A stretch of DNA of 62,680 nt from NCBI GenBank assembly GCA_019117485.1, contig DWZQ01000027.1, positions 1-62,680 of the forward strand. Reading direction: 5' to 3'. Of this stretch, positions 1 to 62,680 are shown in pieces (position 1 is the first letter of the stretch; each line of letters begins with the position of its first letter). The position numbers were made by a program, and so were the translations under genes. The stretch is from Candidatus Agathobaculum intestinipullorum (GTDB taxonomy: Bacteria > Bacillota > Clostridia > Oscillospirales > Butyricicoccaceae). The notes beneath the pieces are model-generated. The model ran no database searches and was not told the DNA's origin. It was given only the letters and a program-made list of their open reading frames with translations.

Positions 1-14
1 GCGTTTCTCGAATA

Positions 15-130
<116 letters not shown>

Positions 131-160
131 ACTTGCGGATCAGTTCGATCCGCTCGATAT

Positions 161-236
161 TCCTCAATAGCTCAGTTGGTAGAGCATGCGGCTGTTAACC
201 GCAGGGTCGTTGGTTCGAGTCCAACTTGAGGAGCCA
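161..236 (+). tRNA. tRNA-Asn(GTT)
   Basis: Cloverleaf with acceptor TCCTCAA/TTGAGGA, anticodon stem TGCGG/CCGCA, loop CTGTTAA giving anticodon GTT (194-196), T loop TTCGAGT, and an encoded CCA. First tRNA after 5S. Confidence 0.95.
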
Positions 237-300
237 TTTGTTTCAGGCTTTGCCGCCACAATTGATCGTGGCGGCAAAGCACTGTAACTCCCCTGTCTAT

Positions 301-377
301 GGGCCTTTAGCTCAGTTGGTTAGAGCAACCGGCTCATAACCGGTCGGTCCCGGGTTCGAGTCCCCGAAGGCCCACCA
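301..377 (+). tRNA. tRNA with CAT anticodon (Met, possibly Ile2)
   Basis: Cloverleaf with acceptor GGGCCTT/AAGGCCC, loop CTCATAA (anticodon CAT) and encoded CCA. It is not an initiator, since the first acceptor pair is closed. A CAT anticodon can be elongator Met or, if the C is modified to lysidine by TilS, Ile2; the sequence alone does not decide. Confidence 0.9.
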
Positions 378-391
378 AAAATTTTATATCT

Positions 392-468
392 GGCCCGGTA
401 GCTCAGTTGGTTAGAGCGCCAGCCTGTCACGCTGGAGGCCGTGGGTTCAAGTCCCATCCGGGTCGCCA
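392..468 (+). tRNA. tRNA-Asp(GTC)
   Basis: Acceptor GGCCCGG pairs with CCGGGTC (one G-U), loop CTGTCAC gives anticodon GTC, discriminator G and encoded CCA. Confidence 0.95.
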
Positions 469-501
469 TAAACGGCGATTCTATGATCGCCGTTTATTTT
501 T
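468..501 (+). terminator. Intrinsic terminator inside the tRNA array
   Basis: TAAACGGCGAT and ATCGCCGTTTA form an 11-bp stem with a six-base loop, followed by a T tract. It starts at the CCA end of tRNA-Asp, so tRNA-Thr downstream depends on read-through or its own promoter. Confidence 0.8.
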
Positions 502-502
502 T

Positions 503-578
503 GCTGCTATAGCTCAGTAGGTAGAGTGCATCCTTGGTAAGGATGAGGTCACCAGTTCAAATCTGGTTAGCAGCTCCA
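503..578 (+). tRNA. tRNA-Thr(GGT)
   Basis: Acceptor GCTGCTA/TAGCAGC, anticodon stem ATCCT/AGGAT around loop TGGTAA-type with anticodon GGT, encoded CCA at 576-578. Confidence 0.93.
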
Positions 579-579
579 T

Positions 580-616
580 AAAGCCGTCCCTTTCTATGGA
601 AAGGGACGGCTTTGTT
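580..616 (+). terminator. Terminator of the rRNA/tRNA operon
   Basis: AAGCCGTCCCTTT and AAAGGGACGGCTT form a perfect 13-bp stem directly after tRNA-Thr, followed by TTG; short T tract. Confidence 0.8.
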
Positions 617-668
617 GCATTTAGTTGCACAATATTTCTTGTCATGCCGCCGGCTTGCTGCAACGCTG

Positions 669-709
669 TTGACAAGGCACAATTTTCGCTATATACTTAA
701 CAAGGTTAA
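669..709 (+). promoter_or_regulatory. marR promoter with candidate operator
   Basis: TTGACA (669-674), 17-bp spacer, TATACT (692-697). A small inverted repeat TTAAC-AAG-GTTAA (697-709) abuts the -10 box, where a MarR dimer could block transcription of its own gene and the exporter downstream. Confidence 0.65.
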
Positions 710-736
710 CTATATGGATGGAGGAATCCTGTCAGG

Positions 737-1183
737 ATGGAATGGACAGCTATGATGCATTATCAGCAACAGATGCAGAAGATCGTGCGGTCGCTGTTAC
801 CCGTGCGTAAATCTTTGTTGACCGCAAGTGAATGTGAACTTTTAGCCCACCTATATTTGCAACCGGAACAAAACACACCCGTTTTGCTCAGTCAGGGCAG
901 CGGCATGAAAAAAGAGGCGGTAAGCCGCTGCCTGAAGTCGCTTTATGAAAAGAATTGCATACGCAAACAGCGTCAGGCAGAGGATGAGCGGAGTTATCAG
1001 TTATTCATGACGGAAACTGGCCTTGCCGAGCTGAAAAAGGGATATGAAAGCATTTTGCAGCCCTTTTATGATCTTTGGCGCAGTTCCAGTGAGGACTTCG
1101 AGGCTTTTATGTATTATGCGGATAAACTCGCCGCACATCTTGAGAAAGGAGAGGGGAAAAAACGTGACCATGAGGTTTTATGA
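737..1183 (+). CDS. MarR family transcriptional regulator
   Basis: 148-residue winged-helix repressor-type protein, the normal MarR length. The N-terminal helices lead into a helix-turn-helix around residues 45-75 (GSGMKKEAVSRCLKSL) and a wing with DERSYQLFMTETG at about 80-95, the typical MarR wing ending in an L/MT.xG motif. It starts at an ATG after GGAGGAATCC and its 3' end overlaps the exporter gene, so the two are one transcript. MarR proteins commonly repress an adjacent efflux gene and are released by a ligand; that role here is inferred. The inducer cannot be told from the sequence. Confidence 0.85.
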   Translation: MEWTAMMHYQQQMQKIVRSLLPVRKSLLTASECELLAHLYLQPEQNTPVLLSQGSGMKKEAVSRCLKSLYEKNCIRKQRQAEDERSYQLFMTETGLAELKKGYESILQPFYDLWRSSSEDFEAFMYYADKLAAHLEKGEGKKRDHEVL

Positions 1184-2234
1184 TGCGTTGCAGATGGACC
1201 CCGCCGTGTTGAAACGGGAGATCGCCGCTTGCAGCACCAGAAGCGAGAAAACATATTACTGGGCCGCAATGGCAATCCGTTCGGTACTGATTGTAGCCTT
1301 TGCCATCGTGTTTATCAGCCTGCTATCCGATGTGTTTGGCGCCGACAATACCCCGTTGGCGGTGGCATTATTCTGCATGATGCTGGGCATTCGCTTTGTC
1401 AATTTTGAATACTGCATCGGGGACTCTTTGATCACTCTGGCGGCTGTGTTGGGCATTCTGGTGCTGGCACCCAGTGCAGCGGTGGTGCTCCCATCTATTC
1501 TGTTGATCCCGCTGCACTTCGCGGCCTTTTTTGCCCTGCTTTACATGACCACACAGCGGCCCGAAATGGGTAACGGCGGCATATATAGCTTCGCTTATGT
1601 CTATCTGACCGGCAATCCGGTCGTTGGGGAGGCGCTCATCCGTCGCGGGCTTTTGGCGTTGGTAGGTTATTTGATCTGCGGCGCAATCCTGTTTGCCAAG
1701 CACCGGCATCAGCACAAAACAACGCGTTTCCACCATGTGGTGCGGGGATTTGATCTTTCCAAACCGGTTCACCTGTGGCAATTGCGTATGGCACTGGGCG
1801 TAAGTCTGGTGCTGACCGCTGGGCAGGTGTTTGGGGTGGAGCGGTTTATGTGGATGGGATTTGCGTGTGCGTCGCTCTTGTCAGAATATCCAAACTCCGG
1901 CAATGCGATTGTCCGCTTCCGGCAGCGTATTGTGGGAGCGATCGCAGGTTCCTTCGCATTTTTCCTGCTTTATTTGGTGACGCCCGAAGCTCTTCATCCG
2001 TTCATGGGACCATTGGGTGGGTTGTGTTTGGGCTTTTGCACCGATTACCGGTACAAAACGGCAATGAACTGCTTTGGCGCCCTGATGCTGGGCACCGGAA
2101 TCTATGGGCTGCAGGGGGCGGTGCTCCTGCGTATTGTGGATACCGTTCTGGGTGTTGTATTCGGTTTGGTATTCGCTGCCGTTTTTCACCGGCTGGCAGC
2201 GGTGAGATTTCTGCCCGTTCCGGAAAAAGAGTGA
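1164..2234 (+). CDS. FUSC-like membrane transporter (aromatic acid/efflux family)
   Basis: About 356 residues from a GTG start at 1164 placed 8 nt after AGGAGAGGGG; an ATG at 1170 is the alternative. The protein has two blocks of hydrophobic helices, one around residues 30-130 and one around 210-340, separated by a charged cytoplasmic stretch with HRHQHKTTRFHH. Two repeated membrane halves are the layout of fusaric-acid/aromatic-acid exporter (FUSC/YccS) proteins. The start overlaps the end of the MarR gene by 20 nt, which supports translational coupling and a drug or aromatic-compound efflux role. Family assignment comes from topology and motif feel, not a search. Confidence 0.7.
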   Translation: MTMRFYDALQMDPAVLKREIAACSTRSEKTYYWAAMAIRSVLIVAFAIVFISLLSDVFGADNTPLAVALFCMMLGIRFVNFEYCIGDSLITLAAVLGILVLAPSAAVVLPSILLIPLHFAAFFALLYMTTQRPEMGNGGIYSFAYVYLTGNPVVGEALIRRGLLALVGYLICGAILFAKHRHQHKTTRFHHVVRGFDLSKPVHLWQLRMALGVSLVLTAGQVFGVERFMWMGFACASLLSEYPNSGNAIVRFRQRIVGAIAGSFAFFLLYLVTPEALHPFMGPLGGLCLGFCTDYRYKTAMNCFGALMLGTGIYGLQGAVLLRIVDTVLGVVFGLVFAAVFHRLAAVRFLPVPEKE

Positions 2235-2282
2235 CGGCGCACAGGTAGGTTTACACCGAGGGAAAACGAAGATGGAGAAAAG

Positions 2283-2313
2283 AGAAAAGCCTGTCGAAAG
2301 ACAGGCTTTTTCT
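2283..2313. terminator. Bidirectional terminator between convergent genes
   Basis: AAAAGCCTGTC-GAAA-GACAGGCTTTTT: an 11-bp stem with T tract on the plus strand and A-rich (T on minus) flank on the other, between the FUSC gene and cysK. Confidence 0.85.
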
Positions 2314-2314
2314 C

Positions 2315-3247
2315 TTACTCGCTGACGAGGGGGGTGGACAGGTAGCGGTCGCCGGTATCCGGCAGCAGGGCGACAATGGTCTTACCCTTGTTCTCCGGGC
2401 GCTTTGCCAGCTGCACAGCAGCGTGGAGCGCCGCGCCGGACGAAATGCCGATAAACAACCCTTCGTTGTGCGTGAAGGTACGCGCGGCGGTAAAGGCGTC
2501 CTCGCCCTTGACGCGCATAACCTCGTCGTAAATCTGGGTATCCAGTACCTCGGGTACAAAGCCCGCGCCGATGCCCTGAATTTTATGCGGGCCGCCCTTG
2601 CCGGTGGTCAGGACAGGGGACTCGTCCGGCTCAACGCCGACGACCTTGATAGCGGGGTTGCGCTCCTTGAGGTAGCGGCCGACACCGGTGATCGTGCCGC
2701 CGGTGCCGACGCCCGCGACAAAAATGTCGATTTTGCCGTCAGTCTGCGTCCACAGTTCGGGGCCGGTCGAGGCGTAGTGCGCGGCAGGATTCGCCGGATT
2801 GACAAACTGGCCGGGGATGAAGCTGTTTTCGATCTCTTTTGCCAGCTCATCCGCCTTGGTGATCGCGCCGGACATGCCCTTTGCGCCGTCGGTGAGCACC
2901 AGCTCGGCGCCGTAGGCCTTGAGCATATTACGGCGCTCAACGCTCATTGTCTCGGGCATGGTCAGGATGATGCGGTAGCCCTTGGCTGCCGCGACAGCCG
3001 CAAGGCCGATGCCGGTGTTGCCGCTGGTCGGCTCGATGATGGTCGCGCCCGGCTGGAGCGCGCCACTTTCCTCGGCCTTTGCGATCATTGCATTGGCGAC
3101 GCGGTCCTTGACCGAACCTGCCGGATTAAAATACTCAAGTTTGGCGAGGATTTGCGCATCCGCGCCGGTTTTTGCTGCAAATTTGTCTGCCGCGTACAGA
3201 GGGGTGTTGCCGATCAGCTCGGCAAAGCTGTGCTTGATATCTGCCAT
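2315..3247 (-). CDS. cysK: Cysteine synthase A (O-acetylserine sulfhydrylase)
   Basis: 310 residues, full length for CysK. It joins O-acetylserine and sulfide to make cysteine with pyridoxal phosphate. The PLP lysine is K47 in AGSVKDR, the substrate loop is PTSGNTGIG at about 73-81, and the phosphate-cradle GTGGTITG lies near 180. The C-terminal [10 protein letters not shown] is typical. The start ATG is preceded by GAAAGGCGGTATGCCCC. It is transcribed alone from a clear promoter whose start point is covered by a perfect palindrome, so sulfur-responsive repression is likely. A second, more divergent cysteine synthase lies at 13.0-13.9 kb. Confidence 0.93.
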
Positions 3248-3279
3248 GGGGCATACCGCCTTTCTATTTTCATAAACTC

Positions 3280-3337
3280 CTTAATTCATAGGTGATTTAT
3301 ATGAATTAAGCATACAGGCAAATATCCGGTTTGTCAA
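3280..3337 (-). promoter_or_regulatory. cysK promoter with palindromic operator
   Basis: On the minus strand: TTGACA (3337-3332), 17-bp spacer, TATGCT (3314-3309). A perfect inverted repeat with arms CTTAATTCAT and ATGAATTAAG (3280-3289 and 3301-3310, 11-bp spacer) begins inside the -10 box and covers the predicted start site. This is the position of a repressor operator; an Rrf2/CymR-type cysteine regulator is a guess. Confidence 0.75.
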
Positions 3338-3352
3338 GAGAAAATTTGCAAC

Positions 3353-3384
3353 AAAAGAGCGGCCTGCGTTTACACGCAGGCCGC
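3353..3384 (-). terminator. Terminator of the GH3 gene
   Basis: GCGGCCTGCGT and ACGCAGGCCGC (3359-3369, 3374-3384) form an 11-bp stem with loop TTAC; on the minus strand it is followed by CTCTTTTGTTG. It lies between the GH3 lipoprotein gene and the cysK promoter. Confidence 0.75.
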
Positions 3385-3451
3385 CGGTGGTGGTTACATG
3401 CCCACGAAAAAAATTTCCCTTGCGGGAGATTTTTTCTGTGCGGCAGCAGGT

Positions 3452-4591
3452 TTATGCGTCGATCAGTCCGAGCTGCATCTTCCACCGCACGACGCGCACG
3501 GCGGACTCACGGATGCGGTCTGCGTCGATGGTGCCATCTTCCACCGCCGTGAGCACGGCGTTATACTGTGTCACAAAGTCGGAGGAGATCAGCATATCGT
3601 TGCCTGCCTGCACGGCGAGCACAGCGGCGTCCGCGTCGCCGGTGTAGTCGGTGATGGCCTGCATGACAAGGTCGTCGGTCATCACAACGCCGTCAAAGCC
3701 CAGTTCATCCCGCAGGATGTCGTGCACGGCGGGCGAGAGCGACGCGGGCAGCGTATCGTCCATGCAGGCGACGATGTTGTGGCAGACCAGCACGGCCTGC
3801 GCGCCTGCATCAATACCTGCGGAAAAGGGCAGGAAATCCACTTCGCGGAATTGTTCGATTGGCCGGGTATCCTGCGCGATGCCGGTGTGCGTGTCGGCGT
3901 TGCTGCCGTAACCCGGGAAATGCTTGAGCACCATACCCATGCCATCCGTTTGCATTTGGCCGATGACCGTGCGGATGTATTCGCTGGTAGCCGCCGCATC
4001 CTGTCCGAACGAGCGGGCATAAATAAAGTCGGCCGGGTTGGTCGATACGTCGCACACGGGCGCAAGGTTGACGTTGATGCCGAGCGATAAGAGCAGCGCG
4101 TCCTTCTCGGCGGTATCGTCGGTGATGCGGTCAAGGCCGCCCGTAGCAAACAGAGCCTGCGGCGACTGGAACCGTCCCGCGCGGAACGCGCTATACGAGC
4201 TGACGCGTGTGACCGTGCCGCCTTCCTCGTCCACGCCGATCAGCATGGGCGTTGCTGCCGCCTGCTGGTAGGACGCAATGGCGGTGCGCACACTTTCTGG
4301 TGTTTGCCCCTCAAAGTCGCGCCCAAACAGGATATAGCCGCCGATATCATACTGTGCGGCAAGGTCAGCTGCGCCCACATCTGGGCAGCGCGCAAAGAAC
4401 AGCTGCCCGGTCTGCTGCGCAAGCGTCAGGCTGTCGACATAGGTTTCGGCCGGGTCTGGTTCGGGCGGCGGGGGCGGCTCCGGCGTGGTTTGGGCGGCAG
4501 TATCGGTCGTGGCATTGTCCTCGTCGCCGCAGGCGCACAGGCCAAGCGGCAGAGCCAGAGCAAGCAGCAAACAGAGCAGGCGTTTTTTCAT
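3452..4591 (-). CDS. Glycoside hydrolase family 3 lipoprotein (NagZ-like beta-N-acetylhexosaminidase)
   Basis: 379 residues from an ATG at 4591 after AGGAAGGAAG. Residues 1-21 form a lipoprotein signal (KKR, hydrophobic core, lipobox LCAC), followed by a Pro/Glu-rich linker (TPEPPPPPEPDPAE), then a GH3 barrel. VDEEGGTVTR at about 120, KHFPGYG and DTHTG near 215 (the Asp/His catalytic dyad loop of NagZ-type enzymes, normally KHFPGHGxxxxDSH) and MTDDLVM near 300 (nucleophile Asp) are visible. It would act outside the membrane on muropeptide or glycan GlcNAc residues. It is divergent from gluQRS and has its own terminator. The GYG in place of GHG is a small departure. Confidence 0.85.
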   Translation of the reverse strand: MKKRLLCLLLALALPLGLCACGDEDNATTDTAAQTTPEPPPPPEPDPAETYVDSLTLAQQTGQLFFARCPDVGAADLAAQYDIGGYILFGRDFEGQTPESVRTAIASYQQAAATPMLIGVDEEGGTVTRVSSYSAFRAGRFQSPQALFATGGLDRITDDTAEKDALLLSLGINVNLAPVCDVSTNPADFIYARSFGQDAAATSEYIRTVIGQMQTDGMGMVLKHFPGYGSNADTHTGIAQDTRPIEQFREVDFLPFSAGIDAGAQAVLVCHNIVACMDDTLPASLSPAVHDILRDELGFDGVVMTDDLVMQAITDYTGDADAAVLAVQAGNDMLISSDFVTQYNAVLTAVEDGTIDADRIRESAVRVVRWKMQLGLIDA

Positions 4592-4701
4592 CGTCAGCAC
4601 TTCCTTCCTGCCTTTATTATACAGGAGCGCGCGCCCGTTGCAAAGGGGATTGTGTTTGTGGTAAGATAAGGGGACTGGAGAAAACGAGGAGGGAAGGCAG
4701 G

Positions 4702-5622
4702 ATGCCAACCATCGGACGCTTTGCGCCCAGCCCGAGCGGGCGCATGCATCTGGGCAACGTGCTGTGTGCGCTGCTCGCGTTTTTGAGCGCGCGGCGGCAA
4801 AATGGGCAGTTTTTGCTTCGTATTGAGGATCTGGACGCGATGCGTTGCCCGCGCAGCTTTGCCGACCTGATTTTGGACGATCTGCGCTGGCTGGGGCTTG
4901 ACTGGGACGGCGAGGTGCCTTATCAGTCCGAGCGGGCGTCGATTTATGAGCAATATGAGGCTATATTGCGCGAAAAGGGGTTGTTGTACCCCTGTTTTTG
5001 CTCGCGGGCGGCGTTGCACGCTGCATCTGCGCCGCATTTGTCGGATGGGCGCGTGTTATACGCCGGCACCTGCTGTGACCTGACCCCAGAACAGGTAGCC
5101 GAAAAGCGCAAGTCGCGCGCTCCGGCCACGCGCGTGCGCGTGCCGGACGAGGTCGTGCAGTTCACCGACGAGGTTTGGGGCGAGTACGTGGAAAACCTCG
5201 CGGCGGAATGCGGCGATTTCATCGTGCGCCGGTCGGACGGTGTGTTTGCCTATCAGCTTGCGGTTGTGGTGGACGATGCGTTGACCGGCGTTAACGAGGT
5301 CGTGCGCGGTGCGGATTTGATTTCCAGCACGCCGCGGCAGATTTGGCTGCATCGGCTATTTGGGTTTGTGCCGCCGCGCTTTGCGCATCTGCCGTTGCTA
5401 TGCGACCATGACGGCCGCCGTCTGTCCAAGCGGGACGAGGATCTTGACCTCGGCCTGTTGCGGCAGCGGTTCACGCCAGAGCAGGTGATCGGCGCGCTGG
5501 CTTGTGCGGCGGGGCTGATCGACCGGCCGGCGCCGGTAGCAGCGCGTGAGCTGGTTTCGTCCTTTGACTGGGCAAAAGTCCCACGGCATGACCTGTTTTT
5601 ACCGAATATTTTTCGAGAATAG
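4702..5622 (+). CDS. gluQ: Glutamyl-Q tRNA(Asp) synthetase
   Basis: 306 residues, the size of GluQ-RS, which resembles the catalytic half of GluRS without the anticodon-binding domain. It attaches glutamate to queuosine at the wobble base of tRNA-Asp. The signature PSPSGRMHLGN (residues 9-19, HIGH-like) and LSKRDED (KMSKS-like, about 240) are present, as is the zinc site CFCSR at about 98 with YAGTCC downstream. The first 150 codons of the longer open frame are antisense to the GH3 gene; the ATG at 4702 after GAGGAGGGAAGG is the real start. Monocistronic, followed by a hairpin terminator. Confidence 0.9.
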   Translation: MPTIGRFAPSPSGRMHLGNVLCALLAFLSARRQNGQFLLRIEDLDAMRCPRSFADLILDDLRWLGLDWDGEVPYQSERASIYEQYEAILREKGLLYPCFCSRAALHAASAPHLSDGRVLYAGTCCDLTPEQVAEKRKSRAPATRVRVPDEVVQFTDEVWGEYVENLAAECGDFIVRRSDGVFAYQLAVVVDDALTGVNEVVRGADLISSTPRQIWLHRLFGFVPPRFAHLPLLCDHDGRRLSKRDEDLDLGLLRQRFTPEQVIGALACAAGLIDRPAPVAARELVSSFDWAKVPRHDLFLPNIFRE

Positions 5623-5625
5623 AAC

Positions 5626-5649
5626 AAAGCGCCCAAACGGGCGCTTTCA
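5626..5649 (+). terminator. gluQ terminator, copy 1 of a duplicated hairpin
   Basis: AAAGCGCCC-AAAC-GGGCGCTTT, 9-bp stem, short T run. The same 22 bases recur at 5862-5883, 236 bp downstream. Confidence 0.75.
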
Positions 5650-5861
5650 GTTTGTCGATAAAGTTCCCGCGCCGCAGGCCGTAGCCCGCGATACTGCATT
5701 CCGCCGCCGCGCGGCGGTAAAATGCGCGTCGCGTATAGTTCAGCCGCTCTGTGAGCGGCATTAAAAAAGCGAGCTTTGCCCGTTTTTTTGATACAACTGA
5801 TTCGATTGGAAGCGTGGTTCCAATCGAGAGGCCGTCGAAAACTACGTTTTTCGACAGCCTC
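5648..5861 (-). repeat. Hairpin-chain intergenic element A
   Basis: A 214-nt non-coding stretch made of consecutive stem-loops. Read on the minus strand it shows GTCGAAAA/TTTTCGAC, CGATTGGAA/TTCCAATCG, then TATCAAAA followed by CGGGCAAAGCTCG and TTTTTT (core hairpin, plus positions 5762-5789), then CCGCTC/GAGCGG and a CGCGACGCGCAT segment. The core hairpin matches those of elements C (12887-12919) and D (27868-27900), so this copy is in opposite orientation to them. It is bracketed by two identical terminator hairpins. No protein-coding content. Confidence 0.65.
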
Positions 5862-5890
5862 AAAGCGCCCAAACGGGCGCTTTTCTTTTT
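5862..5890 (+). terminator. Terminator copy 2
   Basis: Same AAAGCGCCC-AAAC-GGGCGCTTT hairpin as at 5626, here with a better T tract (TTTTCTTTTT). Confidence 0.75.
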
Positions 5891-5897
5891 GTCAAAA

Positions 5898-5935
5898 TCA
5901 CCCTTGACAGGATAGGGTGATGGTTGTACTATAAT
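5898..5935 (+). promoter_or_regulatory. Promoter of the SPFH gene with palindrome over -35
   Basis: TTGACA (5904-5909), 17-bp spacer, TACTAT (5927-5932) overlapping TATAAT (5930-5935). The -35 box sits inside the perfect inverted repeat TCACCCT-N9-AGGGTGA (5898-5920), a candidate operator. Confidence 0.65.
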
Positions 5936-5969
5936 GATATTAAATTGATATGATTGTGAGGGATAGGAT

Positions 5970-6995
5970 ATGAACGAAAATCATGTGGAGTATCAGGAAA
6001 GGACGCTACGCGCGCCGAATGGTTTGGCAATTTTGCTGCTCAACATTGTGCTGATGTTGGCGGCAGTGGCGGGCATCGTGTACAGTGCGGTGCAGCTGGA
6101 CAATGGGGCAGGCGGCGCGATGGTCGCGCTGCTGGTCGTGTGTATTTTCTACTGGTGCCTGCCGTGTTGGCTGCTGTTCGCGGGGGTCAAGGTGCTGCGC
6201 CCGAACGAAGCGCTTGTGCTGACGTTGTTCGGCAAGTACATCGGCACACTCAAGGGTGAGGGTATCTTTTTTGTCAACCCGTTCAGCTCTGCGGTCAACC
6301 CAGCGGCAGAGTCCATGTTTGCCAAGGCGGCCGAGGCTGCAACCGAAGCCGCAAAACAGGGCAGCAAGCTGTCGTCCGGCCGGGTTTCGGCAGGCACCGC
6401 GCGTGGCAAGCGGCTCTCGCTCAAGACCATGACGCTTAACAACGACAAGCAGAAGATCAACGACCTACTCGGCAACCCAATCATCATCGGCATCGCGGTC
6501 ATCTGGCACATTGAGGATACAGCCAAGGCGGTGTTCGCGGTGGACAATTACGAGGAGTTCCTGTCGATTCAGTCGGATGCGGCGCTGCGCAACACCGTGC
6601 GCCTGTATCCGTATGATGTGTCCGAGGGTGGCGACGAAAAGAGCTTGCGCGGCTCGTCACAGGAGATTGCAGGCGTACTGGCCGAGGAAATCCAGAAGCG
6701 CGTTGCTTGCGCGGGCCTGAAGGTCGAGGAAGCCCGCATCACGACGCTTGCCTACGCACCTGAGATTGCGGCTGCTATGCTCCAGCGCCAGCAGGCTAGC
6801 GCGGTCGTGGACGCGCGCAAGATGATTGTCGAGGGCGCGGTCGGCATGGTAGAGATGGCGCTCGACGAGCTGAGCCGCAAGCAGGTCGTCGATCTGGATG
6901 ACGAGCGCAAGGCGCAGATGGTGTCTAATCTGATGGTTGTACTTTGCGCGGGCAAGGATGCACAGCCTGTTGTCAATTCCGGCTCGATTTATTAA
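5970..6995 (+). CDS. SPFH/Band 7 domain membrane protein
   Basis: 341 residues. Two hydrophobic segments (about 19-40 and 48-72) anchor it; an SPFH (stomatin/prohibitin/flotillin) domain follows from [19 protein letters not shown] to the helical [18 protein letters not shown] part near 265-285. The end [27 protein letters not shown] is typical of a Clostridia/Actinobacteria subgroup with a short conserved tail. Such proteins form membrane-associated oligomers; the exact function is not known. A 55-residue Ala/Lys/Ser-rich insert (about 110-150) interrupts the start of the domain. Its stop codon TAA is part of the TTAA that flanks the MITE immediately downstream. Confidence 0.85.
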
Positions 6996-7155
6996 GGCAA
7001 CACCGCACAATTGCATCTTCGATGCTTTGCGGAAATTTTGTACCCAGATTTTGTTGCGGTTTCTTGCAATACATCAAGTATTGCCGCGAAACCGTGCCGC
7101 ATCTGGACGCAAAATTTACTCGCAAATCATTCTTGCTGAATTATGCGGTATTACC
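6996..7155. mobile_element. MITE-like element, 160 bp, TTAA-flanked
   Basis: Terminal inverted repeats of 17 bp, GGCAACACCGCACAATT (6996-7012) and AATTATGCGGTATTACC (7139-7155), differ at three positions, all C/T changes. TTAA flanks both ends (6992-6995, 7156-7159), as for a 4-bp target duplication. Most of the interior also folds back: GCGGTTTC..GTATTGCCGCGAAACCG at the centre, CAGAT/ATCTG and TTGCGGAAATTTTG/CAAAATTTACTCGCAA further out. There is no reading frame for a transposase, so it is non-autonomous. The parent family is not identified. Confidence 0.75.
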
Positions 7156-7226
7156 TTAAGTAGGACTTGCCGAACTGCCGTAAATGGCATTACAATAAGA
7201 TAGAAAGTTAGCGGGGAGGTGTAGAC

Positions 7227-7397
7227 GTGGCGGACAAGGAAAAAGCGAAAAAACAGGTGCCGCTGCGGCTGTCCGCCTCGTTGTATGAGGAGCTTGCCCG
7301 CTGGGCGGAGGATGAATTTCGCTCGGTCAACGGGCAGATCGAGTACCTGCTGACCGAGGCGGTACGCCGCCGAAAAAAGAAGCCGCCGGAAGAATGA
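7227..7397 (+). CDS. Small ribbon-helix-helix (Arc-like) DNA-binding protein
   Basis: 56 residues from a GTG start after [34 protein letters not shown] gives the beta strand and first helix of an Arc/MetJ fold, and [18 protein letters not shown] the second helix; the pattern R-S-x-N-x-Q-I-E-x-L-L is typical of Arc-type proteins of Clostridia. It would bind DNA as a dimer of dimers. It follows the MITE and precedes the GerMN gene by 110 bp. Target unknown. Confidence 0.75.
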
Positions 7398-7437
7398 AAT
7401 TTTACAGGTTGGGTCTGGATTTTTCCTGTCGCTGTGC

Positions 7438-7443
7438 TATAAT
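7438..7443 (+). promoter_or_regulatory. -10 box of the GerMN gene
   Basis: TATAAT 64 bp before the ATG at 7507. No convincing -35 element (TCTGGA-like at the right spacing), so a regulated or weak promoter. Confidence 0.4.
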
Positions 7444-7506
7444 GACTGCACAAACCCTTGGCCGTGGCCCGGGCGGGCGGCGGCATGCGAAAGGAGCACG
7501 TATACC

Positions 7507-8094
7507 ATGAACAAAAAGGTCAAAGTGTTGGCGGCGGTTGTTATCATCATTCTGGTGGTCGTTGCAGCCTGTGTTTTCGGATATATGAGCGGGCGGCAGC
7601 CGGATGAAACGAATGAGCCGCCGCAGACCGTCGAGCCGGACGTTACGCCGGACGATACGACAGAACCCGATGACCAGACTGAGCCGGATGATACCCCGGT
7701 GCAGCCGGAGAACCCCAATCCGTCTGGTGGGGATTCGGCGGTCGTCTATGTGCCGGATGAGCAGGGCGAAACACTCACACCGGTCGGCACGGATGTGGCC
7801 GATGACTCAGATCAGGCGTTGGTGGATGCGCTGATCGCGGCAGGCTCGCTGCCGGAAGGCGCGGCGGTGCAGTCCTCGTCGACGGCAGACGGCGTGCTGA
7901 CGCTGGATATGAACGCAACGTATGGCGAAGCGGTACGCGCCTCCGGCACCACTGGAGAGAGCATGCTGATTTATTCGCTGGTCAATACGTTCGTGCAGGC
8001 GCGTGGCGTGGACAGTGTGATGATCACGGTGGATGGTGCGCCGCTCGAGAGCGGGCACGAAATCTACGACTACCCCTTGCAGGCAACCAACTGA
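7507..8094 (+). CDS. GerMN domain membrane-anchored protein
   Basis: 195 residues. A basic start (MNKKVK) and one hydrophobic helix (about 5-27) anchor it outside the membrane. Residues 30-75 are a low-complexity Pro/Glu/Asp/Thr linker with repeated EPDD/TEPDD units. The C-terminal half (about 80-190) fits a GerMN domain (VVYVPDEQGETLTPV, then ADGVLTLDMNATYGEA and SVMITVDGAPL), the fold found in GerM and in lipoproteins such as LpqB. GerM of Bacillus acts in sporulation and germination, but single-GerMN proteins are also general envelope proteins, so the role is open. Confidence 0.75.
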   Translation: MNKKVKVLAAVVIIILVVVAACVFGYMSGRQPDETNEPPQTVEPDVTPDDTTEPDDQTEPDDTPVQPENPNPSGGDSAVVYVPDEQGETLTPVGTDVADDSDQALVDALIAAGSLPEGAAVQSSSTADGVLTLDMNATYGEAVRASGTTGESMLIYSLVNTFVQARGVDSVMITVDGAPLESGHEIYDYPLQATN

Positions 8095-8101
8095 AAGCAA
8101 A

Positions 8102-8134
8102 AGCCCCTCGGAACGGATGTTCCGAGGGGCTTTG
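8102..8134. terminator. Bidirectional terminator, copy 1 of a duplicated hairpin
   Basis: AGCCCCTCGGAAC-GGAT-GTTCCGAGGGGCT, a perfect 13-bp stem. The same 32 bases are found at 8344-8375. Confidence 0.8.
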
Positions 8135-8343
8135 GTTTGTAAAAACTGATGTATAGTGCAGTTGCTGGAGCGTAGCGATATGAAATAACAAAATTCGGGG
8201 GCATGTACCTCGAATTTTGCCCTTAACCCGCGCCATCGGGCGCGAAACCGGGGGTATCAAAAGCGGTTTCTTCTGGAACCGCTTTTGTAGATAGGGGGTA
8301 TTGGATACCCCCTATCGAGCTGTCGAATTTTTTCGACAGCTTC
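8134..8343 (+). repeat. Hairpin-chain intergenic element B
   Basis: A 210-nt non-coding stretch of successive stem-loops between two identical terminators: AAAATTCGGGG/CCTCGAATTTT (8190-8218), CGCGCC/GGCGCG, a core hairpin CAAAAGCGG..CCGCTTTTG (8258-8287) preceded by GGGTAT, GATAGGGGGTAT/ATACCCCCTATC (8290-8316, 12-bp stem) and AGCTGTCGAA/TTCGACAGCT (8318-8341). The core keeps the TATCAAAAGC...GCTTTTG frame of elements C and D but has a different inner stem. The last hairpin matches that of element A. Confidence 0.65.
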
Positions 8344-8377
8344 AGCCCCTCGGAACGGATGTTCCGAGGGGCTTTTG
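8344..8377. terminator. Bidirectional terminator, copy 2
   Basis: Identical to the hairpin at 8102, 242 bp away, here next to the 3' end of thiE. Confidence 0.8.
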
Positions 8378-8386
8378 TCTGTTTGC

Positions 8387-9019
8387 TTACTTGTGATGCA
8401 TCGCGCGGAAGGTTTCCAGAATGTGGGCGGCGGCGGCCCGTGGGTCGTCGGCCTTCATCACGGCGGAGACGATGGCGACGCCCGCGATCGGGCTGTCCGC
8501 CAGCACGCCCATGTTGTCTGCGTTCAGGCCGCCAATGGCAACAACCGGGATGGGCACGGCGCGACAGATCTCGTTGAGGGTAGAGACAGGCGTCAATTTG
8601 GTGGTGACATGCGTGGTCGTCGGGTAGATCGCGCCTGTGCCGAGGTAGCTTGCGCCGTCGGCATAGGCGGATTGGGCAGCCTCGACCGTCTTAGCTGTTG
8701 CACCGACGATCTTGTCCGGCCCGAGCAGCCGACGGCACACCGCGACCGGCAGGTCGCTTGCGCCGACGTGCACACCCGCCGCGTCGCACGCAAGCGCAAC
8801 ATCGACACGGTCGTCGATGATGAGCGGCACGTTCCAGTGGTCGGCGATTGCCTTGACCTGCTGGGCAAGCGCAAGGTAGTCGCGACCGCCGCCGTCTTTT
8901 TCGCGCAGCTGGATGAGCGTCGCGCCGCCCGCGCACGCTTCGTCAACCGCGTGCAGCAGCGTTTCGGTGGTGTGGTAGGTACTGTCTGTGATGACGTACA
9001 GTGTGGGATCGAATTGCAT
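8387..9019 (-). CDS. thiE: Thiamine-phosphate synthase
   Basis: 210 residues from the ATG at 9019 after AAGGAGAAGATTCCG. ThiE couples HMP-pyrophosphate and thiazole phosphate into thiamine phosphate. QLREKD at about 39, DDRVDVALACDAAGVHVG at about 70-88 and YLGTGAIYPTTTH near 130 are the expected barrel motifs, and IGGLNADN near 170 is the phosphate loop. It is the last gene of a ybaK-amidase-thiE operon; no other thiamine genes or TPP riboswitch are visible nearby, so here thiE probably serves salvage. Confidence 0.92.
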   Translation of the reverse strand: MQFDPTLYVITDSTYHTTETLLHAVDEACAGGATLIQLREKDGGGRDYLALAQQVKAIADHWNVPLIIDDRVDVALACDAAGVHVGASDLPVAVCRRLLGPDKIVGATAKTVEAAQSAYADGASYLGTGAIYPTTTHVTTKLTPVSTLNEICRAVPIPVVAIGGLNADNMGVLADSPIAGVAIVSAVMKADDPRAAAAHILETFRAMHHK

Positions 9020-9033
9020 CGGAATCTTCTCCT

Positions 9034-9750
9034 TCAGAATGAAATGGTGAGCAGGCCAGAGCCTTCGTATAGCGAGCCAAGCGCCGTGCCATCCGGCGCG
9101 AACGCGGCGCTGTGGCCGATAAAGCGGCCGGGCGCATATTGGTCGACACCGAGCACGGTCATGCCGTTTTCGATCGCGCGGGCGCATAGCAGCGTACGCC
9201 AGTGCAGCACCTTGTTGTCGCCCGCCGCCCAGCCCGCCGGCACGAACAGTACGTCCGCACCGGCGGCGCGTTGTGCCGCAGCGAGCGCGGGGAAGCGAAG
9301 TTCAAAACAGGTGATGATACCAAGCCGCCCAATCGGGGTGTCGATGGGGGAAAAGGGGGCGTCGCCTGCGCGGCACTCGTCCGATTCGCGGTAGCCGAAC
9401 GCGTCATACAGGCGCGTTTTACGGTGTATGCCGCGCAGCGTGCCGTCCGCGTCGAACACGGCGATCGTGTTGTAAGGCAGACTGTCCGACTGCTCGTATA
9501 GTCCGGCGGCCAGCCAGAGGCCATGTGTCCGCGCGATCTGTGCAAGCGCCTGCATGAACGCGCCGGTCAGGGGCTCGGCTGCCTGTACGTTTCGTGACTG
9601 CCTGTTCATTTTTGCATAAAACATGCTGTATTCCGGCAGAAATAGCATAGATGCGCCAGCTTGCGCGGCTTGCTGTGCATAGCTGCGGATGACTTCCAGA
9701 TTGGCCTGCTTGTCCTCCCCAGCGGCGAACTGTGCCAGCTCGACGGTCAT
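9034..9750 (-). CDS. Carbon-nitrogen hydrolase (nitrilase superfamily, omega-amidase-like)
   Basis: 238 residues. The catalytic triad residues of the nitrilase superfamily are visible: Glu in LPEYSMF (about 42), Lys in HRKTRLYDAFGY (about 110) and Cys in ITCFELRF (about 146). The YDAFGYRESD loop recalls omega-amidase/NIT2 and deaminated-glutathione amidase. It would hydrolyse a small amide in the cytosol. The start overlaps the stop of ybaK as ATGA, so the two are translationally coupled. The substrate is not readable from sequence. Confidence 0.85.
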   Translation of the reverse strand: MTVELAQFAAGEDKQANLEVIRSYAQQAAQAGASMLFLPEYSMFYAKMNRQSRNVQAAEPLTGAFMQALAQIARTHGLWLAAGLYEQSDSLPYNTIAVFDADGTLRGIHRKTRLYDAFGYRESDECRAGDAPFSPIDTPIGRLGIITCFELRFPALAAAQRAAGADVLFVPAGWAAGDNKVLHWRTLLCARAIENGMTVLGVDQYAPGRFIGHSAAFAPDGTALGSLYEGSGLLTISF

Positions 9751-10220
9751 TCCCACCAGCCCTTGCACACGTCCACCCATGCCTTGTAGCCGGAGAATTT
9801 CTCCAGCTCCGGGATGGTCAGCTCGATGGCCGAGTTGGATGAGCCGCAGGCCGGGAACACGGTTTCAAAGCGGTGCAGCGATTCGTCGAGGAACACGGTC
9901 ACGCCCGGATGGATGCCGAACGGGCACACCCCGCCGACCGCGTGGCCGATCTCCGGCTCGACCTCGTCAAAGGCGAGCATTTTGGCCTTGCAGCCGAAAC
10001 GGGCTTTATACTTCGGGTTGTCGATCTTGACATCGCCCGCGGCGACGATCAGGATGACACCGTCGTTTGTGCGGAAGGACAGCGTTTTGGCAATGCGCGC
10101 CGCCTCGCAGCCGACGGCCTGCGCGGCTAACTCGACGGTGGCGGAGGACGCGTCAAATTCGAGCACGCGCCCGTCCGCGCCAAACTGGCGCAGCCAGTCT
10201 TTTGCTTTTTCGATGGACAT
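9747..10220 (-). CDS. YbaK/EbsC family aminoacyl-tRNA deacylase
   Basis: 157 residues from the ATG at 10220 after GGAGGAAACCACT. AAQAVGCEAARIAKTLSFR, GDVKIDNPKYKARFG and VGGVCPFGIHPGVTVFLDESL carry the YbaK/ProX-type signature with its conserved Lys and the GGVxPFG turn. Such proteins clear mischarged tRNAs (Cys-tRNA-Pro and related). It heads the ybaK-amidase-thiE operon, transcribed from a promoter at about 10309-10337. The longer frame upstream of this ATG has no conserved content and overlaps the promoter. Confidence 0.87.
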   Translation of the reverse strand: MSIEKAKDWLRQFGADGRVLEFDASSATVELAAQAVGCEAARIAKTLSFRTNDGVILIVAAGDVKIDNPKYKARFGCKAKMLAFDEVEPEIGHAVGGVCPFGIHPGVTVFLDESLHRFETVFPACGSSNSAIELTIPELEKFSGYKAWVDVCKGWWE

Positions 10221-10308
10221 AGTGGTTTCCTCCGGTCTGACAGGCGCGCCGCCGGGGCTGGGATGCAGCGGCATGCGGCGGGAACGCGTCTGTTTGGTTT
10301 TCTTATCC

Positions 10309-10337
10309 ATTATAATCTTTTGTGCAGGCGCACGCAA
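10309..10337 (-). promoter_or_regulatory. Promoter of the ybaK operon
   Basis: On the minus strand TTGCGT (10337-10332), 17-bp spacer, TATAAT (10314-10309). Back to back with the deacetylase promoter. Confidence 0.65.
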
Positions 10338-10349
10338 GGGGCGGAAAAG

Positions 10350-10378
10350 TGGACAAGCGGCAAAAAAAATGGTATACT
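10350..10378 (+). promoter_or_regulatory. Promoter of the polysaccharide deacetylase gene
   Basis: TGGACA (10350-10355), 17-bp spacer containing an A tract, TATACT (10373-10378), 24 bp before the ATG. Confidence 0.7.
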
Positions 10379-10402
10379 GGTTGCCGAAAGGAAGGTTTCA
10401 AC

Positions 10403-11641
10403 ATGCGACAAAGGTTTTTCCAAAAGGTTCGGCGGACGTTGGCGGCAGGCTTGCTGGCGGCGTGGTGCTTGGGTGGCTGCGCGTCGGCTGCGGGCAACTT
10501 GCCGATACTGATGTACCACGATTTGACGATAGATGAAAATGATACGGATAGCATGACGATCACGGATGAGCGGTTCCGGCTGGATATGGAGTTCTTGCAG
10601 GAATTTGGCTATACGTCACTGCTGTCTCAAGATCTGGTGGACATCCGGCAAGGCAGCGCGACCATGCCGGAAAAGCCGGTCATGATTACGTTTGACGACG
10701 GCTACCGTTCCAATTATGAGTTGGCCTACCCGGTTTTGCAGCAGACCGGCATGCGGGCGGTCATTGCGGTGATCGCGCGGAATATCCGCACGCAGGAGCA
10801 GGCCAGCGCGACGCGCGGCTCGATGACGTGGGAGGAACTGCGGGAGATGGTATCCACGGGCACGGTCGAAGTCGGCTCGCATACCTTCAACCTGCATAAC
10901 GCAAGCTACGGTGGCAACCTGTCGCCGGACGGCATCGACGGTGTGACGCGGCGGCCGGGGGAGACCGAAAGTGCCTACCGTCAGCGCGTGGGTGGCGACT
11001 TGCAGCAAAGCATCGAACTGATTTTGCAGTATACCGGGCAGTCTCGTGTGGGGTATTTTTCTTATCCGTTCGGCGCATATGACAGCTGGATGGAAAAGCT
11101 GCTGGAGGAGAGCGGGATCTATGTCAGCACGTTGACCTATGGCGGCTTAGCCAACACATCATGGTCTTTACAGAAGATGCCGCGCTATGGGATACATATG
11201 GAAAATCCGGTGTCCGCGCTCTTGCGGCAGACGGATGCCGCAACGCCGGCGCAGGCGTCGGTGTTGGTCAATGGGCAGCCCTACACGCTGGCAGCGTATA
11301 ACATCGACGGCAATAACTATGTGCGTGTGCGCGATGTGGCTGTTCTGCTCAAGGATACGGCGAGCGGGTTTGACGTGCAGTGGAACAATGAGACATTCCA
11401 AGTCGAACTGGCTTCGTTCACACCTTATACGCCGCTTGGCACGGAGAATACACCGCTGCCCGAGGGCAAGCGCACGGTGCAGTCCATTGTCGAGCCGACT
11501 GCGGCAGACGGTACGCCGCATATGATCGCGGCATACAATATCGACGGCTGCACATTCTACAAGCTGCGCAGCTTGGGTGACCTGTGCGGGTTTACGGTTG
11601 CGTGGGATGAAAGCACGCAAACGGTACAAGTAACGGCGTGA
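10403..11641 (+). CDS. Secreted polysaccharide deacetylase with copper-amine-oxidase-like repeats
   Basis: 412 residues from the ATG at 10403. Residues 1-27 are a lipoprotein-like signal (lipobox LGGC). The NodB-type domain covers about 33-270: TFDDGYRSNYEL (metal Asp pair), SHTFNLH (two metal His) and YPFGAYD are the canonical motifs, so a zinc-dependent N-deacetylase acting on peptidoglycan or exopolysaccharide is likely. The C-terminal 140 residues hold two short related units, each with AAYNIDG (LAAYNIDGNNYVRVRD and IAAYNIDGCTFYKLRS), as in copper-amine-oxidase N-terminal-like domains used for wall attachment or dimerisation. Confidence 0.88.
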   Translation: MRQRFFQKVRRTLAAGLLAAWCLGGCASAAGNLPILMYHDLTIDENDTDSMTITDERFRLDMEFLQEFGYTSLLSQDLVDIRQGSATMPEKPVMITFDDGYRSNYELAYPVLQQTGMRAVIAVIARNIRTQEQASATRGSMTWEELREMVSTGTVEVGSHTFNLHNASYGGNLSPDGIDGVTRRPGETESAYRQRVGGDLQQSIELILQYTGQSRVGYFSYPFGAYDSWMEKLLEESGIYVSTLTYGGLANTSWSLQKMPRYGIHMENPVSALLRQTDAATPAQASVLVNGQPYTLAAYNIDGNNYVRVRDVAVLLKDTASGFDVQWNNETFQVELASFTPYTPLGTENTPLPEGKRTVQSIVEPTAADGTPHMIAAYNIDGCTFYKLRSLGDLCGFTVAWDESTQTVQVTA

Positions 11642-11717
11642 TGTGCTGGCAGGTATCATGAGCATAATTTAGGGCAAGCTACTGTTGCTTTTCGATGGGA
11701 AAAATTTTTTAAGATGC

Positions 11718-11761
11718 TTGACAATGGTATAAATTGAGCATATACTCTAAATAATAATTTA
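11718..11761 (+). promoter_or_regulatory. perR-rbr promoter and candidate PerR box
   Basis: TTGACA (11718-11723), 17-bp spacer, TATACT (11741-11746). Just after the -10 box lies TAAATAATAATTTA (11748-11761), an A/T-rich palindrome similar in character to Fur/PerR boxes, suggesting autoregulation. Confidence 0.65.
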
Positions 11762-11785
11762 TACTATTAGAAAGCAGGTGACAGC

Positions 11786-12175
11786 ATGCAGACCAGAAAT
11801 ACGGTGCAGAGGCAGATCGTTCTGCAAACCGTGCTCAAGATGCACGACCATCCCACCGCGGACAACGTCTATGCTGCCGTGGCGGCGGAACACCCTTCGA
11901 TCAGCAAGGCGACTGTTTACCGCAACCTGAACCAGTTGGCAGGGCAGGGCGAAATCCGTCGGGTGCCCGTGCCGAACGGTGCGGACCGGTTTGATTTCAA
12001 CACGAGCGAGCACTACCATGTGCGCTGTGAGAAGTGCGGCGCGGTATTTGACGTGCATATGCCGCAGGTGGTAGACCTGCTCGGTCAGGTTGAGGATGCC
12101 TCCGGCGTGGAGGTGCGGCGGTTCGATATTCTTTTTGAAGGCGTGTGCAAGGCCTGCCGCGAGGCAGAGGAATGA
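11786..12175 (+). CDS. perR: Fur family regulator, PerR-type
   Basis: 129 residues, somewhat short for the family. The winged helix contains PTADNVYAAVAAEHPSISKATVYRNL (about 20-45), the classic Fur/PerR recognition region, and the C-terminal dimer domain has CEKC and CKAC, the structural Cys4 zinc site of PerR. HYHVRC carries the regulatory metal histidines. PerR senses peroxide by metal-catalysed oxidation. It sits 55 bp before rubrerythrin, the standard peroxide-defence pairing in anaerobic Clostridia, which favours PerR over Fur or Zur. Confidence 0.85.
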   Translation: MQTRNTVQRQIVLQTVLKMHDHPTADNVYAAVAAEHPSISKATVYRNLNQLAGQGEIRRVPVPNGADRFDFNTSEHYHVRCEKCGAVFDVHMPQVVDLLGQVEDASGVEVRRFDILFEGVCKACREAEE

Positions 12176-12230
12176 TTTCCTGCGGCAAAATGCCGCTTGA
12201 AAAATAATAAAATGTGAGGAGCATGTTATT

Positions 12231-12767
12231 ATGACAAACTTAAAGGGCAGCAAGACCGAGGCCAACCTCCAGACCGCGTTTGCGGGCGAGTCCATGGCGC
12301 GCAACAAGTATACCTACTACGCCTCCAAGGCCAAGAAGGATGGCTATGTGCAGATCTCCAAGATCTTTGAGGAGACGGCGAATAACGAAAAAGAGCATGC
12401 TAAGATCTGGTTCAAGCTGCTCGAGGGGATCGGCAGCACCGCAGAGAACCTGAAGGCGGCGGCAGCCGGCGAGAACTACGAGTGGACCGACATGTATGCG
12501 ACCTTTGCCAAGGAAGCCCACGAGGAAGGCTTCGAGGATATCGCGTTCCTGTTTGAGCAGGTCGGCAAGATCGAGAAGGAGCATGAGGAGCGTTATCTCA
12601 AGCTGCTCTCTAATGTCGAGAATGAGCTGGTATTCTCCCGCGATGGCGACTGCATCTGGCAGTGCTCCAACTGCGGCCACATTATGGTTGGCAAGAAGGC
12701 GCCCGAGGTATGCCCGGTTTGTGCGCATCCGCAGGCGTATTTTGAGCTGAAGGCCGAAAACTATTAA
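12231..12767 (+). CDS. rbr: Rubrerythrin
   Basis: 178 residues. The N-terminal ferritin-like four-helix bundle has the di-iron ligands in [28 protein letters not shown] and [19 protein letters not shown]; the C-terminal rubredoxin domain has CSNCGH and CPVCAHP (Fe-Cys4). Rubrerythrin reduces hydrogen peroxide to water in the cytosol of anaerobes. It follows perR in the same orientation after a good AGGAG site, so it is probably the main target of that regulator. Confidence 0.95.
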
Positions 12768-12775
12768 AAATGTAT

Positions 12776-12970
12776 TCGTTCCAGCCGTACAGGCTGAAAC
12801 GAGCCCGCCCTTGACAGGCTTTGCCTGTAAGGGCTATTGCATAAAAACACCGCAGAACTTGGTCTCTGCGGTGTTTTTATGTTTGTATCAAAAGCGCGGG
12901 CAAAGCTCGTGCTTTTGATGAAAACGGCGTGGCCGTTTTCGGATAAAATGCGCAAGCTTCGGATTGCAAG
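12776..12970 (+). repeat. Hairpin-chain intergenic element C
   Basis: Consecutive stem-loops between rubrerythrin and the convergent cysteine synthase: a 27-nt hairpin at 12776-12802 with apex CC-GTACA-GG, GCCCTTGACAGG/GCCTGTAAGGGC (12807-12834), the rubrerythrin terminator (12843-12878), the 33-nt core hairpin (12887-12919) with apex CGGGC-AAA-GCTCG and outer pairs ATCAAAA/TTTTGAT, AAAACGGC/GCCGTTTT (12921-12939) and an AAAATGCGC segment. Order, hairpin lengths and loops match element D at 27.8 kb although stem sequences differ. Confidence 0.7.
12843..12878 (+). terminator. Rubrerythrin terminator (within element C)
   Basis: AAACACCGCAGA and TCTGCGGTGTTT form a 12-bp stem with T tract; occupies the slot held by the GAAAAGTT hairpin in element D. 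Confidence 0.8.
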
Positions 12971-12999
12971 AAAAAACAGCCGCAGGTGCGGCTGTTTTT
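12971..12999 (-). terminator. Terminator of the second cysteine synthase gene
   Basis: AAAAACAGCCGC-AGGT-GCGGCTGTTTTT, 12-bp stem, symmetrical A/T flanks, two bases from the stop codon of the minus-strand gene. Confidence 0.85.
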
Positions 13000-13001
13000 G
13001 T

Positions 13002-13934
13002 TTATTCAGCAGTGAACAGCGGGGTGGAGAAGTACCGTTCTGCGGTGTCCGGCAGCACGGTGACGACCGTTTTGCCCGGGCCGAGTTTTTTTGCGAGCTG
13101 GATCGCCGCGGCAACGTTCGTGCCGCTCGAAATGCCGCACATCAGGCCCTCGAGCCGCGCCAGATCTTTCGCGGTCTGGATGGCTTCATCGTCCGTGACG
13201 ATGTACAGATGGTCGTAAATCTTGGTGTTCAGGTTTTTCGGGATGACGCCGTCGCCAATGCCCATTTGCAGGTGGGTGCCGATCGAGCCGCCCGACAGGA
13301 TCGCCGCGTTCTCCGGTTCGACCGCCCAGATTTCCAGCTGGGGGTTCTGCGCCTTGAGCACCTCGCCGATGCCGCTGATCGTGCCGCCTGTGCCGAAACC
13401 GGAGCAGAAGCCGTCGATCGGGCCGCCGACCTGTTCCAAAATCTCGGTGGCGGTGTGGTGGCGGTGGACGGCCGGGTTGGCCGGGTTGTCAAACTGGCCG
13501 GGCACAAAGACGTGCGGGTCGTTTGCGGCCATTTCGTCTGCGATGCGCTGGCATTCCGCGATGCAGTCGCCGATGTTGCCCGCATCATGTACCAAAATGA
13601 CTTCTGCGCCGTAGTGCTGCACCAGCTTGCGGCGCTCCTCAGAAACCGAGTCCGGCATGATGATCTTAACCGTGTAGCCCTTGACCGCGCCGCACAGCGC
13701 AAGGCCGATGCCCTGATTGCCGCTGGTCGGCTCGACGATAATCGTATCCGGCCCGATCAGGCCGCAGCGCTCTGCGTCCTCTACCATATTCAGGGCGGTG
13801 CGCGTTTTGATAGAACCGCCGACGTTCAGGCCCTCAAATTTAACAAGCACCTGCGCGCAGTCAGCCGGAACCATGCGGCCCAGGCGTACCATCGGCGTAT
13901 GGCCGACCGCTTCCAGAATATTGTTGCATATCAT
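13002..13934 (-). CDS. Cysteine synthase family protein (second copy)
   Basis: 310 residues, beta-family PLP enzyme. The PLP lysine lies in VGGSIKTRTA (about 38-47), the substrate loop is PTSGNQGIG at about 69-77, and SGFGTGGTISG near 180 cradles the phosphate. It differs from the cysK at 2.3 kb in the lysine motif (GGSIKTR against GSVKDR) and in HRHHTATEIL near 160. An O-acetylserine or O-phosphoserine sulfhydrylase is likely; cystathionine beta-synthase-type activity cannot be excluded. Monocistronic, divergent from the amidase gene. The shared intergenic region contains a 22-bp inverted repeat. Confidence 0.85.
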   Translation of the reverse strand: MICNNILEAVGHTPMVRLGRMVPADCAQVLVKFEGLNVGGSIKTRTALNMVEDAERCGLIGPDTIIVEPTSGNQGIGLALCGAVKGYTVKIIMPDSVSEERRKLVQHYGAEVILVHDAGNIGDCIAECQRIADEMAANDPHVFVPGQFDNPANPAVHRHHTATEILEQVGGPIDGFCSGFGTGGTISGIGEVLKAQNPQLEIWAVEPENAAILSGGSIGTHLQMGIGDGVIPKNLNTKIYDHLYIVTDDEAIQTAKDLARLEGLMCGISSGTNVAAAIQLAKKLGPGKTVVTVLPDTAERYFSTPLFTAE

Positions 13935-13973
13935 CGAAAAATCTTCCTCTCAAACGTGTCTGCTAAACATTAT

Positions 13974-14024
13974 AACACAACTGATTGCATAAGGATAGAA
14001 CGGATTGACCAAATTGTGTCAATC
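13974..14024. promoter_or_regulatory. Divergent regulatory region of cysteine synthase 2 and amidase
   Basis: GATTGAC-N8-GTCAATC (14003-14024) is a 7-bp-arm inverted repeat. On the minus strand a TATAAT lies at about 13975, and TTGACA on that strand falls inside the repeat with TCTATC at 17-bp spacing. It may be an operator for the cysteine synthase gene; which promoter is used is unclear. Confidence 0.4.
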
Positions 14025-14066
14025 AACCCCTCTTTTTTTGGAGTTTATGCAGAGAGGATGTGAAAG

Positions 14067-14699
14067 GTGATGGAAATCCGATTTCAATCAGCACATACGG
14101 GCAATTACCGTGCATCAGCGCGTGAAAGGGCGCAGATTGCCTATCTGGTTATCCACGATACGGCAGGCAGTGCGTCCGCACAGCAGGCCGCAGAGCAGCT
14201 GGCGCATGCGGTGTTTTCTGCCTCGGTGCATTATATTGTGGATGAAAACGGGGTCTGGCAGGTGGTGCGTGACGCGGATGTGGCATGGCACTGCGGCACG
14301 CGGGGTACATATTATCATCCGTACTGCCGCAACGCCAACAGCATCGGCATTGCGCTGTGCAGCCGGATGCTGGACGGCCGTTATGCGTTCCAAGCGGATG
14401 CGGTGGAAAACGCTGTGCAGCTGGTGCGTCTGCTGATGGAGTGCTACGCCATCCCGGCTGGGCGGGTGCTGCGCCATTACGACGTGACGCAAAAAACCTG
14501 TCCTGTGCCGTTTGTTGAGCACGCGGCGGCGTGGCAGGCGTTCCGGCAACGTCTGGATGACGCAGGGAAGATGGATATGCCACGTCCGCTTGCGTTTCCC
14601 GCGCCGGTCGGCTATAATAAAGGCGGGAGAATATCCGGGCAGGCGCGGGATGGTTTATCGCCGTGCTGCCTGTATGGAAATCAGGAGGAGATCACATGA
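14067..14699 (+). CDS. N-acetylmuramoyl-L-alanine amidase (Amidase_2 type)
   Basis: About 210 residues; GTG at 14067 lies 9 nt after GAGAGG, and an ATG at 14070 is equally in frame. The zinc amidase fold is shown by YLVIHDTAG (first His, about 29-37), VHYIVDENGVWQVV (about 55-68), DVAWHCG (second His), NANSIGIALCS and HYDVTQKTCP (Asp/His/Lys active site, about 135). No signal peptide is visible, unlike most wall amidases, so it may be a cytoplasmic recycling enzyme or a phage-type lysin. The last 50 residues look unstructured. Its stop overlaps the next gene as ATGA. Confidence 0.85.
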   Translation: MMEIRFQSAHTGNYRASARERAQIAYLVIHDTAGSASAQQAAEQLAHAVFSASVHYIVDENGVWQVVRDADVAWHCGTRGTYYHPYCRNANSIGIALCSRMLDGRYAFQADAVENAVQLVRLLMECYAIPAGRVLRHYDVTQKTCPVPFVEHAAAWQAFRQRLDDAGKMDMPRPLAFPAPVGYNKGGRISGQARDGLSPCCLYGNQEEIT

Positions 14700-15286
14700 G
14701 AAAGATCATTACCATCAGCCGGCAGTTTGGCGCGGGCGGTGGCGAACTTGGCCGGCGCACGGCCGAGGCGCTGGGTATCCCCTTGTATAATAAGGATTTG
14801 ATTTTGTGCACGGCTAAGGCATCCGCCGGACTGACGCCTGCGCAGGTGCGCAAATGGGATGAGCGCGTGCCGGCCAGCTTTGGCCTGACGCAGAGCCTGT
14901 TTGATTTTTATAACCGGCCATTGAGCGACAAGCTGTGGGACGCGCAGGTGAAAGCCATCCGTGAGATTGCGGATAAGGGTAGCTGCGTCATCGTTGGCCG
15001 CAACGCGGACTATATCCTGCGCGAGTTTGACCATTGTCTGCGCGTATTCGTCCACGCGGATTTCGAGTGGCGTTATGAGCGTATGCGCGGCATGATGCAG
15101 GATGTGGAGCCGGAAAAGCTGCGCGCCAATATCAAGGCGGTGGACAAAACCCGCAGTACATATTGCACGCATTACACCGGACGCCACTATGCCGATGCGA
15201 CAAACTACGACTTGACGCTGAACACCAGCCTGCTCGGCATCGACTTTGCGCTTGAGGAGGTTCTGCGGGCGGCTGAGCATATTTGA
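14696..15286 (+). CDS. Cytidylate kinase-like family protein
   Basis: 196 residues from the ATG at 14696 after AGGAGGAGATCAC. The start KIITISRQFGAGGGELGRRTAEALG is the P-loop region of the cytidylate-kinase-like family common in gut Clostridia (GxGGxxLGR), and VIVGRNADYIL with the LRVFVHADFEWRYERM segment is the lid area. True Cmk proteins have GPAGAGKST instead, so the substrate is uncertain. Translationally coupled with the amidase gene by a 4-nt overlap. Confidence 0.8.
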   Translation: MRKIITISRQFGAGGGELGRRTAEALGIPLYNKDLILCTAKASAGLTPAQVRKWDERVPASFGLTQSLFDFYNRPLSDKLWDAQVKAIREIADKGSCVIVGRNADYILREFDHCLRVFVHADFEWRYERMRGMMQDVEPEKLRANIKAVDKTRSTYCTHYTGRHYADATNYDLTLNTSLLGIDFALEEVLRAAEHI

Positions 15287-15317
15287 TGCCGCTTCAGGCG
15301 AACAACCGGCGATATAC

Positions 15318-15346
15318 TTGACGTATTCTTGATTTTGCGCTATAAT
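15318..15346 (+). promoter_or_regulatory. Promoter of the amino acid ABC transporter operon
   Basis: TTGACG (15318-15323), 17-bp spacer, TATAAT (15341-15346). The 137-nt leader contains a hairpin GGCGATGGC/GCCATCGCC (15363-15371, 15387-15395) of unknown role. Confidence 0.8.
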
Positions 15347-15482
15347 AAATTTTGGCATGATGGGCGATGGCGGTTGTCTGGATACTGCCATCGCCTGTTG
15401 TCTTCTATGACCGATGCGCTGTATGTATAAAATTTATGCATGTGGGGCAAAGGGGAAGAAAAAGAAAAGGAGAGTCACACAC

Positions 15483-16286
15483 ATGAAAAAAGCACTTTCT
15501 CTGCTGATGGCGGCGACGCTGGCGCTGGGTCTGGCGGCTTGCGGCGGCAATTCGGCAAATGGCGACGCGAACAACGATGCGGCAAACAGCTCCGACGCTT
15601 CGGGTGACGGCAAGACCTGGGTCATCGCGTCCGACACCGTATTCAAGCCCTTTGAGTACACCGACGCTTCCGGCAACTTCGTTGGCATCGATGTTGATCT
15701 TGTTGCGGCGATCGCGGAGGATCAGGGTTTCAACTATGAGATCAAGTCCCTCGGTTGGGATGCTGCAATCGCGGCTTGCCAGGCTGGTCAGGCGGACGGC
15801 ATGATCGCGGGCGCTTCCATTACCGACGAGCGTAAGGAGAGCGGCTGGATCTTCTCGGATGGCTACTATCAGGCTACCCAGACCATGACCGTTGCGGAGG
15901 ATTCCGATATCACCGGCTTTGAGGATCTGTCCGGCAAGACCGTTGCCGTCAAGACCGGCACGCAGGGCGCGGCTTACGCCGAGAGCCTGAAGGATCAGTA
16001 TGGCTTTGAGATCACTTACTTTGAGGATTCGCCCACGATGTATCAGGCGGTTCTCGGCGGCCAGACCGTGGCTTGCTTCGAGGATACCCCGATCATGGCT
16101 TCGTCCATCAAGGACGGCGATCTTGCGCTCAAGATCCTCGAGGATACCGCAAATGAAGGTGCGCCGTACGGCTTTGCAATCTTCAACGCGGACAATCAGG
16201 AACTGATCGACATGTTCAACGCTGGCCTTGCCAACATCAAGGAAAACGGCAAGTACGACGAGATCATCGCCAAGTATCTGGGCTGA
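15483..16286 (+). CDS. Amino acid ABC transporter substrate-binding lipoprotein
   Basis: 267 residues. Lipoprotein signal MKKALSLLMAATLALGLAAC with lipobox LAAC, then a Ser/Asn/Asp-rich linker, then an SBP_bac_3 (family 3) fold: WVIASDTVFKPFEYTDASG, FVGIDVDLVAAIAEDQG, GWDAAIAACQAGQADGMIAG and GKTVAVKTGTQGAAYAES. This family brings polar amino acids (Gln, His, Arg, cystine) to the permease. First gene of a three-gene importer operon; it is 200 nt after the kinase-like gene with its own promoter. Neighbouring cysteine synthase makes cystine one possible ligand. Confidence 0.92.
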   Translation: MKKALSLLMAATLALGLAACGGNSANGDANNDAANSSDASGDGKTWVIASDTVFKPFEYTDASGNFVGIDVDLVAAIAEDQGFNYEIKSLGWDAAIAACQAGQADGMIAGASITDERKESGWIFSDGYYQATQTMTVAEDSDITGFEDLSGKTVAVKTGTQGAAYAESLKDQYGFEITYFEDSPTMYQAVLGGQTVACFEDTPIMASSIKDGDLALKILEDTANEGAPYGFAIFNADNQELIDMFNAGLANIKENGKYDEIIAKYLG

Positions 16287-16366
16287 TAGCGGATTGACCT
16301 GAGTTTTCAGGGGGCACTGGTTTGATCCGGCGCCCCCTCTTTTTACAAAGAAAGGGGTTCTGACCA

Positions 16367-17041
16367 TTGATCCAAATCTTTACCGATTATGGGCCTTTGC
16401 TGTTGCAGGCATTGGGGCAGACGTTGCTGCTGACGCTGCTCGGACTGTTCTTCGCCTGCATCTTAGGTCTGATTTTTGGCATCATGAGCGTACTCAAAAA
16501 CCGCGTCTGTAATGTTATTTCGACGATTTTTGTCGACGTGATTCGCGGTGTGCCGATGATCGTGCTGGCTTTTTATGTTTATCTGGGTATTCCCTACCTG
16601 CTGAAAAACGGATGGGGCTTGACCGGCTTTGTTCCTACCGCTCTGCAGGCTGGTACGATCTGTTTGGCGCTCAATTGCGGCGCTTACATGGCGGAAATCA
16701 TCCGCGCCGGTATCCAGAGCGTGGACAAGGGCCAGATGGAAGCTGCCCGCAGTCTGGGTCTGCCGTACTGGAAGGCCATGCAGCGGGTCGTGCTGCCGCA
16801 GGCCATCCGCACGATGATCCCGTCAATCATCAACCAGTTCATCATTACCTTGAAGGATTCCTCGATCCTGTCGGTCATCGGCTTCCCGGAGCTGGTCAAC
16901 ACGGCGAAAAACGTGGTTGCAATTACGTTTGACTCGTTTGCCGTTTGGACGATCGTTGCGCTGATGTACCTGATTGTCATTACACTGCTGTCCCGCTTTG
17001 CAAAGATCATGGAGAGGAGGCTGAACCGTGGCAGAGACTAA
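16367..17041 (+). CDS. Amino acid ABC transporter permease
   Basis: 224 residues from a TTG start after AAAGAAAGGGG. It is a HisM/GlnP-type permease with about five membrane helices and the EAA loop near 135-160 ([27 protein letters not shown]), which docks the ATPase. The single permease would act as a homodimer. The 3' end overlaps the ATPase gene by 14 nt. Confidence 0.93.
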
Positions 17042-17774
17042 TAAGCAGGTTAAAATCCACGTTGCCAACCTGAAAAAGAACTTCGGTGATCTGGAAGTGC
17101 TCAAGGATGTTTCGATCGATATCCATGAGGGCGAGGTCGTTGTTATTCTGGGGCCGTCCGGCAGCGGTAAGTCGACTTTCCTGCGCTGCCTGAACCGCTT
17201 GGAGGAAATCACGGGTGGTACGGTCATCGTCGATGGCTACGATATCACCGACAAAAAGACCAACATCAACAAGGTGCGCGAGAACGTTGGCATGGTGTTC
17301 CAGCTGTTCAACCTGTTCAACAATCTGGACGTTATGGGCAACATGATGCTCGCGCCGACCGAGCTGAAAAAGGCCACCAAGGAAGAGGCGCGCGAGAATG
17401 CTATGCGGCTCTTAAAGCGCGTCGGTCTGGCAGACAAGGCGGATGCCTTCCCGGCGCAGCTGTCCGGCGGCCAGAAGCAGCGTGTCGCGATTGCGCGTGC
17501 GCTGGCGATGAACCCGGATATCATGCTGTTCGATGAGCCGACCTCGGCGCTCGATCCGGAGATGGTCGGCGAGGTATTGCAGGTTATGCAAGGGCTTGCC
17601 AAGGAGGGCATGACGATGGTTGTCGTCACCCACGAGATTGGCTTTGCCCGCGAGGTAGCAAGCCGCGTGATCTTTATGGAGGGCGGCTACATCGTCGAGC
17701 AGGGCACGCCGGATGAGGTCATCAACCATCCGAAGGAGCCGCGCACGATTGATTTTTTAAGCAAGGTGCTGTAA
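17028..17774 (+). CDS. Amino acid ABC transporter ATP-binding protein
   Basis: 248 residues from a GTG start within the end of the permease gene. Walker A GPSGSGKS (about 43-50), Q loop FQLFNLF, signature LSGGQKQR, Walker [15 protein letters not shown] and the switch His in VVTHEIGFA are all intact. It powers the importer encoded by the two genes before it and closes the operon, followed by a strong terminator. Confidence 0.95.
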
Positions 17775-17804
17775 GTAAGCGGAAGAAAGTTAACCATAGA
17801 AAGC

Positions 17805-17843
17805 AAGCTGCTGAAGAACTGGGTTCTTCGGCAGCTTTTTTTA
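17805..17843 (+). terminator. Terminator of the amino acid ABC operon
   Basis: AAGCTGCTGAAGAAC and GTTCTTCGGCAGCTT form a 14-15-bp stem with one G-U, followed by seven Ts. Confidence 0.88.
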
Positions 17844-18000
17844 TTTTCAGGGAATAAGTGTGGTAGAAATACGAAAAACATGGCTGCGCGTTTTTGTGTG
17901 CAGGAAAAGAAGAAACAAGCGAATGGTGTAATTGTACATAAGTATGCATGATATTGTGGGAACACTTGTGCAAAAACCCAATTTTTTTGTAAAAAAACCG

Positions 18001-18027
18001 TTAAGTTCCATAGCAGAAGTCCGATAA
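18001..18027 (+). promoter_or_regulatory. Sigma-28 (SigD/FliA)-type promoter of the chemoreceptor gene
   Basis: TTAA (18001-18004), 15-bp spacer, TCCGATAA (18020-18027), close to the sigma-28 consensus TAAA-N15-GCCGATAT. It lies 83 bp before the chemoreceptor start, in a 335-bp gap that otherwise shows only the upstream terminator and A/T-rich DNA. Confidence 0.75.
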
Positions 18028-18109
18028 TTTAAATAAGCATTTGATTGCCATGTAGTGTGGCGATTTTAGAGATGTCCGTCAAAGTGTAGGAGTATAAGGG
18101 AAGAAGAGG

Positions 18110-20236
18110 GTGGCATTTGTGAAATTGGGCATTGCACAAAAACTTGCGTTGGGAATCTTGATTCCTTTAATTCTGGTGCTGGGTGGCATTGGGTTGTTGC
18201 TGGGCATTCGGGTGTCGGCTACGGTAGAGGAGTTGATGACGGAGAACTTGACATCGCAGTCTCAGTCGGCGGCCAACCAAGTCAACTCGTTCCTGAAGGA
18301 ATATTATGGCGTAGTGGAAACCATGCTGATGTCGCCGGATATCGTTTCGGTTGCAACCGACCATACCAAGACTACGTTGGATGGCTCGGAGCATTTCGCG
18401 GAACTGATGGATCAGCTGAAGAACACGCAGGAGCAGTATCAGGGTACACTGGTCGGGGTATGGTATGCAGACGTGGATCTGCAGGAGCTGGTATACTCCA
18501 ACAATGACCGCCTGACGTCGGCAGATGTGGATTTCTCCACCCGTGAGTGGTATACACGGGCGCAGCAGGGGAAGCAGACGACCATCACCAGCGCTTATGT
18601 GGATGTCGGCACGCAGCAGATGGTCATCACCGTTGTTGGCCCGGTGCTGGAGAACGGCCAGATGGTCGGCGTGGTCGGTGTGGATGTTGGTATGGATGAA
18701 CTGAAAAATACGCTGAATGGTATGGCGATCGGCGACACCGGTTATATCACGCTGTATGATTCGGCAGATATGATTCTATACCATCCGGACTCGTCCATGG
18801 TTGGCACTACGGTGCAGGAAGCGCAGTATTCCGAGAGCATCGAAAGCGCATTGCTGAATAATGAGAATGTAGAAGGCGTGGAATATACGCGTCAGGGTAA
18901 TCACTACTATGGCAGTACGGTTTCGTTGGGCGATGCAGGTTATCAGGTGCTTGGCATTTTGCCGGCGGCAGAGTATGAAGGCCGTGTCTCCGAAACTGTG
19001 CGTGTGGTAATCATCGGCTTTGTTGGGTGTGCAGTGTTGTTGGCAGTGATCGTACTGCTGCTCGCGATTTCGATTATCCGTCCGCTGCGGCGTTTGATGG
19101 CTGTAAGCGAACGTCTGGCAGACGGCGAACTGAATGTGGAATACACGGTCAAGGGCCGCGATGAAGTGGCCCAGCTGGGGCAGTCGATCATGCATATTGT
19201 CGATCGGCTCAAAACCTATATTGACTACATCAATGAGATTTCTGCGGTACTGTCCCAGATGGGCGAGGGCAATTTGATCTTCCAGCTCCGTCATGATTAC
19301 CGCGGTGAATTTGCCAAGTTGAAGGAATCCATGCTGGCCATTCAGAGCAGCCTGACGGATACGATATCTGGCATTGCGCAGTCGGCTGCGCAGGTCAACA
19401 TGGGCGCAGATCAGATTTCCAGCGGCGCACAGGCGCTTGCACAGGGCGCGACAGAGCAGGCATCGTCGGTACAGGAGCTGTCTGACGCGGTACAGACGCT
19501 CAATCAAAAGGTGACGGACGGTGCAGATAAGGCGGGCGAGGTCATTGTCCAGCTCAATCGTGTGAAGGATCAGGTAGACGCCAGCAATGGCCAGATGCAG
19601 GATATGCTGGTGGCAATGCAGGATATCAGTAAGCATTCCAACGCTATCAGCAAGATCATTAAGACGATTGATGACATTGCATTCCAGACCAATATCTTGG
19701 CGCTGAACGCGGCGGTCGAGGCTGCGCGTGCAGGCGCGGCAGGTAAGGGCTTTGCCGTTGTGGCGGATGAGGTTCGCAATCTGGCGGGCAAGAGCGCGAC
19801 AGCTGCCAAGGAGACAAACGAACTGATTGCACAATCGGTTGCGGCAGTGCAGCAGGGTGAGGGCATTGCCCGTACCACGGCGGAAACGCTCGAGGTAGCT
19901 GCAACGGATGCAGGTCAGGTCGTGGCAGTAATCGACAAGGTCGTAGAGGGCTATCAGGATCAGGCATCCCGCCTGAAGGAAATCTCCATTGGTGTGGATC
20001 AGATTTCTGAGGTAGTGCAGACCAACTCGGCAACGGCCGAGCAGAGCGCAGCCGCAAGCGAGGAGCTGTCCGGTCAGGCGCAGATGCTGAAGGGCATGAT
20101 CAGCCACTTCAAGCTGCCCGGCACGCAGGACGGATTCCCGATGGCACCGCTGCAGGTCGAAAGCAGTTATGAGGATATGAAGCCCGCAGCTCCACAGTAT
20201 GGCAGCAATAATCCGAACTTTTCGGATAAGTATTAA
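18110..20236 (+). CDS. Methyl-accepting chemotaxis protein with periplasmic-type Cache domain
   Basis: 708 residues from GTG 18110 (GTG 18119 is an alternative start giving MKLGIAQKL). Helix 1 at about 12-32, an extracellular double-Cache sensor (about 40-290, with [12 protein letters not shown] and [19 protein letters not shown]), helix 2 at about 298-322, a HAMP domain ([20 protein letters not shown]), then the coiled-coil signalling domain with the hairpin tip [20 protein letters not shown] near 520. It senses a small ligand and controls CheA. The end [18 protein letters not shown] carries no CheR pentapeptide. Sigma-28 promoter supports a flagellar role. Confidence 0.93.
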
Positions 20237-20258
20237 GTAAACTTGTCACATAAGAACG

Positions 20259-20291
20259 CAAGAAAGCCGCCCCTATGGGGTGGCTTTCTTG
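20259..20291 (+). terminator. Chemoreceptor gene terminator
   Basis: AAGAAAGCCGCCCC and GGGGTGGCTTTCTT form a 14-bp stem with one G-U pair. Confidence 0.8.
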
Positions 20292-20303
20292 ATATAGCGC
20301 AAC

Positions 20304-20334
20304 AAAAAGACCCGCTTTAGGCGGGTCTTTTCCT
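20304..20334. terminator. Terminator at the end of the rib operon
   Basis: AAAAGACCCGC-TTTAG-GCGGGTCTTTT; symmetrical flanks let it serve ribH on the minus strand as well as the plus-strand chemoreceptor. Confidence 0.8.
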
Positions 20335-20357
20335 GTTCTATTTACGCGGTTACGGGA

Positions 20358-20819
<462 letters not shown>

Positions 20820-20856
20820 ATTGATTTCCTCCATTATCTAAAATTTGTTATCGAAC

Positions 20857-22065
20857 TTACAGAACGTGTTTGAATAGATGCCCCATCTTGATCTGCTTGG
20901 TGCGCAGGTAGAACGCGTCGTCCTCCTGCGGGGCGATCTCGATCGGGACGCGCTCAACGATTTCGACGCCGAAGCCGTCCAGCCCATAGATTTTTTCCGG
21001 GTTGTTGGTGAGTAAGCGCAGCTCCTTTGCACCGAGATCCTGCAAAATCTGTGCGCCGATCCAGTATTCGCGCAGGTCGGGCGCAAAGCCCAGCTTGACG
21101 TTGGCTTCGACCGTATCCCAGCCCTGTTCCTGCAATTCGTAGGCTTTCAGCTTGTTGATCAGGCCGATGCCGCGTCCTTCCTGCCGCATGTAGAGCAGCA
21201 CGCCGCGCCCTTCGCGCTCGATTTGCTGCATGGCAGCTGCCAGCTGCTGGCCGCAGTCGCAGCGGCGCGAGCCAAACACATCGCCGGTCAGGCACTCGGA
21301 ATGCACGCGGCAAAGCAGGTTTTTACCGTCGCCGATATCGCCCTTGACCAGTGCGACGTGGTGCTCGCTGGTCAGGTCGTTGATGTAGCCGTAGATCTGG
21401 AACTCACCAAAGCGGGTGGGCAGTTTGGCGCAGGCTTCGCGCGCAACGTGCTTGTCGTGGCGGCGGCAGTAGTCCTGCAAATCCTTGATCGTGATGACCT
21501 TGAGCCCCCACTGCTTGGCGTGTTCGAGCAGCTCGGTCGTGCGCATCATTGTGCCGTCATCGCGCATGATCTCGCAGCACAGGCCACATCCTTCCAGCCC
21601 GGCCAGGCGGCACAGGTCGACGGTCGCCTCGGTATGGCCGTTGCGGGTCAGCACGCCGCCATAGCGCGCCACCAGCGGGAACACATGGCCGGGGCGGCGC
21701 AGCTCGCCCGGTTTGGTAGCCGGGTCGGCGCACTTGCGGCAGGTAAAGCCGCGCTCCTCGGCGGAGATGCCGGTCGTCGTGTCGACATGGTCGATCGAGA
21801 CGGTGAAGGCGGTCTGGTGGTTGTCGGTGTTTACCTTGACCATTTGTTCCAGCCCGAGCCGTTCGGCGACCGCTTCGCTCATCGGCGTGCAAATCAGCCC
21901 CTTGGCGTGGACGGCCATGAAATTGACGTTTTCGGTCGTGGCGAACTGGGCGGCGCAGATCATGTCGCCTTCGTTTTCGCGGTCGGGGTCGTCGATCGTG
22001 ATGATGATACGGCCCGCGCGCAGTTCGTCAAGTGCCTCCTCGACCGTGCAGTATTGCTGTTCCAT
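20857..22065 (-). CDS. ribBA: Bifunctional DHBP synthase / GTP cyclohydrolase II
   Basis: 402 residues. The N-terminal RibB half (to about 200) has [12 protein letters not shown] and RRPGHVFPL, making dihydroxybutanone phosphate from ribulose-5-phosphate. The C-terminal RibA half has the zinc Cys set in [15 protein letters not shown] and [11 protein letters not shown], opening GTP. Both active sites look intact. Together it supplies both precursor branches of riboflavin. Third gene of the rib operon, 24 nt after ribE. Confidence 0.96.
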
Positions 22066-22089
22066 GTTGGGTTGCCTCCTTTGTATCGT

Positions 22090-22743
22090 TTAAAACCCGT
22101 TTTGGGTCAGAAAATCCATGGTGATGCCGCTTTTCGGGGTGCTTTCGTCCTTGCCATAAGGCATGAGCAGCTTTTCGACGTATTTGCCGATCATATCACA
22201 CTCAAGGTTGACCGTCTCACCGGGCTTTTTGCCCAGCAGGATGGTCTGCGCGCCCGTATGCGGGATGATCGACACGGAAAAGTCGCTTTCGGTCACAGCC
22301 GCGACGGTCAGGCTGACGCCGTCAATCGCGATCGAGCCTTTTTCAACGATGTACCGCAGCAAGGATGCGGATGCGCGCACAGTCACCCAGACCGCGTTGT
22401 CCTCGCGGCGCTGGGACGCAACCGTGCCCGTGCCGTCGATATGGCCGGAGACGATGTGCCCGCCGAAGCGGCCGTTTGCGGGCATGGCGCGTTCAAGGTT
22501 GACAGGCGAGCCGCTTTGCAGCTGACCCAGCCCGGAGCGCCGCAGCGACTCGGCCATCACGTCTGCGGAGAAGCTGTCTGCGGTTATGGACACAACCGTC
22601 AGGCACACGCCGTTGGTTGCGATGCTGTCCCCGATTTGCGTGCCCTCGAGCACGGTTTTCGCGCCGATCGTCAGCCGTGCGCCCGCCGCGCCGCGCTCAA
22701 TGCGCCGCACGGTGCCGACCTCTTCAATGATGCCGGTGAACAT
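22090..22743 (-). CDS. ribE: Riboflavin synthase alpha chain
   Basis: 217 residues. The MFTGIIEEVG start and the repeated lumazine-binding halves (DSIATNGVCLTVV in the first, KGSIAIDGVSLTVA in the second) are diagnostic. It dismutates two lumazines to riboflavin. It begins 1 nt after the ribD stop, so the two are coupled. The terminal residues TQNGF are of normal length for the family. Confidence 0.96.
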   Translation of the reverse strand: MFTGIIEEVGTVRRIERGAAGARLTIGAKTVLEGTQIGDSIATNGVCLTVVSITADSFSADVMAESLRRSGLGQLQSGSPVNLERAMPANGRFGGHIVSGHIDGTGTVASQRREDNAVWVTVRASASLLRYIVEKGSIAIDGVSLTVAAVTESDFSVSIIPHTGAQTILLGKKPGETVNLECDMIGKYVEKLLMPYGKDESTPKSGITMDFLTQNGF

Positions 22744-22744
22744 A

Positions 22745-23830
22745 TTACAGCACCCCCTCGAGTAGAAAATCCTCGCCGAGCGGCGTGATCGTCATGTTTT
22801 TCACCGGCAGGGCATCGGCCATTTTGGCAAAGCCTGCGCCGCCGAGCGGAGTCTTTGCCGCCGCGCCGCCGATCAGCTTGGGCGCGATATACGCCTGTAC
22901 TTTGTGTACGATGCCTGCCTCGAGCGCCGCAAAGGCAAGTTCCGCGCCGCCCTCGAGCAGGATGCTGTCCAGACCGTGCGCGCCGAGCTGGTGCATCAGG
23001 TCTGCAAGGTCGACCCGACCGTCTTTTGCTTTGCACAGCACCAGATGCGCGCCCGCCTTTTTGAGCGTCGCCGCGCGGTCGTTCCATTCGGTTATCGCAA
23101 TCACCGTATCGGTTTCGTGTGCGGTGCGAATCAGCTGGCAGTCCAGCGGCGTGCGCGCGTGGCTGTCGCAGATGATGCGGTAGGGGTTGCGGCCGCCCTC
23201 GATGCGGCAGGTGAGCAGCGGGTCGTCGGCCAGCACCGTCCCCACGCCGACCATGATGCCGGACAGGTGTGCGCGCGTCTCGTGGACATGACGGCGGGCA
23301 GCCTCGCCCGTTACCCAGCGGCTGTCGCCGGACGACGCGGCGATCTTGCCGTCCAGTGTCATCGCATACTTGAGCACGACATAGGGCGTCTGATGCGTGA
23401 TGTAGTGGAAGAATACCTCGTTTAAGCGGCGGCATTCCTCCTCGCAGAGTCCGGTTTCGACCGGGATGCCTGCGTCCCGCAAAATCTGCGCGCCTTTGCC
23501 CGCGACGAGCGGGTTGGCGTCCAGACAGCCGACGAACACGCGGCCAATGCGGTGCTCGAGGATGGCGTCCGTGCAGGGGGGCGTGCGGCCCCAATGGCAG
23601 CACGGCTCGAGCGTGACGTACAGGTCGGCGCCCGCTGCGTCCTCGGTGCAGTTCTTGAGCGCGTTGCGCTCGGCGTGCAGGCCGCCGCACCGTTCGTGCC
23701 AGCCTTCACCGATCACACGCCCGTCCTTGACGATCACGCAGCCGACCATCGGGTTGGGGCTGACATGTCCCGCGCCGCGCGCGGCCAGTTCGAGCGCCCG
23801 GCGCATATAGGTTTCATGGATGTTTTGCAA
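22745..23830 (-). CDS. ribD: Bifunctional deaminase/reductase of riboflavin synthesis
   Basis: 361 residues. The N-terminal deaminase domain has HAERNAL and PCCHWGRTPPC (zinc site) and the C-terminal reductase domain starts at YVVLKYAMTLDGKIA with GVGTVLADDPLLTCR and LEGGAELA. It carries out the second and third steps from GTP. First gene of the rib operon, 170 nt downstream of the FMN aptamer and after two hairpin terminators. Confidence 0.96.
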   Translation of the reverse strand: MQNIHETYMRRALELAARGAGHVSPNPMVGCVIVKDGRVIGEGWHERCGGLHAERNALKNCTEDAAGADLYVTLEPCCHWGRTPPCTDAILEHRIGRVFVGCLDANPLVAGKGAQILRDAGIPVETGLCEEECRRLNEVFFHYITHQTPYVVLKYAMTLDGKIAASSGDSRWVTGEAARRHVHETRAHLSGIMVGVGTVLADDPLLTCRIEGGRNPYRIICDSHARTPLDCQLIRTAHETDTVIAITEWNDRAATLKKAGAHLVLCKAKDGRVDLADLMHQLGAHGLDSILLEGGAELAFAALEAGIVHKVQAYIAPKLIGGAAAKTPLGGAGFAKMADALPVKNMTITPLGEDFLLEGVL

Positions 23831-23867
23831 GCAGGGATCACCTCACGAAAAAGCCCGGTTGGGCTTG

Positions 23868-23905
23868 GATAATAAAAATAGCCCCGAAAGCAGGTGCTTC
23901 GGGGC
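23868..23905 (-). terminator. Leader terminator 2 of the rib operon
   Basis: GCCCCGAA/TTCGGGGC stem (23881-23905) followed on the minus strand by TATTTTTATTA. It lies between the FMN aptamer and ribD. Confidence 0.7.
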
Positions 23906-23920
23906 CTGTGGAGGCAGAAA

Positions 23921-23953
23921 ATAAAAAATCTGAAACACCGTGCGGCATTTCAG
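23921..23953 (-). terminator. Leader terminator 1 of the rib operon
   Basis: CTGAAATGCCG and CGGTGTTTCAG on the minus strand pair with two G-U and are followed by ATTTTTTATTTT. It is the nearer of two candidate expression-platform terminators after the aptamer. Confidence 0.7.
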
Positions 23954-24000
23954 AACAGCAAACAGGCGGAAACAGGGCAAAAACCCGTTGTTCCGCGTAT

Positions 24001-24123
24001 TCTTCTTCCATCCAGACTATACTGTCGGCCCCGGAATTTCACCGGATCATGCTTCGGCTCGAAAGAGCGTCCGCTCGCGGGCTGTACCGCCGGTAGGGAA
24101 TTGCACCCTGCCCTGAAGAATCC
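24001..24123 (-). ncRNA. FMN riboswitch (RFN element)
   Basis: Read on the minus strand, the leader has the RFN core: TTCAGGGCAGGGTGCAATTC, CCTACCGGCGGTA, AGCCCGCGAGC, GATCCGGTGAAATTCCGGGG, CCGACAGTATAGTCTGGATG. It binds FMN and, with the downstream terminators, should switch off ribD-E-BA-H when flavin is plentiful. Confidence 0.96.
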
Positions 24124-24168
24124 TGATATTCGGTTGTCGGCAAACGCTTCCGCGCTTCACCAGAAACA

Positions 24169-24197
24169 AGTATATACCGGTGAAAAACAGAATGCAA
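24169..24197 (-). promoter_or_regulatory. Promoter of the rib operon
   Basis: Minus strand TTGCAT (24197-24192), 17-bp spacer, TATACT (24174-24169), about 45 nt before the aptamer. Confidence 0.75.
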
Positions 24198-24207
24198 GCT
24201 TTTTTGC

Positions 24208-24243
24208 AAAAAAACATGCGGGACGGCCATAGCCGTCCCGCAT
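24208..24243 (-). terminator. Terminator upstream of the rib promoter
   Basis: ATGCGGGACGGC and GCCGTCCCGCAT (12-bp perfect stem, loop of four) followed on the minus strand by GTTTTTTTGC. No minus-strand gene precedes it, so it may stop antisense transcription. The rest of the gap up to 24390 shows no gene. Confidence 0.65.
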
Positions 24244-24391
24244 AGAGGGAAGAGTAAAAAGAAAAAGAGAAAGTGTGACTTGATCACGGACTTATCATAG
24301 CATCCCATTGCAAAAAGCGCAGCAAGGATAGGTAAATTCTATGCAAAAGCTGCAAAAATGGCGCGGCGCATCGTGTAGCACGCAAAAACGC

Positions 24392-24420
24392 TTGTGGGAC
24401 TGGTACGGACGTGTTATAAT
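24392..24420 (+). promoter_or_regulatory. lepA-hemW promoter
   Basis: TTGTGG (24392-24397), 17-bp spacer, TATAAT (24415-24420). Confidence 0.65.
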
Positions 24421-24462
24421 ATTTCCGTATCGAAATCTGTATACAGAGAAGGAGCTTCCGGT

Positions 24463-26274
24463 GTGAATAATCGTGAGCATATCCGCAATTTTTCCATCAT
24501 TGCCCATATTGACCATGGCAAGTCCACGCTGGCCGACCGGCTGCTGGAGCAGTGCAAGGCCGTCTCCCAGCGCGAGATGGAGGAGCAGCTGCTGGACAAC
24601 ATGGATCTGGAGCGTGAGCGTGGCATCACCATCAAGGCGCGCGCGGTGCGCATGGAATACGAGGCCGACGACGGGCAGACCTATGAGATGAACCTGATCG
24701 ACACGCCCGGCCATGTCGACTTCAACTATGAAGTGTCGCGGTCGCTTGCGGCGTGCGAAGGCGCGCTTTTGGTCGTCGACGCAGCGCAGGGCATTGAGGC
24801 GCAGACGCTGGGCAACACCTACCTTGCAATCGACGCAGGGCTGGAGGTTGTGCCGGTCATCAACAAAATCGACCTGCCTGCGGCGGACGCGCCGCGCGTG
24901 AAAAAGGAGATCGAGGACATCATCGGCATCCCGGCCGAGGATAGTCCGGAGATCTCGGCCAAAATGAACATCAACATCCACGAGGTGCTCGAGCGGATCG
25001 TATCCGACATCCCTGCGCCGACGGGTGACCCGGACGCGCCGTTGCGCGCGCTGATCTTCGACAGCCAGTACGACCCCTACAAGGGCGTTATCGTTTATAT
25101 GCGCCTGATGGACGGTGCGATCCGCCCCGGCATGCGAGTCAAGATGATGGCGACCGGCGCGGTCTTTCAGGTGCTTGAGTGCGGCCATCTGCTGCCGCTC
25201 GGCCTGTCCCCGCAGCAGCAATTGCAGGCGGGCGAGGTCGGTTACTTCACCGCGTCGATCAAAACCGTGTCCGACACCCGCGTGGGCGATACGGTCACCG
25301 AGGCCGACCGGCCGACGGCCGAGCCGTTGCCCGGCTACCGCCCCGCACGGCCGATGGTGTTCTGTGGTATCTACACCGAGGACGGCTCGAAATACCCCGA
25401 CCTGCGCGATGCGCTGGAGAAATTGCAGCTCAACGACGCGGCGCTGTCCTTTGAGCCGGAAAGCTCGGTGGCGCTCGGCTTCGGCTTCCGCTGCGGCTTC
25501 CTCGGCATGCTGCACATGGAGGTCATTCAAGAGCGGTTGGAGCGTGAATTTGACCTCGATCTGGTCACGACGCTGCCGAGCGTGGTTTACGAGATCATCA
25601 AGACCGACGGCACGACCGTGCAGTGCGACAACCCGCACGACTACCCCGATCCGGCGGTCATTGAGGAGGCGCGTGAGCCGTTCGTTAAGGCGACGATCAT
25701 GACGCCGCAGGAGTATGTCGGCAACATTATGCCGATGTGTCAGGAGCGGCGCGGCGTGTTCAAGGATATGCAGTATCTGGATGCGAACCTCGTCGAACTG
25801 CACTATGAAATGCCGATCAATGAGATTATTTACGACTTTTTCGATGCTTTAAAGGCGCGTACCCGCGGCTACGCTTCGCTTGACTACGAGTTCCTCGACT
25901 ATCGGCCGAGCGATCTGGTCAAGGTGGATATGCTGCTAAACGGCGATCAGGTGGACGCGCTTTCGTTCATCGTACACCGCGAAAAGGCCTATGGCCGCGC
26001 GCGCCGAATCTGCGAAAAGCTCAAGGAGAATATCCCGCGCCAGCTGTTCGAGGTGCCGGTGCAGGCCGCGATCGGCGGCAAGGTCATCGCGCGCGAGACC
26101 GTCAAGGCCATGCGCAAGGACGTGCTGGCCAAGTGCTACGGCGGCGATATCACGCGCAAGAAGAAGCTGCTGGAAAAACAGAAGGAAGGCAAAAAGAAGA
26201 TGCGCTCGCTCGGCACGGTGCAGATCCCGACCGAAGCGTTTATGGCGGTCTTGAAGCTGGATGAGGAATCATGA
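24463..26274 (+). CDS. lepA: Elongation factor 4 (LepA)
   Basis: 603 residues from a GTG after AGAAGGAGCTTCCG. G1 AHIDHGKST (about 13-21), switch I RGITIKA, G3 DTPGHVDF, G4 NKIDLP; then EF4-specific CTD with [20 protein letters not shown] and a Lys-rich tail ([16 protein letters not shown]). LepA is a ribosomal GTPase that back-translocates or remodels stalled ribosomes. Normal length. Its stop overlaps hemW as ATGA, the usual lepA-hemW pairing in Firmicutes. Confidence 0.97.
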
Positions 26275-27446
26275 GCAGATTCAGTTATAATAATCGGCCG
26301 CTCGGGCTGTATTTGCACATTCCGTTTTGTGTGAAAAAATGCGCCTACTGCGATTTTTACTCGGTGACAGACACGGACTTGATGAAGGACTTTGTCACGG
26401 CGCTGCTGATGCACATCCGCGAATACGGCAGAACGTGCAGCGGCTACACGGTCGATACCGTGTACATCGGCGGCGGCACGCCGACCTGCTTGGGGCCGAA
26501 ATACCTCGGACGCATTTTGCAGGAGGTGCGCGGCAAGTTCCCGTTGGCGGATGATGTGGAGATCACGGTTGAGTGCAACCCGGAGAGCACGGACAAAAAG
26601 GTGCTCGACATGATGAAAAAGCAGGGCGTGACCCGGCTGTCGTTTGGCGTGCAGTCCGCGCAGGAGGATGAGCTGAAACGCATTGGGCGCATCCATACCT
26701 TCGAACAGGCCAAAGCTGCGGTCGATCTGGCGCGGGAAAAGGGCTTTGATAACATCAGCCTTGACCTGATGTACGGCCTACCCGGCCAGACGCAGGAGAA
26801 ATTCTTCGATTCGGTCGAGCAGTGCCTTGCGCTCGGTCCCAAGCATCTGTCCTGCTATGGGCTAACGCTCGAGCCTGCCACCCCGATGGGGCGGGAAAAC
26901 CCCGTCCTGCCGGACGAAGACGCGCAGGCGGATACCTACCTTGCTATGTGTGAGTTGCTGCGGATGAACGGTTTTGAGCATTATGAGATTTCCAACTTTG
27001 CCAAACCTGGCTTCCGCTCACGCCATAACCAGAAATATTGGGATTTGTCCGAATATCTCGGTTTGGGGCCGGGGGCGCATTCGTTTATGGGTGGCCGCCG
27101 GTTCGAGTTTGCCCGCGATCTCAAGGCGTATATCGGCGGCGAGGACATTGTGCGCGACGAGGACGAGGTGCCCACGTTCCAGCGGCAGGGTGAATACCTG
27201 ATGGTGCGCCTGCGCACAGCCGAGGGCGTGGACTTCCTTGAACTGGAAAAGCGCTACAATATCGATTCGACGCCCTACGAGGAGGCATTCCGCAGCCTGA
27301 TGGGCAACGAGTTGGTCGCACATCAAGGTACCCGCTGGTATTTGACCGAAAAGGGGTTTCTGGTGTCCAACAGCATCATCAATACGATTGTCGAGGCGGG
27401 GCAGCCCGATGCAGACGGAGTGCAGGCTGCGGCCCGCCCGTTTTGA
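26271..27446 (+). CDS. hemW: Radical SAM heme chaperone HemW
   Basis: 391 residues. The radical SAM cluster motif is CVKKCAYC (C20, C24, C27), followed by [24 protein letters not shown] and [10 protein letters not shown], and ending with the HemN C-terminal domain. The leading HIPFCxxxCxYCDF form and the lepA neighbour point to HemW, the heme-transfer protein, rather than coproporphyrinogen dehydrogenase HemN. Translationally coupled to lepA by a 4-nt overlap. Confidence 0.93.
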
Positions 27447-27490
27447 AAACCAGTTAAATTAAAAATTTACATAACATCGGAGGAGACATT

Positions 27491-27760
27491 ATGCGCGCAG
27501 TTATTACGGTGGTCGGCAAGGACCGCACCGGCATCATCGCCAAGATTTCGGAAACCCTTTACCAGCACGGGGTCAATATCGTTGACATTTCGCAGAACGT
27601 TATGGAGGATATGTTCGCGATGGTCATGCTGGTCAATATCGACCGCTGCACGGTGGACTTTACCAAGCTGGCTGACCTGCTCGATGCGGACGGCGAGACG
27701 CTCGGCATGAAGATCCACACCATGCATGAGGACATCTTCGACGCGATGCACAAAATATGA
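27491..27760 (+). CDS. ACT domain protein (UPF0237 type)
   Basis: 89 residues, a single ACT domain starting at the first residue: MRAVITVVGKDRTGIIAKIS, then INIVDISQ-like (VNIVDISQNVMEDMF). This small protein is almost always beside the UPF0210 gene in Firmicutes and is thought to be an amino-acid sensor, but its partner function is not known. Good GGAGGAG site. Here the usual close spacing to the partner gene is broken by the 200-nt hairpin element D. Confidence 0.88.
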   Translation: MRAVITVVGKDRTGIIAKISETLYQHGVNIVDISQNVMEDMFAMVMLVNIDRCTVDFTKLADLLDADGETLGMKIHTMHEDIFDAMHKI

Positions 27761-27764
27761 GAAT

Positions 27765-27960
27765 TCGATCAAACCGTACAGGTTTGATCGAGGCGCGGCA
27801 CCGGACAGGGTCCGGATGTCGCGCGATGCCGCGAAAAGTTCCGGTAGAAACTTTTCTCCGCACTGGTATGAAAAGCACGGGCAAAGCCCGCGCTTTTCAT
27901 GACTCTGGCAGCGGGACTGCCAGAGTCGGTTTGATGCGCGCTGCGCGCGGACGGGCAGCG
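27765..27960 (+). repeat. Hairpin-chain intergenic element D
   Basis: Five or six consecutive stem-loops: a perfect 27-nt hairpin (27765-27791) with apex CC-GTACA-GG, GCGCGGCA..TGTCGCGC with CCGGAC/GTCCGG inside, GAAAAGTT/AACTTTTC (27833-27856), the 33-nt core hairpin (27868-27900) with apex CGGGC-AAA-GCCCG and outer pairs ATGAAAA/TTTTCAT, GACTCTGGCAG/CTGCCAGAGTC (27901-27927), then TTTGATGCGCGC. No T tract follows any stem, so it should not terminate. It separates the ACT and UPF0210 genes. Confidence 0.7.
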
Positions 27961-28012
27961 GTGCGAAATAATGAAAAAATCTCCTGTTATAGGGCAAAAC
28001 GGGGTTTATATT

Positions 28013-29377
28013 ATGTCAATGATCAACACAAAGGATATTCTGGAAACCATCAAGATGATCGAGGAGGAGCACCTCGACATCCGCACGATCACGATGGGTA
28101 TTTCGCTGCGCGACCTCGCCAGCGACGACATCAATGTACTTGCGGACAAGGTGTACGATAAGATCACCCGCCGCGCGGAGAAGCTGGTTTCGACCGGCGA
28201 GCAGATCGAGCGCGAGCTGGGCATCCCGATCATCAACAAGCGCATTTCGGTCACCCCGATCGCGATGATCGGCGCGGTGACCAACGCCAACAGCTATGTG
28301 CCGCTTGCCAAGGCGCTCGACCGCGCGGCAAGCGCGACCGGCGTAAACTTCGTCGGCGGTTTTTCCGCCCTTGTGCAGAAGGGCTTTGCCAAGGGTGATG
28401 AGATCCTCATCAACTCCATCCCGGAGGCGCTGGCCGAGACCAATCTGGTCTGCTCGTCGGTCAACGTCGCGTCGACCAAGGCGGGCGTGAATCTGGATGC
28501 TGTCGGCCTGATGGGGCGCATCATCAAGCAGACGGCCGAGCTGACAAAGGACAACGACTCGATGGGCTGCTCCAAGCTCGTCGTATTCGCCAACGCGGTT
28601 GATGATAACCCGTTTATGGCGGGTGCGTTCCACGGCATCGGCGAACCGGAAACCGTCATCAACGTCGGCGTATCCGGCCCGGGCGTGGTGCAGTCGGCCA
28701 TCCGCTGCGCGGGCGACTGCCCGATCAACGAGGTGGCGGAAGTCATCAAAAAGACCGCGTTTAAGATTACGCGCATGGGTCAGCTGGTCGGCGCGATTGC
28801 TAGCCAGCGGCTGGGCGTGCCGTTTGGTATTGTCGACCTGTCGCTCGCGCCCACCCCGGCGATTGGCGACTCGGTTGCGCGCATTTTGGAGGAAGTCGGT
28901 CTCGAAGTCTGCGGCGGCTGTGGCACTACCGCCATCCTTGCCATGCTCAACGACGCAGTCAAGAAGGGCGGCGTGATGGCATCCTCGTCGGTCGGCGGCC
29001 TGTCAGGCGCGTTCATCCCGGTGTCCGAGGACGAGGGCATGATCGCAGCGGCGGCATCCGGCGCGCTGACGTTGGAAAAGCTGGAGGCGATGACCGCGGT
29101 CTGCTCGGTCGGCATCGACATGGTTGCCGTGCCGGGCGACACCACCGCCGAGGTCATTTCCGGCCTGATTGCGGACGAAATCGCCATCGGCGTGGTCAAC
29201 TCCAAGACGACTGCGGTGCGTGTTATCCCGGCCATCGGCAAGAAGGTGGGGGACATGGTCGAATTCGGCGGCCTGTTGGGCTCGGCGCCCATCATGCCGA
29301 TCGCGACCGGCTCGCCCGCGAAGTTCATCAACCGCGGCGGCCGCATCCCGGCGCCGATCCAGAGCCTGAAAAACTGA
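28013..29377 (+). CDS. UPF0210/PFL family protein
   Basis: 454 residues from an ATG at 28013 (ATG 28019 also possible; the ribosome binding site, ACGGGG, is weak, perhaps because element D displaced it). [23 protein letters not shown]-type start, [27 protein letters not shown]-like centre and [20 protein letters not shown] are the hallmark of UPF0210. The family has a pyruvate-formate-lyase-like fold but lacks a recognised reaction. It is linked to the ACT protein before it. Confidence 0.88.
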
Positions 29378-29390
29378 ACAAGACAGACAA

Positions 29391-29426
29391 GGGCTGCGCA
29401 TCGCAAAGCGGTGCGCAGCTTTTTTG
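29391..29426 (+). terminator. Terminator after the UPF0210 gene
   Basis: GCTGCGCATCG-CAAA-GCGGTGCGCAGC-type stem with one wobble followed by six Ts. Confidence 0.82.
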
Positions 29427-29493
29427 CGCCCGCCGTGCGTTCGGCAAATAATGTGCGCGCGCTGTGATAAGATGGGGGACGCGGAGGTGGTCT

Positions 29494-30333
29494 ATGGTCG
29501 TTTATCTGGATGTGCTGTTTGCGGTCAACGCGCTGATGGACGGCGCAACGCTGCTCGCGGCGTCCGCGCTCGGCGGCGTGCGTGCCGGACGGCTGCGCCT
29601 GCTGCTAGCCGCTGTGCTCGGCGGCGGCTATGCGGTGCTGGCGGCCATATGGCCGCTGCTTGCGGCGTTGCCTATCCGCGTGCTGGCAGGCATCGGCTTA
29701 TGCGCGGCGGCGTTCGGGCGGCAAACAGCTTTTGTGCGTGTGTGCGCGCTGTACATGGTGGTCGCAGCATCGTTTGCAGGATTGGCGGCCGCGTTGGGTG
29801 CGGCAACCGACCGGAAAATGCTGTTTGGCGCGGGGTATTATTTCGCCGTGCCGCTGCGTGTGCTGCTGCTTGCGGCAGCGGTTGGCTATGCGGTCAGCGG
29901 TGTGCTGCTGCGCGGCGATGCGCAGCACGGCCCGATGCGGCGCGAGGTTGCGCGGTTGACCATCTGTTTTGACGGTCGCGCGTGCGAGGTGCGTCTGCTG
30001 CACGATACGGGCAACGATTTGACCGAGCCGGTCTCGGGAAAACCGGCGCTCGTGCTCGGTCGGGAGGCGGCCTGCACCGTACTGGGCGAAGGGTTGCGCA
30101 CAGCGCTATCCGGGACAGCGGATGCCGCCGCCTGTTTGGCCGCATTGCCGCCTGCGCTGTCCTGCCGGTGTGGGCTGCTGCCATACCGGGCGGTCGGCGT
30201 GGAGCAGGGGCTGCTGCTGTACTTTCGGCCGGACAGCGTGCGGTACACGGACGGCAAAACGCTCGACTGCGTGTGCGCAGTCGGGCCGGACGGCATCGGC
30301 AATGGCGCGTATGACGGACTGATTGGGGTTTGA
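29494..30333 (+). CDS. spoIIGA: Sigma-E processing peptidase SpoIIGA
   Basis: 279 residues from ATG 29494 after GCGGAGGTGG. The first about 135 residues hold five hydrophobic helices starting MVVYLDVLFAVNALMD, the known N-terminal motif; the C-terminal part is an aspartic-protease half with the catalytic Asp171 in HDTGNDL. SpoIIGA sits in the sporulation septum and cuts the pro-sequence of sigma-E in the mother cell. It precedes sigE by 14 nt, the standard operon. Ala/Leu/Gly content is very high. Confidence 0.92.
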   Translation: MVVYLDVLFAVNALMDGATLLAASALGGVRAGRLRLLLAAVLGGGYAVLAAIWPLLAALPIRVLAGIGLCAAAFGRQTAFVRVCALYMVVAASFAGLAAALGAATDRKMLFGAGYYFAVPLRVLLLAAAVGYAVSGVLLRGDAQHGPMRREVARLTICFDGRACEVRLLHDTGNDLTEPVSGKPALVLGREAACTVLGEGLRTALSGTADAAACLAALPPALSCRCGLLPYRAVGVEQGLLLYFRPDSVRYTDGKTLDCVCAVGPDGIGNGAYDGLIGV

Positions 30334-30347
30334 AAGGAAGGGAACAT

Positions 30348-31049
30348 ATGCTCTGGAGTTGGATCAAGCGGGTTATCACGAGTTTATGCAATGGCAGGAC
30401 GGTTTACTACATCGGCGGCAGCGAGGTGCTGCCGCCGCCGCTGTCCGCAGAGGAAGAACAGGCCGTAGTCGAAGCCTGTCAGGCTGGGGATGGACAGGCG
30501 CGCAACAAACTGATCGAGCACAACCTGCGTCTGGTGGTGTTCCTTGCGCGCAAGTTTGAATCTTCAGCCGTCAGCACAGAGGATTTGATTTCGATCGGTA
30601 CGATCGGGCTGATCAAGGCGGTCGGTACATACCGCAGCGACAAAAACGTCAAGCTGGCGACCTATGCGTCCCGCTGCATTGAAAACGAGATTTTGATGCA
30701 TCTGCGCAAGCTGGCCGGGCGGCGCACCGAGGTCTCGTTTGACGAGCCGTTGTCCTCGGATTGGGACGGCAACGAGCTGCTGCTCAGCGATATCCTCGGC
30801 ACTGAGCCGGACAGCGTGATGCGTCCGCTTGAGGACGATGTCGACCGTATGCTGGTGCATCACGCGCTTGATCAGCTGCCCGCACGCGAGAAGCAGATCA
30901 TTTCGCTGCGCTTTGGGTTGGGTATGCCCGCCTGCATGACGCAAAAGGAGGTCGCAGAGCTGCTCGGCATCTCGCAAAGTTATATCTCGCGGTTGGAAAA
31001 GCGCATCATTGCGCGCATGCGGAAGGATATCCTGAAAAACTTTGCATGA
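30348..31049 (+). CDS. sigE: RNA polymerase sporulation sigma factor sigma-E
   Basis: 233 residues with a hydrophobic/basic pro-sequence (LWSWIKRVITSL) to be cut by SpoIIGA. Region 2 reads NLRLVVFLARKFESS.VSTEDLISIGTIGLIKAVGTY and LATYASRCIENEILMHLRK, region 4 ends with KEVAELLGISQSYISRLEKRI. All regions are intact. Sigma-E directs mother-cell transcription after septation. In related Clostridia sigG follows directly; here a GNAT gene intervenes and sigG is truncated. Confidence 0.96.
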   Translation: MLWSWIKRVITSLCNGRTVYYIGGSEVLPPPLSAEEEQAVVEACQAGDGQARNKLIEHNLRLVVFLARKFESSAVSTEDLISIGTIGLIKAVGTYRSDKNVKLATYASRCIENEILMHLRKLAGRRTEVSFDEPLSSDWDGNELLLSDILGTEPDSVMRPLEDDVDRMLVHHALDQLPAREKQIISLRFGLGMPACMTQKEVAELLGISQSYISRLEKRIIARMRKDILKNFA

Positions 31050-31130
31050 CATGCGTGCTTGCATGAACGTGTGAAATGCGGTACAATAATACCGCGAAAA
31101 AACGCAAAAAGCAGTGGGAGCGTGGGTGTC

Positions 31131-31622
31131 ATGCAGGTGGAAGTCAGACAGTATCAGCGGGAAGACGCGCGGCAGGCGGCCGCAGTGTGGAACGAGGTTG
31201 TCGAGGAGGGCGCGGCCTTCCCGCAAGAGGAATTACTGGATGAAGAAACCGGCCATGCTTTTTTTGAAAGCCAGTCGTTTACCGGTGTAGCGTATGACGC
31301 TCAAACCGGCGAAGTCGTCGGCCTTTACATCCTGCACCCGAATAACGTGGGTCGCTGCGGGCATATCTGCAACGCAAGCTATGCGGTCAAGCGTGGGCTG
31401 CGCGGGCAGCACATCGGCGAGGTGTTGGTACGGCACTGTATGGATGAGGCAAAGGCGCTTGGCTTCCGTGTGCTGCAATTTAATGCCGTGGTCAAATCCA
31501 ACGCGCCGGCGCTGCGGCTGTATGAGCGGCTGGGCTTTGTGCCGCTGGGCGTCATCCCGGGCGGGTTCCGCAATAAGGATGGCGTTTACGAGGATATCAT
31601 CCCGCACTACCATCTGCTATGA
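31131..31622 (+). CDS. GNAT family N-acetyltransferase
   Basis: 163 residues from ATG 31131. The acetyl-CoA site is ASYAVKRGLRGQHIGEVLVRH (the R/Q-x-x-G-x-G/A motif), and ALRLYERLGFVPLGVIPGGF is the usual C-terminal motif. The substrate is unknown; the PGGFRNKDG ending is common in a broad GNAT subgroup. It lies between sigE and the sigG remnant, an unusual place. Confidence 0.85.
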   Translation: MQVEVRQYQREDARQAAAVWNEVVEEGAAFPQEELLDEETGHAFFESQSFTGVAYDAQTGEVVGLYILHPNNVGRCGHICNASYAVKRGLRGQHIGEVLVRHCMDEAKALGFRVLQFNAVVKSNAPALRLYERLGFVPLGVIPGGFRNKDGVYEDIIPHYHLL

Positions 31623-31688
31623 AGGAAACGCGCGGCGCTCCAAGGAAATAAGCACAAGGGGAGGGAAAAACAGGTCGAAGCCTGTCGT

Positions 31689-31737
31689 CCGGCAAAATAT
31701 TTTGCCGGTATATTCGAGTGCGGCGCAGGGGAAAATC
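31689..31737 (+). promoter_or_regulatory. Sigma-F-type promoter of sigG with upstream palindrome
   Basis: GTATA (31708-31712), 15-bp spacer, GGGGAAAATC (31728-31737) fits the sigma-F consensus (GyATA, 15 bp, GGnnAnAnT). Directly upstream, CCGGCAAAATATTTTGCCGG (31689-31708) is a perfect 20-bp palindrome whose last base is the first of the -35 box. Confidence 0.7.
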
Positions 31738-31770
31738 CCCATAGACGCACGAGACAGGAGGGACTTTTCC

Positions 31771-32148
31771 ATGCAAACCAAGGTGGAAATCTGCGGGGTG
31801 AACACTGCCGGGCTACCGGTTTTATCCGCAGCGGAGACCGACGCGCTGCTGCGGCGCGCGGCGGGCGGTGACAAGCAGGCGCGCGATGAACTGATCCGTG
31901 GCAACCTGCGGCTGGTGCTGTCGGTCATCCAACGGTTCCAGGGTCGCGGTGAGTCGCCGGACGACCTGTTTCAGGTCGGCTGTATCGGCCTGATGAAATC
32001 CATCGATCATTTTAACACCGAGCTCGGCGTGCGTTTTTCCACCTACGCCGTGCCGATGAACGTACATAGGGGAAATCCCTCCACGAGAACAAAAAACGAC
32101 CGTTTTTCCCGAAAAAGAGACAAAGGAGAACAAAATGCTATTCTGTAA
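31771..32148 (+). pseudogene. sigG: Truncated sigma-G gene
   Basis: 125 residues where sigma-G has about 259. Residues 1-96 follow sigma-G closely: KVEICGVNTAGLPVL at the start, GNLRLVLSVIQRFQGRGES, DDLFQVGCIGLMKSIDHF and VRFSTYAVPM. Immediately after that Met the homology stops; the expected IIGEIRRYLRDN (region 2.4) and regions 3-4 are missing, replaced by a 29-residue tail (NVHRGNPSTRTKNDRF...) that runs 14 nt into the deaminase gene. Regions 2.1-2.3 (core polymerase contacts) remain but -10 and -35 recognition is lost, so it cannot act as a normal sigma factor. Its sigma-F promoter and GGAGGG site are intact. Confidence 0.88.
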
Positions 32149-33421
32149 TATCGATCTGTTAGACGAGAATTTTGCGCTGCGGCGTGGGCAGTATGTCGGC
32201 GTCAAGGACGGGCGTATTGATTATATTGGCGATACCGCACCGGACGGTGACTACGGTGAGCGGTATGACGGCCGTCATCGCCTGCTGATGCCCGGCTTTT
32301 TCAACGTGCACAGCCATGCGCCGATGACGCTGCTGCGCGGCTATGCGGAGAACCTGCCCTTGCAGCGCTGGCTGAACGAGCGGGTGTTCCCGTTTGAGGA
32401 TAAGCTGACCGACGAGTCGGTCTACTGGTCGACGCAGCTGGCCATTGCGGAGATGTTGGCATGTGGCACGGTGTCGTTTACCGATATGTACTTTTTCCTC
32501 GACGGTATGATGCGCGCGATTTTGGAAAGCGGCATCAAATGCAACCTGAGCCGCGGTCTGACCGTGTTTGACGACAGTGACTACGGACAGCTTGCCGCCT
32601 ATCAGGATAACCTGCGCCTGCTTGGCGAGTGGCGCGGGGCAGGGGAGGGCCGCCTGTTGGGCGACCTGTGCATCCACGGCGAGTACACGACAACGCCCAA
32701 GGTGGTCGAGGCAGTCGCGGCGCAGGCCAAGGAACACGGCGTGCGCATGCACATCCACCTGTCCGAAACGCAGGCCGAGCACGAGGAATGCAAGCAGCGC
32801 CACGGCATGACGCCCGCAGCCTATATGCAGGCGCGCGGCGTGTTTGATGTGCCGACAACGGCGGCGCACTGCGTCTGGCTGGAAGGGGAGGATTTCGATA
32901 TCCTGCGCGACCATGGCGTGACCGTGGCCTGCTGCCCGGCGAGCAACCTCAAGCTGGCATCCGGCTATGCGGATATCCCGAAGATGCTGGAAAAGGGCAT
33001 CAATGTTGCACTTGGCACGGACGGCGCGGCTTCTAACAACAACCTGAATATCTTGCAGGATCTGTATCTGTTCGGCGTGGTTTATAAGGGCTATTATCGC
33101 GATTCGACGCTCATCACCCCGGCGCAGGCGCTGCATGCGGCGACGCGCGCGGGCGCGCTGTCGCAGGGCCGCGAGGATAGCGGCCTGATGCGCGTCGGCT
33201 GCAAGGCTGACCTGTGCGTGATCAATACGGACACGCCGCAATTTACGCCCATGACCGATGCCGCCTGCAATGTGGTTTATGCCGCGCAGGGCGCGGATAT
33301 CAAGCTGACCATGGTGGACGGCGAGGTGCTCTACCGTGACGGGGAGTACCTGACGATCGACATTGAGCGGGTCAAGGCGGAAACGCAGCGCTGCACCGAC
33401 GATATTATTGCACAGCTGTAA
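32135..33421 (+). CDS. Amidohydrolase: SAH/MTA/5'-deoxyadenosine deaminase family
   Basis: 428 residues from an ATG after AAAGGAGAACAAA. The metal-dependent amidohydrolase barrel shows HSHAPMTLLRGYAENLPLQRWL (HxH and the MtaD-like LxxWL motif), HIHLSET (His/Glu), TAAHCVW and GTDGAASNNNLN. This is the pattern of methylthioadenosine/S-adenosylhomocysteine deaminases, some of which act mainly on 5'-deoxyadenosine made by radical SAM enzymes. Followed 12 nt later by a purine nucleoside phosphorylase, suggesting purine nucleoside salvage. The first codons overlap the tail of the broken sigG. Confidence 0.9.
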   Translation: MLFCNIDLLDENFALRRGQYVGVKDGRIDYIGDTAPDGDYGERYDGRHRLLMPGFFNVHSHAPMTLLRGYAENLPLQRWLNERVFPFEDKLTDESVYWSTQLAIAEMLACGTVSFTDMYFFLDGMMRAILESGIKCNLSRGLTVFDDSDYGQLAAYQDNLRLLGEWRGAGEGRLLGDLCIHGEYTTTPKVVEAVAAQAKEHGVRMHIHLSETQAEHEECKQRHGMTPAAYMQARGVFDVPTTAAHCVWLEGEDFDILRDHGVTVACCPASNLKLASGYADIPKMLEKGINVALGTDGAASNNNLNILQDLYLFGVVYKGYYRDSTLITPAQALHAATRAGALSQGREDSGLMRVGCKADLCVINTDTPQFTPMTDAACNVVYAAQGADIKLTMVDGEVLYRDGEYLTIDIERVKAETQRCTDDIIAQL

Positions 33422-33433
33422 GGAGGAAAACAT

Positions 33434-34252
33434 ATGATGACCCATACACAGGTCGCAGAGTCGGCGGCCTATCTGCGCTCGCGGCTGTCTGCGCTGCCTG
33501 AGATTGCGATCGTGCTCGGCTCAGGGCTGGGGCCGCTCGCCGAACAGGTGCAGGATGCGGTTTCGATCTCCTATGCGGAGATCCCGCACTTCCGCATCTC
33601 GACTGCGCCCGACCATGCCGGGCGGCTGGTCTGCGGTATGCTCGCCGGACGGCGTGTTGTCTGCATGCAGGGACGGCTGCACGGCTATGAGGGCTACGCG
33701 CCCGATGAGATCGCCTATCCGGTTTATGTGCTGCGCGCGTTGGGTGTGCAGGCGCTTGTGCTGACCAACGCTTCGGGCGGCATCAACACGGATTTTGCGG
33801 TCGGTGATTTTATGCTCATCGAGGATCACATCAACATGACGGGCAAAAGTCCGCTGACCGGTGCAAACGATGCGCAACTGGGTACCCGCTTCCCGGATAT
33901 GACGTTTGCTTATGCGCCTGCGCTGCGTGAAAAGGCACGGGCGGCTGCACAGATGTGCGGTCTGGAACTCCGTGCCGGGGTATATTGCGGCGTCAATGGC
34001 CCGCAATTTGAAACACCGGCTGAGATCCGTGCTTTCCGCACACTGGGCGCGGATGCGGTCGGTATGTCGACCGTGTTCGAGGTCATTGCGGCGGCGCATT
34101 GCGGACTGCCGACTGTTGCCGTGGCGATGATTACCAATATGGCGGCGGGCGTGCTGATGCAGCCGCTGTCCGGCGCGGAAGTGAATGCCATTGCAGAACG
34201 ACGGGGAACGGACTTCCGCAGGCTGATGACAACGCTCATCGAAAAAATTTGA
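33434..34252 (+). CDS. punA: Purine nucleoside phosphorylase (trimeric, PNP-I)
   Basis: 272 residues. IAIVLGSGLGPLAEQV (phosphate loop), HAGRLVCG with the catalytic-site His, QGRLHGYEGY, LTNASGGIN and GVYCGVNGPQFETPAE are the signatures of the trimeric guanosine/inosine phosphorylase family. It splits purine (deoxy)nucleosides with phosphate. Coupled to the deaminase upstream, it would take the inosine-type product to hypoxanthine. Confidence 0.94.
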   Translation: MMTHTQVAESAAYLRSRLSALPEIAIVLGSGLGPLAEQVQDAVSISYAEIPHFRISTAPDHAGRLVCGMLAGRRVVCMQGRLHGYEGYAPDEIAYPVYVLRALGVQALVLTNASGGINTDFAVGDFMLIEDHINMTGKSPLTGANDAQLGTRFPDMTFAYAPALREKARAAAQMCGLELRAGVYCGVNGPQFETPAEIRAFRTLGADAVGMSTVFEVIAAAHCGLPTVAVAMITNMAAGVLMQPLSGAEVNAIAERRGTDFRRLMTTLIEKI

Positions 34253-34339
34253 CAAAAATGAAAAAAGGTGTTGACAGAATGTCGACACCGCGATATAATA
34301 TAAAAGCTGTCACACGAGAGTGATTGTGTGACAGAACTT

Positions 34340-34416
34340 CGAGGTGTGGCTCAGCTTGGTAGAGCGCTTCGTTCGGGACGAAGAGGCCGCAGGTTCAAAT
34401 CCTGTCACCTCGACCA
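34340..34416 (+). tRNA. tRNA-Pro(CGG)
   Basis: Acceptor CGAGGTG/CACCTCG, anticodon stem CTTCG/CGAAG with loop TTCGGGA (anticodon CGG), T loop TTCAAAT, encoded CCA. Confidence 0.94.
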
Positions 34417-34418
34417 TC

Positions 34419-34449
34419 AAAAGGATCTGCTTCGGCAGATCCTTTTTGT
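34419..34449 (+). terminator. tRNA-Pro terminator
   Basis: AAAGGATCTGC-TTC-GGCAGATCCTTT stem and T tract right after the tRNA. Confidence 0.85.
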
Positions 34450-34458
34450 ATTTGTGGG

Positions 34459-34831
34459 AAAAAGTGCAAATGATAAATGAGCGGCGTGCTGATGCAGGCG
34501 GATTCGAGCGATGATCACCGTGCGGCGAATGAACTGTCATAAACCGAACCATAGGCGGAATATACTTTCAGCAGGGGGATTTTGCCGGTCAAGTTTGCAC
34601 TTTTTGGTACTTGCCGGAGACATGGGTTATGGTGGGACAGTCAAAATGCACAGCGAGATTGTTAGCGAATTAACAAAAAACGTGCATTTATCCGACGTAC
34701 AAGGACGAAAATGTACAGTGTCCGCAATGTGCGGACAAGTGTCCTGTGCATTTTAGGCAAAATGTCCAAATCAAAAATGCAAAAAAACAAATAAAAAGTG
34801 CAAATTCATTATAACACTTTTCTGGTAGAAT
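34459..34831 (+). promoter_or_regulatory. PTS operon control region with repeated AAAAAGTGCAAAT sites
   Basis: The 500-bp gap before the PTS operon holds the 13-mer AAAAAGTGCAAAT twice in direct orientation (34459-34471 and 34793-34805) and once inverted with one change (GTTTGCACTTTTT, 34593-34605); weaker AAAATGCA-like copies lie near 34640, 34680, 34745 and 34773. The last full site abuts the -35 position of an extended -10 promoter (TGG-TAGAAT, 34826-34831) that has no -35 box, the usual layout for an activator. The AraC protein at 40.3-41.4 kb is the obvious candidate. Confidence 0.6.
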
Positions 34832-34948
34832 AATCTTTGTAATTTAGCGGATGTGACCCATTGTTCCCAGATGGTTCGCGCTGCTTTTTGAAAGAGAGGG
34901 GAATCAGTCAACACAGTCAATGCAAAAACTGGAGAAAGGGGAAGGAAT

Positions 34949-35425
34949 ATGCCAGATATTGTATTAACGAGAATCGACAACCGTTTAATCCATGGTCAGG
35001 TCGCAACCCAGTGGTGCGGCGTGGTAGGCGCGAATCTGCTGCTTGTTGCAAATGATGCCGTCTCCACGGACGAATTCCGCCAGGGCCTGATGAACATGGC
35101 TGCGCCTAGCTATGCGCAGACCCGGTTCTTCTCAATTGAGAAGACCATCAACATCATCGGTAAGGCATCGCCGAATCAGCATATTGCCATCATCTGCGAA
35201 ACGCCGCAGGATGTGCTCAAGCTGGTTGAGGGCGGCGTACCGATCAAAAAGGTGAACATTGGAAACATGCATATGGCGGATGGGAAGCGCCAGGTTGCAA
35301 CTTCTGTCGCGGTAGACGACGATGACGTAGCATGCTTTAAGAAGCTGCAGGAGCTGGGTGTGGAGCTTGAGATCAAACGAGTTCCGGACACGCCCGCGGA
35401 AAATATCGAAAAACTGTTCAAGTGA
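34949..35425 (+). CDS. PTS mannose/sorbose-family IIB component
   Basis: 158 residues. VLTRIDNRLIHGQVATQW carries the phosphorylated His15-type residue of the mannose-family IIB (RxDxRLxHGQ). It passes phosphate from IIA to the sugar. First gene of the operon IIB-IIC-IID-unknown-IIA-agaS-yajC-like. The N-acetylgalactosamine assignment comes from the neighbours (AgaS, NagA, KbaY/Z-type). Confidence 0.93.
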   Translation: MPDIVLTRIDNRLIHGQVATQWCGVVGANLLLVANDAVSTDEFRQGLMNMAAPSYAQTRFFSIEKTINIIGKASPNQHIAIICETPQDVLKLVEGGVPIKKVNIGNMHMADGKRQVATSVAVDDDDVACFKKLQELGVELEIKRVPDTPAENIEKLFK

Positions 35426-35459
35426 TATTTCACCGAAAGCACCTGGAAAGGAGTAAGTA

Positions 35460-36284
35460 ATGGAAATTACCATCATCCAGGCGATCTTGGTCTTTGTAGT
35501 TGCCTTTATCATGGGTATCGACCAGTTCAGCTTCCTGGAATCTTTGTATCAGCCGATCTTCACCTGCCCGCTCATCGGTGCCATCCTTGGCAACTTTGAA
35601 CTCGGCGTAGTTGTCGGCGGTTCTTATCAGCTCGTTCAGATCGGCTCCATGCCGATCGGTGGCGCTCAGCCCCCCAACGCGATCCTCGGCGGCATCATGG
35701 CTACCGTATTCGCGGTATCGCTGGGCATGGAAGCCACGCCGGAAGGCGTTGGCGCGGCACTTGGCCTTGCGATTCCGTTCGCAGTATTCGGCCAGTACGC
35801 TGTTACCCTGACCTTCACCATCATGTCCGGTATGATGGCTAAGGCTGACCAGTGCGCGGAGAACGCGGACGTCAAGGGTATCCGTAACATCAACTTCATG
35901 GAAATGGCGATCCTCGGCACGCTGTTCGGCCTGCTGGCGGTTGCCGGTCTGTACGGCGGTTCCGCCCTCGGCCAGACCCTGCAGGACTTCTCGTTCCAGT
36001 TCTCTTGGGTCATGGCAGGCCTCGACGCTGCTGGCGGCGCGATGAAGTTTGTAGGTTTCGCAATCCTGATGAAGGTTATGATGTCCAACGAGATGTGGGG
36101 CTTCCTGCTGGCCGGCTTTGCTATGGCTCTGCTGTGCAGCGCTAATGCTTCCACCTCTGGCGCGACCCTCATTCTGTGCGCATTCGTAGGCGCTGCGATC
36201 GCGATCTATGATTTCTCGATCAACACGAAGATCAAGGCGAATGCCGGCGCTGGCAACATGGGAGGTGACTCGGATGGCATTTAA
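35460..36284 (+). CDS. PTS mannose/sorbose-family IIC component
   Basis: 274 residues with about seven hydrophobic helices. MGIDQFSFLESLYQPIFTCP and GVVVGGSYQLVQIGSMPIGGAQPPN are the family motifs of the translocating subunit. It makes the membrane channel with IID. Overlaps IID by 11 nt, so both are made in equal amounts. Confidence 0.93.
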   Translation: MEITIIQAILVFVVAFIMGIDQFSFLESLYQPIFTCPLIGAILGNFELGVVVGGSYQLVQIGSMPIGGAQPPNAILGGIMATVFAVSLGMEATPEGVGAALGLAIPFAVFGQYAVTLTFTIMSGMMAKADQCAENADVKGIRNINFMEMAILGTLFGLLAVAGLYGGSALGQTLQDFSFQFSWVMAGLDAAGGAMKFVGFAILMKVMMSNEMWGFLLAGFAMALLCSANASTSGATLILCAFVGAAIAIYDFSINTKIKANAGAGNMGGDSDGI

Positions 36285-37275
36285 TATTCCCGAGAAATAT
36301 CAGGACCTGAACCCTGCACCGCAGGTTGATAAGGCTACCCTGAATAAGATGGTTTGGCTGTCCTGCTTCCTGCAGGCATCCTTCAACTACGAGAGAATGC
36401 AGGCTTGTGGCTGGCTGTGGGGCATGCTCCCCGGCCTTCAGAAGATCCACACCAACAAGGAAGACCTCAAGGCTTCCATGGCACATAACTTGGACTTCCT
36501 GAATACCCACCCGTTCCTCGTAACGTTCGTTATGGGCATTGTGCTTTCGCTCGAGCAGAACAAGGCTGATACCCAGACGATCCGCTCCGTACGTATTTCC
36601 GCTGCCGGCCCGCTCGGCGGCATTGGTGACGCTCTGTTCTGGCTGACGCTGGTTCCGATCACCGCAGGCTTGACCGCGAACATCGCCCTGCAGGGCAGCT
36701 TCCTGGGCGCGATCCTGTTCCTGATTATCTTTAACGCAGTGCAGTTTGCAATTCGTTTCGGCCTGATGTACTGGTCTTATGGCCTTGGTACTAAGGCGGT
36801 TACCATGCTGACCTCGAGCGCGAAGGAATTCACCCGTGCGGCGTCTATCCTCGGCGTATTCGTAGTCGGTGGCCTGATTGCTAACTACGGCGGCACGACT
36901 GTCCGTCTGATCGTGGGCGATACCCAGATCAACATCCAGGCTCTGCTGGACGGCATCCTGCCCAAGCTGATCCCGCTGCTGATCACCCTCGGCCTGTATG
37001 TCCTGATCAAGAAGGGCTGGACGCCGGTTAAGTGCATCCTGCTCATCTTGGTTTGCGGTATCGTTGGCTGCGCGTTCGGCATCTGGACCGGTAACTCTCA
37101 GGCAATGGACGCAGACGGCAACACCATTCCTGGCGGCTACAATCCGCTGGTTGAGTGGTATGACTATCCGGAGCCCGCTCCGGCAGAGAAGACCGGCCAG
37201 CAGGCTTGGGACGCTCTGACTGCGGTCGTAACCGAGCTGCAGAATGGCGGCGTTGTGGTTACCATGCCCGAATAA
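36274..37275 (+). CDS. PTS mannose/sorbose-family IID component
   Basis: 333 residues from ATG 36274 after GGGAGGTGACTCGG. FLQASFNYERMQACGWLWGMLP and NTHPFLVTFVMGIVLSLEQ are typical IID motifs, followed by GPLGGIGDALFW and several helices. About 60 residues longer than the usual 270-residue IID: the C-terminal extension (YNPLVEWYDYPEPAPAEKTG...) is soluble and of unknown use. Confidence 0.92.
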   Translation: MAFNIPEKYQDLNPAPQVDKATLNKMVWLSCFLQASFNYERMQACGWLWGMLPGLQKIHTNKEDLKASMAHNLDFLNTHPFLVTFVMGIVLSLEQNKADTQTIRSVRISAAGPLGGIGDALFWLTLVPITAGLTANIALQGSFLGAILFLIIFNAVQFAIRFGLMYWSYGLGTKAVTMLTSSAKEFTRAASILGVFVVGGLIANYGGTTVRLIVGDTQINIQALLDGILPKLIPLLITLGLYVLIKKGWTPVKCILLILVCGIVGCAFGIWTGNSQAMDADGNTIPGGYNPLVEWYDYPEPAPAEKTGQQAWDALTAVVTELQNGGVVVTMPE

Positions 37276-37384
37276 AATCGAACAGCTCGGCAGAGCATAG
37301 TTTCTGTTGAGGAAAGCAATAGGGGGAGATGGCGATTGGATCATTTCCCCCTATTGATTGAAATGAAAGAAATCAGGTGTTTGT

Positions 37385-38086
37385 GTGAGTGGAATTACAG
37401 CGGTGGTCATTTTTCTACTGTTCGCCTGCTATTTGGGAATTCAGGTCCTTAAAAACTTCCAGCTGCGGCAGATGAATACCGGGCTGAAGAGCAAGGACTA
37501 CGAAACGGTGGAAAAACTGGCGGATATGGCGATGTCCCGCAGGTTGCTGGGGGAATACACCTGCGACCTGTACAAACTGCGCGCCCTGTATCTTGCTCAG
37601 GATACGGAACGCTTTGAGGACATGCTGCACCGAATGATCGCGGCGACTTATAAAAACCCGGCCGATAAAAAGAGCTTTCTGGAACAGTATTTCCATACCT
37701 TCCTGCTCAAGGAGAATCGGAAGTATGCGGATTGGCTGCTCGAAGCAATCCGGCAGACCGGGGATGAAAAGCTCGCGCGATACACCGGACAAGCTTATGA
37801 GGTAATCTTCAACCGGCGTACCGATCTGATTGCGGAAATGGACGCGCAGGTCGATGCCAAGCAGTACTATGGTTTCCCCCTCGGCGTGGTGCTGTTTATG
37901 ATTGCAAAGCAATATGAGTATCTGGGAGATGAGGAGAACGCAGGCAGCTATTATCGCAGCGCAAAGGTGTGCTTCCACCCAAAGGCGCTGTATGTGCCGG
38001 TGATCCGGGAAAATCTCCGACGGCTGGGGCAGCCGGAGGATATTCAGGAGGGGATGCGTGCGCAGCAGCGCCGCCGTTCAAAATAA
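37385..38086 (+). CDS. Membrane-anchored helical-repeat protein of unknown function (PTS-linked)
   Basis: 233 residues from a GTG. One N-terminal helix (VVIFLLFACYLGIQVL, residues 6-22) anchors a soluble alpha-helical domain rich in aromatic and charged pairs, with TPR-like spacing (KDYETVEKLADMAMSRRLLGEYTC; QYEYLGDEENAGSYYRSAKV). Basic C terminus QQRRRSK. I do not recognise a family. Its place between IID and IIA, with 26 nt to the IIA gene, suggests a role in assembling or regulating the PTS, which is inference only. Confidence 0.6.
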   Translation: MSGITAVVIFLLFACYLGIQVLKNFQLRQMNTGLKSKDYETVEKLADMAMSRRLLGEYTCDLYKLRALYLAQDTERFEDMLHRMIAATYKNPADKKSFLEQYFHTFLLKENRKYADWLLEAIRQTGDEKLARYTGQAYEVIFNRRTDLIAEMDAQVDAKQYYGFPLGVVLFMIAKQYEYLGDEENAGSYYRSAKVCFHPKALYVPVIRENLRRLGQPEDIQEGMRAQQRRRSK

Positions 38087-38111
38087 CCCGATGGAGAATA
38101 GGAGTAGAACA

Positions 38112-38540
38112 ATGATCGGATTACTGGTAACTGGACATGCAAATTTCGGTTCTGGCCTGACCAGCTCGCTCAACCTGATCGCGGGCGAACAGGAAGCGTA
38201 CAAGTATGTTGACTTCCTGCCTGAGTACAGTCTGGAGGACCTGTCGCGTGAGCTGAGCAAAGCCATGGACGAGCTTAAGGACTGCGAGGGCATCCTCGTG
38301 TTCTCCGACCTGCCGGGCGGCACCCCGTTTAAGACTGCGGTCGAGGTCGGCTTCCCGCGCGGCAATGTCAACGTTATTGCAGGCACCAACCTGCCGATGA
38401 TGGTCGAGATCGCCATGTCGCGTAAGTTCATCGACGATTTGGAGATGCTGACCCAGTCTGCGCTCGATACCGGCAAGGAGCAGATTGTTAGATATGAGTT
38501 CAAAAAGGTGGAGCAGCAGGAGTCGGATGAGGGCATCTGA
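38112..38540 (+). CDS. PTS mannose-family IIA component
   Basis: 142 residues. LLVTGHANFGSGLTSSLNLI contains the phosphorylated His10-type residue (TGHxxFxxG), and VFSDLPGGTPFKTAVE is the second active-site motif. It receives phosphate from HPr. The acidic C-terminal tail is longer than in ManX-type domains. Completes the four-part PTS (IIA, IIB, IIC, IID) of this operon. Confidence 0.93.
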   Translation: MIGLLVTGHANFGSGLTSSLNLIAGEQEAYKYVDFLPEYSLEDLSRELSKAMDELKDCEGILVFSDLPGGTPFKTAVEVGFPRGNVNVIAGTNLPMMVEIAMSRKFIDDLEMLTQSALDTGKEQIVRYEFKKVEQQESDEGI

Positions 38541-38622
38541 TTCGGCGGCATGCCTTTGTAAGATAAATGGGTAATGTGGTTTCCACGCCGTAAAGGCGCG
38601 GATGGAAAGGAGTATTGCACCA

Positions 38623-39804
38623 ATGAGCACGATTTTTGATATCACCAGCGAAGATATGCAGAAAGCAACGGCCACCTTTACGCTGACCGAGATTTATCAG
38701 CAGCCGAACACGTGGAAAAAGACTTGCGACCAGATCCGCGCGAACAAGGATGAGATCAAGAAGTTCATCGACCAGGTCATCACCTGCGACGACTACGACG
38801 TTATCCTCACCGGCGCCGGCACGAGCGAGTTCGTCGGCAACGCACTGTTCCCGAGCCTGAACAAGCAGCTCGGCTTTAAGATCAAGTCCTACGGCACGAC
38901 CGATCTGGTTCCGACGCCGGAGAACTACCTGTCCCGGACCAAGCCTACGCTGCTGGTTAGCTTTGGCCGTTCGGGCAACTCGCCTGAGTCCATCGGCGCA
39001 CTTGACGTTGCCGAGGCTGTTTGCGATAACGTTTACCACCTGTTCGTTACCTGCAACAAGAACGGCGCGCTTTCCAAGCGTGCGGAGACGACCGACAACT
39101 GCTATGCGATCAACCTGACCGACGAGACCCATGACCAGAGCTTTGCGATGACCTCGAGCTTCTCGAACATGTATCTGGCGACTTACCTCTGCTTCAACCT
39201 CGACCGTCTGGATGACGCCATCGCAGAGTTTGAGCAGGCGATTGTAGCTGGCCAGAAGTTCCTCGACAGCACCTATGCACAGGTTCGCAAGATCGTCGAC
39301 GAATATAACTTCAACCGCATCGTTTATCTGGGCAGCAACGCGCTCAAGGGCTTTGCACAGGAGTCCGCGCTCAAGATGCTCGAACTGACCGCCGGTCAGG
39401 TCGTCACCATGTACGATACGCCGCTTGGCTTCCGTCATGGCCCGAAGTCCATCATCGATGACAACACCATCACGATCGTTTATCTGAGCGATAATGCGTA
39501 CACCCGTCAGTACGAGGTCGACCTGATCAAGGAGATGAGCGGCCAGCGCAAGGGCAACAAGATCGTCGCTGTCATGAATAAGGCGGACGACGCGGTAGCC
39601 GCACTGGTTGATTACGCGATCGTTTATGATCTGGCGGACGAGCATGCCAATGCAGTCCTCGGTCTGGACTATATCCTGTTTGCACAGACCATCGCGGTGC
39701 TCAAGTCCCTCTCGCTGGGTATCACGCCGGATAATCCGTGCCCGACCGGCGAAGTGAACCGTGTTGTTAAGGGTGTTACTCTGTATCCGTACACCCGGGC
39801 GTAA
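38623..39804 (+). CDS. agaS: SIS-domain sugar isomerase/deaminase AgaS
   Basis: 393 residues. Two SIS domains: YDVILTGAGTSEFVGNALFP and LLVSFGRSGNSPESIGAL in the first, IVYLGSNALKGFAQESALKMLELTAGQ and DTPLGFRHGPKSIID in the second. This is the AgaS family, galactosamine-6-phosphate deaminase/isomerase giving tagatose-6-phosphate. It follows the IIA gene and fits a GalNAc/GalN route together with NagA. Confidence 0.9.
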   Translation: MSTIFDITSEDMQKATATFTLTEIYQQPNTWKKTCDQIRANKDEIKKFIDQVITCDDYDVILTGAGTSEFVGNALFPSLNKQLGFKIKSYGTTDLVPTPENYLSRTKPTLLVSFGRSGNSPESIGALDVAEAVCDNVYHLFVTCNKNGALSKRAETTDNCYAINLTDETHDQSFAMTSSFSNMYLATYLCFNLDRLDDAIAEFEQAIVAGQKFLDSTYAQVRKIVDEYNFNRIVYLGSNALKGFAQESALKMLELTAGQVVTMYDTPLGFRHGPKSIIDDNTITIVYLSDNAYTRQYEVDLIKEMSGQRKGNKIVAVMNKADDAVAALVDYAIVYDLADEHANAVLGLDYILFAQTIAVLKSLSLGITPDNPCPTGEVNRVVKGVTLYPYTRA

Positions 39805-39892
39805 GCAAAGTCTCAACCGTGCCGCGCGGCGGCGTACCCGGTTTGGGTGCGCCGCGTCGGCATGATGCATCCCCGTGCGGCGCGGGCAGCAG

Positions 39893-39922
39893 AAAAGGGG
39901 CGGCCGCAGCCGCCCCTTTTGC
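39893..39922 (+). terminator. Terminator between agaS and the YajC-like gene
   Basis: AAAAGGGGCGGC-CGCA-GCCGCCCCTTTT, 12-bp stem with T-rich downstream. A second hairpin GCGGCGTACCC/GGGTGCGCCGC lies at 39827-39856 before it. The YajC-like gene therefore may be expressed less than the PTS genes. Confidence 0.75.
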
Positions 39923-39974
39923 CTTTTTCCACCGTAAACGGGGGCAAAACAACTACAAGGAGTTTTACAGCAAT

Positions 39975-40250
39975 ATGAATTGGGAAGTAATCCTGTGGGC
40001 CTGTGGCACCGTAGCCGTCCTGCTGATTTTGGCGATGCTGGTCCTCTCAATCCTGTCGGCGCGCAATATGCGCCGCAGCCGTGAGCACATGGCGCAATTA
40101 CAGTCGGACATCAAGGTTGGCGCGTCAATCCTGTTTGGCGGCGGCATTTACGGCAAGATCGTCAAGATCAAGGACGACGTGATCGACGTGGAAGTCGGCA
40201 AGGATACCGTCATCCAGATTTCCCGCTACGCAATCCAGTCCGTAGAGTAA
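39975..40250 (+). CDS. YajC-like small membrane protein
   Basis: 91 residues from ATG 39975 after AAGGAG. One hydrophobic helix (about 5-28), then RNMRRSREHMAQLQSDIKVGASILFGGGIYGKIVKIKDDVIDVEVGKDT, the YajC pattern (xxLxxGdxVxTxGGixGxVvxixddxvxxei). YajC belongs to the Sec holo-translocon, but YajC-like copies are also found next to mannose-family PTS genes. Whether this one is the general or a PTS-specific copy is not decidable here. Confidence 0.8.
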   Translation: MNWEVILWACGTVAVLLILAMLVLSILSARNMRRSREHMAQLQSDIKVGASILFGGGIYGKIVKIKDDVIDVEVGKDTVIQISRYAIQSVE

Positions 40251-40262
40251 GCGATGGGCAGA

Positions 40263-41444
40263 TCAGCCCGTCTCACCCGTGCTGTTTTCCCGGGCGTATT
40301 CGCTCGGGGAAACATCAAAGTATTTTTTGAACAGCCGGGAGAAATAATGGATGGAGCTAAAACCCAGCATGTCCGCAATTTCACTGATGGTGTACTGGTT
40401 TTCCCGGATTAGTTCCTTGCTTTTTTGCAGCTTAATGCTCAGCAGGTAGCTTTTGGGGGAGTTGTGCAGGTAAAGCTTGAACAGCGCTTGCAGTGAGGTA
40501 CGGGACAGGAAGAATTTGTGGCAAATCTGCTCAATGGTGATGGGTTCCGCGACCTTTTCGTCCATATAGGCGAGGATCTGCTGGAGCAGGTTGCTTTGGA
40601 AGTTTAGGTTGGCGCCCGGACGCAGCAGGCTGCGTTCCTCGGCCAGCTCGCTGGCCAGCAGGTCCAGCCGCGTGACGGCTTCCTGCATGTGGCACAGCAT
40701 GAGCGTGCGCGCAGGCGGTGTACGCATGGCATTGTCCTCAATGATCTTGTACATCGTATCGCGCAGGCCGTTGGTGCAGTGGAATACGCAGCCAAGCAGC
40801 CGTTCCGGCTCCGCCAAATCCATGTCGAAGGTAACGGATAAGTAGCTGCAAGCCTCATCCTTGGAGAGCTGTTTGGCGTGCTCGCTGTCCGGGCCATACA
40901 GAATGAGGTCGCCTGCGGCCAGTGTGCAGCTGACATCTGCCAGCGCAGCGGTCAATGTGCCGCTGTGCACATAGATCAGCTCGTAATAATCGTGCCCCGC
41001 GCGGTTAAACCGGTAGGCTGTCCCTTCGGCCGCATAGTAGTGGTCAAGGATTTCAAGCACGTTGAACCGCACTGGGGTGGGCTGCAAGGTGAACGGCTCG
41101 CGCAGCGCAACCTTGGTATAGCGGTTTTCCGGAACGAGCACATAAAAACTTGCCTCATCCGATACGGACAGGATGTTAAAGCATACCCCGGGCCGGAGTT
41201 TCAAATAATGATGGATGGCAAAGTCCTTCAGGTCGGCAGGGTCGGGCGGTGTGCCGATGACAATGCTGGCAAGCCCGCTGATCAATTCGATATATACTTC
41301 ACAGGGAAAGCAGAAAAGCTGCTCCACTGTTTTGTCGCGTGTCAGCAATTGCATACAGGCAAGATGGTCTTTCTCCAGGTCGACCGGTTCGTAATAGAAC
41401 GAGCCAAACTCGAGGAAACTGTCATATAACGCTTGATTATTCAT
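40263..41444 (-). CDS. AraC family transcriptional regulator
   Basis: 393 residues. The C-terminal 100 residues are a double helix-turn-helix of AraC type: ITIEQICHKFFLSRTSLQALFK and YTISEIADMLGFSSIHYFSRLFKKYFDVSPSEYA. Before it lies a cupin-like sensor (about 130-210, HDYYELIYVHSGTLTAAL) and an N-terminal domain of about 120 residues of unknown type. It is convergent to the PTS operon and divergent to nagA, so it probably activates both when amino sugars are present. Candidate sites are the AAAAAGTGCAAAT repeats before the PTS operon. Confidence 0.9.
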   Translation of the reverse strand: MNNQALYDSFLEFGSFYYEPVDLEKDHLACMQLLTRDKTVEQLFCFPCEVYIELISGLASIVIGTPPDPADLKDFAIHHYLKLRPGVCFNILSVSDEASFYVLVPENRYTKVALREPFTLQPTPVRFNVLEILDHYYAAEGTAYRFNRAGHDYYELIYVHSGTLTAALADVSCTLAAGDLILYGPDSEHAKQLSKDEACSYLSVTFDMDLAEPERLLGCVFHCTNGLRDTMYKIIEDNAMRTPPARTLMLCHMQEAVTRLDLLASELAEERSLLRPGANLNFQSNLLQQILAYMDEKVAEPITIEQICHKFFLSRTSLQALFKLYLHNSPKSYLLSIKLQKSKELIRENQYTISEIADMLGFSSIHYFSRLFKKYFDVSPSEYARENSTGETG

Positions 41445-41511
41445 GGCAAATCCCCTATTGTCTTCCGCTTTTGCATCAGGATGTGAAAGTACAACCTATT
41501 TTCTATTTTAG

Positions 41512-41517
41512 TATAAT
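41512..41517 (+). promoter_or_regulatory. -10 box of nagA
   Basis: TATAAT with no recognisable -35 box (GTACAA at 17 bp), again as expected for an activated promoter; TTTTGCATC about 40 bp upstream resembles half of the AAAAAGTGCAAAT site read in reverse. Confidence 0.4.
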
Positions 41518-41632
41518 TTGAAACGAAATGCAAGATGCCTGCACATGGGGCAGGGAAGATAACAGCTTTTGGCAGCGCAGTGCGCCGGCTTCGGGGCGCG
41601 GCTGCCGGCACAGGCAGGAGGTTAGGTAAAAA

Positions 41633-42778
41633 ATGATCGTACAGAGTAAAAAGGTATGGTTGGCCGACCAGTTTACCGCCGCGCAGATTGAAGTGGCGGA
41701 CGGGAAGATCACGGGCGTTTATCCGTATGGCAGCAAGCCGGTTGACAAGGATTACGGCAGCGAGCGCATTCTGCCGGGCTTTATCGACGTACACTGCCAC
41801 GGCGCGTTCGGGTTTGATACCAACGATGCCGAGGAGCAGGGCCTGCGCTACTGGGTGCGCAATATCGTCTCCGAGGGCGTAACTGCACTGCTGCCGACCA
41901 CGATCACCCAGAGCGAGCAGGTGCTGACTGCGGCGCTTGAGAACGTGGCCAAGGTCGTGGCCGACGGCTACGAAGGCGCGGAAATTCTGGGCGTGCATTT
42001 CGAGGGGCCGTATCTGGATATGGTCTATAAGGGAGCGCAGCCCGAGCAGCATATCGTCAAGCCGACGATTGAGCAGTTTGAGCGCTATCAGAAGGCGGCC
42101 AACGGCCTGATCAAGTATATCACCATGGCAACCGAGACCGACGAAGATTTTGCTCTGACCCGCTACTGTGCGGAACATGGCGTGGTGGTCAGCATTGGCC
42201 ACTCGGCGGCGACCTATGAGCAGGCGGTCATGGCGTGGGCGAACGGCGCGCGCACGATGACCCATGTGTATAACGGCATGACGCCGTTCAACCACCGTGC
42301 GAACGGTCTGGTGGGTGCGGCATATCGCATCCGCAACATGTATGGTGAGATCATCTGCGACGGCAACCACTCGACGCTTGCGGCGCTCAACCAGTTCTTC
42401 CATGAGAAGGGCGCGGACTATGGCGTGCTGGTCACCGATGCGCTGATGGCGAAGGGCAAGCCGATCGGCTCCAAGTTCATGTTCGGCGGCAACGAGATCG
42501 AGATCTATCCGGACGGCAGCGCGCACCTGACCTCGACCGGTGGTTTGGCCGGTTCGACGCTGTGCGTCAACAAGGGTCTGCGCATCCTGATCGAGGAGGC
42601 GCAGGTGCCGGTCAGCACGGCGATCAACGCCTGCACCAAGAACCCGGCGGCTTGCCTCGGCATTTCGGACCGCAAGGGCGAGATCAAGGTCGGTCTGGAT
42701 GCGGATTTGGTCGTGCTCGACCGTGATTACAATGTCTTGCAGACCTACTGCAAGGGTAAAGGAATGTTAGATGAGTAA
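41633..42778 (+). CDS. nagA: N-acetylglucosamine/galactosamine-6-phosphate deacetylase
   Basis: 381 residues. Amidohydrolase barrel with DVHCHGAFGFDTND (HxH), HFEGPYLD (Glu ligand), ISIGHSA-like VVSIGHSAATYEQA (His), THVYNGMTPFNHR (His) and LVTDALMAKG (catalytic Asp). It removes acetate from amino-sugar phosphate in the cytosol. In this setting, with AgaS and the PTS, GalNAc-6-phosphate is the likely substrate (AgaA role), although GlcNAc-6-phosphate is equally possible from sequence. Overlaps the next gene by 8 nt. Confidence 0.93.
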   Translation: MIVQSKKVWLADQFTAAQIEVADGKITGVYPYGSKPVDKDYGSERILPGFIDVHCHGAFGFDTNDAEEQGLRYWVRNIVSEGVTALLPTTITQSEQVLTAALENVAKVVADGYEGAEILGVHFEGPYLDMVYKGAQPEQHIVKPTIEQFERYQKAANGLIKYITMATETDEDFALTRYCAEHGVVVSIGHSAATYEQAVMAWANGARTMTHVYNGMTPFNHRANGLVGAAYRIRNMYGEIICDGNHSTLAALNQFFHEKGADYGVLVTDALMAKGKPIGSKFMFGGNEIEIYPDGSAHLTSTGGLAGSTLCVNKGLRILIEEAQVPVSTAINACTKNPAACLGISDRKGEIKVGLDADLVVLDRDYNVLQTYCKGKGMLDE

Positions 42779-43301
42779 GAAACAGCAAATCCCCAATACC
42801 TCGCTTTCGGGCAGGAATATCTATACAGACAAGAAAAAGCGGGTCATTTATTATGACTCGCTGACCAAGCAGGGCTATCTGGTGGACAAGAAAAGTGAAG
42901 GCCCGATCATGTTCTACCAGAACCGGCTGGTGATCATCCTGTTCGCGGCCATCCTGTGCGCAGGTACTTTCCTGACTTGGCAGCAGGCAACGATTGCAGG
43001 CGTGGCGCTGTTTGCCGTGGTCGAGGTGTACTACCGCAAAAAGCTATTCAAAAACCTTGAGGTGGTCACGGATGTGGACTTCGGACGGCGCTTGACGCCG
43101 TTGCAGTCCATCCTCGCGCGCAAGAGCCGCGAAAAGGTGCTGGCGCTGATCGTATTGTGGGCAATCTTTGCCGTGCTCGTGCCGCTCAACGCCTATATGG
43201 AGCAGTATTCACTCGGCCTGACGGTACTCAGCGCGGGGCTGTCGGTTGTCGGTGTGTACTTCTGCGTGCTGCACATCGTGGCGCTGACCCGGATGAAGTG
43301 A
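42771..43301 (+). CDS. Membrane protein of unknown function (nagA-linked)
   Basis: 176 residues with four hydrophobic helices in two pairs (about 51-66, 70-86, 125-140, 148-168) and a cytoplasmic N-terminal part with NIYTDKKKRVIYYDSLTKQGYLVDKKSEG. A central basic loop reads RKKLFKNLEVVTDVDFGRRLTPL. I do not recognise the family. It is translationally coupled to nagA (8-nt overlap), so it should belong to the amino-sugar system, perhaps as a regulator or transporter accessory; that is inference. Confidence 0.6.
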   Translation: MSKKQQIPNTSLSGRNIYTDKKKRVIYYDSLTKQGYLVDKKSEGPIMFYQNRLVIILFAAILCAGTFLTWQQATIAGVALFAVVEVYYRKKLFKNLEVVTDVDFGRRLTPLQSILARKSREKVLALIVLWAIFAVLVPLNAYMEQYSLGLTVLSAGLSVVGVYFCVLHIVALTRMK

Positions 43302-43303
43302 CA

Positions 43304-43339
43304 AATAAAAACCCATCGCGCAGGCGATGGGTTTTTATG
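43304..43339. terminator. Bidirectional terminator nagA operon / kbaY
   Basis: ATAAAAACCCATCGC-GCAG-style hairpin with GCGATGGGTTTTTAT; 16-bp near-perfect stem between convergent genes. Confidence 0.85.
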
Positions 43340-43350
43340 CAAACCGTGCG

Positions 43351-44202
43351 TTATGCCTTTCCGGCCGAGCCGCAGACAGCAATTTTTGCCTTGACGGTCT
43401 CGACGACATTGGCGATGCCGACCTTGCTGTACTTCTTCGGGTCGAACACATCCGGGTCTTTTTGCAGGTAGGACTTGACGCCGTCGCTGTACGCAATGCG
43501 CAGCTCGGTAGCAAAGTTGACCTTGCAGATGCCCAGTTCAATGGCCTGACGCACCGCGTCGTCCGGCACGCCGGAGGCGCCGTGCAGCACCAGCGGGATG
43601 GAGACGACTTCGCGGATGGCGCGGAGCAGGTCGAACTCCAGCTTGGGCGTGCCCTTGTACAGGCCGTGCGCCGTGCCGATGGCGACCGCGAGCGAGTTTA
43701 CGCCCGTGCGCTCGACGAATTCCTTGGCCTGCTGCGGGTCGGTGAACGGGTTGCCGTCACCGCCTTCGAGGTCGTCCTCTTTGCCGCCGACCTTGCCCAG
43801 CTCGGCCTCGACGCTGATGCGCGAGGGCGCGCAGGCATCGACCACACGGCGGGTGACCGCGATGTTATCCTCGAAGGATTCGTGTGAGCCGTCGATCATA
43901 ATGGACGTGTAGCCGGTGCGCAGCGCCTGCATGGCAAGGTCAAAGCTCTCGCCGTGGTCGAGGTGCATCGCAACCGGTACGGTTGCACGCTCGGCAGCGA
44001 CACGCGCCATCGCCAGATAGTAGTCCAGCCCGGCGTACTTGACCGTGGACGGTGTGGTCTGTAAAATGACCGGGGCGCGCAGCTCCTCGGCCGCGCGGAC
44101 GACCGCCATGACCATTTCCATGTTTTCCACGTTGAACGCGCCGACGGCGTAATGGCCGGCCTGTGCGTCCGCAAACATTTTTTCGGTTGTTACCAAAGGC
44201 AT
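43351..44202 (-). CDS. Class II fructose/tagatose-bisphosphate aldolase (KbaY/GatY-type)
   Basis: 283 residues from ATG 44202 after GGAGGGGTATTT. AMHLDHGESFD contains the zinc His and catalytic Asp, ISVEAELGKVGGKEDD the Glu loop, GTAHGLYKG and LVLHGASGVPDD the other zinc His sites. Class II aldolases of this size include tagatose-1,6-bisphosphate aldolase catalytic subunits. The divergent KbaZ-like gene makes tagatose-bisphosphate the likely substrate, giving dihydroxyacetone phosphate and glyceraldehyde-3-phosphate. Confidence 0.9.
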   Translation of the reverse strand: MPLVTTEKMFADAQAGHYAVGAFNVENMEMVMAVVRAAEELRAPVILQTTPSTVKYAGLDYYLAMARVAAERATVPVAMHLDHGESFDLAMQALRTGYTSIMIDGSHESFEDNIAVTRRVVDACAPSRISVEAELGKVGGKEDDLEGGDGNPFTDPQQAKEFVERTGVNSLAVAIGTAHGLYKGTPKLEFDLLRAIREVVSIPLVLHGASGVPDDAVRQAIELGICKVNFATELRIAYSDGVKSYLQKDPDVFDPKKYSKVGIANVVETVKAKIAVCGSAGKA

Positions 44203-44244
44203 AAATACCCCTCCTTCGCCTGCTTGTGCAGGGTCGTTTGTTGT

Positions 44245-44274
44245 TATTGTAACACAGGGGCGGGCGGTTGAAAA
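44245..44274 (-). promoter_or_regulatory. Promoter of the aldolase gene
   Basis: Minus strand TTTTCA at about 44273-44268, 17-bp spacer, TACAAT at 44250-44245, 43 bp before the start codon. Confidence 0.5.
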
Positions 44275-44407
44275 GCCTTGCCGTGGACAAATGCGCGGAT
44301 TGCAGTGGGGCCATGTTGTTGAAACACAGCCGGACAGGCGTCCGGTTAAAAAGTATATGTCGGGCGTGCCGTAGGTTCGCCCGTATGGAATGAGAGGAGA
44401 ATGCAAT

Positions 44408-45727
44408 ATGAACCAGAATCCGCTGAAAAAACTGGTAGAGCTGCAGAAGCAGGGCAAGAGCGTGGGCATCTATTCGGTGTGCTCAGCCAATGGGTATGTC
44501 ATCGAGGCGGCGCTCAAGCGCGGCCTGTCGGACGGCTCGTGCGTGCTGATTGAGTCGACTGCCAACCAGTGCGACCAGAATGGCGGTTACACCGGCATGA
44601 AGCCGATGGATTTCAAGCAGTTCGTGCTGGGCGTGGCCGACAAGGTTGGCTTTGACAAGTCCAAGCTGTTCCTCGGCGGCGACCATCTCGGCCCCTTGAC
44701 TTTTGCGGGCAAGCCGGAAGCTGAAGCGATGGCCGATGCGGAGGAACTCATCCGCCACTATGTCGGCGCGGGCTTTACCAAGATTCATATCGACACCAGC
44801 ATGAAGGTTGCGGACGACGACCCGAACACCCGCCTGAGCGACGAGACCATCGCCCGCCGCGGCGCGCGTCTGGCGCGCGTGGCTGAGGATACCTATCACA
44901 AGCTGCTCGAGACCGATCCGGACGCGATCGCACCGGTCTATATCGTCGGCAGCGAGGTGCCGATTCCGGGCGGCCAGGTTGGTGCGGATCAGGGCGTGCA
45001 GGTCACCCGCGTGGAGGACTTCAAGAACACGGTTGCGACCTTTGAGAAGGCGTTCCGCAATGAAGGTCTGGACGAGGCGTGGGACAACGTCATCGCCGTC
45101 GTCGTACAGCCGGGCGTTGAGGAGAAGGACAGCGGCTGCACCGAGTATGACCGCGCCAAGGCGGCCGAGCTGATGGCGTCGATCAAGGACTTCCCGAACC
45201 TCGTGTTCGAGGGTCATTCCACCGACTACCAGACCAAGATCAAGCTGCGTGAGCTGGTCGAGGATGGCGTGGGTATCCTCAAGGTCGGCCCGGCGCTGAC
45301 GTTTGCGATGCGCGAGGGCATGTTCGCGCTGGCGCACATCGAGGAGGAACTGCTCTACGGCACAGACATCGAGCCGAGCGGCTTTATTGCGGCGCTGGAC
45401 GAGGCAATGCTCGCCGATGACAAACACTGGAAGAAGCATTATCAGGGTACGGAGCTTGAAATCCGCATGAAGCGCAAGTATTCCTTCTCCGACCGCTGCC
45501 GGTATTATATGCCGACGCCGGGCGTCGAGGCGGCCAAGGAGCGTCTGATCGGCAATCTGCGCAAGCTGGGTATCCCGCTGAACCTGCTCAGCCAGTTCAT
45601 GCCGATCCAGTACACGAAGGTGCGCGAGGGTCTGCTGGAGAACGATCCGGTCGCGCTGGTCGAGGACCGCATCATCAACACCATGGACGAGTACCTGTAC
45701 GCAACCCATCAGAAGGAACTGATGTAA
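44408..45727 (+). CDS. Tagatose-bisphosphate aldolase non-catalytic subunit (KbaZ/GatZ-type)
   Basis: 439 residues. SVCSANGYVIEAALKRG, LIESTANQCDQNGGYTGMKP, FLGGDHLGP, HIDTSM and FEGHSTDYQT are the characteristic KbaZ/GatZ motifs. The protein stabilises and activates the KbaY/GatY catalytic subunit. It is transcribed away from the aldolase gene, with a 205-bp region between them. Its presence is the best evidence that the pathway ends at tagatose-bisphosphate. Confidence 0.92.
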   Translation: MNQNPLKKLVELQKQGKSVGIYSVCSANGYVIEAALKRGLSDGSCVLIESTANQCDQNGGYTGMKPMDFKQFVLGVADKVGFDKSKLFLGGDHLGPLTFAGKPEAEAMADAEELIRHYVGAGFTKIHIDTSMKVADDDPNTRLSDETIARRGARLARVAEDTYHKLLETDPDAIAPVYIVGSEVPIPGGQVGADQGVQVTRVEDFKNTVATFEKAFRNEGLDEAWDNVIAVVVQPGVEEKDSGCTEYDRAKAAELMASIKDFPNLVFEGHSTDYQTKIKLRELVEDGVGILKVGPALTFAMREGMFALAHIEEELLYGTDIEPSGFIAALDEAMLADDKHWKKHYQGTELEIRMKRKYSFSDRCRYYMPTPGVEAAKERLIGNLRKLGIPLNLLSQFMPIQYTKVREGLLENDPVALVEDRIINTMDEYLYATHQKELM

Positions 45728-45790
45728 TCAGAAGGGTACAGGTGGAAGCCGGCGTTTGCCGGATGGTATAGCGTCAGATTATTGTAATAG

Positions 45791-45828
45791 AAAATCCGCC
45801 GCAGGATGGCCTGCGGCGGATTTTTTTG
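45791..45828 (+). terminator. Terminator of the KbaZ-like gene
   Basis: AAAATCCGCCGCAGG-ATGG-CCTGCGGCGGATTTT, 15-bp stem followed by Ts. Confidence 0.88.
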
Positions 45829-45851
45829 TTTTTCTGTGAAAAAATAGCGGA

Positions 45852-45913
45852 TTGGAGATTTTTTATAGATACGGTATGATTTGGACAGCAGGATTTTTCC
45901 TGCTGTATTTTTT
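45852..45913 (+). promoter_or_regulatory. Recombinase promoter with immediate hairpin terminator
   Basis: TTGGAG (45852-45857), 17-bp spacer, TATGAT (45875-45880). The expected start site falls at the foot of ACAGCAGGA-TTTT-TCCTGCTGT (45885-45906) followed by ATTTTTT, so transcripts from this promoter would meet a terminator almost at once. The remaining 328-bp gap holds nothing else except the kbaZ terminator and a possible short leader frame at 45970. Confidence 0.5.
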
Positions 45914-46055
45914 AGGCGGCGTGCGGTATGTATTTGCGAAACGCTGCCAATCGAAAGGATGTGATCTGAATGCACAAGAAAAGAGAAAGGAAAGGGGGGG
46001 GTGAGCCGGTGTGGGTCGGTAATGCAGTCTACACGACCGATACCGGGATAGGCCT

Positions 46056-47273
46056 ATGGCAAAACCGTTTGACCCAAAGGAAGTCGAGCGTTTGCGGCGC
46101 ACCAGCGTCAAGGCGGAACGGAAACGGCAAAAGCGGCGGCAGATGCAGCAGGAGATCGCGCGCAATCAGGCGGGGAACGGCGTTATCATCATCCCGCCGC
46201 AGAAGCAGACGCTTGCACCTACGGCCAAGCCGCCGGCGCTCCGCGTGGCGGCTTACTGCCGTGTCAGCACACAGGAGGAGCAGCAATTGGGCAGCTTTGA
46301 TATGCAGGTACATCATTTTACCAAGCGTATCCAAAACCACCCGGACTGGGAACTGGTAGAGATTTATCAGGACGAGGGGATCAGCGCCACGACCGTGACA
46401 AAGCGGCTAGGGTTCCAGAAGATGATGGCGGATGCGCAGGCTGGAAAGATCGACCGTATCCTGACAAAAAGCATCAGCCGCTTTGGCCGCAATATCGTCG
46501 ATATCCTGCACAATCTGCGCATGCTGTCCGCGCTGGAGCCGCCGGTATCCGTGGAGTTTGAAACAGAAGGGATTGTCTATACCGGCGATGGTCGGAACGA
46601 CCTGTTGATCGCGTTGCTGTCCGCACTGGCGGAAATGGAATCCCAGCAAAAGAGCGAGGCGGTCAAGGCGGGTATCCGTTGGCGCATGGCAGAGGGGATT
46701 TACAAGTTTTCCGTACATCATATGCTGGGCTTTTACCGCGACCATTTCGGCCGGTTGGTGATCGAACCAGCGGAAGCGCGCGTGGTCAAATACATTTATC
46801 AGAGCTGTTTGGAAGGGGCTTCCCCCGCCGGTATTGCCGCAGCGTTGAGCGAACAAGGGGTGCGCTCCCCGATGGGCAGAACGCGGTGGTCACCGGATAC
46901 GGTACGCAGTATCCTGAAAAACGAAAAATATTGCGGCGATGCCCTGATGCAGAAAACGTATACCAAGGATTTCCGCACCCATCGGTCGGTGAAAAACACC
47001 GATCTGAATATGTATTTTAAAGAAAACCATCATGCCGCTATCATCCCCAAAAAGGTCTGGTTGGAGGTACAGCGGCTGCTATCGGTGCGGCATACCGGAA
47101 AATCCAATGCGCCGCGGCGCAGCTTGGCCGGACATTTCACGGTATCGCGTGTGAAAAGCGGGATATTTCAAGGATACTTCATTTTGGATGCGCGCTGGCC
47201 TGCCGCAGCGCGCGGGGAATTTATGAAAACATTGGGCTATCCGTCCCAAATGGACGGGGAAAGGAAAGTATGA
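46056..47273 (+). CDS. Short serine recombinase
   Basis: 405 residues. After a basic N-terminal extension (VKAERKRQKRRQMQQ), the resolvase domain begins RVAAYCRVSTQEEQQLGSFDMQ (catalytic Ser in RVST) with YQDEGISATTVTKRLGFQKMM and LTKSISRFGRN. The Recombinase domain follows (YIYQSCLEGASPAGIAAALSEQG, WSPDTVRSILKNEKYCGDALMQKTYTKDF). The usual zinc ribbon (CxxC pairs) and long coiled coil of large serine recombinases are absent; it ends in ILDARWPAAARGEFMKTLG. It could invert, excise or resolve DNA. The ATG at 46056 has a poor ribosome binding site. Overlaps the next gene start. Confidence 0.85.
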   Translation: MAKPFDPKEVERLRRTSVKAERKRQKRRQMQQEIARNQAGNGVIIIPPQKQTLAPTAKPPALRVAAYCRVSTQEEQQLGSFDMQVHHFTKRIQNHPDWELVEIYQDEGISATTVTKRLGFQKMMADAQAGKIDRILTKSISRFGRNIVDILHNLRMLSALEPPVSVEFETEGIVYTGDGRNDLLIALLSALAEMESQQKSEAVKAGIRWRMAEGIYKFSVHHMLGFYRDHFGRLVIEPAEARVVKYIYQSCLEGASPAGIAAALSEQGVRSPMGRTRWSPDTVRSILKNEKYCGDALMQKTYTKDFRTHRSVKNTDLNMYFKENHHAAIIPKKVWLEVQRLLSVRHTGKSNAPRRSLAGHFTVSRVKSGIFQGYFILDARWPAAARGEFMKTLGYPSQMDGERKV

Positions 47274-47275
47274 TG

Positions 47276-47698
47276 ATGAAATTTGATTTTTCGGCACTGC
47301 ATTTTGAAACGATTGACGCGAATGTTAACACCTATCCAGATATGTACCTCAATTCAACCGGTGTAACCTTCACCAAAAAGGTGTTGGAAGAACTGGGATA
47401 CCCGGCGCATGTGCTTTGCATGCTGGATGCGGACGCGAAGGTGTTTGCGATTCGGATGTGCAAGAGCAATGAGCCGAAGGCGTTTAAGTTTTCCAAACCC
47501 AAGAGTGAACAAAAGGGCGGCGTCACGATCTCCAACAAAAACCTGCTTGACCCGCTGCGTGCCGTATCCGGGATAGAAAGGGCAGCCGGCAGGCGGTACC
47601 GCGTGCGCGGCTTCTGGGTGGCCGATGCCAAAACCATGTGCTTCGATCTAAACGAAGGGGTGATGGAGGATTTCCGCGCGGTTGTGCAGGAGGATTAA
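47276..47698 (+). CDS. Hypothetical protein paired with the recombinase
   Basis: 140 residues from ATG 47276, 7 nt after AAAGGAAAG (two more in-frame ATGs at 47270 and 47273; the first makes an ATGA overlap with the recombinase stop). Mixed alpha/beta soluble protein: FTKKVLEELGYPAHVLCMLDADAKVFAIRMCKSNE, then GGVTISNKNLLDPLRAVSGIE. No cysteine pairs or signal. I do not recognise it. Its coupling to the recombinase suggests a DNA-bound accessory factor or directionality factor, which is speculation. Confidence 0.6.
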   Translation: MKFDFSALHFETIDANVNTYPDMYLNSTGVTFTKKVLEELGYPAHVLCMLDADAKVFAIRMCKSNEPKAFKFSKPKSEQKGGVTISNKNLLDPLRAVSGIERAAGRRYRVRGFWVADAKTMCFDLNEGVMEDFRAVVQED

Positions 47699-47777
47699 CC
47701 GCACCTATGGGTGGCGGTTCGTATTTCCATCACGGTACCGGTCGCCAATGCGTAACATCCGGCAGGGACTCGGCGCT

Positions 47778-48359
47778 TTACCGTGCAATCAACCCATAGA
47801 GTAGGGTGTGCAGCAGGGCTTCCGCTTGCCGTTCGGTTTCGTCTGGTGCGCCTTCCTGCAGGTAGACACCGAAAAAGTCGACGAATGCGCGGAATTGCCG
47901 CATGGCGTCTGCCAAATCTAAGCCGGGCGCCAATGTCTGTCCTGCGAGGACGGCGCGCACCAACTCATCACTCAGTTGGTCGAAGTCTGCGCGCGCCTGC
48001 TGCAAGCCTTCGGACAGGTGCGGCGGCGGATAAGCATTTACGTCGTAAAAAAGCCGCTGGTGCTGCGGATTGGCGCGGAAAAAACGTAGCCGTGCGGCAA
48101 AATAGTCCGCCGGGGTGATGGAATCTGCGTCGATCTGTGTGCGTAAATGCGCGGTCAGGTCGGCAAATAGGCGCTCCACACAGGCAAGATAAAGCATGTC
48201 CTTGTTTTTATAATAATGGTATAGCAGGCCTTTGGAAATGCCTCCTGCCACACAGATCCCGTTGAGCGAGCTGCCTGCGTATCCGTGCGCGGCAAACTCT
48301 GCAAATGCATGGGTCAGGATATAAGTCCGGCTTTTTTGGTTTTTTTCTGCCTGTTTCAT
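47778..48359 (-). CDS. TetR family transcriptional regulator
   Basis: 193 residues from ATG 48359 after AAAGGGGGC. Helix-turn-helix at about 25-50: AAHGYAGSSLNGICVAGGISKGLLYHYYKNKDMLY, the standard TetR motif. The C-terminal ligand domain (about 60-190) is variable. It is divergent from the SLH/transglutaminase gene, and the intergenic region holds two palindromes that are good operator candidates, so it probably represses both itself and that gene. Ligand unknown. Confidence 0.9.
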   Translation of the reverse strand: MKQAEKNQKSRTYILTHAFAEFAAHGYAGSSLNGICVAGGISKGLLYHYYKNKDMLYLACVERLFADLTAHLRTQIDADSITPADYFAARLRFFRANPQHQRLFYDVNAYPPPHLSEGLQQARADFDQLSDELVRAVLAGQTLAPGLDLADAMRQFRAFVDFFGVYLQEGAPDETERQAEALLHTLLYGLIAR

Positions 48360-48419
48360 CGCGTCCGCCCCCTTTGGGTTACAGTATAGCAAAATTTGCG
48401 TGTACCGTCCAGTTTGATA

Positions 48420-48476
48420 TTGACCGGCCGGTCTGTTTGTGATAGCATAAAACAAACCAATCGGTTTGTTTTATGC
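48420..48476. promoter_or_regulatory. TetR operators and promoter of the SLH/transglutaminase gene
   Basis: A perfect palindrome with 14-bp arms GCATAAAACAAACC and GGTTTGTTTTATGC around AATC (48445-48476), and a second perfect palindrome GACCGGCCGGTC (48422-48433). TTGACC (48420-48425), 17-bp spacer, TAGCAT (48443-48448) form a promoter whose -35 and -10 boxes each overlap one palindrome. Both contain ACC...GGT half sites. Confidence 0.75.
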
Positions 48477-48487
48477 AGGTGAGGAAA

Positions 48488-50023
48488 ATGAGGAAGAAAA
48501 TGATATCTGCTGTCCTTTGTGCGGCGGTGTTGGCCGGTTCGGCGGCCGCAGCCGCGTGGCCGGATTGGGCGCAGGATGCAGAGGATTGGGCAAGACAGCA
48601 CGCGTTGGGAGAGTCGTTCATGCAGGCGCCCTCGGCGAAGCTGACGCGCGGCCAGACGGCACAGCTGCTATATGAAGCGGCGGGGCAGCCGACAGTATCG
48701 ACGGCATCGCCGTTTGACGATGTACCGGCGTCTTATGCGGACGCTGCGACGTGGGCTGCGGCACAGGGCTATGTGCAGGGCATGGGGAACGGACTGTTTG
48801 AACCCAACCGCTCGGTTACGCGCGAGCAATTTGCCCTGATGCTGTACCGGCAGGCGGATGAGCCTGCTGCTGTGGAAAACGTGCTGGACGGCTTTGCAGA
48901 TGGCGGCGCGGTATCCGGTTGGGCGCAGAATGCGGTTGGCTGGGCGGTGCAGCAAGGGTTGATACAAGGCCGGGATACCGGCTTGCTTGCCCCGCAGGAT
49001 GGCGTGACTACCGTTGAGGCAGTGCTGATTTTGCAGCGCGCCGAGCAGCCTGCCACACCGGGCGGCAATGTGGTGCGCATTACGGATGCTGATGCGCTTG
49101 CAGCACAGTTAGAGCAGGCCATCAAGGCGATAGACCAACCGCCTGTATTCGATATTTCAGCGTTTTCTGACGCGGGAAACGCAGAGATGGTGACCCTAAA
49201 TACCTATTACGCGCTGTTGTCCGCACATCCGGAGTATAAATATGCGTACGACCTGCAAGCTGCGGTCGGCGCGGACGGATTACTGCGGTGTACGTTTTTC
49301 TATATGCCTTACCGTACCGGGGACTATCCGGCTGGGTTTGACGGGATCACGGTAAACAGCTTGGTCACGCTGATGCAGGCCGCGCGTGATAACCTGACCC
49401 GGCAAAGTATCCCGATTCGCATCATCAATCAGGCGCTTACCGTGGATGATATGAATCAGGCGTTGCAGCAGGTTGGGGGCAGCTATCTGCTATGTGAGCT
49501 TAATCGGGATGGGACGGCAATCACCATAACGCCGCTGAACAACTTGTCGCAGGCGGCAGCACTTGACCGGCTGGAGGAAATGGAAACGTTAGCGGATGCG
49601 ATCTATACGCAGGCCGTCAAGCCGGGCATGGATGTGTCGGAGCAGGCGCTTGCATTGTATACTTGGCTGACGGATCATGTCCGGTACGATCGCCGGTATT
49701 ATTCCGATCCCGCCAACCTCCCTTATGACGCGACGACCGCTTACGGTGCGCTGCACGATCAGCTGGCGATTTGCGGCGGCTACGCACAGGCATTGCAGAT
49801 GTTGTTTGAGCGCGCGGACATCCCCTGTTGGACGGTCAGCGGTCAGGCGAATGGTGAAAACCATATGTGGAATATTGCGTATCTGGACGGCCAGTGGTGT
49901 TACTTCGACGCGACCAGTGATCGGAGCTGCTCGGCCTTTGGGTTCCGGTATTTCGGCGTATCTGCCGATGCGTTGACGCGATACATTTGGGATCGTGATT
50001 GGGTCAGCCGGCTGACCGATTGA
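48488..50023 (+). CDS. Surface protein with SLH repeats and a transglutaminase-like domain
   Basis: 511 residues from ATG 48488 after AGGTGAGG (an ATG at 48473 lies inside the operator palindrome and is less likely). Signal peptide (about 1-25). Three S-layer-homology-like repeats up to about 190 (FDDVPASYADAATWAAAQGYVQGMGNGLFEPNRSVTREQFALMLYR-type). From about 205 a long region leads to a transglutaminase-like fold with Cys in QLAICGGYAQAL, His in GENHMWNIAYL and Asp in WCYFDATSD, an intact triad. It is likely a wall-attached protease or cross-linker. Regulated by the divergent TetR. Confidence 0.88.
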   Translation: MRKKMISAVLCAAVLAGSAAAAAWPDWAQDAEDWARQHALGESFMQAPSAKLTRGQTAQLLYEAAGQPTVSTASPFDDVPASYADAATWAAAQGYVQGMGNGLFEPNRSVTREQFALMLYRQADEPAAVENVLDGFADGGAVSGWAQNAVGWAVQQGLIQGRDTGLLAPQDGVTTVEAVLILQRAEQPATPGGNVVRITDADALAAQLEQAIKAIDQPPVFDISAFSDAGNAEMVTLNTYYALLSAHPEYKYAYDLQAAVGADGLLRCTFFYMPYRTGDYPAGFDGITVNSLVTLMQAARDNLTRQSIPIRIINQALTVDDMNQALQQVGGSYLLCELNRDGTAITITPLNNLSQAAALDRLEEMETLADAIYTQAVKPGMDVSEQALALYTWLTDHVRYDRRYYSDPANLPYDATTAYGALHDQLAICGGYAQALQMLFERADIPCWTVSGQANGENHMWNIAYLDGQWCYFDATSDRSCSAFGFRYFGVSADALTRYIWDRDWVSRLTD

Positions 50024-50060
50024 GGGCGCTCTGTGCGGCTTTGCATCGGTTCTCACATAG

Positions 50061-50100
50061 ACAAACGAAAAGGACGGCTTTTGCCGTCCTTTTCGTTTGT
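50061..50100. terminator. Bidirectional terminator
   Basis: ACAAACGAAAAGGACGGC-TTTT-GCCGTCCTTTTCGTTTGT, perfect 18-bp arms, between convergent genes. Confidence 0.9.
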
Positions 50101-50105
50101 TGCCG

Positions 50106-50441
50106 TTACGCCCAGTTCGCCCAAACGTCCGGCTGATAGCCGACGGTAGCCTGCCGTCCGTTGCGCACGATGGGCGTTTTGAAAAGCGTCCCGTCCTCGA
50201 GCAGCTTTTCTTTTTTGTCCTCGTCGTAGGCAAGGTAGGCCAGTGACGCATAACCCTTGCTTTTTTCGTCCAGCACTGCGTCCAGTCCGCCGACCGCCTT
50301 GAGTACGCTGTCCAGTTCGCCGCGTGACATGCCCTTTTGGGCAAGGTCGATCATCTGGAATTTAATGCCGCGCTCCTTGAACCAGCGCTGTGCTTTTTTG
50401 GTGTCGAAGCATTTGTTCTTGCCGAAAATCTGAATATTCAT
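50106..50441 (-). CDS. ArsC/Spx family thioredoxin-fold protein
   Basis: 111 residues from ATG 50441. MNIQIFGKNKCFDTKKAQRW has the single redox-type Cys11 of ArsC-like proteins (CxxC of Spx is absent), and FKTPIVRNGRQATVGYQPDVW is the C-terminal motif with Arg. Typical annotation is arsenate reductase family or YffB-like; true arsenate reduction is doubtful without other ars genes. It follows the germination operon by 64 nt with no terminator between, so it may be co-transcribed. Confidence 0.85.
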   Translation of the reverse strand: MNIQIFGKNKCFDTKKAQRWFKERGIKFQMIDLAQKGMSRGELDSVLKAVGGLDAVLDEKSKGYASLAYLAYDEDKKEKLLEDGTLFKTPIVRNGRQATVGYQPDVWANWA

Positions 50442-50505
50442 GTTGCCGTTCTCCTTTGCCATCAGTATAGCAAAGCGTGCGGCGCGGTGCAAGTGCGGCA
50501 GGATA

Positions 50506-51336
50506 TTATTTGGCGCGGCGCGGCAGGCGCAGCACGCCGTACGAGCGCGAGACGGGTAGAAGCAGTACGCAGGCGAGTGCCGCGCAGCGCCCTAATTCAC
50601 ACAGCAGCAGCGGCACGGCAAAGAATACCTCGCCGTGGCGGGCAAAGTCGCCGACGGCGGCCAGCCCCGCTGCGGAAAAGTTCGGATAGGGCAGCAGGGC
50701 GGCGGTGTGCGCGCCGAGCAGCAGCACGGTGCGCAGCGCGAGCAGCGCGAGCAGCGCACTGCCCGCGGACAGGCCGCGCGCGGCGGCAGCGGAAAGCCCT
50801 TCGGGCAGGGACAGCGCGAGTACGAGCGCGGCAGGCAGCAGGCGCATCAGCAGCCGGGCGGTTTCGTGCAGAAGTGTGCTGTCCGGCGCAGCCCAGTAGG
50901 CGACCTGCCATTGGGAGATCGTCAGTACGCCGCTCAGGACGACGACTGCCCCCGCCAGCCATGCCACGGGCAGCGCCCACATCGCGCAACGGTTGAGTCC
51001 AGCGGTAGCGCACAGCAGCGCGCATACGGTCAGCAGCAGGATCAGGCTCCAGAGCGGCCGGGTGGGGAAGACAGTGCGTTGTAGGAACAGTCCCATGCGG
51101 GCAAGCGAGGTTGCGATCGGCCAAAGGGCGAGAGCGGCGAGTATCCATTGCAGCGCACGGACACGCCGCCAAACCGGCGCGAGCCGCGCCGCACCTGCAC
51201 AGGCCAGTGCACAGAGTAGGCCGGCCAGCGCTGCGGCATAAACCGTTTGTCCGGTCGCCGGGGCGTACAGCACTTCGCTGAGCGGCAGCAATGCGAACAG
51301 CGCCGCGCCCCAGCGCGGGAACAGGTGTTCACGCAT
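50506..51336 (-). CDS. GerAB-like spore germination permease
   Basis: 276 residues, very Ala/Leu-rich, with about eight hydrophobic helices. It holds the GerAB position (after GerAC-like, in this shuffled order) and overlaps it by 8 nt. GerAB proteins are APC-fold permeases of about 360 residues that bind the germinant. Sequence motifs are weak, the protein is some 80 residues short, and the assignment rests mainly on topology and context. Confidence 0.6.
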   Translation of the reverse strand: MREHLFPRWGAALFALLPLSEVLYAPATGQTVYAAALAGLLCALACAGAARLAPVWRRVRALQWILAALALWPIATSLARMGLFLQRTVFPTRPLWSLILLLTVCALLCATAGLNRCAMWALPVAWLAGAVVVLSGVLTISQWQVAYWAAPDSTLLHETARLLMRLLPAALVLALSLPEGLSAAAARGLSAGSALLALLALRTVLLLGAHTAALLPYPNFSAAGLAAVGDFARHGEVFFAVPLLLCELGRCAALACVLLLPVSRSYGVLRLPRRAK

Positions 51337-51961
51337 CTGTACCACCCCCGATCTCGCCGCCGTCGAGGAAGCAGGACAGGCGCTCGTTTGCAAATACTGC
51401 CGTGCCTGCCGGGGCGGTTTGGTCGAACTCGTCCAGCCGCAGTGCGGGCAGGATTGCCGTACCGTCCGCATGCAGCACCTCGGCCGCGCGGTAGAGTGGC
51501 ATGTCGGGCAGCGTGCCCTGCTGTGCGGCGCGGTCGAGCAGCTCGCTGAGCGCGTAGACTTCGTCGTCCGCTTGCAGCAGTTCGGTGGCCGTGCCGTCGC
51601 GCACGACCGCAACGCGCAGGCTGAGCCGCACGTCGTTTTCCGTACAAAGGTAGTCGGCCAGTGGCAGGATGCTTTCGTCTGCGACCTCCTCACTGATCAG
51701 CAGCACCTGTGCATGGCTGAGGTATAGTTCGCCGGGCAGCACATTGCTGAGGTTTTGCAGCAGCGTGGGCAGATCGTCGCCGGTTGCAGACAGATAAGCG
51801 GGTGAGGCTGTATCATCCAGACTGTCCTGCCGCACGACCTCGGCGGTCAGGCGGTAGACGCCGTCCACGCGGTCGAGCGCGAGCGCGGAAACCGGCGAGA
51901 CTTCGCGCGCGCAGCCGCACAGCAGAAGCGGCAAAAGCAGCAGTATTCCGGGCAGTTTCAA
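51329..51961 (-). CDS. GerAC-like germination lipoprotein, short form
   Basis: 210 residues. Signal MKLPGILLLLPLLLCGC with lipobox LLCGC, then EVSPVSALALDRVDGVYRLTAEVV and LPGELYLSHAQVLLISEEVADESILPLADYLC, which correspond to the N-terminal domain of GerAC. The family is normally 370-400 residues; domains 2 and 3 are missing, yet the frame ends cleanly and overlaps the next gene, so it looks like a compact variant rather than a decay product. It would sit on the inner spore membrane with GerAA and GerAB. Confidence 0.75.
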   Translation of the reverse strand: MKLPGILLLLPLLLCGCAREVSPVSALALDRVDGVYRLTAEVVRQDSLDDTASPAYLSATGDDLPTLLQNLSNVLPGELYLSHAQVLLISEEVADESILPLADYLCTENDVRLSLRVAVVRDGTATELLQADDEVYALSELLDRAAQQGTLPDMPLYRAAEVLHADGTAILPALRLDEFDQTAPAGTAVFANERLSCFLDGGEIGGGTDA

Positions 51962-53409
51962 GGTTTGTCCCCCTTTGACAGATTCCGTTTGACCGCAAAG
52001 CGGTCACGCCGCATGAAAAACCACGGTGCGCGCAGCCATGCATCCTCCTGTTCGGCTTGCACGCGCGGCACAAGGTTGAGCAGGTAAGGGATCGAGCACG
52101 AGTGCATGCGGCACAGCCAGAGTAACACAAGCGCCAGCATCAGCCCGACGCCGTACAGCCCGTAGGCCGCTGCGGCGGCCAGCAGCGCAAAGCGCAGCCA
52201 CAGCCCAGCGGTTTGCAGCTTAGGCGCCATCAGGCCGGTCACGCCCGCAATGGCGACCACAATGACCGTGGGCGCGGCGGCAAAGCGCGCCGAGACGGCT
52301 GCCTGCCCTAGCACCAGACCGCCGACGATGCTCATGGTCTGTCCCATCGCGCCGGGCGTGCGCGCACCAGCCTCTTTGAGCGCTTCCAGCACGAGCAGCA
52401 GCAGGAAGGTCTCCCAGCCGATGGGCAGTGGCACGCCGCGCTGTGCGGCAGACACGGCAAACAGCAGCCGGGCGGGTACTAACTCGCGGTGATAGAGCAT
52501 AAGTGCGACATAGACCGCGGGAAAGGTGATCGTGAACACAAAGCCCAGCGTGCGCAGCACGCGCGACAGGTTGGCCTGCAAAAAGCTGATATAATAGTCG
52601 TCGTTGGATTGGAAGCACTCCTGAAACAGGAAGGGGGCGGTCAGCACGACAGGGCTGCCGTCCACCACGACCGCGCAGCGCCCTTCGACCAGCCGCGCCG
52701 CGACTACGTCCGGCCGCTCGGTCGTGCCGAGCGTGGGGAAGGGGGAAAAGCGGTGGTCGCGGATGCGCTCGGCCAGATAGTTCGCATCGAGCACGCTGTC
52801 GATGTCGAGCGCTTCCAGTTTGCGCCGCAGATGGTCGACCAGCTTGCTTTCACACACGCCGTCCAGATAGCATAGACAGACCACCGTGTTCGTGCGTGTT
52901 CCGATGCGCAGGAAAGTGAATTTGAGCCGTTTGTCGTTTAAGCGCCGCCGGATCAAGGCGAGGTTGGGCATAAAGCACTCGGTAAAGCCCTCGCGCGGGC
53001 CGGAGAGCACGCGCTCGTTTTCCGGTTCGGACGCGCTGCGCACCGAAAAACCCTTGGTGTTGACCACGACTGGCCGCGCATCGCCTGCGGTGAACACCAC
53101 GGTGTCGCCATACAGGAAGGAGGCGAACATCTTGGCGGGGTCGGTCTCAACGCGGCTGTCGTTGATTTGCAGGATGGTTTGGCACAGCGTATCGGCCGAG
53201 GCATGCGGAAGGTCGGAGCAGACAATCGGACGGATGACGCTCTGGTTGATCGCGATGTTGTTGACCATGCCGTCGAAGAAGAACACCGCGCAGTCCAGTC
53301 CTGCGTGCCCGACGGCGCGGCGGGTCACAAATGTGTTATCCCCCTGAAAGAGCGACTGCATCAGCTGGATATTGCTTTCCAGATCGGTGGAAAACGTGAT
53401 ATTGTCCAT
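51958..53409 (-). CDS. GerAA/SpoVAF family spore germination protein
   Basis: 483 residues. The soluble N-terminal domain (to about 250) has GDNTFVTRRAVGHAGLDCAVFFFDGMVNN, PREGFTECFMPNLALIRRRL and TNTVVCLCYLDGVC; the C-terminal part has about five helices with PIGWETFLLLLVLEALKEAGARTPGAMGQTMSIVGGLVLGQAAV, the hallmark of the family. GerAA is the ion-channel-forming subunit of germinant receptors. It starts 44 nt after spoIIP, just below a forespore-type promoter. Order here is A-C-B. Confidence 0.93.
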   Translation of the reverse strand: MDNITFSTDLESNIQLMQSLFQGDNTFVTRRAVGHAGLDCAVFFFDGMVNNIAINQSVIRPIVCSDLPHASADTLCQTILQINDSRVETDPAKMFASFLYGDTVVFTAGDARPVVVNTKGFSVRSASEPENERVLSGPREGFTECFMPNLALIRRRLNDKRLKFTFLRIGTRTNTVVCLCYLDGVCESKLVDHLRRKLEALDIDSVLDANYLAERIRDHRFSPFPTLGTTERPDVVAARLVEGRCAVVVDGSPVVLTAPFLFQECFQSNDDYYISFLQANLSRVLRTLGFVFTITFPAVYVALMLYHRELVPARLLFAVSAAQRGVPLPIGWETFLLLLVLEALKEAGARTPGAMGQTMSIVGGLVLGQAAVSARFAAAPTVIVVAIAGVTGLMAPKLQTAGLWLRFALLAAAAAYGLYGVGLMLALVLLWLCRMHSCSIPYLLNLVPRVQAEQEDAWLRAPWFFMRRDRFAVKRNLSKGDKP

Positions 53410-53430
53410 GGTTTCACCCCTTATCAGGGG

Positions 53431-53459
53431 TATTTTGCGCAGCGCAGGCAGGATTATGC
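53431..53459 (-). promoter_or_regulatory. Forespore (sigma-F/G-type) promoter of the gerA operon
   Basis: Minus strand GCATA (53459-53455), 17-bp spacer, CAAAATA (53437-53431), overlapping the stop codon region of spoIIP. The elements and spacing are the same as those found before gpr. Confidence 0.55.
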
Positions 53460-54524
53460 ATCATTCAGATCATCCGCCAGCGTCTGGCCGAACAGACGGA
53501 TGGCGGCGAGCGCTTCAGGCATGGTGTTGCCGGATGAGCCGACCTCGACCAGCATCGAGCCGGGGCGCGCGTGCTGGTTGAAGCGCTGTGTGCGCAGGTT
53601 GACCGGCCGCATCAGGCCGGGATAGGTGCGGTTGAGTTCGTATTGCAGGCCGGTGACATAATTGAGGTTGTCGCGCCAGTCCGGATGGGTCAAGCCGCCG
53701 TCGTCTGTGCCGACGACAAACATGAGCTGCGCCATCTCCACGCCGTCAATGGTGCAGGAGGTTTTATAGGCCTGCCCGTCGTCGGTCAGGATCGAGTCGC
53801 GGTGCAGGTCGATCACAACCTGAATGGACGGGTATTCGTCCAGCGCCTGCTCAATGGCTGCCAGCGAGCGGTCGTACGAGCCGGAGTAGGCAGGGGAGTC
53901 GAAAATGTCGCGGATATGTACGGTTTCGATGCCGTTGTCCTCAAGCACGCTTTTTAATTCGTCACCCACGCGCACGACGTTGTAGCGTGTGTCGGTCGTG
54001 CGCTCGTTTTCAGTTGGGATGTAAGGGAAAGCCGCATCCGGTGTATAGCTTTCACTGCCGTGCGTGTGTACGATCAGCACCTGCGGGCCGTCGCCGCTGA
54101 CGTGGATGGCTGTGTCGGATGCAAGGCAGGCGGCCACATCGACTTCATAGGAAGTTTCGTTGTTGATCGTGATGGTAGCAGCCTTGTCGGCGGCATCCAG
54201 CACGGGGTTGTCGTTTGGTTCTGCAAGCGGGATGTATGCGCTTTCCGCGAGCGGGTCGGCAGCATCCTCGTTGCGTGCGGTGGCTGCTGCACGCGGCATA
54301 TAGACCGCTGCCTGCGCGGTCGATAATCCAAGCTCGAGCGAAACCGCGCGCAGTACAAAGCTGCCGCTGTCCGCCAGCTGGGAAAGTGCTTGCTGTGCCG
54401 CCTGTTCGCCGCCTGCCCGCGCGAACACGAGCAGCGCCATGGCAAAGCACAGCGTAACGGCGGCAGGTCGGCCGATGCCGCGCCGCCGCCGGACAGGTTT
54501 TCTGCGCCGTCTGATGGCCGTCAC
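53454..54524 (-). CDS. spoIIP: Stage II sporulation protein P
   Basis: About 356 residues from a GTG at 54524 (start uncertain; the AAGGGG site is close to it). A basic leader (AIRRRRKPVRRRRG), one membrane helix (about 25-45), then an amidase/endopeptidase domain: VLIVHTHGSESYTPD (zinc His), NVVRVGDELKSVLEDNGIETVHIRD, VVIDLHRDSI and MLVEVGSSGNTMPEA. SpoIIP degrades peptidoglycan with SpoIID during engulfment. It follows gpr in the same direction, the usual order. Confidence 0.93.
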   Translation of the reverse strand: MTAIRRRRKPVRRRRGIGRPAAVTLCFAMALLVFARAGGEQAAQQALSQLADSGSFVLRAVSLELGLSTAQAAVYMPRAAATARNEDAADPLAESAYIPLAEPNDNPVLDAADKAATITINNETSYEVDVAACLASDTAIHVSGDGPQVLIVHTHGSESYTPDAAFPYIPTENERTTDTRYNVVRVGDELKSVLEDNGIETVHIRDIFDSPAYSGSYDRSLAAIEQALDEYPSIQVVIDLHRDSILTDDGQAYKTSCTIDGVEMAQLMFVVGTDDGGLTHPDWRDNLNYVTGLQYELNRTYPGLMRPVNLRTQRFNQHARPGSMLVEVGSSGNTMPEALAAIRLFGQTLADDLNDA

Positions 54525-54582
54525 CCCCTTGCGTTTGTTTCTATCATACGCCCGTCCGCGCAGGGGTATGACCGAAATATGG

Positions 54583-55470
54583 TCAGGACAGATAAAGGTC
54601 AACGTCGCTGACGGTCAGGTGGGGGTGCAGCGCCATATTGACTGCGTAACCGATCACACGGGCGATATCCGTAACCTCGCGGTCAATGTCGCGCGTCGTG
54701 ACCATAACGGGCAACGAAAGGTCGTCAAGCGCCTCGCAGGAGGGGCTGCCCAGTTGTGCTGCGATTTCGTGGGCGAGTGTGGCGCCGTCGACAACGGTTG
54801 GCACGCCGATGGCGATGACCGGCACGCCCAGCGTCTCCCGGTTGAGTGCCGCGCGCGCGTTGCCCACACCTGCACCCGGCGTGATGCCGGTGTCGGCCAG
54901 CTGGATGGTGCGCAGCAGGCGGGAGAGCCGTCCGGCGGCAAGTGCGTCGATCGCAAGTACGGCGGTGGGCCGGATGCGGTCGAGTACGCCGCAGATGACC
55001 TCGCCGGTTTCTACACCCGTTTGGCCGAGTACGCCGGGCGCGAGCGCGGACACCGGCCGCCATGAGGCGAATACGTCCGGCACCTGCTCAACCAGATGTC
55101 GCGTGGCAATCACATGGTCGGCCGCCTGCGGGCCGATGGCGTCCGGGGTGATCATGCGGTTGCCCAGCCCGGTGACCAGCACCGGCCCGGATGCGGCGCA
55201 ATCGGGCAGCAGTTCACGCAGCAGCGTGCACAGGGCGCGGCAGGCGCGGGGGAAGGCGTCCTCCTCGCGCCGCACGAGCGCGTCCAGCTCGAGCGTGATA
55301 TACCGTCCGCAAGGCTTGCCGATCTCACGCGCGGCGGCCTCGCCCAGAATGTCCACCTCACGCACTGAGAAGCCCTCGATCGTGCGTTCCGTCTGCTTTA
55401 CCTGCTGTAAATCGGCGGCATGGGGCAGATTTTCTACCGCTTCGACCGCCAGATCCGTGCGAAATGCCAT
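54583..55470 (-). CDS. gpr: Germination protease GPR
   Basis: 295 residues from ATG 55470 after AAAGGAGTGTTTGCA. FRTDLAVEA near the start is the known propeptide cleavage region, and VTGLGNRMITPDAIGPQ, GVGNARAALN and GVPTVVDGATLAHEI are family motifs (peptidase A25). It is made as a zymogen in the forespore and degrades small acid-soluble proteins on germination. Divergent from rpsT and upstream of spoIIP, a conserved arrangement. Confidence 0.95.
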   Translation of the reverse strand: MAFRTDLAVEAVENLPHAADLQQVKQTERTIEGFSVREVDILGEAAAREIGKPCGRYITLELDALVRREEDAFPRACRALCTLLRELLPDCAASGPVLVTGLGNRMITPDAIGPQAADHVIATRHLVEQVPDVFASWRPVSALAPGVLGQTGVETGEVICGVLDRIRPTAVLAIDALAAGRLSRLLRTIQLADTGITPGAGVGNARAALNRETLGVPVIAIGVPTVVDGATLAHEIAAQLGSPSCEALDDLSLPVMVTTRDIDREVTDIARVIGYAVNMALHPHLTVSDVDLYLS

Positions 55471-55490
55471 TGCAAACACTCCTTTTCGCA

Positions 55491-55519
55491 TATTTTGTGG
55501 TGCATCGCATTTTTTATAC
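55491..55519 (-). promoter_or_regulatory. Forespore (sigma-F/G-type) promoter of gpr
   Basis: Minus strand GTATA (55519-55515), 17-bp spacer, CAAAATA (55497-55491), 20 bp before the start codon. Confidence 0.6.
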
Positions 55520-55538
55520 AGTTTCTTGGAAAAAAGGC

Positions 55539-55567
55539 TTGCATTTTGCGAAAAGGGATGGTAGAAT
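55539..55567 (+). promoter_or_regulatory. rpsT promoter
   Basis: TTGCAT (55539-55544), 17-bp spacer, TAGAAT (55562-55567). Confidence 0.7.
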
Positions 55568-55608
55568 AGAAACACTGACGAATAGAAAACGAAGGAGGTG
55601 TTTTCGGA

Positions 55609-55872
55609 ATGCCCAACATCAAGTCTGCAAAGAAGCGTGTCAAGGTCAACGCTGTTAAGGCGATGAACAACCAGATGGCCAAGAGCGCGCTCAAGACCAC
55701 GCTGAAGAAGTTCGATACGGCTGTTGCTGCCGGTGATAAGGCGGAAGCGACTGCTGCTTACACGACCGCTGTCAAGGCGGTTGATCAGGCGGCTGCCAAG
55801 CACCTCCTGCACAAGAACAACGCGGCCAACAAGAAGAGCAAGATGACTGTCAAGCTCAACGGCATGGCGTAA
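55609..55872 (+). CDS. rpsT: Small ribosomal subunit protein bS20
   Basis: 87 residues, Lys/Ala-rich and helical: MPNIKSAKKRVKVNAVKAMNN at the start and KHLLHKNNAANKKSKMTVKLN at the end are typical. It binds 16S rRNA at the body of the 30S subunit. Strong AGGAGGTG site; alone on its transcript with a perfect terminator. Confidence 0.97.
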   Translation: MPNIKSAKKRVKVNAVKAMNNQMAKSALKTTLKKFDTAVAAGDKAEATAAYTTAVKAVDQAAAKHLLHKNNAANKKSKMTVKLNGMA

Positions 55873-55888
55873 GTTCCCGTATAGCGTA

Positions 55889-55927
55889 TAAAAATCCCCC
55901 AAGGCATTGCCTTGGGGGATTTTTTTG
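55889..55927 (+). terminator. rpsT terminator
   Basis: AAAAATCCCCCAAGGCA/TGCCTTGGGGGATTTTT hairpin with T tract. Confidence 0.9.
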
Positions 55928-55976
55928 TCTGCATGCAAGGCGGCGCCTATCATTTAGAAATTCATCGAAATAATAG

Positions 55977-56025
55977 TTGACTTTTTCGCTGGGCTGTTGT
56001 ACCATTCAATTAGATAAAGATCTAA
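55977..56025 (+). promoter_or_regulatory. Promoter and ArsR-type operator of the sdp operon
   Basis: TTGACT (55977-55982), 17-bp spacer, TACCAT (56000-56005), then the perfect repeat TTAGAT-AAAG-ATCTAA (56010-56025) over the start site, a fitting place for SdpR to bind. Confidence 0.65.
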
Positions 56026-56043
56026 ATGAAAGGATTGGTCGAT

Positions 56044-56286
56044 ATGGCGGTTTGGGCGGGGCTGACGGTGCTTGTGCTGCTCATTGGTGCGGTGGTCTGG
56101 CAGGCGTTGGCGCTGGCGCGCTGCCGGTTCTGGTGTCCATCCTGTGGTAGATTGTTCGCGCTGCCGTGGGCGAAGCTGATCTTTCGGCAGCACGTGAACG
56201 ACGAATGGCGGCTGACCTGTCCGCGCTGTGGGTGCAAGGGCTGGTGTCCGGCACGCCACCCGAAAAAAGGAGGGGATAGTCTGTGA
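56044..56286 (+). CDS. Small membrane protein with two zinc-ribbon CxxC pairs
   Basis: 80 residues from ATG 56044 (ATG 56026 overlaps the operator). One helix (about 4-27), then CPSCGRLFALPWAKLIF and CPRCGCKGWCPARH: four cysteines in CxxC pairs, likely a zinc ribbon. Function unknown. Its stop overlaps the GTG of the SdpR gene (GTGA), so it belongs to this operon. Homologues beside SdpR/SdpI occur in Clostridia as far as I recall, but I cannot check. Confidence 0.7.
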   Translation: MAVWAGLTVLVLLIGAVVWQALALARCRFWCPSCGRLFALPWAKLIFRQHVNDEWRLTCPRCGCKGWCPARHPKKGGDSL

Positions 56287-56567
56287 GTTTTCAAAAGACG
56301 TTCAAAGCCCTGTCCGACCCGATCCGGCGGGACATCCTCGCGCTGCTGCGCGCAGGGCCTCTGGCGGCCGGGGATATCGCTTCGCATTTCGATGTATCGG
56401 GCGCGACGATTTCCCATCATCTATCCATTTTGCGGGACGCAGGACTGGTACTGGATGACAGGCAGGGCAAGTACATTTACTACGAGTTGAACATGTCCGT
56501 GGTCGATGAGATCCTCGAGTGGGTCACGGCGCTGAAAGGTGGTAATGATGATGAAAAAGATCAGTAA
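56283..56567 (+). CDS. ArsR family repressor, SdpR-type
   Basis: 94 residues from a GTG. FKALSDPIRRDILALLRAGPLAAGDIASHFDVSGATISHHLSILRDAGLV is a textbook ArsR winged helix, closest in style to SdpR (autorepressor of sdpRI). No metal-binding Cys. It would repress its own operon until sequestered by SdpI at the membrane. Overlaps the sdpI-like gene. Confidence 0.92.
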   Translation: MSFQKTFKALSDPIRRDILALLRAGPLAAGDIASHFDVSGATISHHLSILRDAGLVLDDRQGKYIYYELNMSVVDEILEWVTALKGGNDDEKDQ

Positions 56568-57198
56568 AGGGCAAGTGGCCGTTTGGGTGTTGGCGGCTTT
56601 GCCGGTGCTGTTGGCGGCAGCGGTCTATGCGCGTTTACCGGCGGAAATTCCGATGCACTGGGATTTTGGCGGAGAAGTAGGGTATGAGCCGAAGTGGCAT
56701 CTATGGATCGTTGCGTGCCTTGGCCCGTTTCTTGCGGTGCTGTTTTACTTTTTGCCGCGGTTTGATCCCCGGAAGCGAAGCTATGAAAAGTTTGTTGGTT
56801 CGTATCTCGGCTTTCAGGCGGTTATGATGTTGTTCGTTTTGGTTATGAATGGTATCTGCGTAGTAGAAGGGCTACGGCCGGGTACGGTCGATGTAGCCAT
56901 GGTGGTTTGCTTGATGGTCAGTTTGATGATGGTCTATCTGGGTAATGTGATGCCCAAATTCCGCATGAACTGGTTCTGCGGCATCAAAACGCCGTGGACG
57001 CTGTCGAGTGAGATAGTTTGGACACGTACGCACCGCGTAGCGGGACGCCTGTTCTTTGCGGCAGGGGTGCTGGGCGTGATCGGGGCGTTTATCCCGAGCA
57101 ATGCTGCAAAGCTGGTACTCCTGTTTGTGCCGTTGATGCTGGCGGCGATCATTCCGACAGTGCTCAGCTACCGGTGGTACCGCGCTGAACAGCACTGA
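56551..57198 (+). CDS. SdpI family immunity/membrane protein
   Basis: 215 residues from ATG 56551 (AAAGGTGG site). Six helices; the DUF1648 start LPAEIPMHWDFGGEVGY and the SdpI motif MPKFRMNWFCGIKTPWTLSSEIVWTRTHRVAGRLF are clear. In Bacillus SdpI confers immunity to the SdpC toxin and signals to SdpR; here no SdpC-like toxin is visible, so it may serve envelope stress or immunity to other cells' toxins. Confidence 0.92.
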   Translation: MKKISKGQVAVWVLAALPVLLAAAVYARLPAEIPMHWDFGGEVGYEPKWHLWIVACLGPFLAVLFYFLPRFDPRKRSYEKFVGSYLGFQAVMMLFVLVMNGICVVEGLRPGTVDVAMVVCLMVSLMMVYLGNVMPKFRMNWFCGIKTPWTLSSEIVWTRTHRVAGRLFFAAGVLGVIGAFIPSNAAKLVLLFVPLMLAAIIPTVLSYRWYRAEQH

Positions 57199-57305
57199 AC
57201 ACGCATTCGGTCGGTTAAAGCCGGAAATGTGCGCAAAAATATGAAAAAACACATACAATTCTTGGGATAACAAAGAGCTTGCGACAAATTTAGTCATCTT
57301 TTAAC

Positions 57306-57334
57306 TTGCCTTATAAGCTCAGGTGTGATATAAT
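57306..57334 (+). promoter_or_regulatory. Promoter of the SLH protein gene
   Basis: TTGCCT (57306-57311), 17-bp spacer, TATAAT (57329-57334). Confidence 0.65.
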
Positions 57335-57402
57335 TTTGCAGTAATTTATGCATTGTGGGGCAAAAGTGCCCCGCTGTCAACCATTACGGCAAGGAGAAGA
57401 AG

Positions 57403-58494
57403 ATGACAAGAACGCGGAAACTGGCAGCGGCAGTGCTGTTGGCCGCTGCTACGTTCGCTAGTGCGATGACTGCGGCACTGGCGTTTGACAGCACGGAAAC
57501 CTATGCGTATCTCCCCGATCATTCTGTCTATTTCTACGACGTTACAGACAATTACGCATGGGCCCACCAGCAGGTCGATACCCTCGCGGTAGCAGGGGTT
57601 ATCAAAGGCAGCGGCAATCACCTGTTTTATCCAGGTAATGCAATCACCCGTGCGGACTTTATCGTCATGCTGGATCGTGCCTTTGGCATGAGCGAGGCGC
57701 TCGACAGCGGCCAGATTGACAGCAAGGGTGTATTTGTGGATGTGCCCGGCAACGCCTATTATAGTAAGTCCGTCATAGCGGCCAAGGCGTTTGGCGTGGC
57801 TACGGGGACAAGCGACAACCGCTTTTTACCACAAAACTACATGACACGGCAGGACGCGATGGTGTTTCTAAAGCGCACGCTGGACTGCACGCACCTGTCG
57901 TTACAGCCAGGGTCGCTTTCCGGTTTTTCGGATGCCGGCCAGATCTCGAGTTATGCGGTAGACGCGGTTAGCGAACTGGTCGGCGCCAAGGTGATCGGCG
58001 GCACGAACGGCAAGCTAAACCCGAAGGCCAATGTCACGCGTGCGGAAATGGCGGTCATGCTGTACCGCGCGACCCATTTGGATGATGGCAGCGCGGGCGC
58101 GACTTATCAGGATAAGAGCGATGTGGTCAATGTGTGCATCGGCGCACAGAGCTATTGCGATGTTGTAATTGAAAATTATGACAGCACTGTAAAATATGAA
58201 GGTCTGATGCGGTATACCAACCTGCGGCAAAGCGGCGGCGTGACCTATATCACGTTGGCGGGCAACCGCAAGATCGACCGAACAGTGACCTATTCCGGCG
58301 GGCAGTTTACATTTACCAACCCGCAGACGGGTGAGAGCGCAACGCTGCCAGCGGCGGCAAACTGTGTGGCGGTTGATGTGTCCCAGCCGTACCATCAAAT
58401 CAGCGAGCCGGTCAGCACCGGAGCCACCTATAAGTATGCTTATCCTTCGGTTGCCAACGGACAGGTTTCGGTTGTTTATTACAGCCGAAGTTAG
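57403..58494 (+). CDS. S-layer homology domain protein
   Basis: 363 residues from ATG 57403 after AAGGAGAAGAAG. Signal peptide (about 1-27, cleavage after ALA). Three SLH repeats up to about 225 (DVTDNYAWAHQQVDTLAVAGVIKGSGNHLFYPGNAITRADFI; NRFLPQNYMTRQDAMVFL; NPKANVTRAEMAVMLYR), which bind pyruvylated wall polymers. The C-terminal 130 residues are a beta-rich region of unknown type (VNVCIGAQSYCDVVIENY). A surface protein, monocistronic. Confidence 0.88.
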   Translation: MTRTRKLAAAVLLAAATFASAMTAALAFDSTETYAYLPDHSVYFYDVTDNYAWAHQQVDTLAVAGVIKGSGNHLFYPGNAITRADFIVMLDRAFGMSEALDSGQIDSKGVFVDVPGNAYYSKSVIAAKAFGVATGTSDNRFLPQNYMTRQDAMVFLKRTLDCTHLSLQPGSLSGFSDAGQISSYAVDAVSELVGAKVIGGTNGKLNPKANVTRAEMAVMLYRATHLDDGSAGATYQDKSDVVNVCIGAQSYCDVVIENYDSTVKYEGLMRYTNLRQSGGVTYITLAGNRKIDRTVTYSGGQFTFTNPQTGESATLPAAANCVAVDVSQPYHQISEPVSTGATYKYAYPSVANGQVSVVYYSRS

Positions 58495-58560
58495 TCAAGC
58501 CAGCCATGGTATGTTGGTAATTACATTGAAATAAAGTTATGTAAAAATCAAGGTTCTCCC

Positions 58561-58589
58561 TTGACAGGACTGCATGCCGATGATAGTCT
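58561..58589 (+). promoter_or_regulatory. Promoter of the PilZ-like gene
   Basis: TTGACA (58561-58566), 17-bp spacer, TAGTCT (58584-58589). GCCGATGA inside the spacer matches a sigma-28 -10 box but no TAAA stands 15 bp upstream. Confidence 0.55.
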
Positions 58590-58655
58590 ATTCACAGAAT
58601 ATCAAATGGATAGAAGCTGCTTTTCACGGCCAGCAGTGTAGGAGGGGGACCCACT

Positions 58656-59405
58656 ATGGATCAGATATTAGCAGCGACGAAGCAGGCGCAGGTTGTAGCA
58701 GGACAGTTGCCGACAAGTGCCGAAGAGGCGTCGCCACCCGAAGAGGAGCATAGCTTAACCGAACTGCTTGCCGCCTGTGAAGGCGCGATGTGTGAGATTT
58801 TGACCGAGGATAATTACCTGTTCTTTGCCGGACATGTGACACAACAGGATCCAGAGTTTAAAATGATCACCGTTGAGCCTCGTCGGAACAGCGAGGCACC
58901 TTTGGGGGTGGGGCACGGCACTGCCGTTAAGATTCAGGTGCGGGTGCATGAGTCTTGGGGCACGTTGGTTATGCTCTATGGAACTGTATCGGTGTGTGAA
59001 GAGGATTACTGGAAAATATTTGTCAATCACGCAGTTGCGTGCAACGAATGCCGTCGGGCGTTCCGGCAGCGCGTGGAAGTGGAAGCGACGATCCTCTGGG
59101 GGCCGGGCTTCCGTTTCCGGGGCAAGTGTCAACTGGAGGATATCAGTTTGGTGGGTGTGGCTTTGTACAGCCCACTCAAGCTGGATGTGGGACGGCAGAT
59201 GATCCTGTCCATCCCGTATCTGACAGAGGAGTACCAATACCCGTATGAACTTCCCTGCACCGTGGCGGCTTGCCGCAATGTGGCCGAACACGGCCAACCG
59301 CCTCGTTGGCGGTATGGTTGTGCCTTTGACCCGTTGGACGAAGACTTGGAGAGCATCCTATATAAGGATATCATGATGCTGCAATTTAAGGGCAGGCATG
59401 TGTGA
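58656..59405 (+). CDS. PilZ domain-like protein (possible c-di-GMP receptor)
   Basis: 249 residues. The C-terminal half has CRRAFRQRVEVEATILW (RxxxR-like) and LEDISLVGVALYS (the D/NxSxxG motif), the two c-di-GMP-binding parts of PilZ; the N-terminal half has a YcgR-like beta domain (MITVEPRRNSEAPLGVGHGTAVKIQV). YcgR-type proteins brake flagella when c-di-GMP is high. The CxxC at NHAVACNECRR next to the RxxxR motif is unusual. Cytosolic, monocistronic. Confidence 0.75.
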   Translation: MDQILAATKQAQVVAGQLPTSAEEASPPEEEHSLTELLAACEGAMCEILTEDNYLFFAGHVTQQDPEFKMITVEPRRNSEAPLGVGHGTAVKIQVRVHESWGTLVMLYGTVSVCEEDYWKIFVNHAVACNECRRAFRQRVEVEATILWGPGFRFRGKCQLEDISLVGVALYSPLKLDVGRQMILSIPYLTEEYQYPYELPCTVAACRNVAEHGQPPRWRYGCAFDPLDEDLESILYKDIMMLQFKGRHV

Positions 59406-59433
59406 TTCGTTAGAATAAATCCGATAGATAATC

Positions 59434-59470
59434 AAAAACCTGTGGCATGTATTTGCCACAGGTTTTTTTG
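59434..59470. terminator. Bidirectional terminator
   Basis: AAAAACCTGTGGCA-TGTAT-TTGCCACAGGTTTTT, between convergent genes. Confidence 0.87.
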
Positions 59471-59502
59471 TGTTCTGAGGGGAGAGGGGAAGGCAGTCCG
59501 GC

Positions 59503-60819
59503 TCAGTCCTTGGCCAGACGCAGGCCGTCATAGCGGGTGACGTGGAACGTATACGGCATTGCGGTGGTCGCAAACCCAACCTCGCGCAGGACGGCGCGAA
59601 TGTTCTCAACCAGATGGTAGTTAAAGTCGCGCTGCGAAATCGACACCTTGAGCGTATCCTTATACGAGCTGACCAGAATGCCGAACGGCTGGAACGCACA
59701 GGGCAGGATGGCTGAGTAATCGGCGACGTATTGCTCCATGCTGGGAGTCAGCTTAAATTCACCGATGTTGGTCAGGATGAAGCTGTCGCGGCGGATGTAG
59801 TCGCGCGCCTGCTGACGCATCATCTGCTCCTTTTCGTCGATAGGCATGTCCAGCTTGTGGGATTTTGCCACGCGGTTGGCATTTTTCAGCGCCCAGAATA
59901 CTGCATGCGGCAGGTTCTTCTGGGTGTCGAAGTATTTCTTGCATGCTTGGCAAGCCTCAAGGAACGGCATGTCAAAATACTCGGAGAAGAACGGCAGGTC
60001 GAGGAGCGACACAAAAAAGCGCGTGGTCGTGGTCTTGACGTAAGCGCGCAGATCCATCGGCACCTCAGCGATAATCGGCTCGGTGTGTTTGCCGTCCTTA
60101 TAATAGGTGCGATGCATGCCCATCGAGATGGCGGTCATCAGGAAGGTCATAGGCGTCACGCCGTTCCGCTTGGTATAATCGAGCAGCTGCGGCAGCGACA
60201 TGGTCAGCTCGGTGGTCAGTTCGTTATCGTCGTTGCGGCTGTCGTACTCGGGCATATGGAAAGCCGGGATATCCGGATGATGGTCGGCATCCGACTGCGG
60301 CATGCCGCGCAGGCGGAGATAGCCGTCCTCGCAGTCCTGCGGGGTGAACTGGGTTGCATTGGTGCGGATCGAGCGGCCGGGATCGACGTCGTATCCCATG
60401 CCTTTCAGGTAGTTGTACAGGATCGAGCGGATAAACTGGTCAAAGCCACGGCCATCCGAAATGCAGTGCTGGTATTCCAAATAGATCGTATTATCCTTGT
60501 AGCCGCACAGGAAAAGATAGCCGTTGGTATCGTCCGAACCGATGTAGTAAGGGGAAAGGTCGTCCATCGGCAGCACCTTGGGCGGCTTGGTGAGGATACG
60601 GTAATTATATTGCGTCTCGCCGCGCACCAGGCCGAGCGCAAACTGCGGATAACGGTCAAGCGTGGTGCGTACCGCAGCCAGCAGCACGCGCGGGTCGACC
60701 GGCTCGGTCATGCGCACGATGTGGCGCGGAGCAGTGGTCAGGTCTTTGTGGGTTGCATACATGAAAATGGCGCCGTAGCTGTCTACTCTCAGCAAAGCGT
60801 CCTGAAAAGCTTCGTTCAT
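59503..60819 (-). CDS. Condensation/alcohol acyltransferase-like protein
   Basis: 438 residues from ATG 60819, 8 nt after GGAGGT (an ATG 9 nt earlier is too close to the site). YLEYQHCISDGRGFDQFIRSIL contains HxxxDG, the catalytic motif of the chloramphenicol-acetyltransferase/condensation superfamily, and the end (AFQPFGILVSSYKDTLKVSISQRDFNYHLV) has the usual second-domain strand. It may transfer an acyl group from CoA to an alcohol or amine (WS/DGAT, alcohol acetyltransferase or PapA-like). No membrane helix. Substrate unknown; not near a lipid or NRPS cluster. Confidence 0.75.
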   Translation of the reverse strand: MNEAFQDALLRVDSYGAIFMYATHKDLTTAPRHIVRMTEPVDPRVLLAAVRTTLDRYPQFALGLVRGETQYNYRILTKPPKVLPMDDLSPYYIGSDDTNGYLFLCGYKDNTIYLEYQHCISDGRGFDQFIRSILYNYLKGMGYDVDPGRSIRTNATQFTPQDCEDGYLRLRGMPQSDADHHPDIPAFHMPEYDSRNDDNELTTELTMSLPQLLDYTKRNGVTPMTFLMTAISMGMHRTYYKDGKHTEPIIAEVPMDLRAYVKTTTTRFFVSLLDLPFFSEYFDMPFLEACQACKKYFDTQKNLPHAVFWALKNANRVAKSHKLDMPIDEKEQMMRQQARDYIRRDSFILTNIGEFKLTPSMEQYVADYSAILPCAFQPFGILVSSYKDTLKVSISQRDFNYHLVENIRAVLREVGFATTAMPYTFHVTRYDGLRLAKD

Positions 60820-60993
60820 AACATACACCTCCGGTTAGCAAAGTATCCTTATTTCTATTATAAAGCAAACCGTTGCAAAAAAACAGAGAAGGAACGCAGA
60901 AATTGGAAAAAGGAACACGTTTTTTTTGTGCAGACTGACCTTGCAGAAAGACAAAGCAAGCGCAGCGGCATAGTCTGCAAGGGAGGGATTTGT

Positions 60994-62076
60994 TTGGCTA
61001 CCATCAGTTTGTGTATGATCGTCCGGGACGAGGAACAGACGCTGGCACGCTGTCTGGACAGTGTAGCCGGGCTTGTAGACGAGATCGTTGTAACCGATAC
61101 CGGTTCGACTGACCGCACCAAAGAGATCGCTGCCCAGTATGGGCGGGTGGTAGATTTTCCATGGTGCGACGATTTTGCCGCCGCGCGTAACTTTTCTTTT
61201 GCGCAGGCGACAAAGGACTATATCCTGTGGCTGGATGCTGATGACGTGATGGAACCGGCCGATCAGGAACGGTTTGCGCAACTTAAGGCCGGGCTGGATG
61301 GCACAGCCGACGTGGTGCTGCTGCCCTACCATACTGCGCTTGATGAGAACGGCCAGCCGGCGTTTACCTACTTCCGCGAGCGGCTGCTGCGGCGCGCAGC
61401 CGGTTTCCAATGGGAAGGGGCGGTGCATGAGTGCATTACGCCGCGCGGGCGCGTGCAGTACGGCGAGACGGCAGTCACACATCGTAAGGAAAAGGCAGCA
61501 GACAGCGACCGAAATCTGCGCATTTATCAGGCGCAGCTTGCTCGCGGCAAGATATTCAGTGCGCGGGAGCAGTTTTATTATGCACGCGAGCTGTTTGCGC
61601 ACGGACGGTATCACGAGGCAGCGGCAGCGTTTGAAACGTTTCTTGACCGCCCGGACGGCTGGGTAGAAAACCGCATCGAAGCATGCTGCAATCTGGCGGA
61701 ATGTCTGTGCGCGGTGGGGCAGCCTGCACAGGCGCGGCAGGCGTTGGTGCGCTCGTTTGCTGAGGACAGCCCGCGCGGTGAAGCGTGCTGTGCGTTGGCG
61801 GCACTCGAACTCGAACAAGGGCGGTTGTCGCAGGCCAAATTCTGGTATGAGACTGCGCTGCGTGCCGTTTGCGATACGCGGCAGGGCGGGTTTGTCAAAC
61901 CGGCATGCTATGGTTACCTGCCCTGTATCGGGTTATGTGTGTGTTGCGACCGGATGGGGCATCATGCAGAGGCCGCCCAGTGGAACGAGCGCGCCGCGCT
62001 TTATCAGCCGCAGTCAGAAGCAGTAGCGTATAACCGGCGATATTTTGATGCGATTGGGTGTGAAATGTCACAGTAA
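60994..62076 (+). CDS. Family 2 glycosyltransferase with C-terminal TPR repeats
   Basis: 360 residues from a TTG after AAGGGAGGGA; upstream in-frame codons are antisense to the acyltransferase gene. GT2 core: ISLCMIVRDEEQTLARCLDSV, DEIVVTDTGSTDRTKEIA, YILWLDADDVM (DxD) and WEGAVHECI. From about 190, helical repeats of TPR type (YYARELFAHGRYHEAAAAFETFL; CNLAECLCAVGQPAQARQALVRSF). Such two-part enzymes are common in spore-formers and glycosylate surface proteins. The collagen-like protein downstream is a plausible acceptor. Confidence 0.88.
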   Translation: MATISLCMIVRDEEQTLARCLDSVAGLVDEIVVTDTGSTDRTKEIAAQYGRVVDFPWCDDFAAARNFSFAQATKDYILWLDADDVMEPADQERFAQLKAGLDGTADVVLLPYHTALDENGQPAFTYFRERLLRRAAGFQWEGAVHECITPRGRVQYGETAVTHRKEKAADSDRNLRIYQAQLARGKIFSAREQFYYARELFAHGRYHEAAAAFETFLDRPDGWVENRIEACCNLAECLCAVGQPAQARQALVRSFAEDSPRGEACCALAALELEQGRLSQAKFWYETALRAVCDTRQGGFVKPACYGYLPCIGLCVCCDRMGHHAEAAQWNERAALYQPQSEAVAYNRRYFDAIGCEMSQ

Positions 62077-62144
62077 GCGTCATCGCAGCATAGGATGGAT
62101 TGCCGGAGAATGATTTCGGCAAATTCCGCGAAAGGAAGAATGAT

Positions 62145-62558
62145 ATGTATCATCGTCCACAATTCGGCAGATGCGATGCATCGGATCGCACGTCTGACGG
62201 ATGGATGGAAGCGTTTTGCGGCGCGGATCGCTCATGTAGTCCGACTGGCCCGACCGGGCCGACCGGTCCAACCGGTCCCGTCGGCCCGCGTGGCTACCGT
62301 GGGGAACGCGGGCCGATGGGGCCAATGGGACCGATGGGTATGATGGGTCCGACCGGCGCGACCGGCGCGACCGGTGCGACTGGTTTGACCGGTGCAACTG
62401 GGGCAACCGGCGCAACAGGTGCAACTGGGGCGACAGGCCCGGCGGGAGGTCCTACCGGTCCGACAGGCGTAACTGCCCCGTCAATATATGCACAACAAGG
62501 AAAATGCCGTAACCATGCGGCTTTCAGCACATTAAAGACAATTAAACAACCCCTATAA
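62145..62558 (+). CDS. Collagen-like (BclA-type) protein with foreign-looking C terminus
   Basis: 137 residues from ATG 62145 after GGAAG. A 30-residue N-terminal part ([19 protein letters not shown]) is followed by about 24 GXY triplets, mostly GPT and GAT with one GPR-GYR-GER patch, as in exosporium collagen-like proteins; Thr sites are normally O-glycosylated. One extra Gly breaks the register near the end. The usual C-terminal trimerising domain of about 120 residues is missing; after TAPSIYAQ the frame runs 20 residues ([20 protein letters not shown]) and stops in A/T-rich DNA. Confidence 0.75.
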
Positions 62559-62569
62559 TTACACCTAAA

Positions 62570-62612
62570 ACGCCGTAGCAAGGTTGGACAAGCCTTGATA
62601 TGGCGTTTTTAA
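62570..62612 (+). terminator. Terminator-like hairpin after the collagen-like gene
   Basis: AAAACGCC...GGCGTTTT with inner GCAAGG/CCTTG pairing and a T tract. Confidence 0.6.
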
Positions 62613-62630
62613 GTGAGTAGGATATGTCGC

Positions 62631-62661
62631 CGCAGCTTGAAAAGAGTTGCGGTTTTTTTAT
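62631..62661 (+). terminator. Second hairpin with T tract at the window end
   Basis: CCGCAGCTTGAAAAGAGTTGCGG followed by seven Ts. No gene of its own is visible between the two hairpins. Confidence 0.55.
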
Positions 62662-62680
62662 GCCCGAAAACAGGCGGTAA

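Follow-up and report, generated by a model that had tools for sequence, protein, structure and literature searches.

Covarying hairpin arrays behind stop codons in the genus Agathobaculum

Described palindromic repeats and the arrays of the window

REP elements have a conserved stem sequence and a tetranucleotide, and the latter finds a parallel in the GTAT that stands before the core hairpin of the arrays described here. The BOX and RUP repeats of pneumococci fold in a modular manner, as these arrays do, and differ from them in sequence, hairpin number and position. As in the REP/BIME (REP-RAYT) system, the arrays are short extragenic palindromes in tens of copies, some of them close behind stop codons (PMC12306157, in extract), and as with BOX and RUP they are small interspersed repeats in a Gram-positive genome (PMC3049150, in extract). 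They are unlike REP and BIME in that each array consists of five to six different hairpins whose stems covary, and they fall outside the REP family on two traits, since no RAYT was found in the host genome and the stems are not conserved (42 of 48 pairs change in both partners among 93 copies). Hairpin elements that invade intergenic regions are also described from sponge mitochondria (PMC2800124, in extract), where the setting is an organelle.

Bacterial MITEs have inverted-repeat ends, no gene and direct-repeat flanks, and a group of relatives of our arrays of about 130-300 bp, which we call ended arrays, resembles them in these. The ended arrays differ from MITEs in that the repeated flank is an entire terminator-like hairpin of 23-44 bp, and the copies of the kind described below as C and D differ from MITEs in showing neither ends nor a flanking repeat. 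The targets of IS1272/IS1182-family elements are hairpins, several of them confirmed terminators, with no sequence specificity, and an insertion of the IS1272 type replaces or partly deletes the hairpin without duplicating it (extracts of PMC5678879 and PMC4923244), whereas two hairpin copies flank each ended array.

The window, a stretch of 62,680 nucleotides from Candidatus Agathobaculum intestinipullorum, holds two arrays, D (12776-12953) and C (27764-27939), each of them a plus-strand copy of one modular chain in which five to six hairpins, H1 to H6, follow one another. In D, H1 (12776-12802; 27 nt, loop GTACA, from sequence and fold) begins 8 nt past the stop codon (12765-12767) of a rubrerythrin-like open reading frame, and is followed by H2 (12807-12834, from the fold), by a long perfect hairpin in the H3 slot (12840-12881; 42 nt with 17-bp perfect arms, built of A-tract, GC and T-tract and terminator-like on both strands), by the core hairpin H4 (12887-12919; 33 nt, loop AAA, located by motif search, with GTAT at 12885-12888), by H5 (12920-12940, from the fold) and by an ATGCGC tail (12948-12953) that starts the H6 region. 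A hairpin search placed a terminator-like hairpin (12972-12999, plus strand) between D and a convergent cysteine-synthase-like open reading frame (13002-13934, minus strand); the gene names rubrerythrin-like, cysteine-synthase-like, ACT-like and UPF0210-like were assigned by eye. Element C lies between co-directional genes, and its H1 (27764-27792, with a 27-nt core at 27765-27791, from sequence and fold) begins 3-4 nt past a TGA stop codon (27758-27760). There follow, from the fold, H2 with a bulged A (27793-27824), H3 with the arms AAAGTTCC and GAAACTTT (27833-27856, also found by motif search), the core hairpin H4 (27868-27900; 33 nt, loop AAA, motif search), H5 without a T-tract (27901-27927, from the fold) and the ATGCGC tail at which H6 starts (27934-27939).

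A sequence-only reading of the window had proposed that C and D share hairpin lengths, loops and order without sharing stem sequence. This is borne out for H1, which is 27 nt in both with the apex CC-GTACA-GG, for H4, which is 33 nt in both with the apex CGGGC-AAA-GCYCG, and for the next hairpin and the ATGCGC segment behind it; it does not extend to H2 (28 nt in D, 32 nt in C) or to the third slot, where the 42-nt terminator-like hairpin of D stands against a 24-nt hairpin in C. The outer stems of H1 do differ (TCGTTCCAG in D, TCGATCAAA in C), and the partners said to match do so inexactly, as D has one mismatch. In H4 the reported switch of the third pair, from C-G in D to G-C in C, is present, along with two G.T pairs in D and one A.C mismatch in C. 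Each element folds better than all 200 of its dinucleotide shuffles (z-scores of -11.2 and -7.5, one per element), a comparison that the same reading had suggested.

Copies, common plan and covariation

Motif and sequence searches found about 20 further copies in the 2.09 Mb of the host genome. The pattern CGGGCAAAGCYCG, at no more than one mismatch, occurs at 32 places in the genome and at 12 for the reversed-pattern control, so many of the one-mismatch places are chance; two longer patterns occur at 19 and 21 places with none in controls. The common plan of the family is H1, H2, H3, GTAT, H4, H5 and then an ATGCGCG hairpin, H6. The loops of H1 include GTACA, TACA and CACG among others, H2 consists of an outer stem, a bulged A and an inner CCG stem, H3 is AGTTCC..GAAACT with a C.A mismatch or an alternative version GCGCGCC..GGCACAC, and H4 has the loop AAA or an apex of the CGCGCATGTCG kind. 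At four loci of the host genome (L047, L064, L074 and L076) we observed a third hairpin array, which starts with TCTAAGGGGGA and its complement and has an AGTTCC..GAAACTT hairpin in common; at L076 it is close to a C/D-type array.

A covariance model of H1-H4, built from 20 copies of the host genome, gives 51 matches there at E ≤ 0.01, some of them opposite-strand overlaps. Full-length matches above 108 bits number 21 of the 51, of which 20 are the model-building sequences themselves; D, which is outside the model-building set, scores 67.6 bits (E 7e-17). The model matches 28 of the 60 genomes tested. These comprise all 25 Agathobaculum genomes, the host's included, with a best E of at most 6e-28 in 21 and weaker matches in G002, G011, G018 and G024; one of 12 genomes from other genera of the same family, weakly (E 3e-9); and two of 23 from other families, with one match apiece. 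Each genome of the genus has 7-54 matches, downstream of differing genes. In the genome collection, 76 stretches contain the exact H3 motif; 66 of them are titled Agathobaculum, nine belong to a "Eubacteriales bacterium" bin and one to a "Bacteroidales bacterium" bin, and the last (L216) may be a mis-binned Agathobaculum contig. The motif is present in the cultured species Agathobaculum desmolans.

In Rfam there is no match at the gathering score on C or D in the window, and a search of four loci gave three matches (RNAI and two others), all below their own gathering scores and taken as chance. An FMN riboswitch (RF00050) lies elsewhere in the window, at 23996-24124 on the minus strand. A phage or plasmid origin was rejected, the exact H3 motif being absent from viral contigs; neither phages nor plasmids gave a match to element C at E ≤ 1e-5. 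Literature searches on Agathobaculum and on hairpin repeats near genes returned no title or abstract start about such a family. The suggestion of a repeat family thus stands, with many copies in the genus and none of them in Rfam, and judged from Rfam and limited literature searches the family is apparently undescribed.

To describe the pairing we used two alignments, of which A1 (20 rows) was made with MAFFT independently of the model and A2 (102 rows) was fitted to the model and is therefore biased to its structure. Of the 48 pairs, 36 show changes in both partners among the 20 copies, and there are 158 double-change cells against 43 in shuffles, with none of 500 shuffles reaching the observed number; when the pairings are slid, the paired share drops from 92% to at most 48%. 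When 93 distinct matches drawn from 95 loci are compared, 42 of the 48 pairs vary in both partners; the double-change cells then number 736, where shuffles give 207 and 0 of 500 reach the observed number. The aligned rows include orthologues and are non-independent, and these counts ignore relatedness. With at least 20 copies aligned, covariation is accordingly very strong by pair counts against shuffles, and neither of the two outcomes that the sequence-only reading had named as its refutation has come about. The paired structure is certain; the level of selection, RNA or DNA, is not. Distances between copies are nearly uncorrelated across the four hairpins H1 to H4 (-0.03 to 0.24, 77 copies from A2), indicating that the hairpins vary as modules.

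If selection acted on the RNA of one strand, G.U pairs should exceed A.C pairs on that strand. In 3,976 helix cells, a count that leaves out three column pairs with more than 15% unpaired cells, we find 59 G.U and 67 A.C; before these poorly paired column pairs were dropped, the numbers were 61 and 100. Among 34 orthologous pairs, drawn from 36 that were chosen out of 58 at an identity of at least 0.75, the one-sided changes are 22 G.U, 19 A.C and 13 other, and against these 54 stand 40 changes in which one Watson-Crick pair became a different one. As a control, 86 terminator-like hairpins in the same DNA contain 33 G.U and 15 A.C (Fisher P = 0.011), and ten tRNAs contain 15 and 0, although the finder used for tRNAs is itself biased towards G.U. 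Of 97 copies, 80 fold better as antisense RNA, by a mean of 4.4 kcal/mol, the 97 being the 20 rows of A1 and 77 of the 102 rows of A2 after 25 rows that were identical or shorter than 130 nt had been omitted. Conserved mismatches in H3 and H4 accompany the better antisense folding across these 97 copies, and antisense probably folds better because the C.A of H3 and the A.C of H4 would be wobbles on the opposite strand.

Since G.U and A.C are equally rare, selection on the sense RNA is not shown, and cruciform DNA has to be reckoned with, as has a process in which one arm serves as template for the other. Compensatory change had been read, from the sequence, as a sign of selection on RNA or cruciform structure; pairing is kept, as that reading held, and the further step to selection on RNA is not established. 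A strict structured RNA, acting as a cis regulator or as a small RNA derived from the 3' UTR and read by a protein via its loops, bulged A and mismatches, would account for the recurrent unpaired features (H1 loops, H2 bulged A, H3 C.A) within covarying stems and for an orientation that matches the upstream gene. We regard it as unlikely, because the sense wobble preference is missing from the arrays, yet present in terminator-like hairpins and tRNAs, because the antisense strand folds better, and because the 7-54 matches per genome of the genus follow various genes and are absent from many C loci.

Covariation could also arise without structural selection, if each arm were repaired or replicated with its partner as template, keeping the palindromes perfect, and if copies exchanged hairpins. 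In favour of this, double changes between orthologues are nearly as common as one-sided ones (40 Watson-Crick to Watson-Crick against 54), the leftovers are strand-symmetric (22 G.T, 19 A.C) and the four hairpins vary independently. The conserved C.A mismatch of H3 and the bulged A of H2 stay uncorrected, however, and in 52 of the 58 orthologous pairs conservation is higher in H1-H4 than at third codon positions (see below), so that as the whole explanation this is very unlikely.

Position behind stop codons and history at orthologous loci

In 78 of 97 copies the sense stop codon of a long open frame lies at most 45 nt upstream of H1 or at most 12 nt inside it, while the same holds at 395 of 1,940 random positions. 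The stop codon falls within -10 to +10 nt of H1 in 69 of the 97 and at 0-8 nt in 62; the distance is 8 nt in D and 3-4 nt in C. No nearby sense stop codon was detected for 19 copies, and at three of these (L075, L194 and L209) an antisense open frame ends 5-31 nt from the end of H4. Antisense open frames end within 140 nt of the 3' end of H4 in 69 of 97 copies, at -4 to 137 nt and with no spike, a count that uses a wider window than the sense count and no random control; part of the copies thus lie between convergent genes.

Within 70 nt past H4, a terminator-like hairpin is present in 44 of 96 copies, compared with 3 of 480 mononucleotide shuffles; the antisense strand has one in 26 of 96, and in 22 of 96 a terminator-like site lies within H1-H4 itself. 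The H5 of C is not a GC hairpin with a T-tract, unlike these 44. The arrays might be no other than tandem ordinary bidirectional intrinsic terminators, to which the 44 sense and 26 antisense cases after H4 and the terminator-like H3 slot of D would correspond. We hold this to be extremely improbable, given that the recurrent loops, bulges and order of H1-H4 are not needed for termination, that C stands between co-directional genes, and that a terminator-like site occurs within H1-H4 in 22 of 96.

We compared the identity of H1-H4 with that of third codon positions in the upstream gene for 58 orthologous pairs, whose upstream proteins are more than 70% identical and which share members. Identity of H1-H4 is above that of third codon positions in 52 pairs, equal in two and below in four; it reaches at least 0.85 in 44 of 58, while the next 60 nt past H1-H4 are mostly 0.5-0.7 identical. 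This pattern suggests purifying selection on H1-H4, which we count as support for the reading preferred below. Six orthologous pairs have an H1-H4 identity of 0.75 or less, near the 0.69 of 200 random pairs, which makes replacement of the copy probable at some loci.

Of the 25 genomes of the genus, 22 yielded the C locus, and the array is present in five of these 22 (G000, G004, G012, G014 and G016), in at least three builds, with flanks 85-94% identical to the window. The arrays of G004 and G014 are alike, G000 has their AAA-type H4 together with another H1 and H2, and G012 and G016 each join stems peculiar to themselves with the other H4 type, which indicates that the builds are mosaic. The spacer that takes the place of the array is 93 nt in G013 and 135 nt in G018, where it resembles a decayed H4-H5, and elsewhere it is 9 nt in eight genomes, 10-12 nt in four and 65-78 nt in three. 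For the D locus, where the comparison took in 12 of 30 fetched loci, an array with a terminator-like H3 slot is found in G000, G020, G009 and G016, while G013 and G023 hold just a terminator-like hairpin between the same two genes; the other six loci are arranged differently or only partly covered, and in G014 an array in reverse orientation stands beside the cysteine-synthase-like gene. Presence and absence were seen in six further comparisons, with L201 and L184 keeping a terminator-like hairpin and tail without H1-H4; comparisons of this type have no direction and may record gain or loss.

Relatives with inverted-repeat ends and the reading we prefer

Motif and direct-repeat searches revealed in the window a related "type 2" array with inverted-repeat ends and the order H0-H1-H4-H5-H6 (5648-5861, minus strand). 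It lies between two identical terminator-like hairpins (5626-5647 and 5862-5883, both from fold and direct-repeat search), so that these hairpins around the array (5626-5883) are a 23-bp direct repeat. Another hairpin-rich insert (8134-8343, fold and direct-repeat search) lies between terminator-like hairpins at 8102-8133 and 8344-8375, which form a 32-bp direct repeat. The insert at 8102-8375 contains GATAGGGGGTATTGGATACCCCCTATC, part of which is also present 3' of the copy in L092.

Arrays with CTGTCGAAAAA-like ends occur in the host genome, in G011 of the same genus and in G036 of another genus, in each case between two copies of a terminator-like hairpin. By eye, 13 of 16 hairpin-bearing direct-repeat pairs were assigned to the ended kind, with weak ends in L301, and five further ended arrays were assigned in the same way in 400 kb of G011. 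The direct repeats around ended arrays measure 23-44 bp, tracking hairpin length. A strict search for the end motif gave 32 motif pairs of which only two are flanked by repeats, and the ends therefore vary. In G036 we also observed 57 model matches to a cousin array, which at L311, L317 and L325 lies between duplicated hairpins. A CRISPR-like array with the repeat ATTTCAATCCACGCTCCCGCGGAGGGAGCGAC, at about 10900-14900 of L334 (G011), was set aside from the listing of direct repeats.

The C/D-type copies of the host genome have no flanking direct repeat of at least 11 nt that resembles a target duplication, and no inverted-repeat ends by eye. No autonomous element with the same ends was found among 326 locus sequences or 20 stretches (400 kb) of G011, and no transposase with matching ends either, PF01797 being the transposase family searched. 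Mobilisation of the RAYT/IS200 type was rejected, as a profile search found no PF01797 in the host genome, which is 95% complete and might have a missed PF01797 gene. Within the genus, PF01797 is detected in five of 25 genomes at E ≤ 0.001, four of them over the cut-off (G004, G011, G016 and G024); among these, G011 and G024 are without strong C/D-type copies, and G004 and G016 have them.

It is possible, if doubtful, that the arrays are hairpin elements of the DNA level. Transposition, or a protein that organises the chromosome, would then depend on recognising the single-stranded or cruciform form, pairing would be maintained for this purpose, and the site behind stop codons would reflect target choice or tolerance. 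The equal rarity of G.U and A.C and their near equality among orthologue changes agree with such an element, as do presence and absence and different builds at orthologous sites, the relatives with inverted-repeat ends between duplicated hairpins, and the conserved C.A (H3) and A.C (H4) mismatches, which the opposite strand would read as wobbles. A role in the transcript is suggested, however, by the spike at 0-8 nt past sense stop codons and by H1-H4 identity, which lies above that of third codon positions in 52 of 58 pairs of orthologues, and the host genome has no HUH-type (PF01797) match.

Our preferred reading, held tentatively and with confidence a little under even, is that of a MITE-related, REP-like array in the 3' UTR with a cis effect on the upstream gene. 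C and D would be small palindrome arrays of Agathobaculum without a gene of their own, from a family that may descend from, or have a hairpin cassette in common with, the MITE-like elements that are flanked on both sides by a terminator-like hairpin. The array, H1-H2-H3-H4-(H5, often terminator-like)-H6, would start behind the stop codon in the direction of the upstream gene, and directly past the stop codon in this direction it would open the 3' UTR of that gene. Hairpins at the edge of the terminating ribosome, together with the later terminator-like hairpins, may set translation termination, the stability of the mRNA 3' end or read-through. Translation can be lowered by REPs whose distance from a stop codon is below 16 nt (an extract of PMC12306157, which cites the primary study), and a terminator several bp behind a gene was almost completely repressed and recovers with distance (PMC4824070, in extract). 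By placing about 140 nt between the stop codon and H5, the array would restore the distance of the terminator. Selection would keep pairing, loops and bulges, and the letters of the stems much less, and each hairpin would change as a whole, because copies exchange hairpins, because one arm serves as template for the other, or both. What the analysis shows is the family with its architecture and covariation, its position, the conservation between many orthologues, presence and absence and different builds between species, and the duplicated hairpins around the ended kind; the independent variation of the hairpins and the terminator-like hairpins past H4 also speak for this reading. The descent of C and D from the ended kind, the mobilising enzyme, co-transcription, the cis effect and the exchange mechanism are what we infer here. 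Against the preferred reading, the sense strand has no wobble preference (59 against 67 in helix cells, 22 against 19 among orthologue changes), and 80 of 97 copies fold better as antisense RNA, which is unexpected for a sense 3'-UTR RNA. Also weighing against it are the antisense open frames that end near H4 in 69 of 97 copies, the lack of flanking repeats and ends in the C/D-type copies of the host genome, the two repeat-flanked cases among 32 end-motif pairs, the place of C between co-directional genes with an H5 that has no T-tract, the negative search for a transposase with matching ends, and the 19 of 97 copies for which no nearby sense stop codon was detected.

A wider idea, which we think unlikely, is a replicator and regulator defined by shape and not by sequence, in which a DNA array places itself behind stop codons, its hairpins are rewritten as units with both arms changing together, pairing, loops, bulges and order stay the same, and host genes come to depend on it. 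What is apparently new in the family is that small interspersed palindromic elements are tied to stop codons and have an unusual mode of change. Covariation is usually taken as the mark of a functional RNA, and here it is extreme without a preference for either strand, which makes the family a test case for selection on RNA versus the maintenance of palindromes at the DNA level. If the preferred reading is true, these common gut bacteria may possess a genus-wide layer of control at the 3' ends of their genes.
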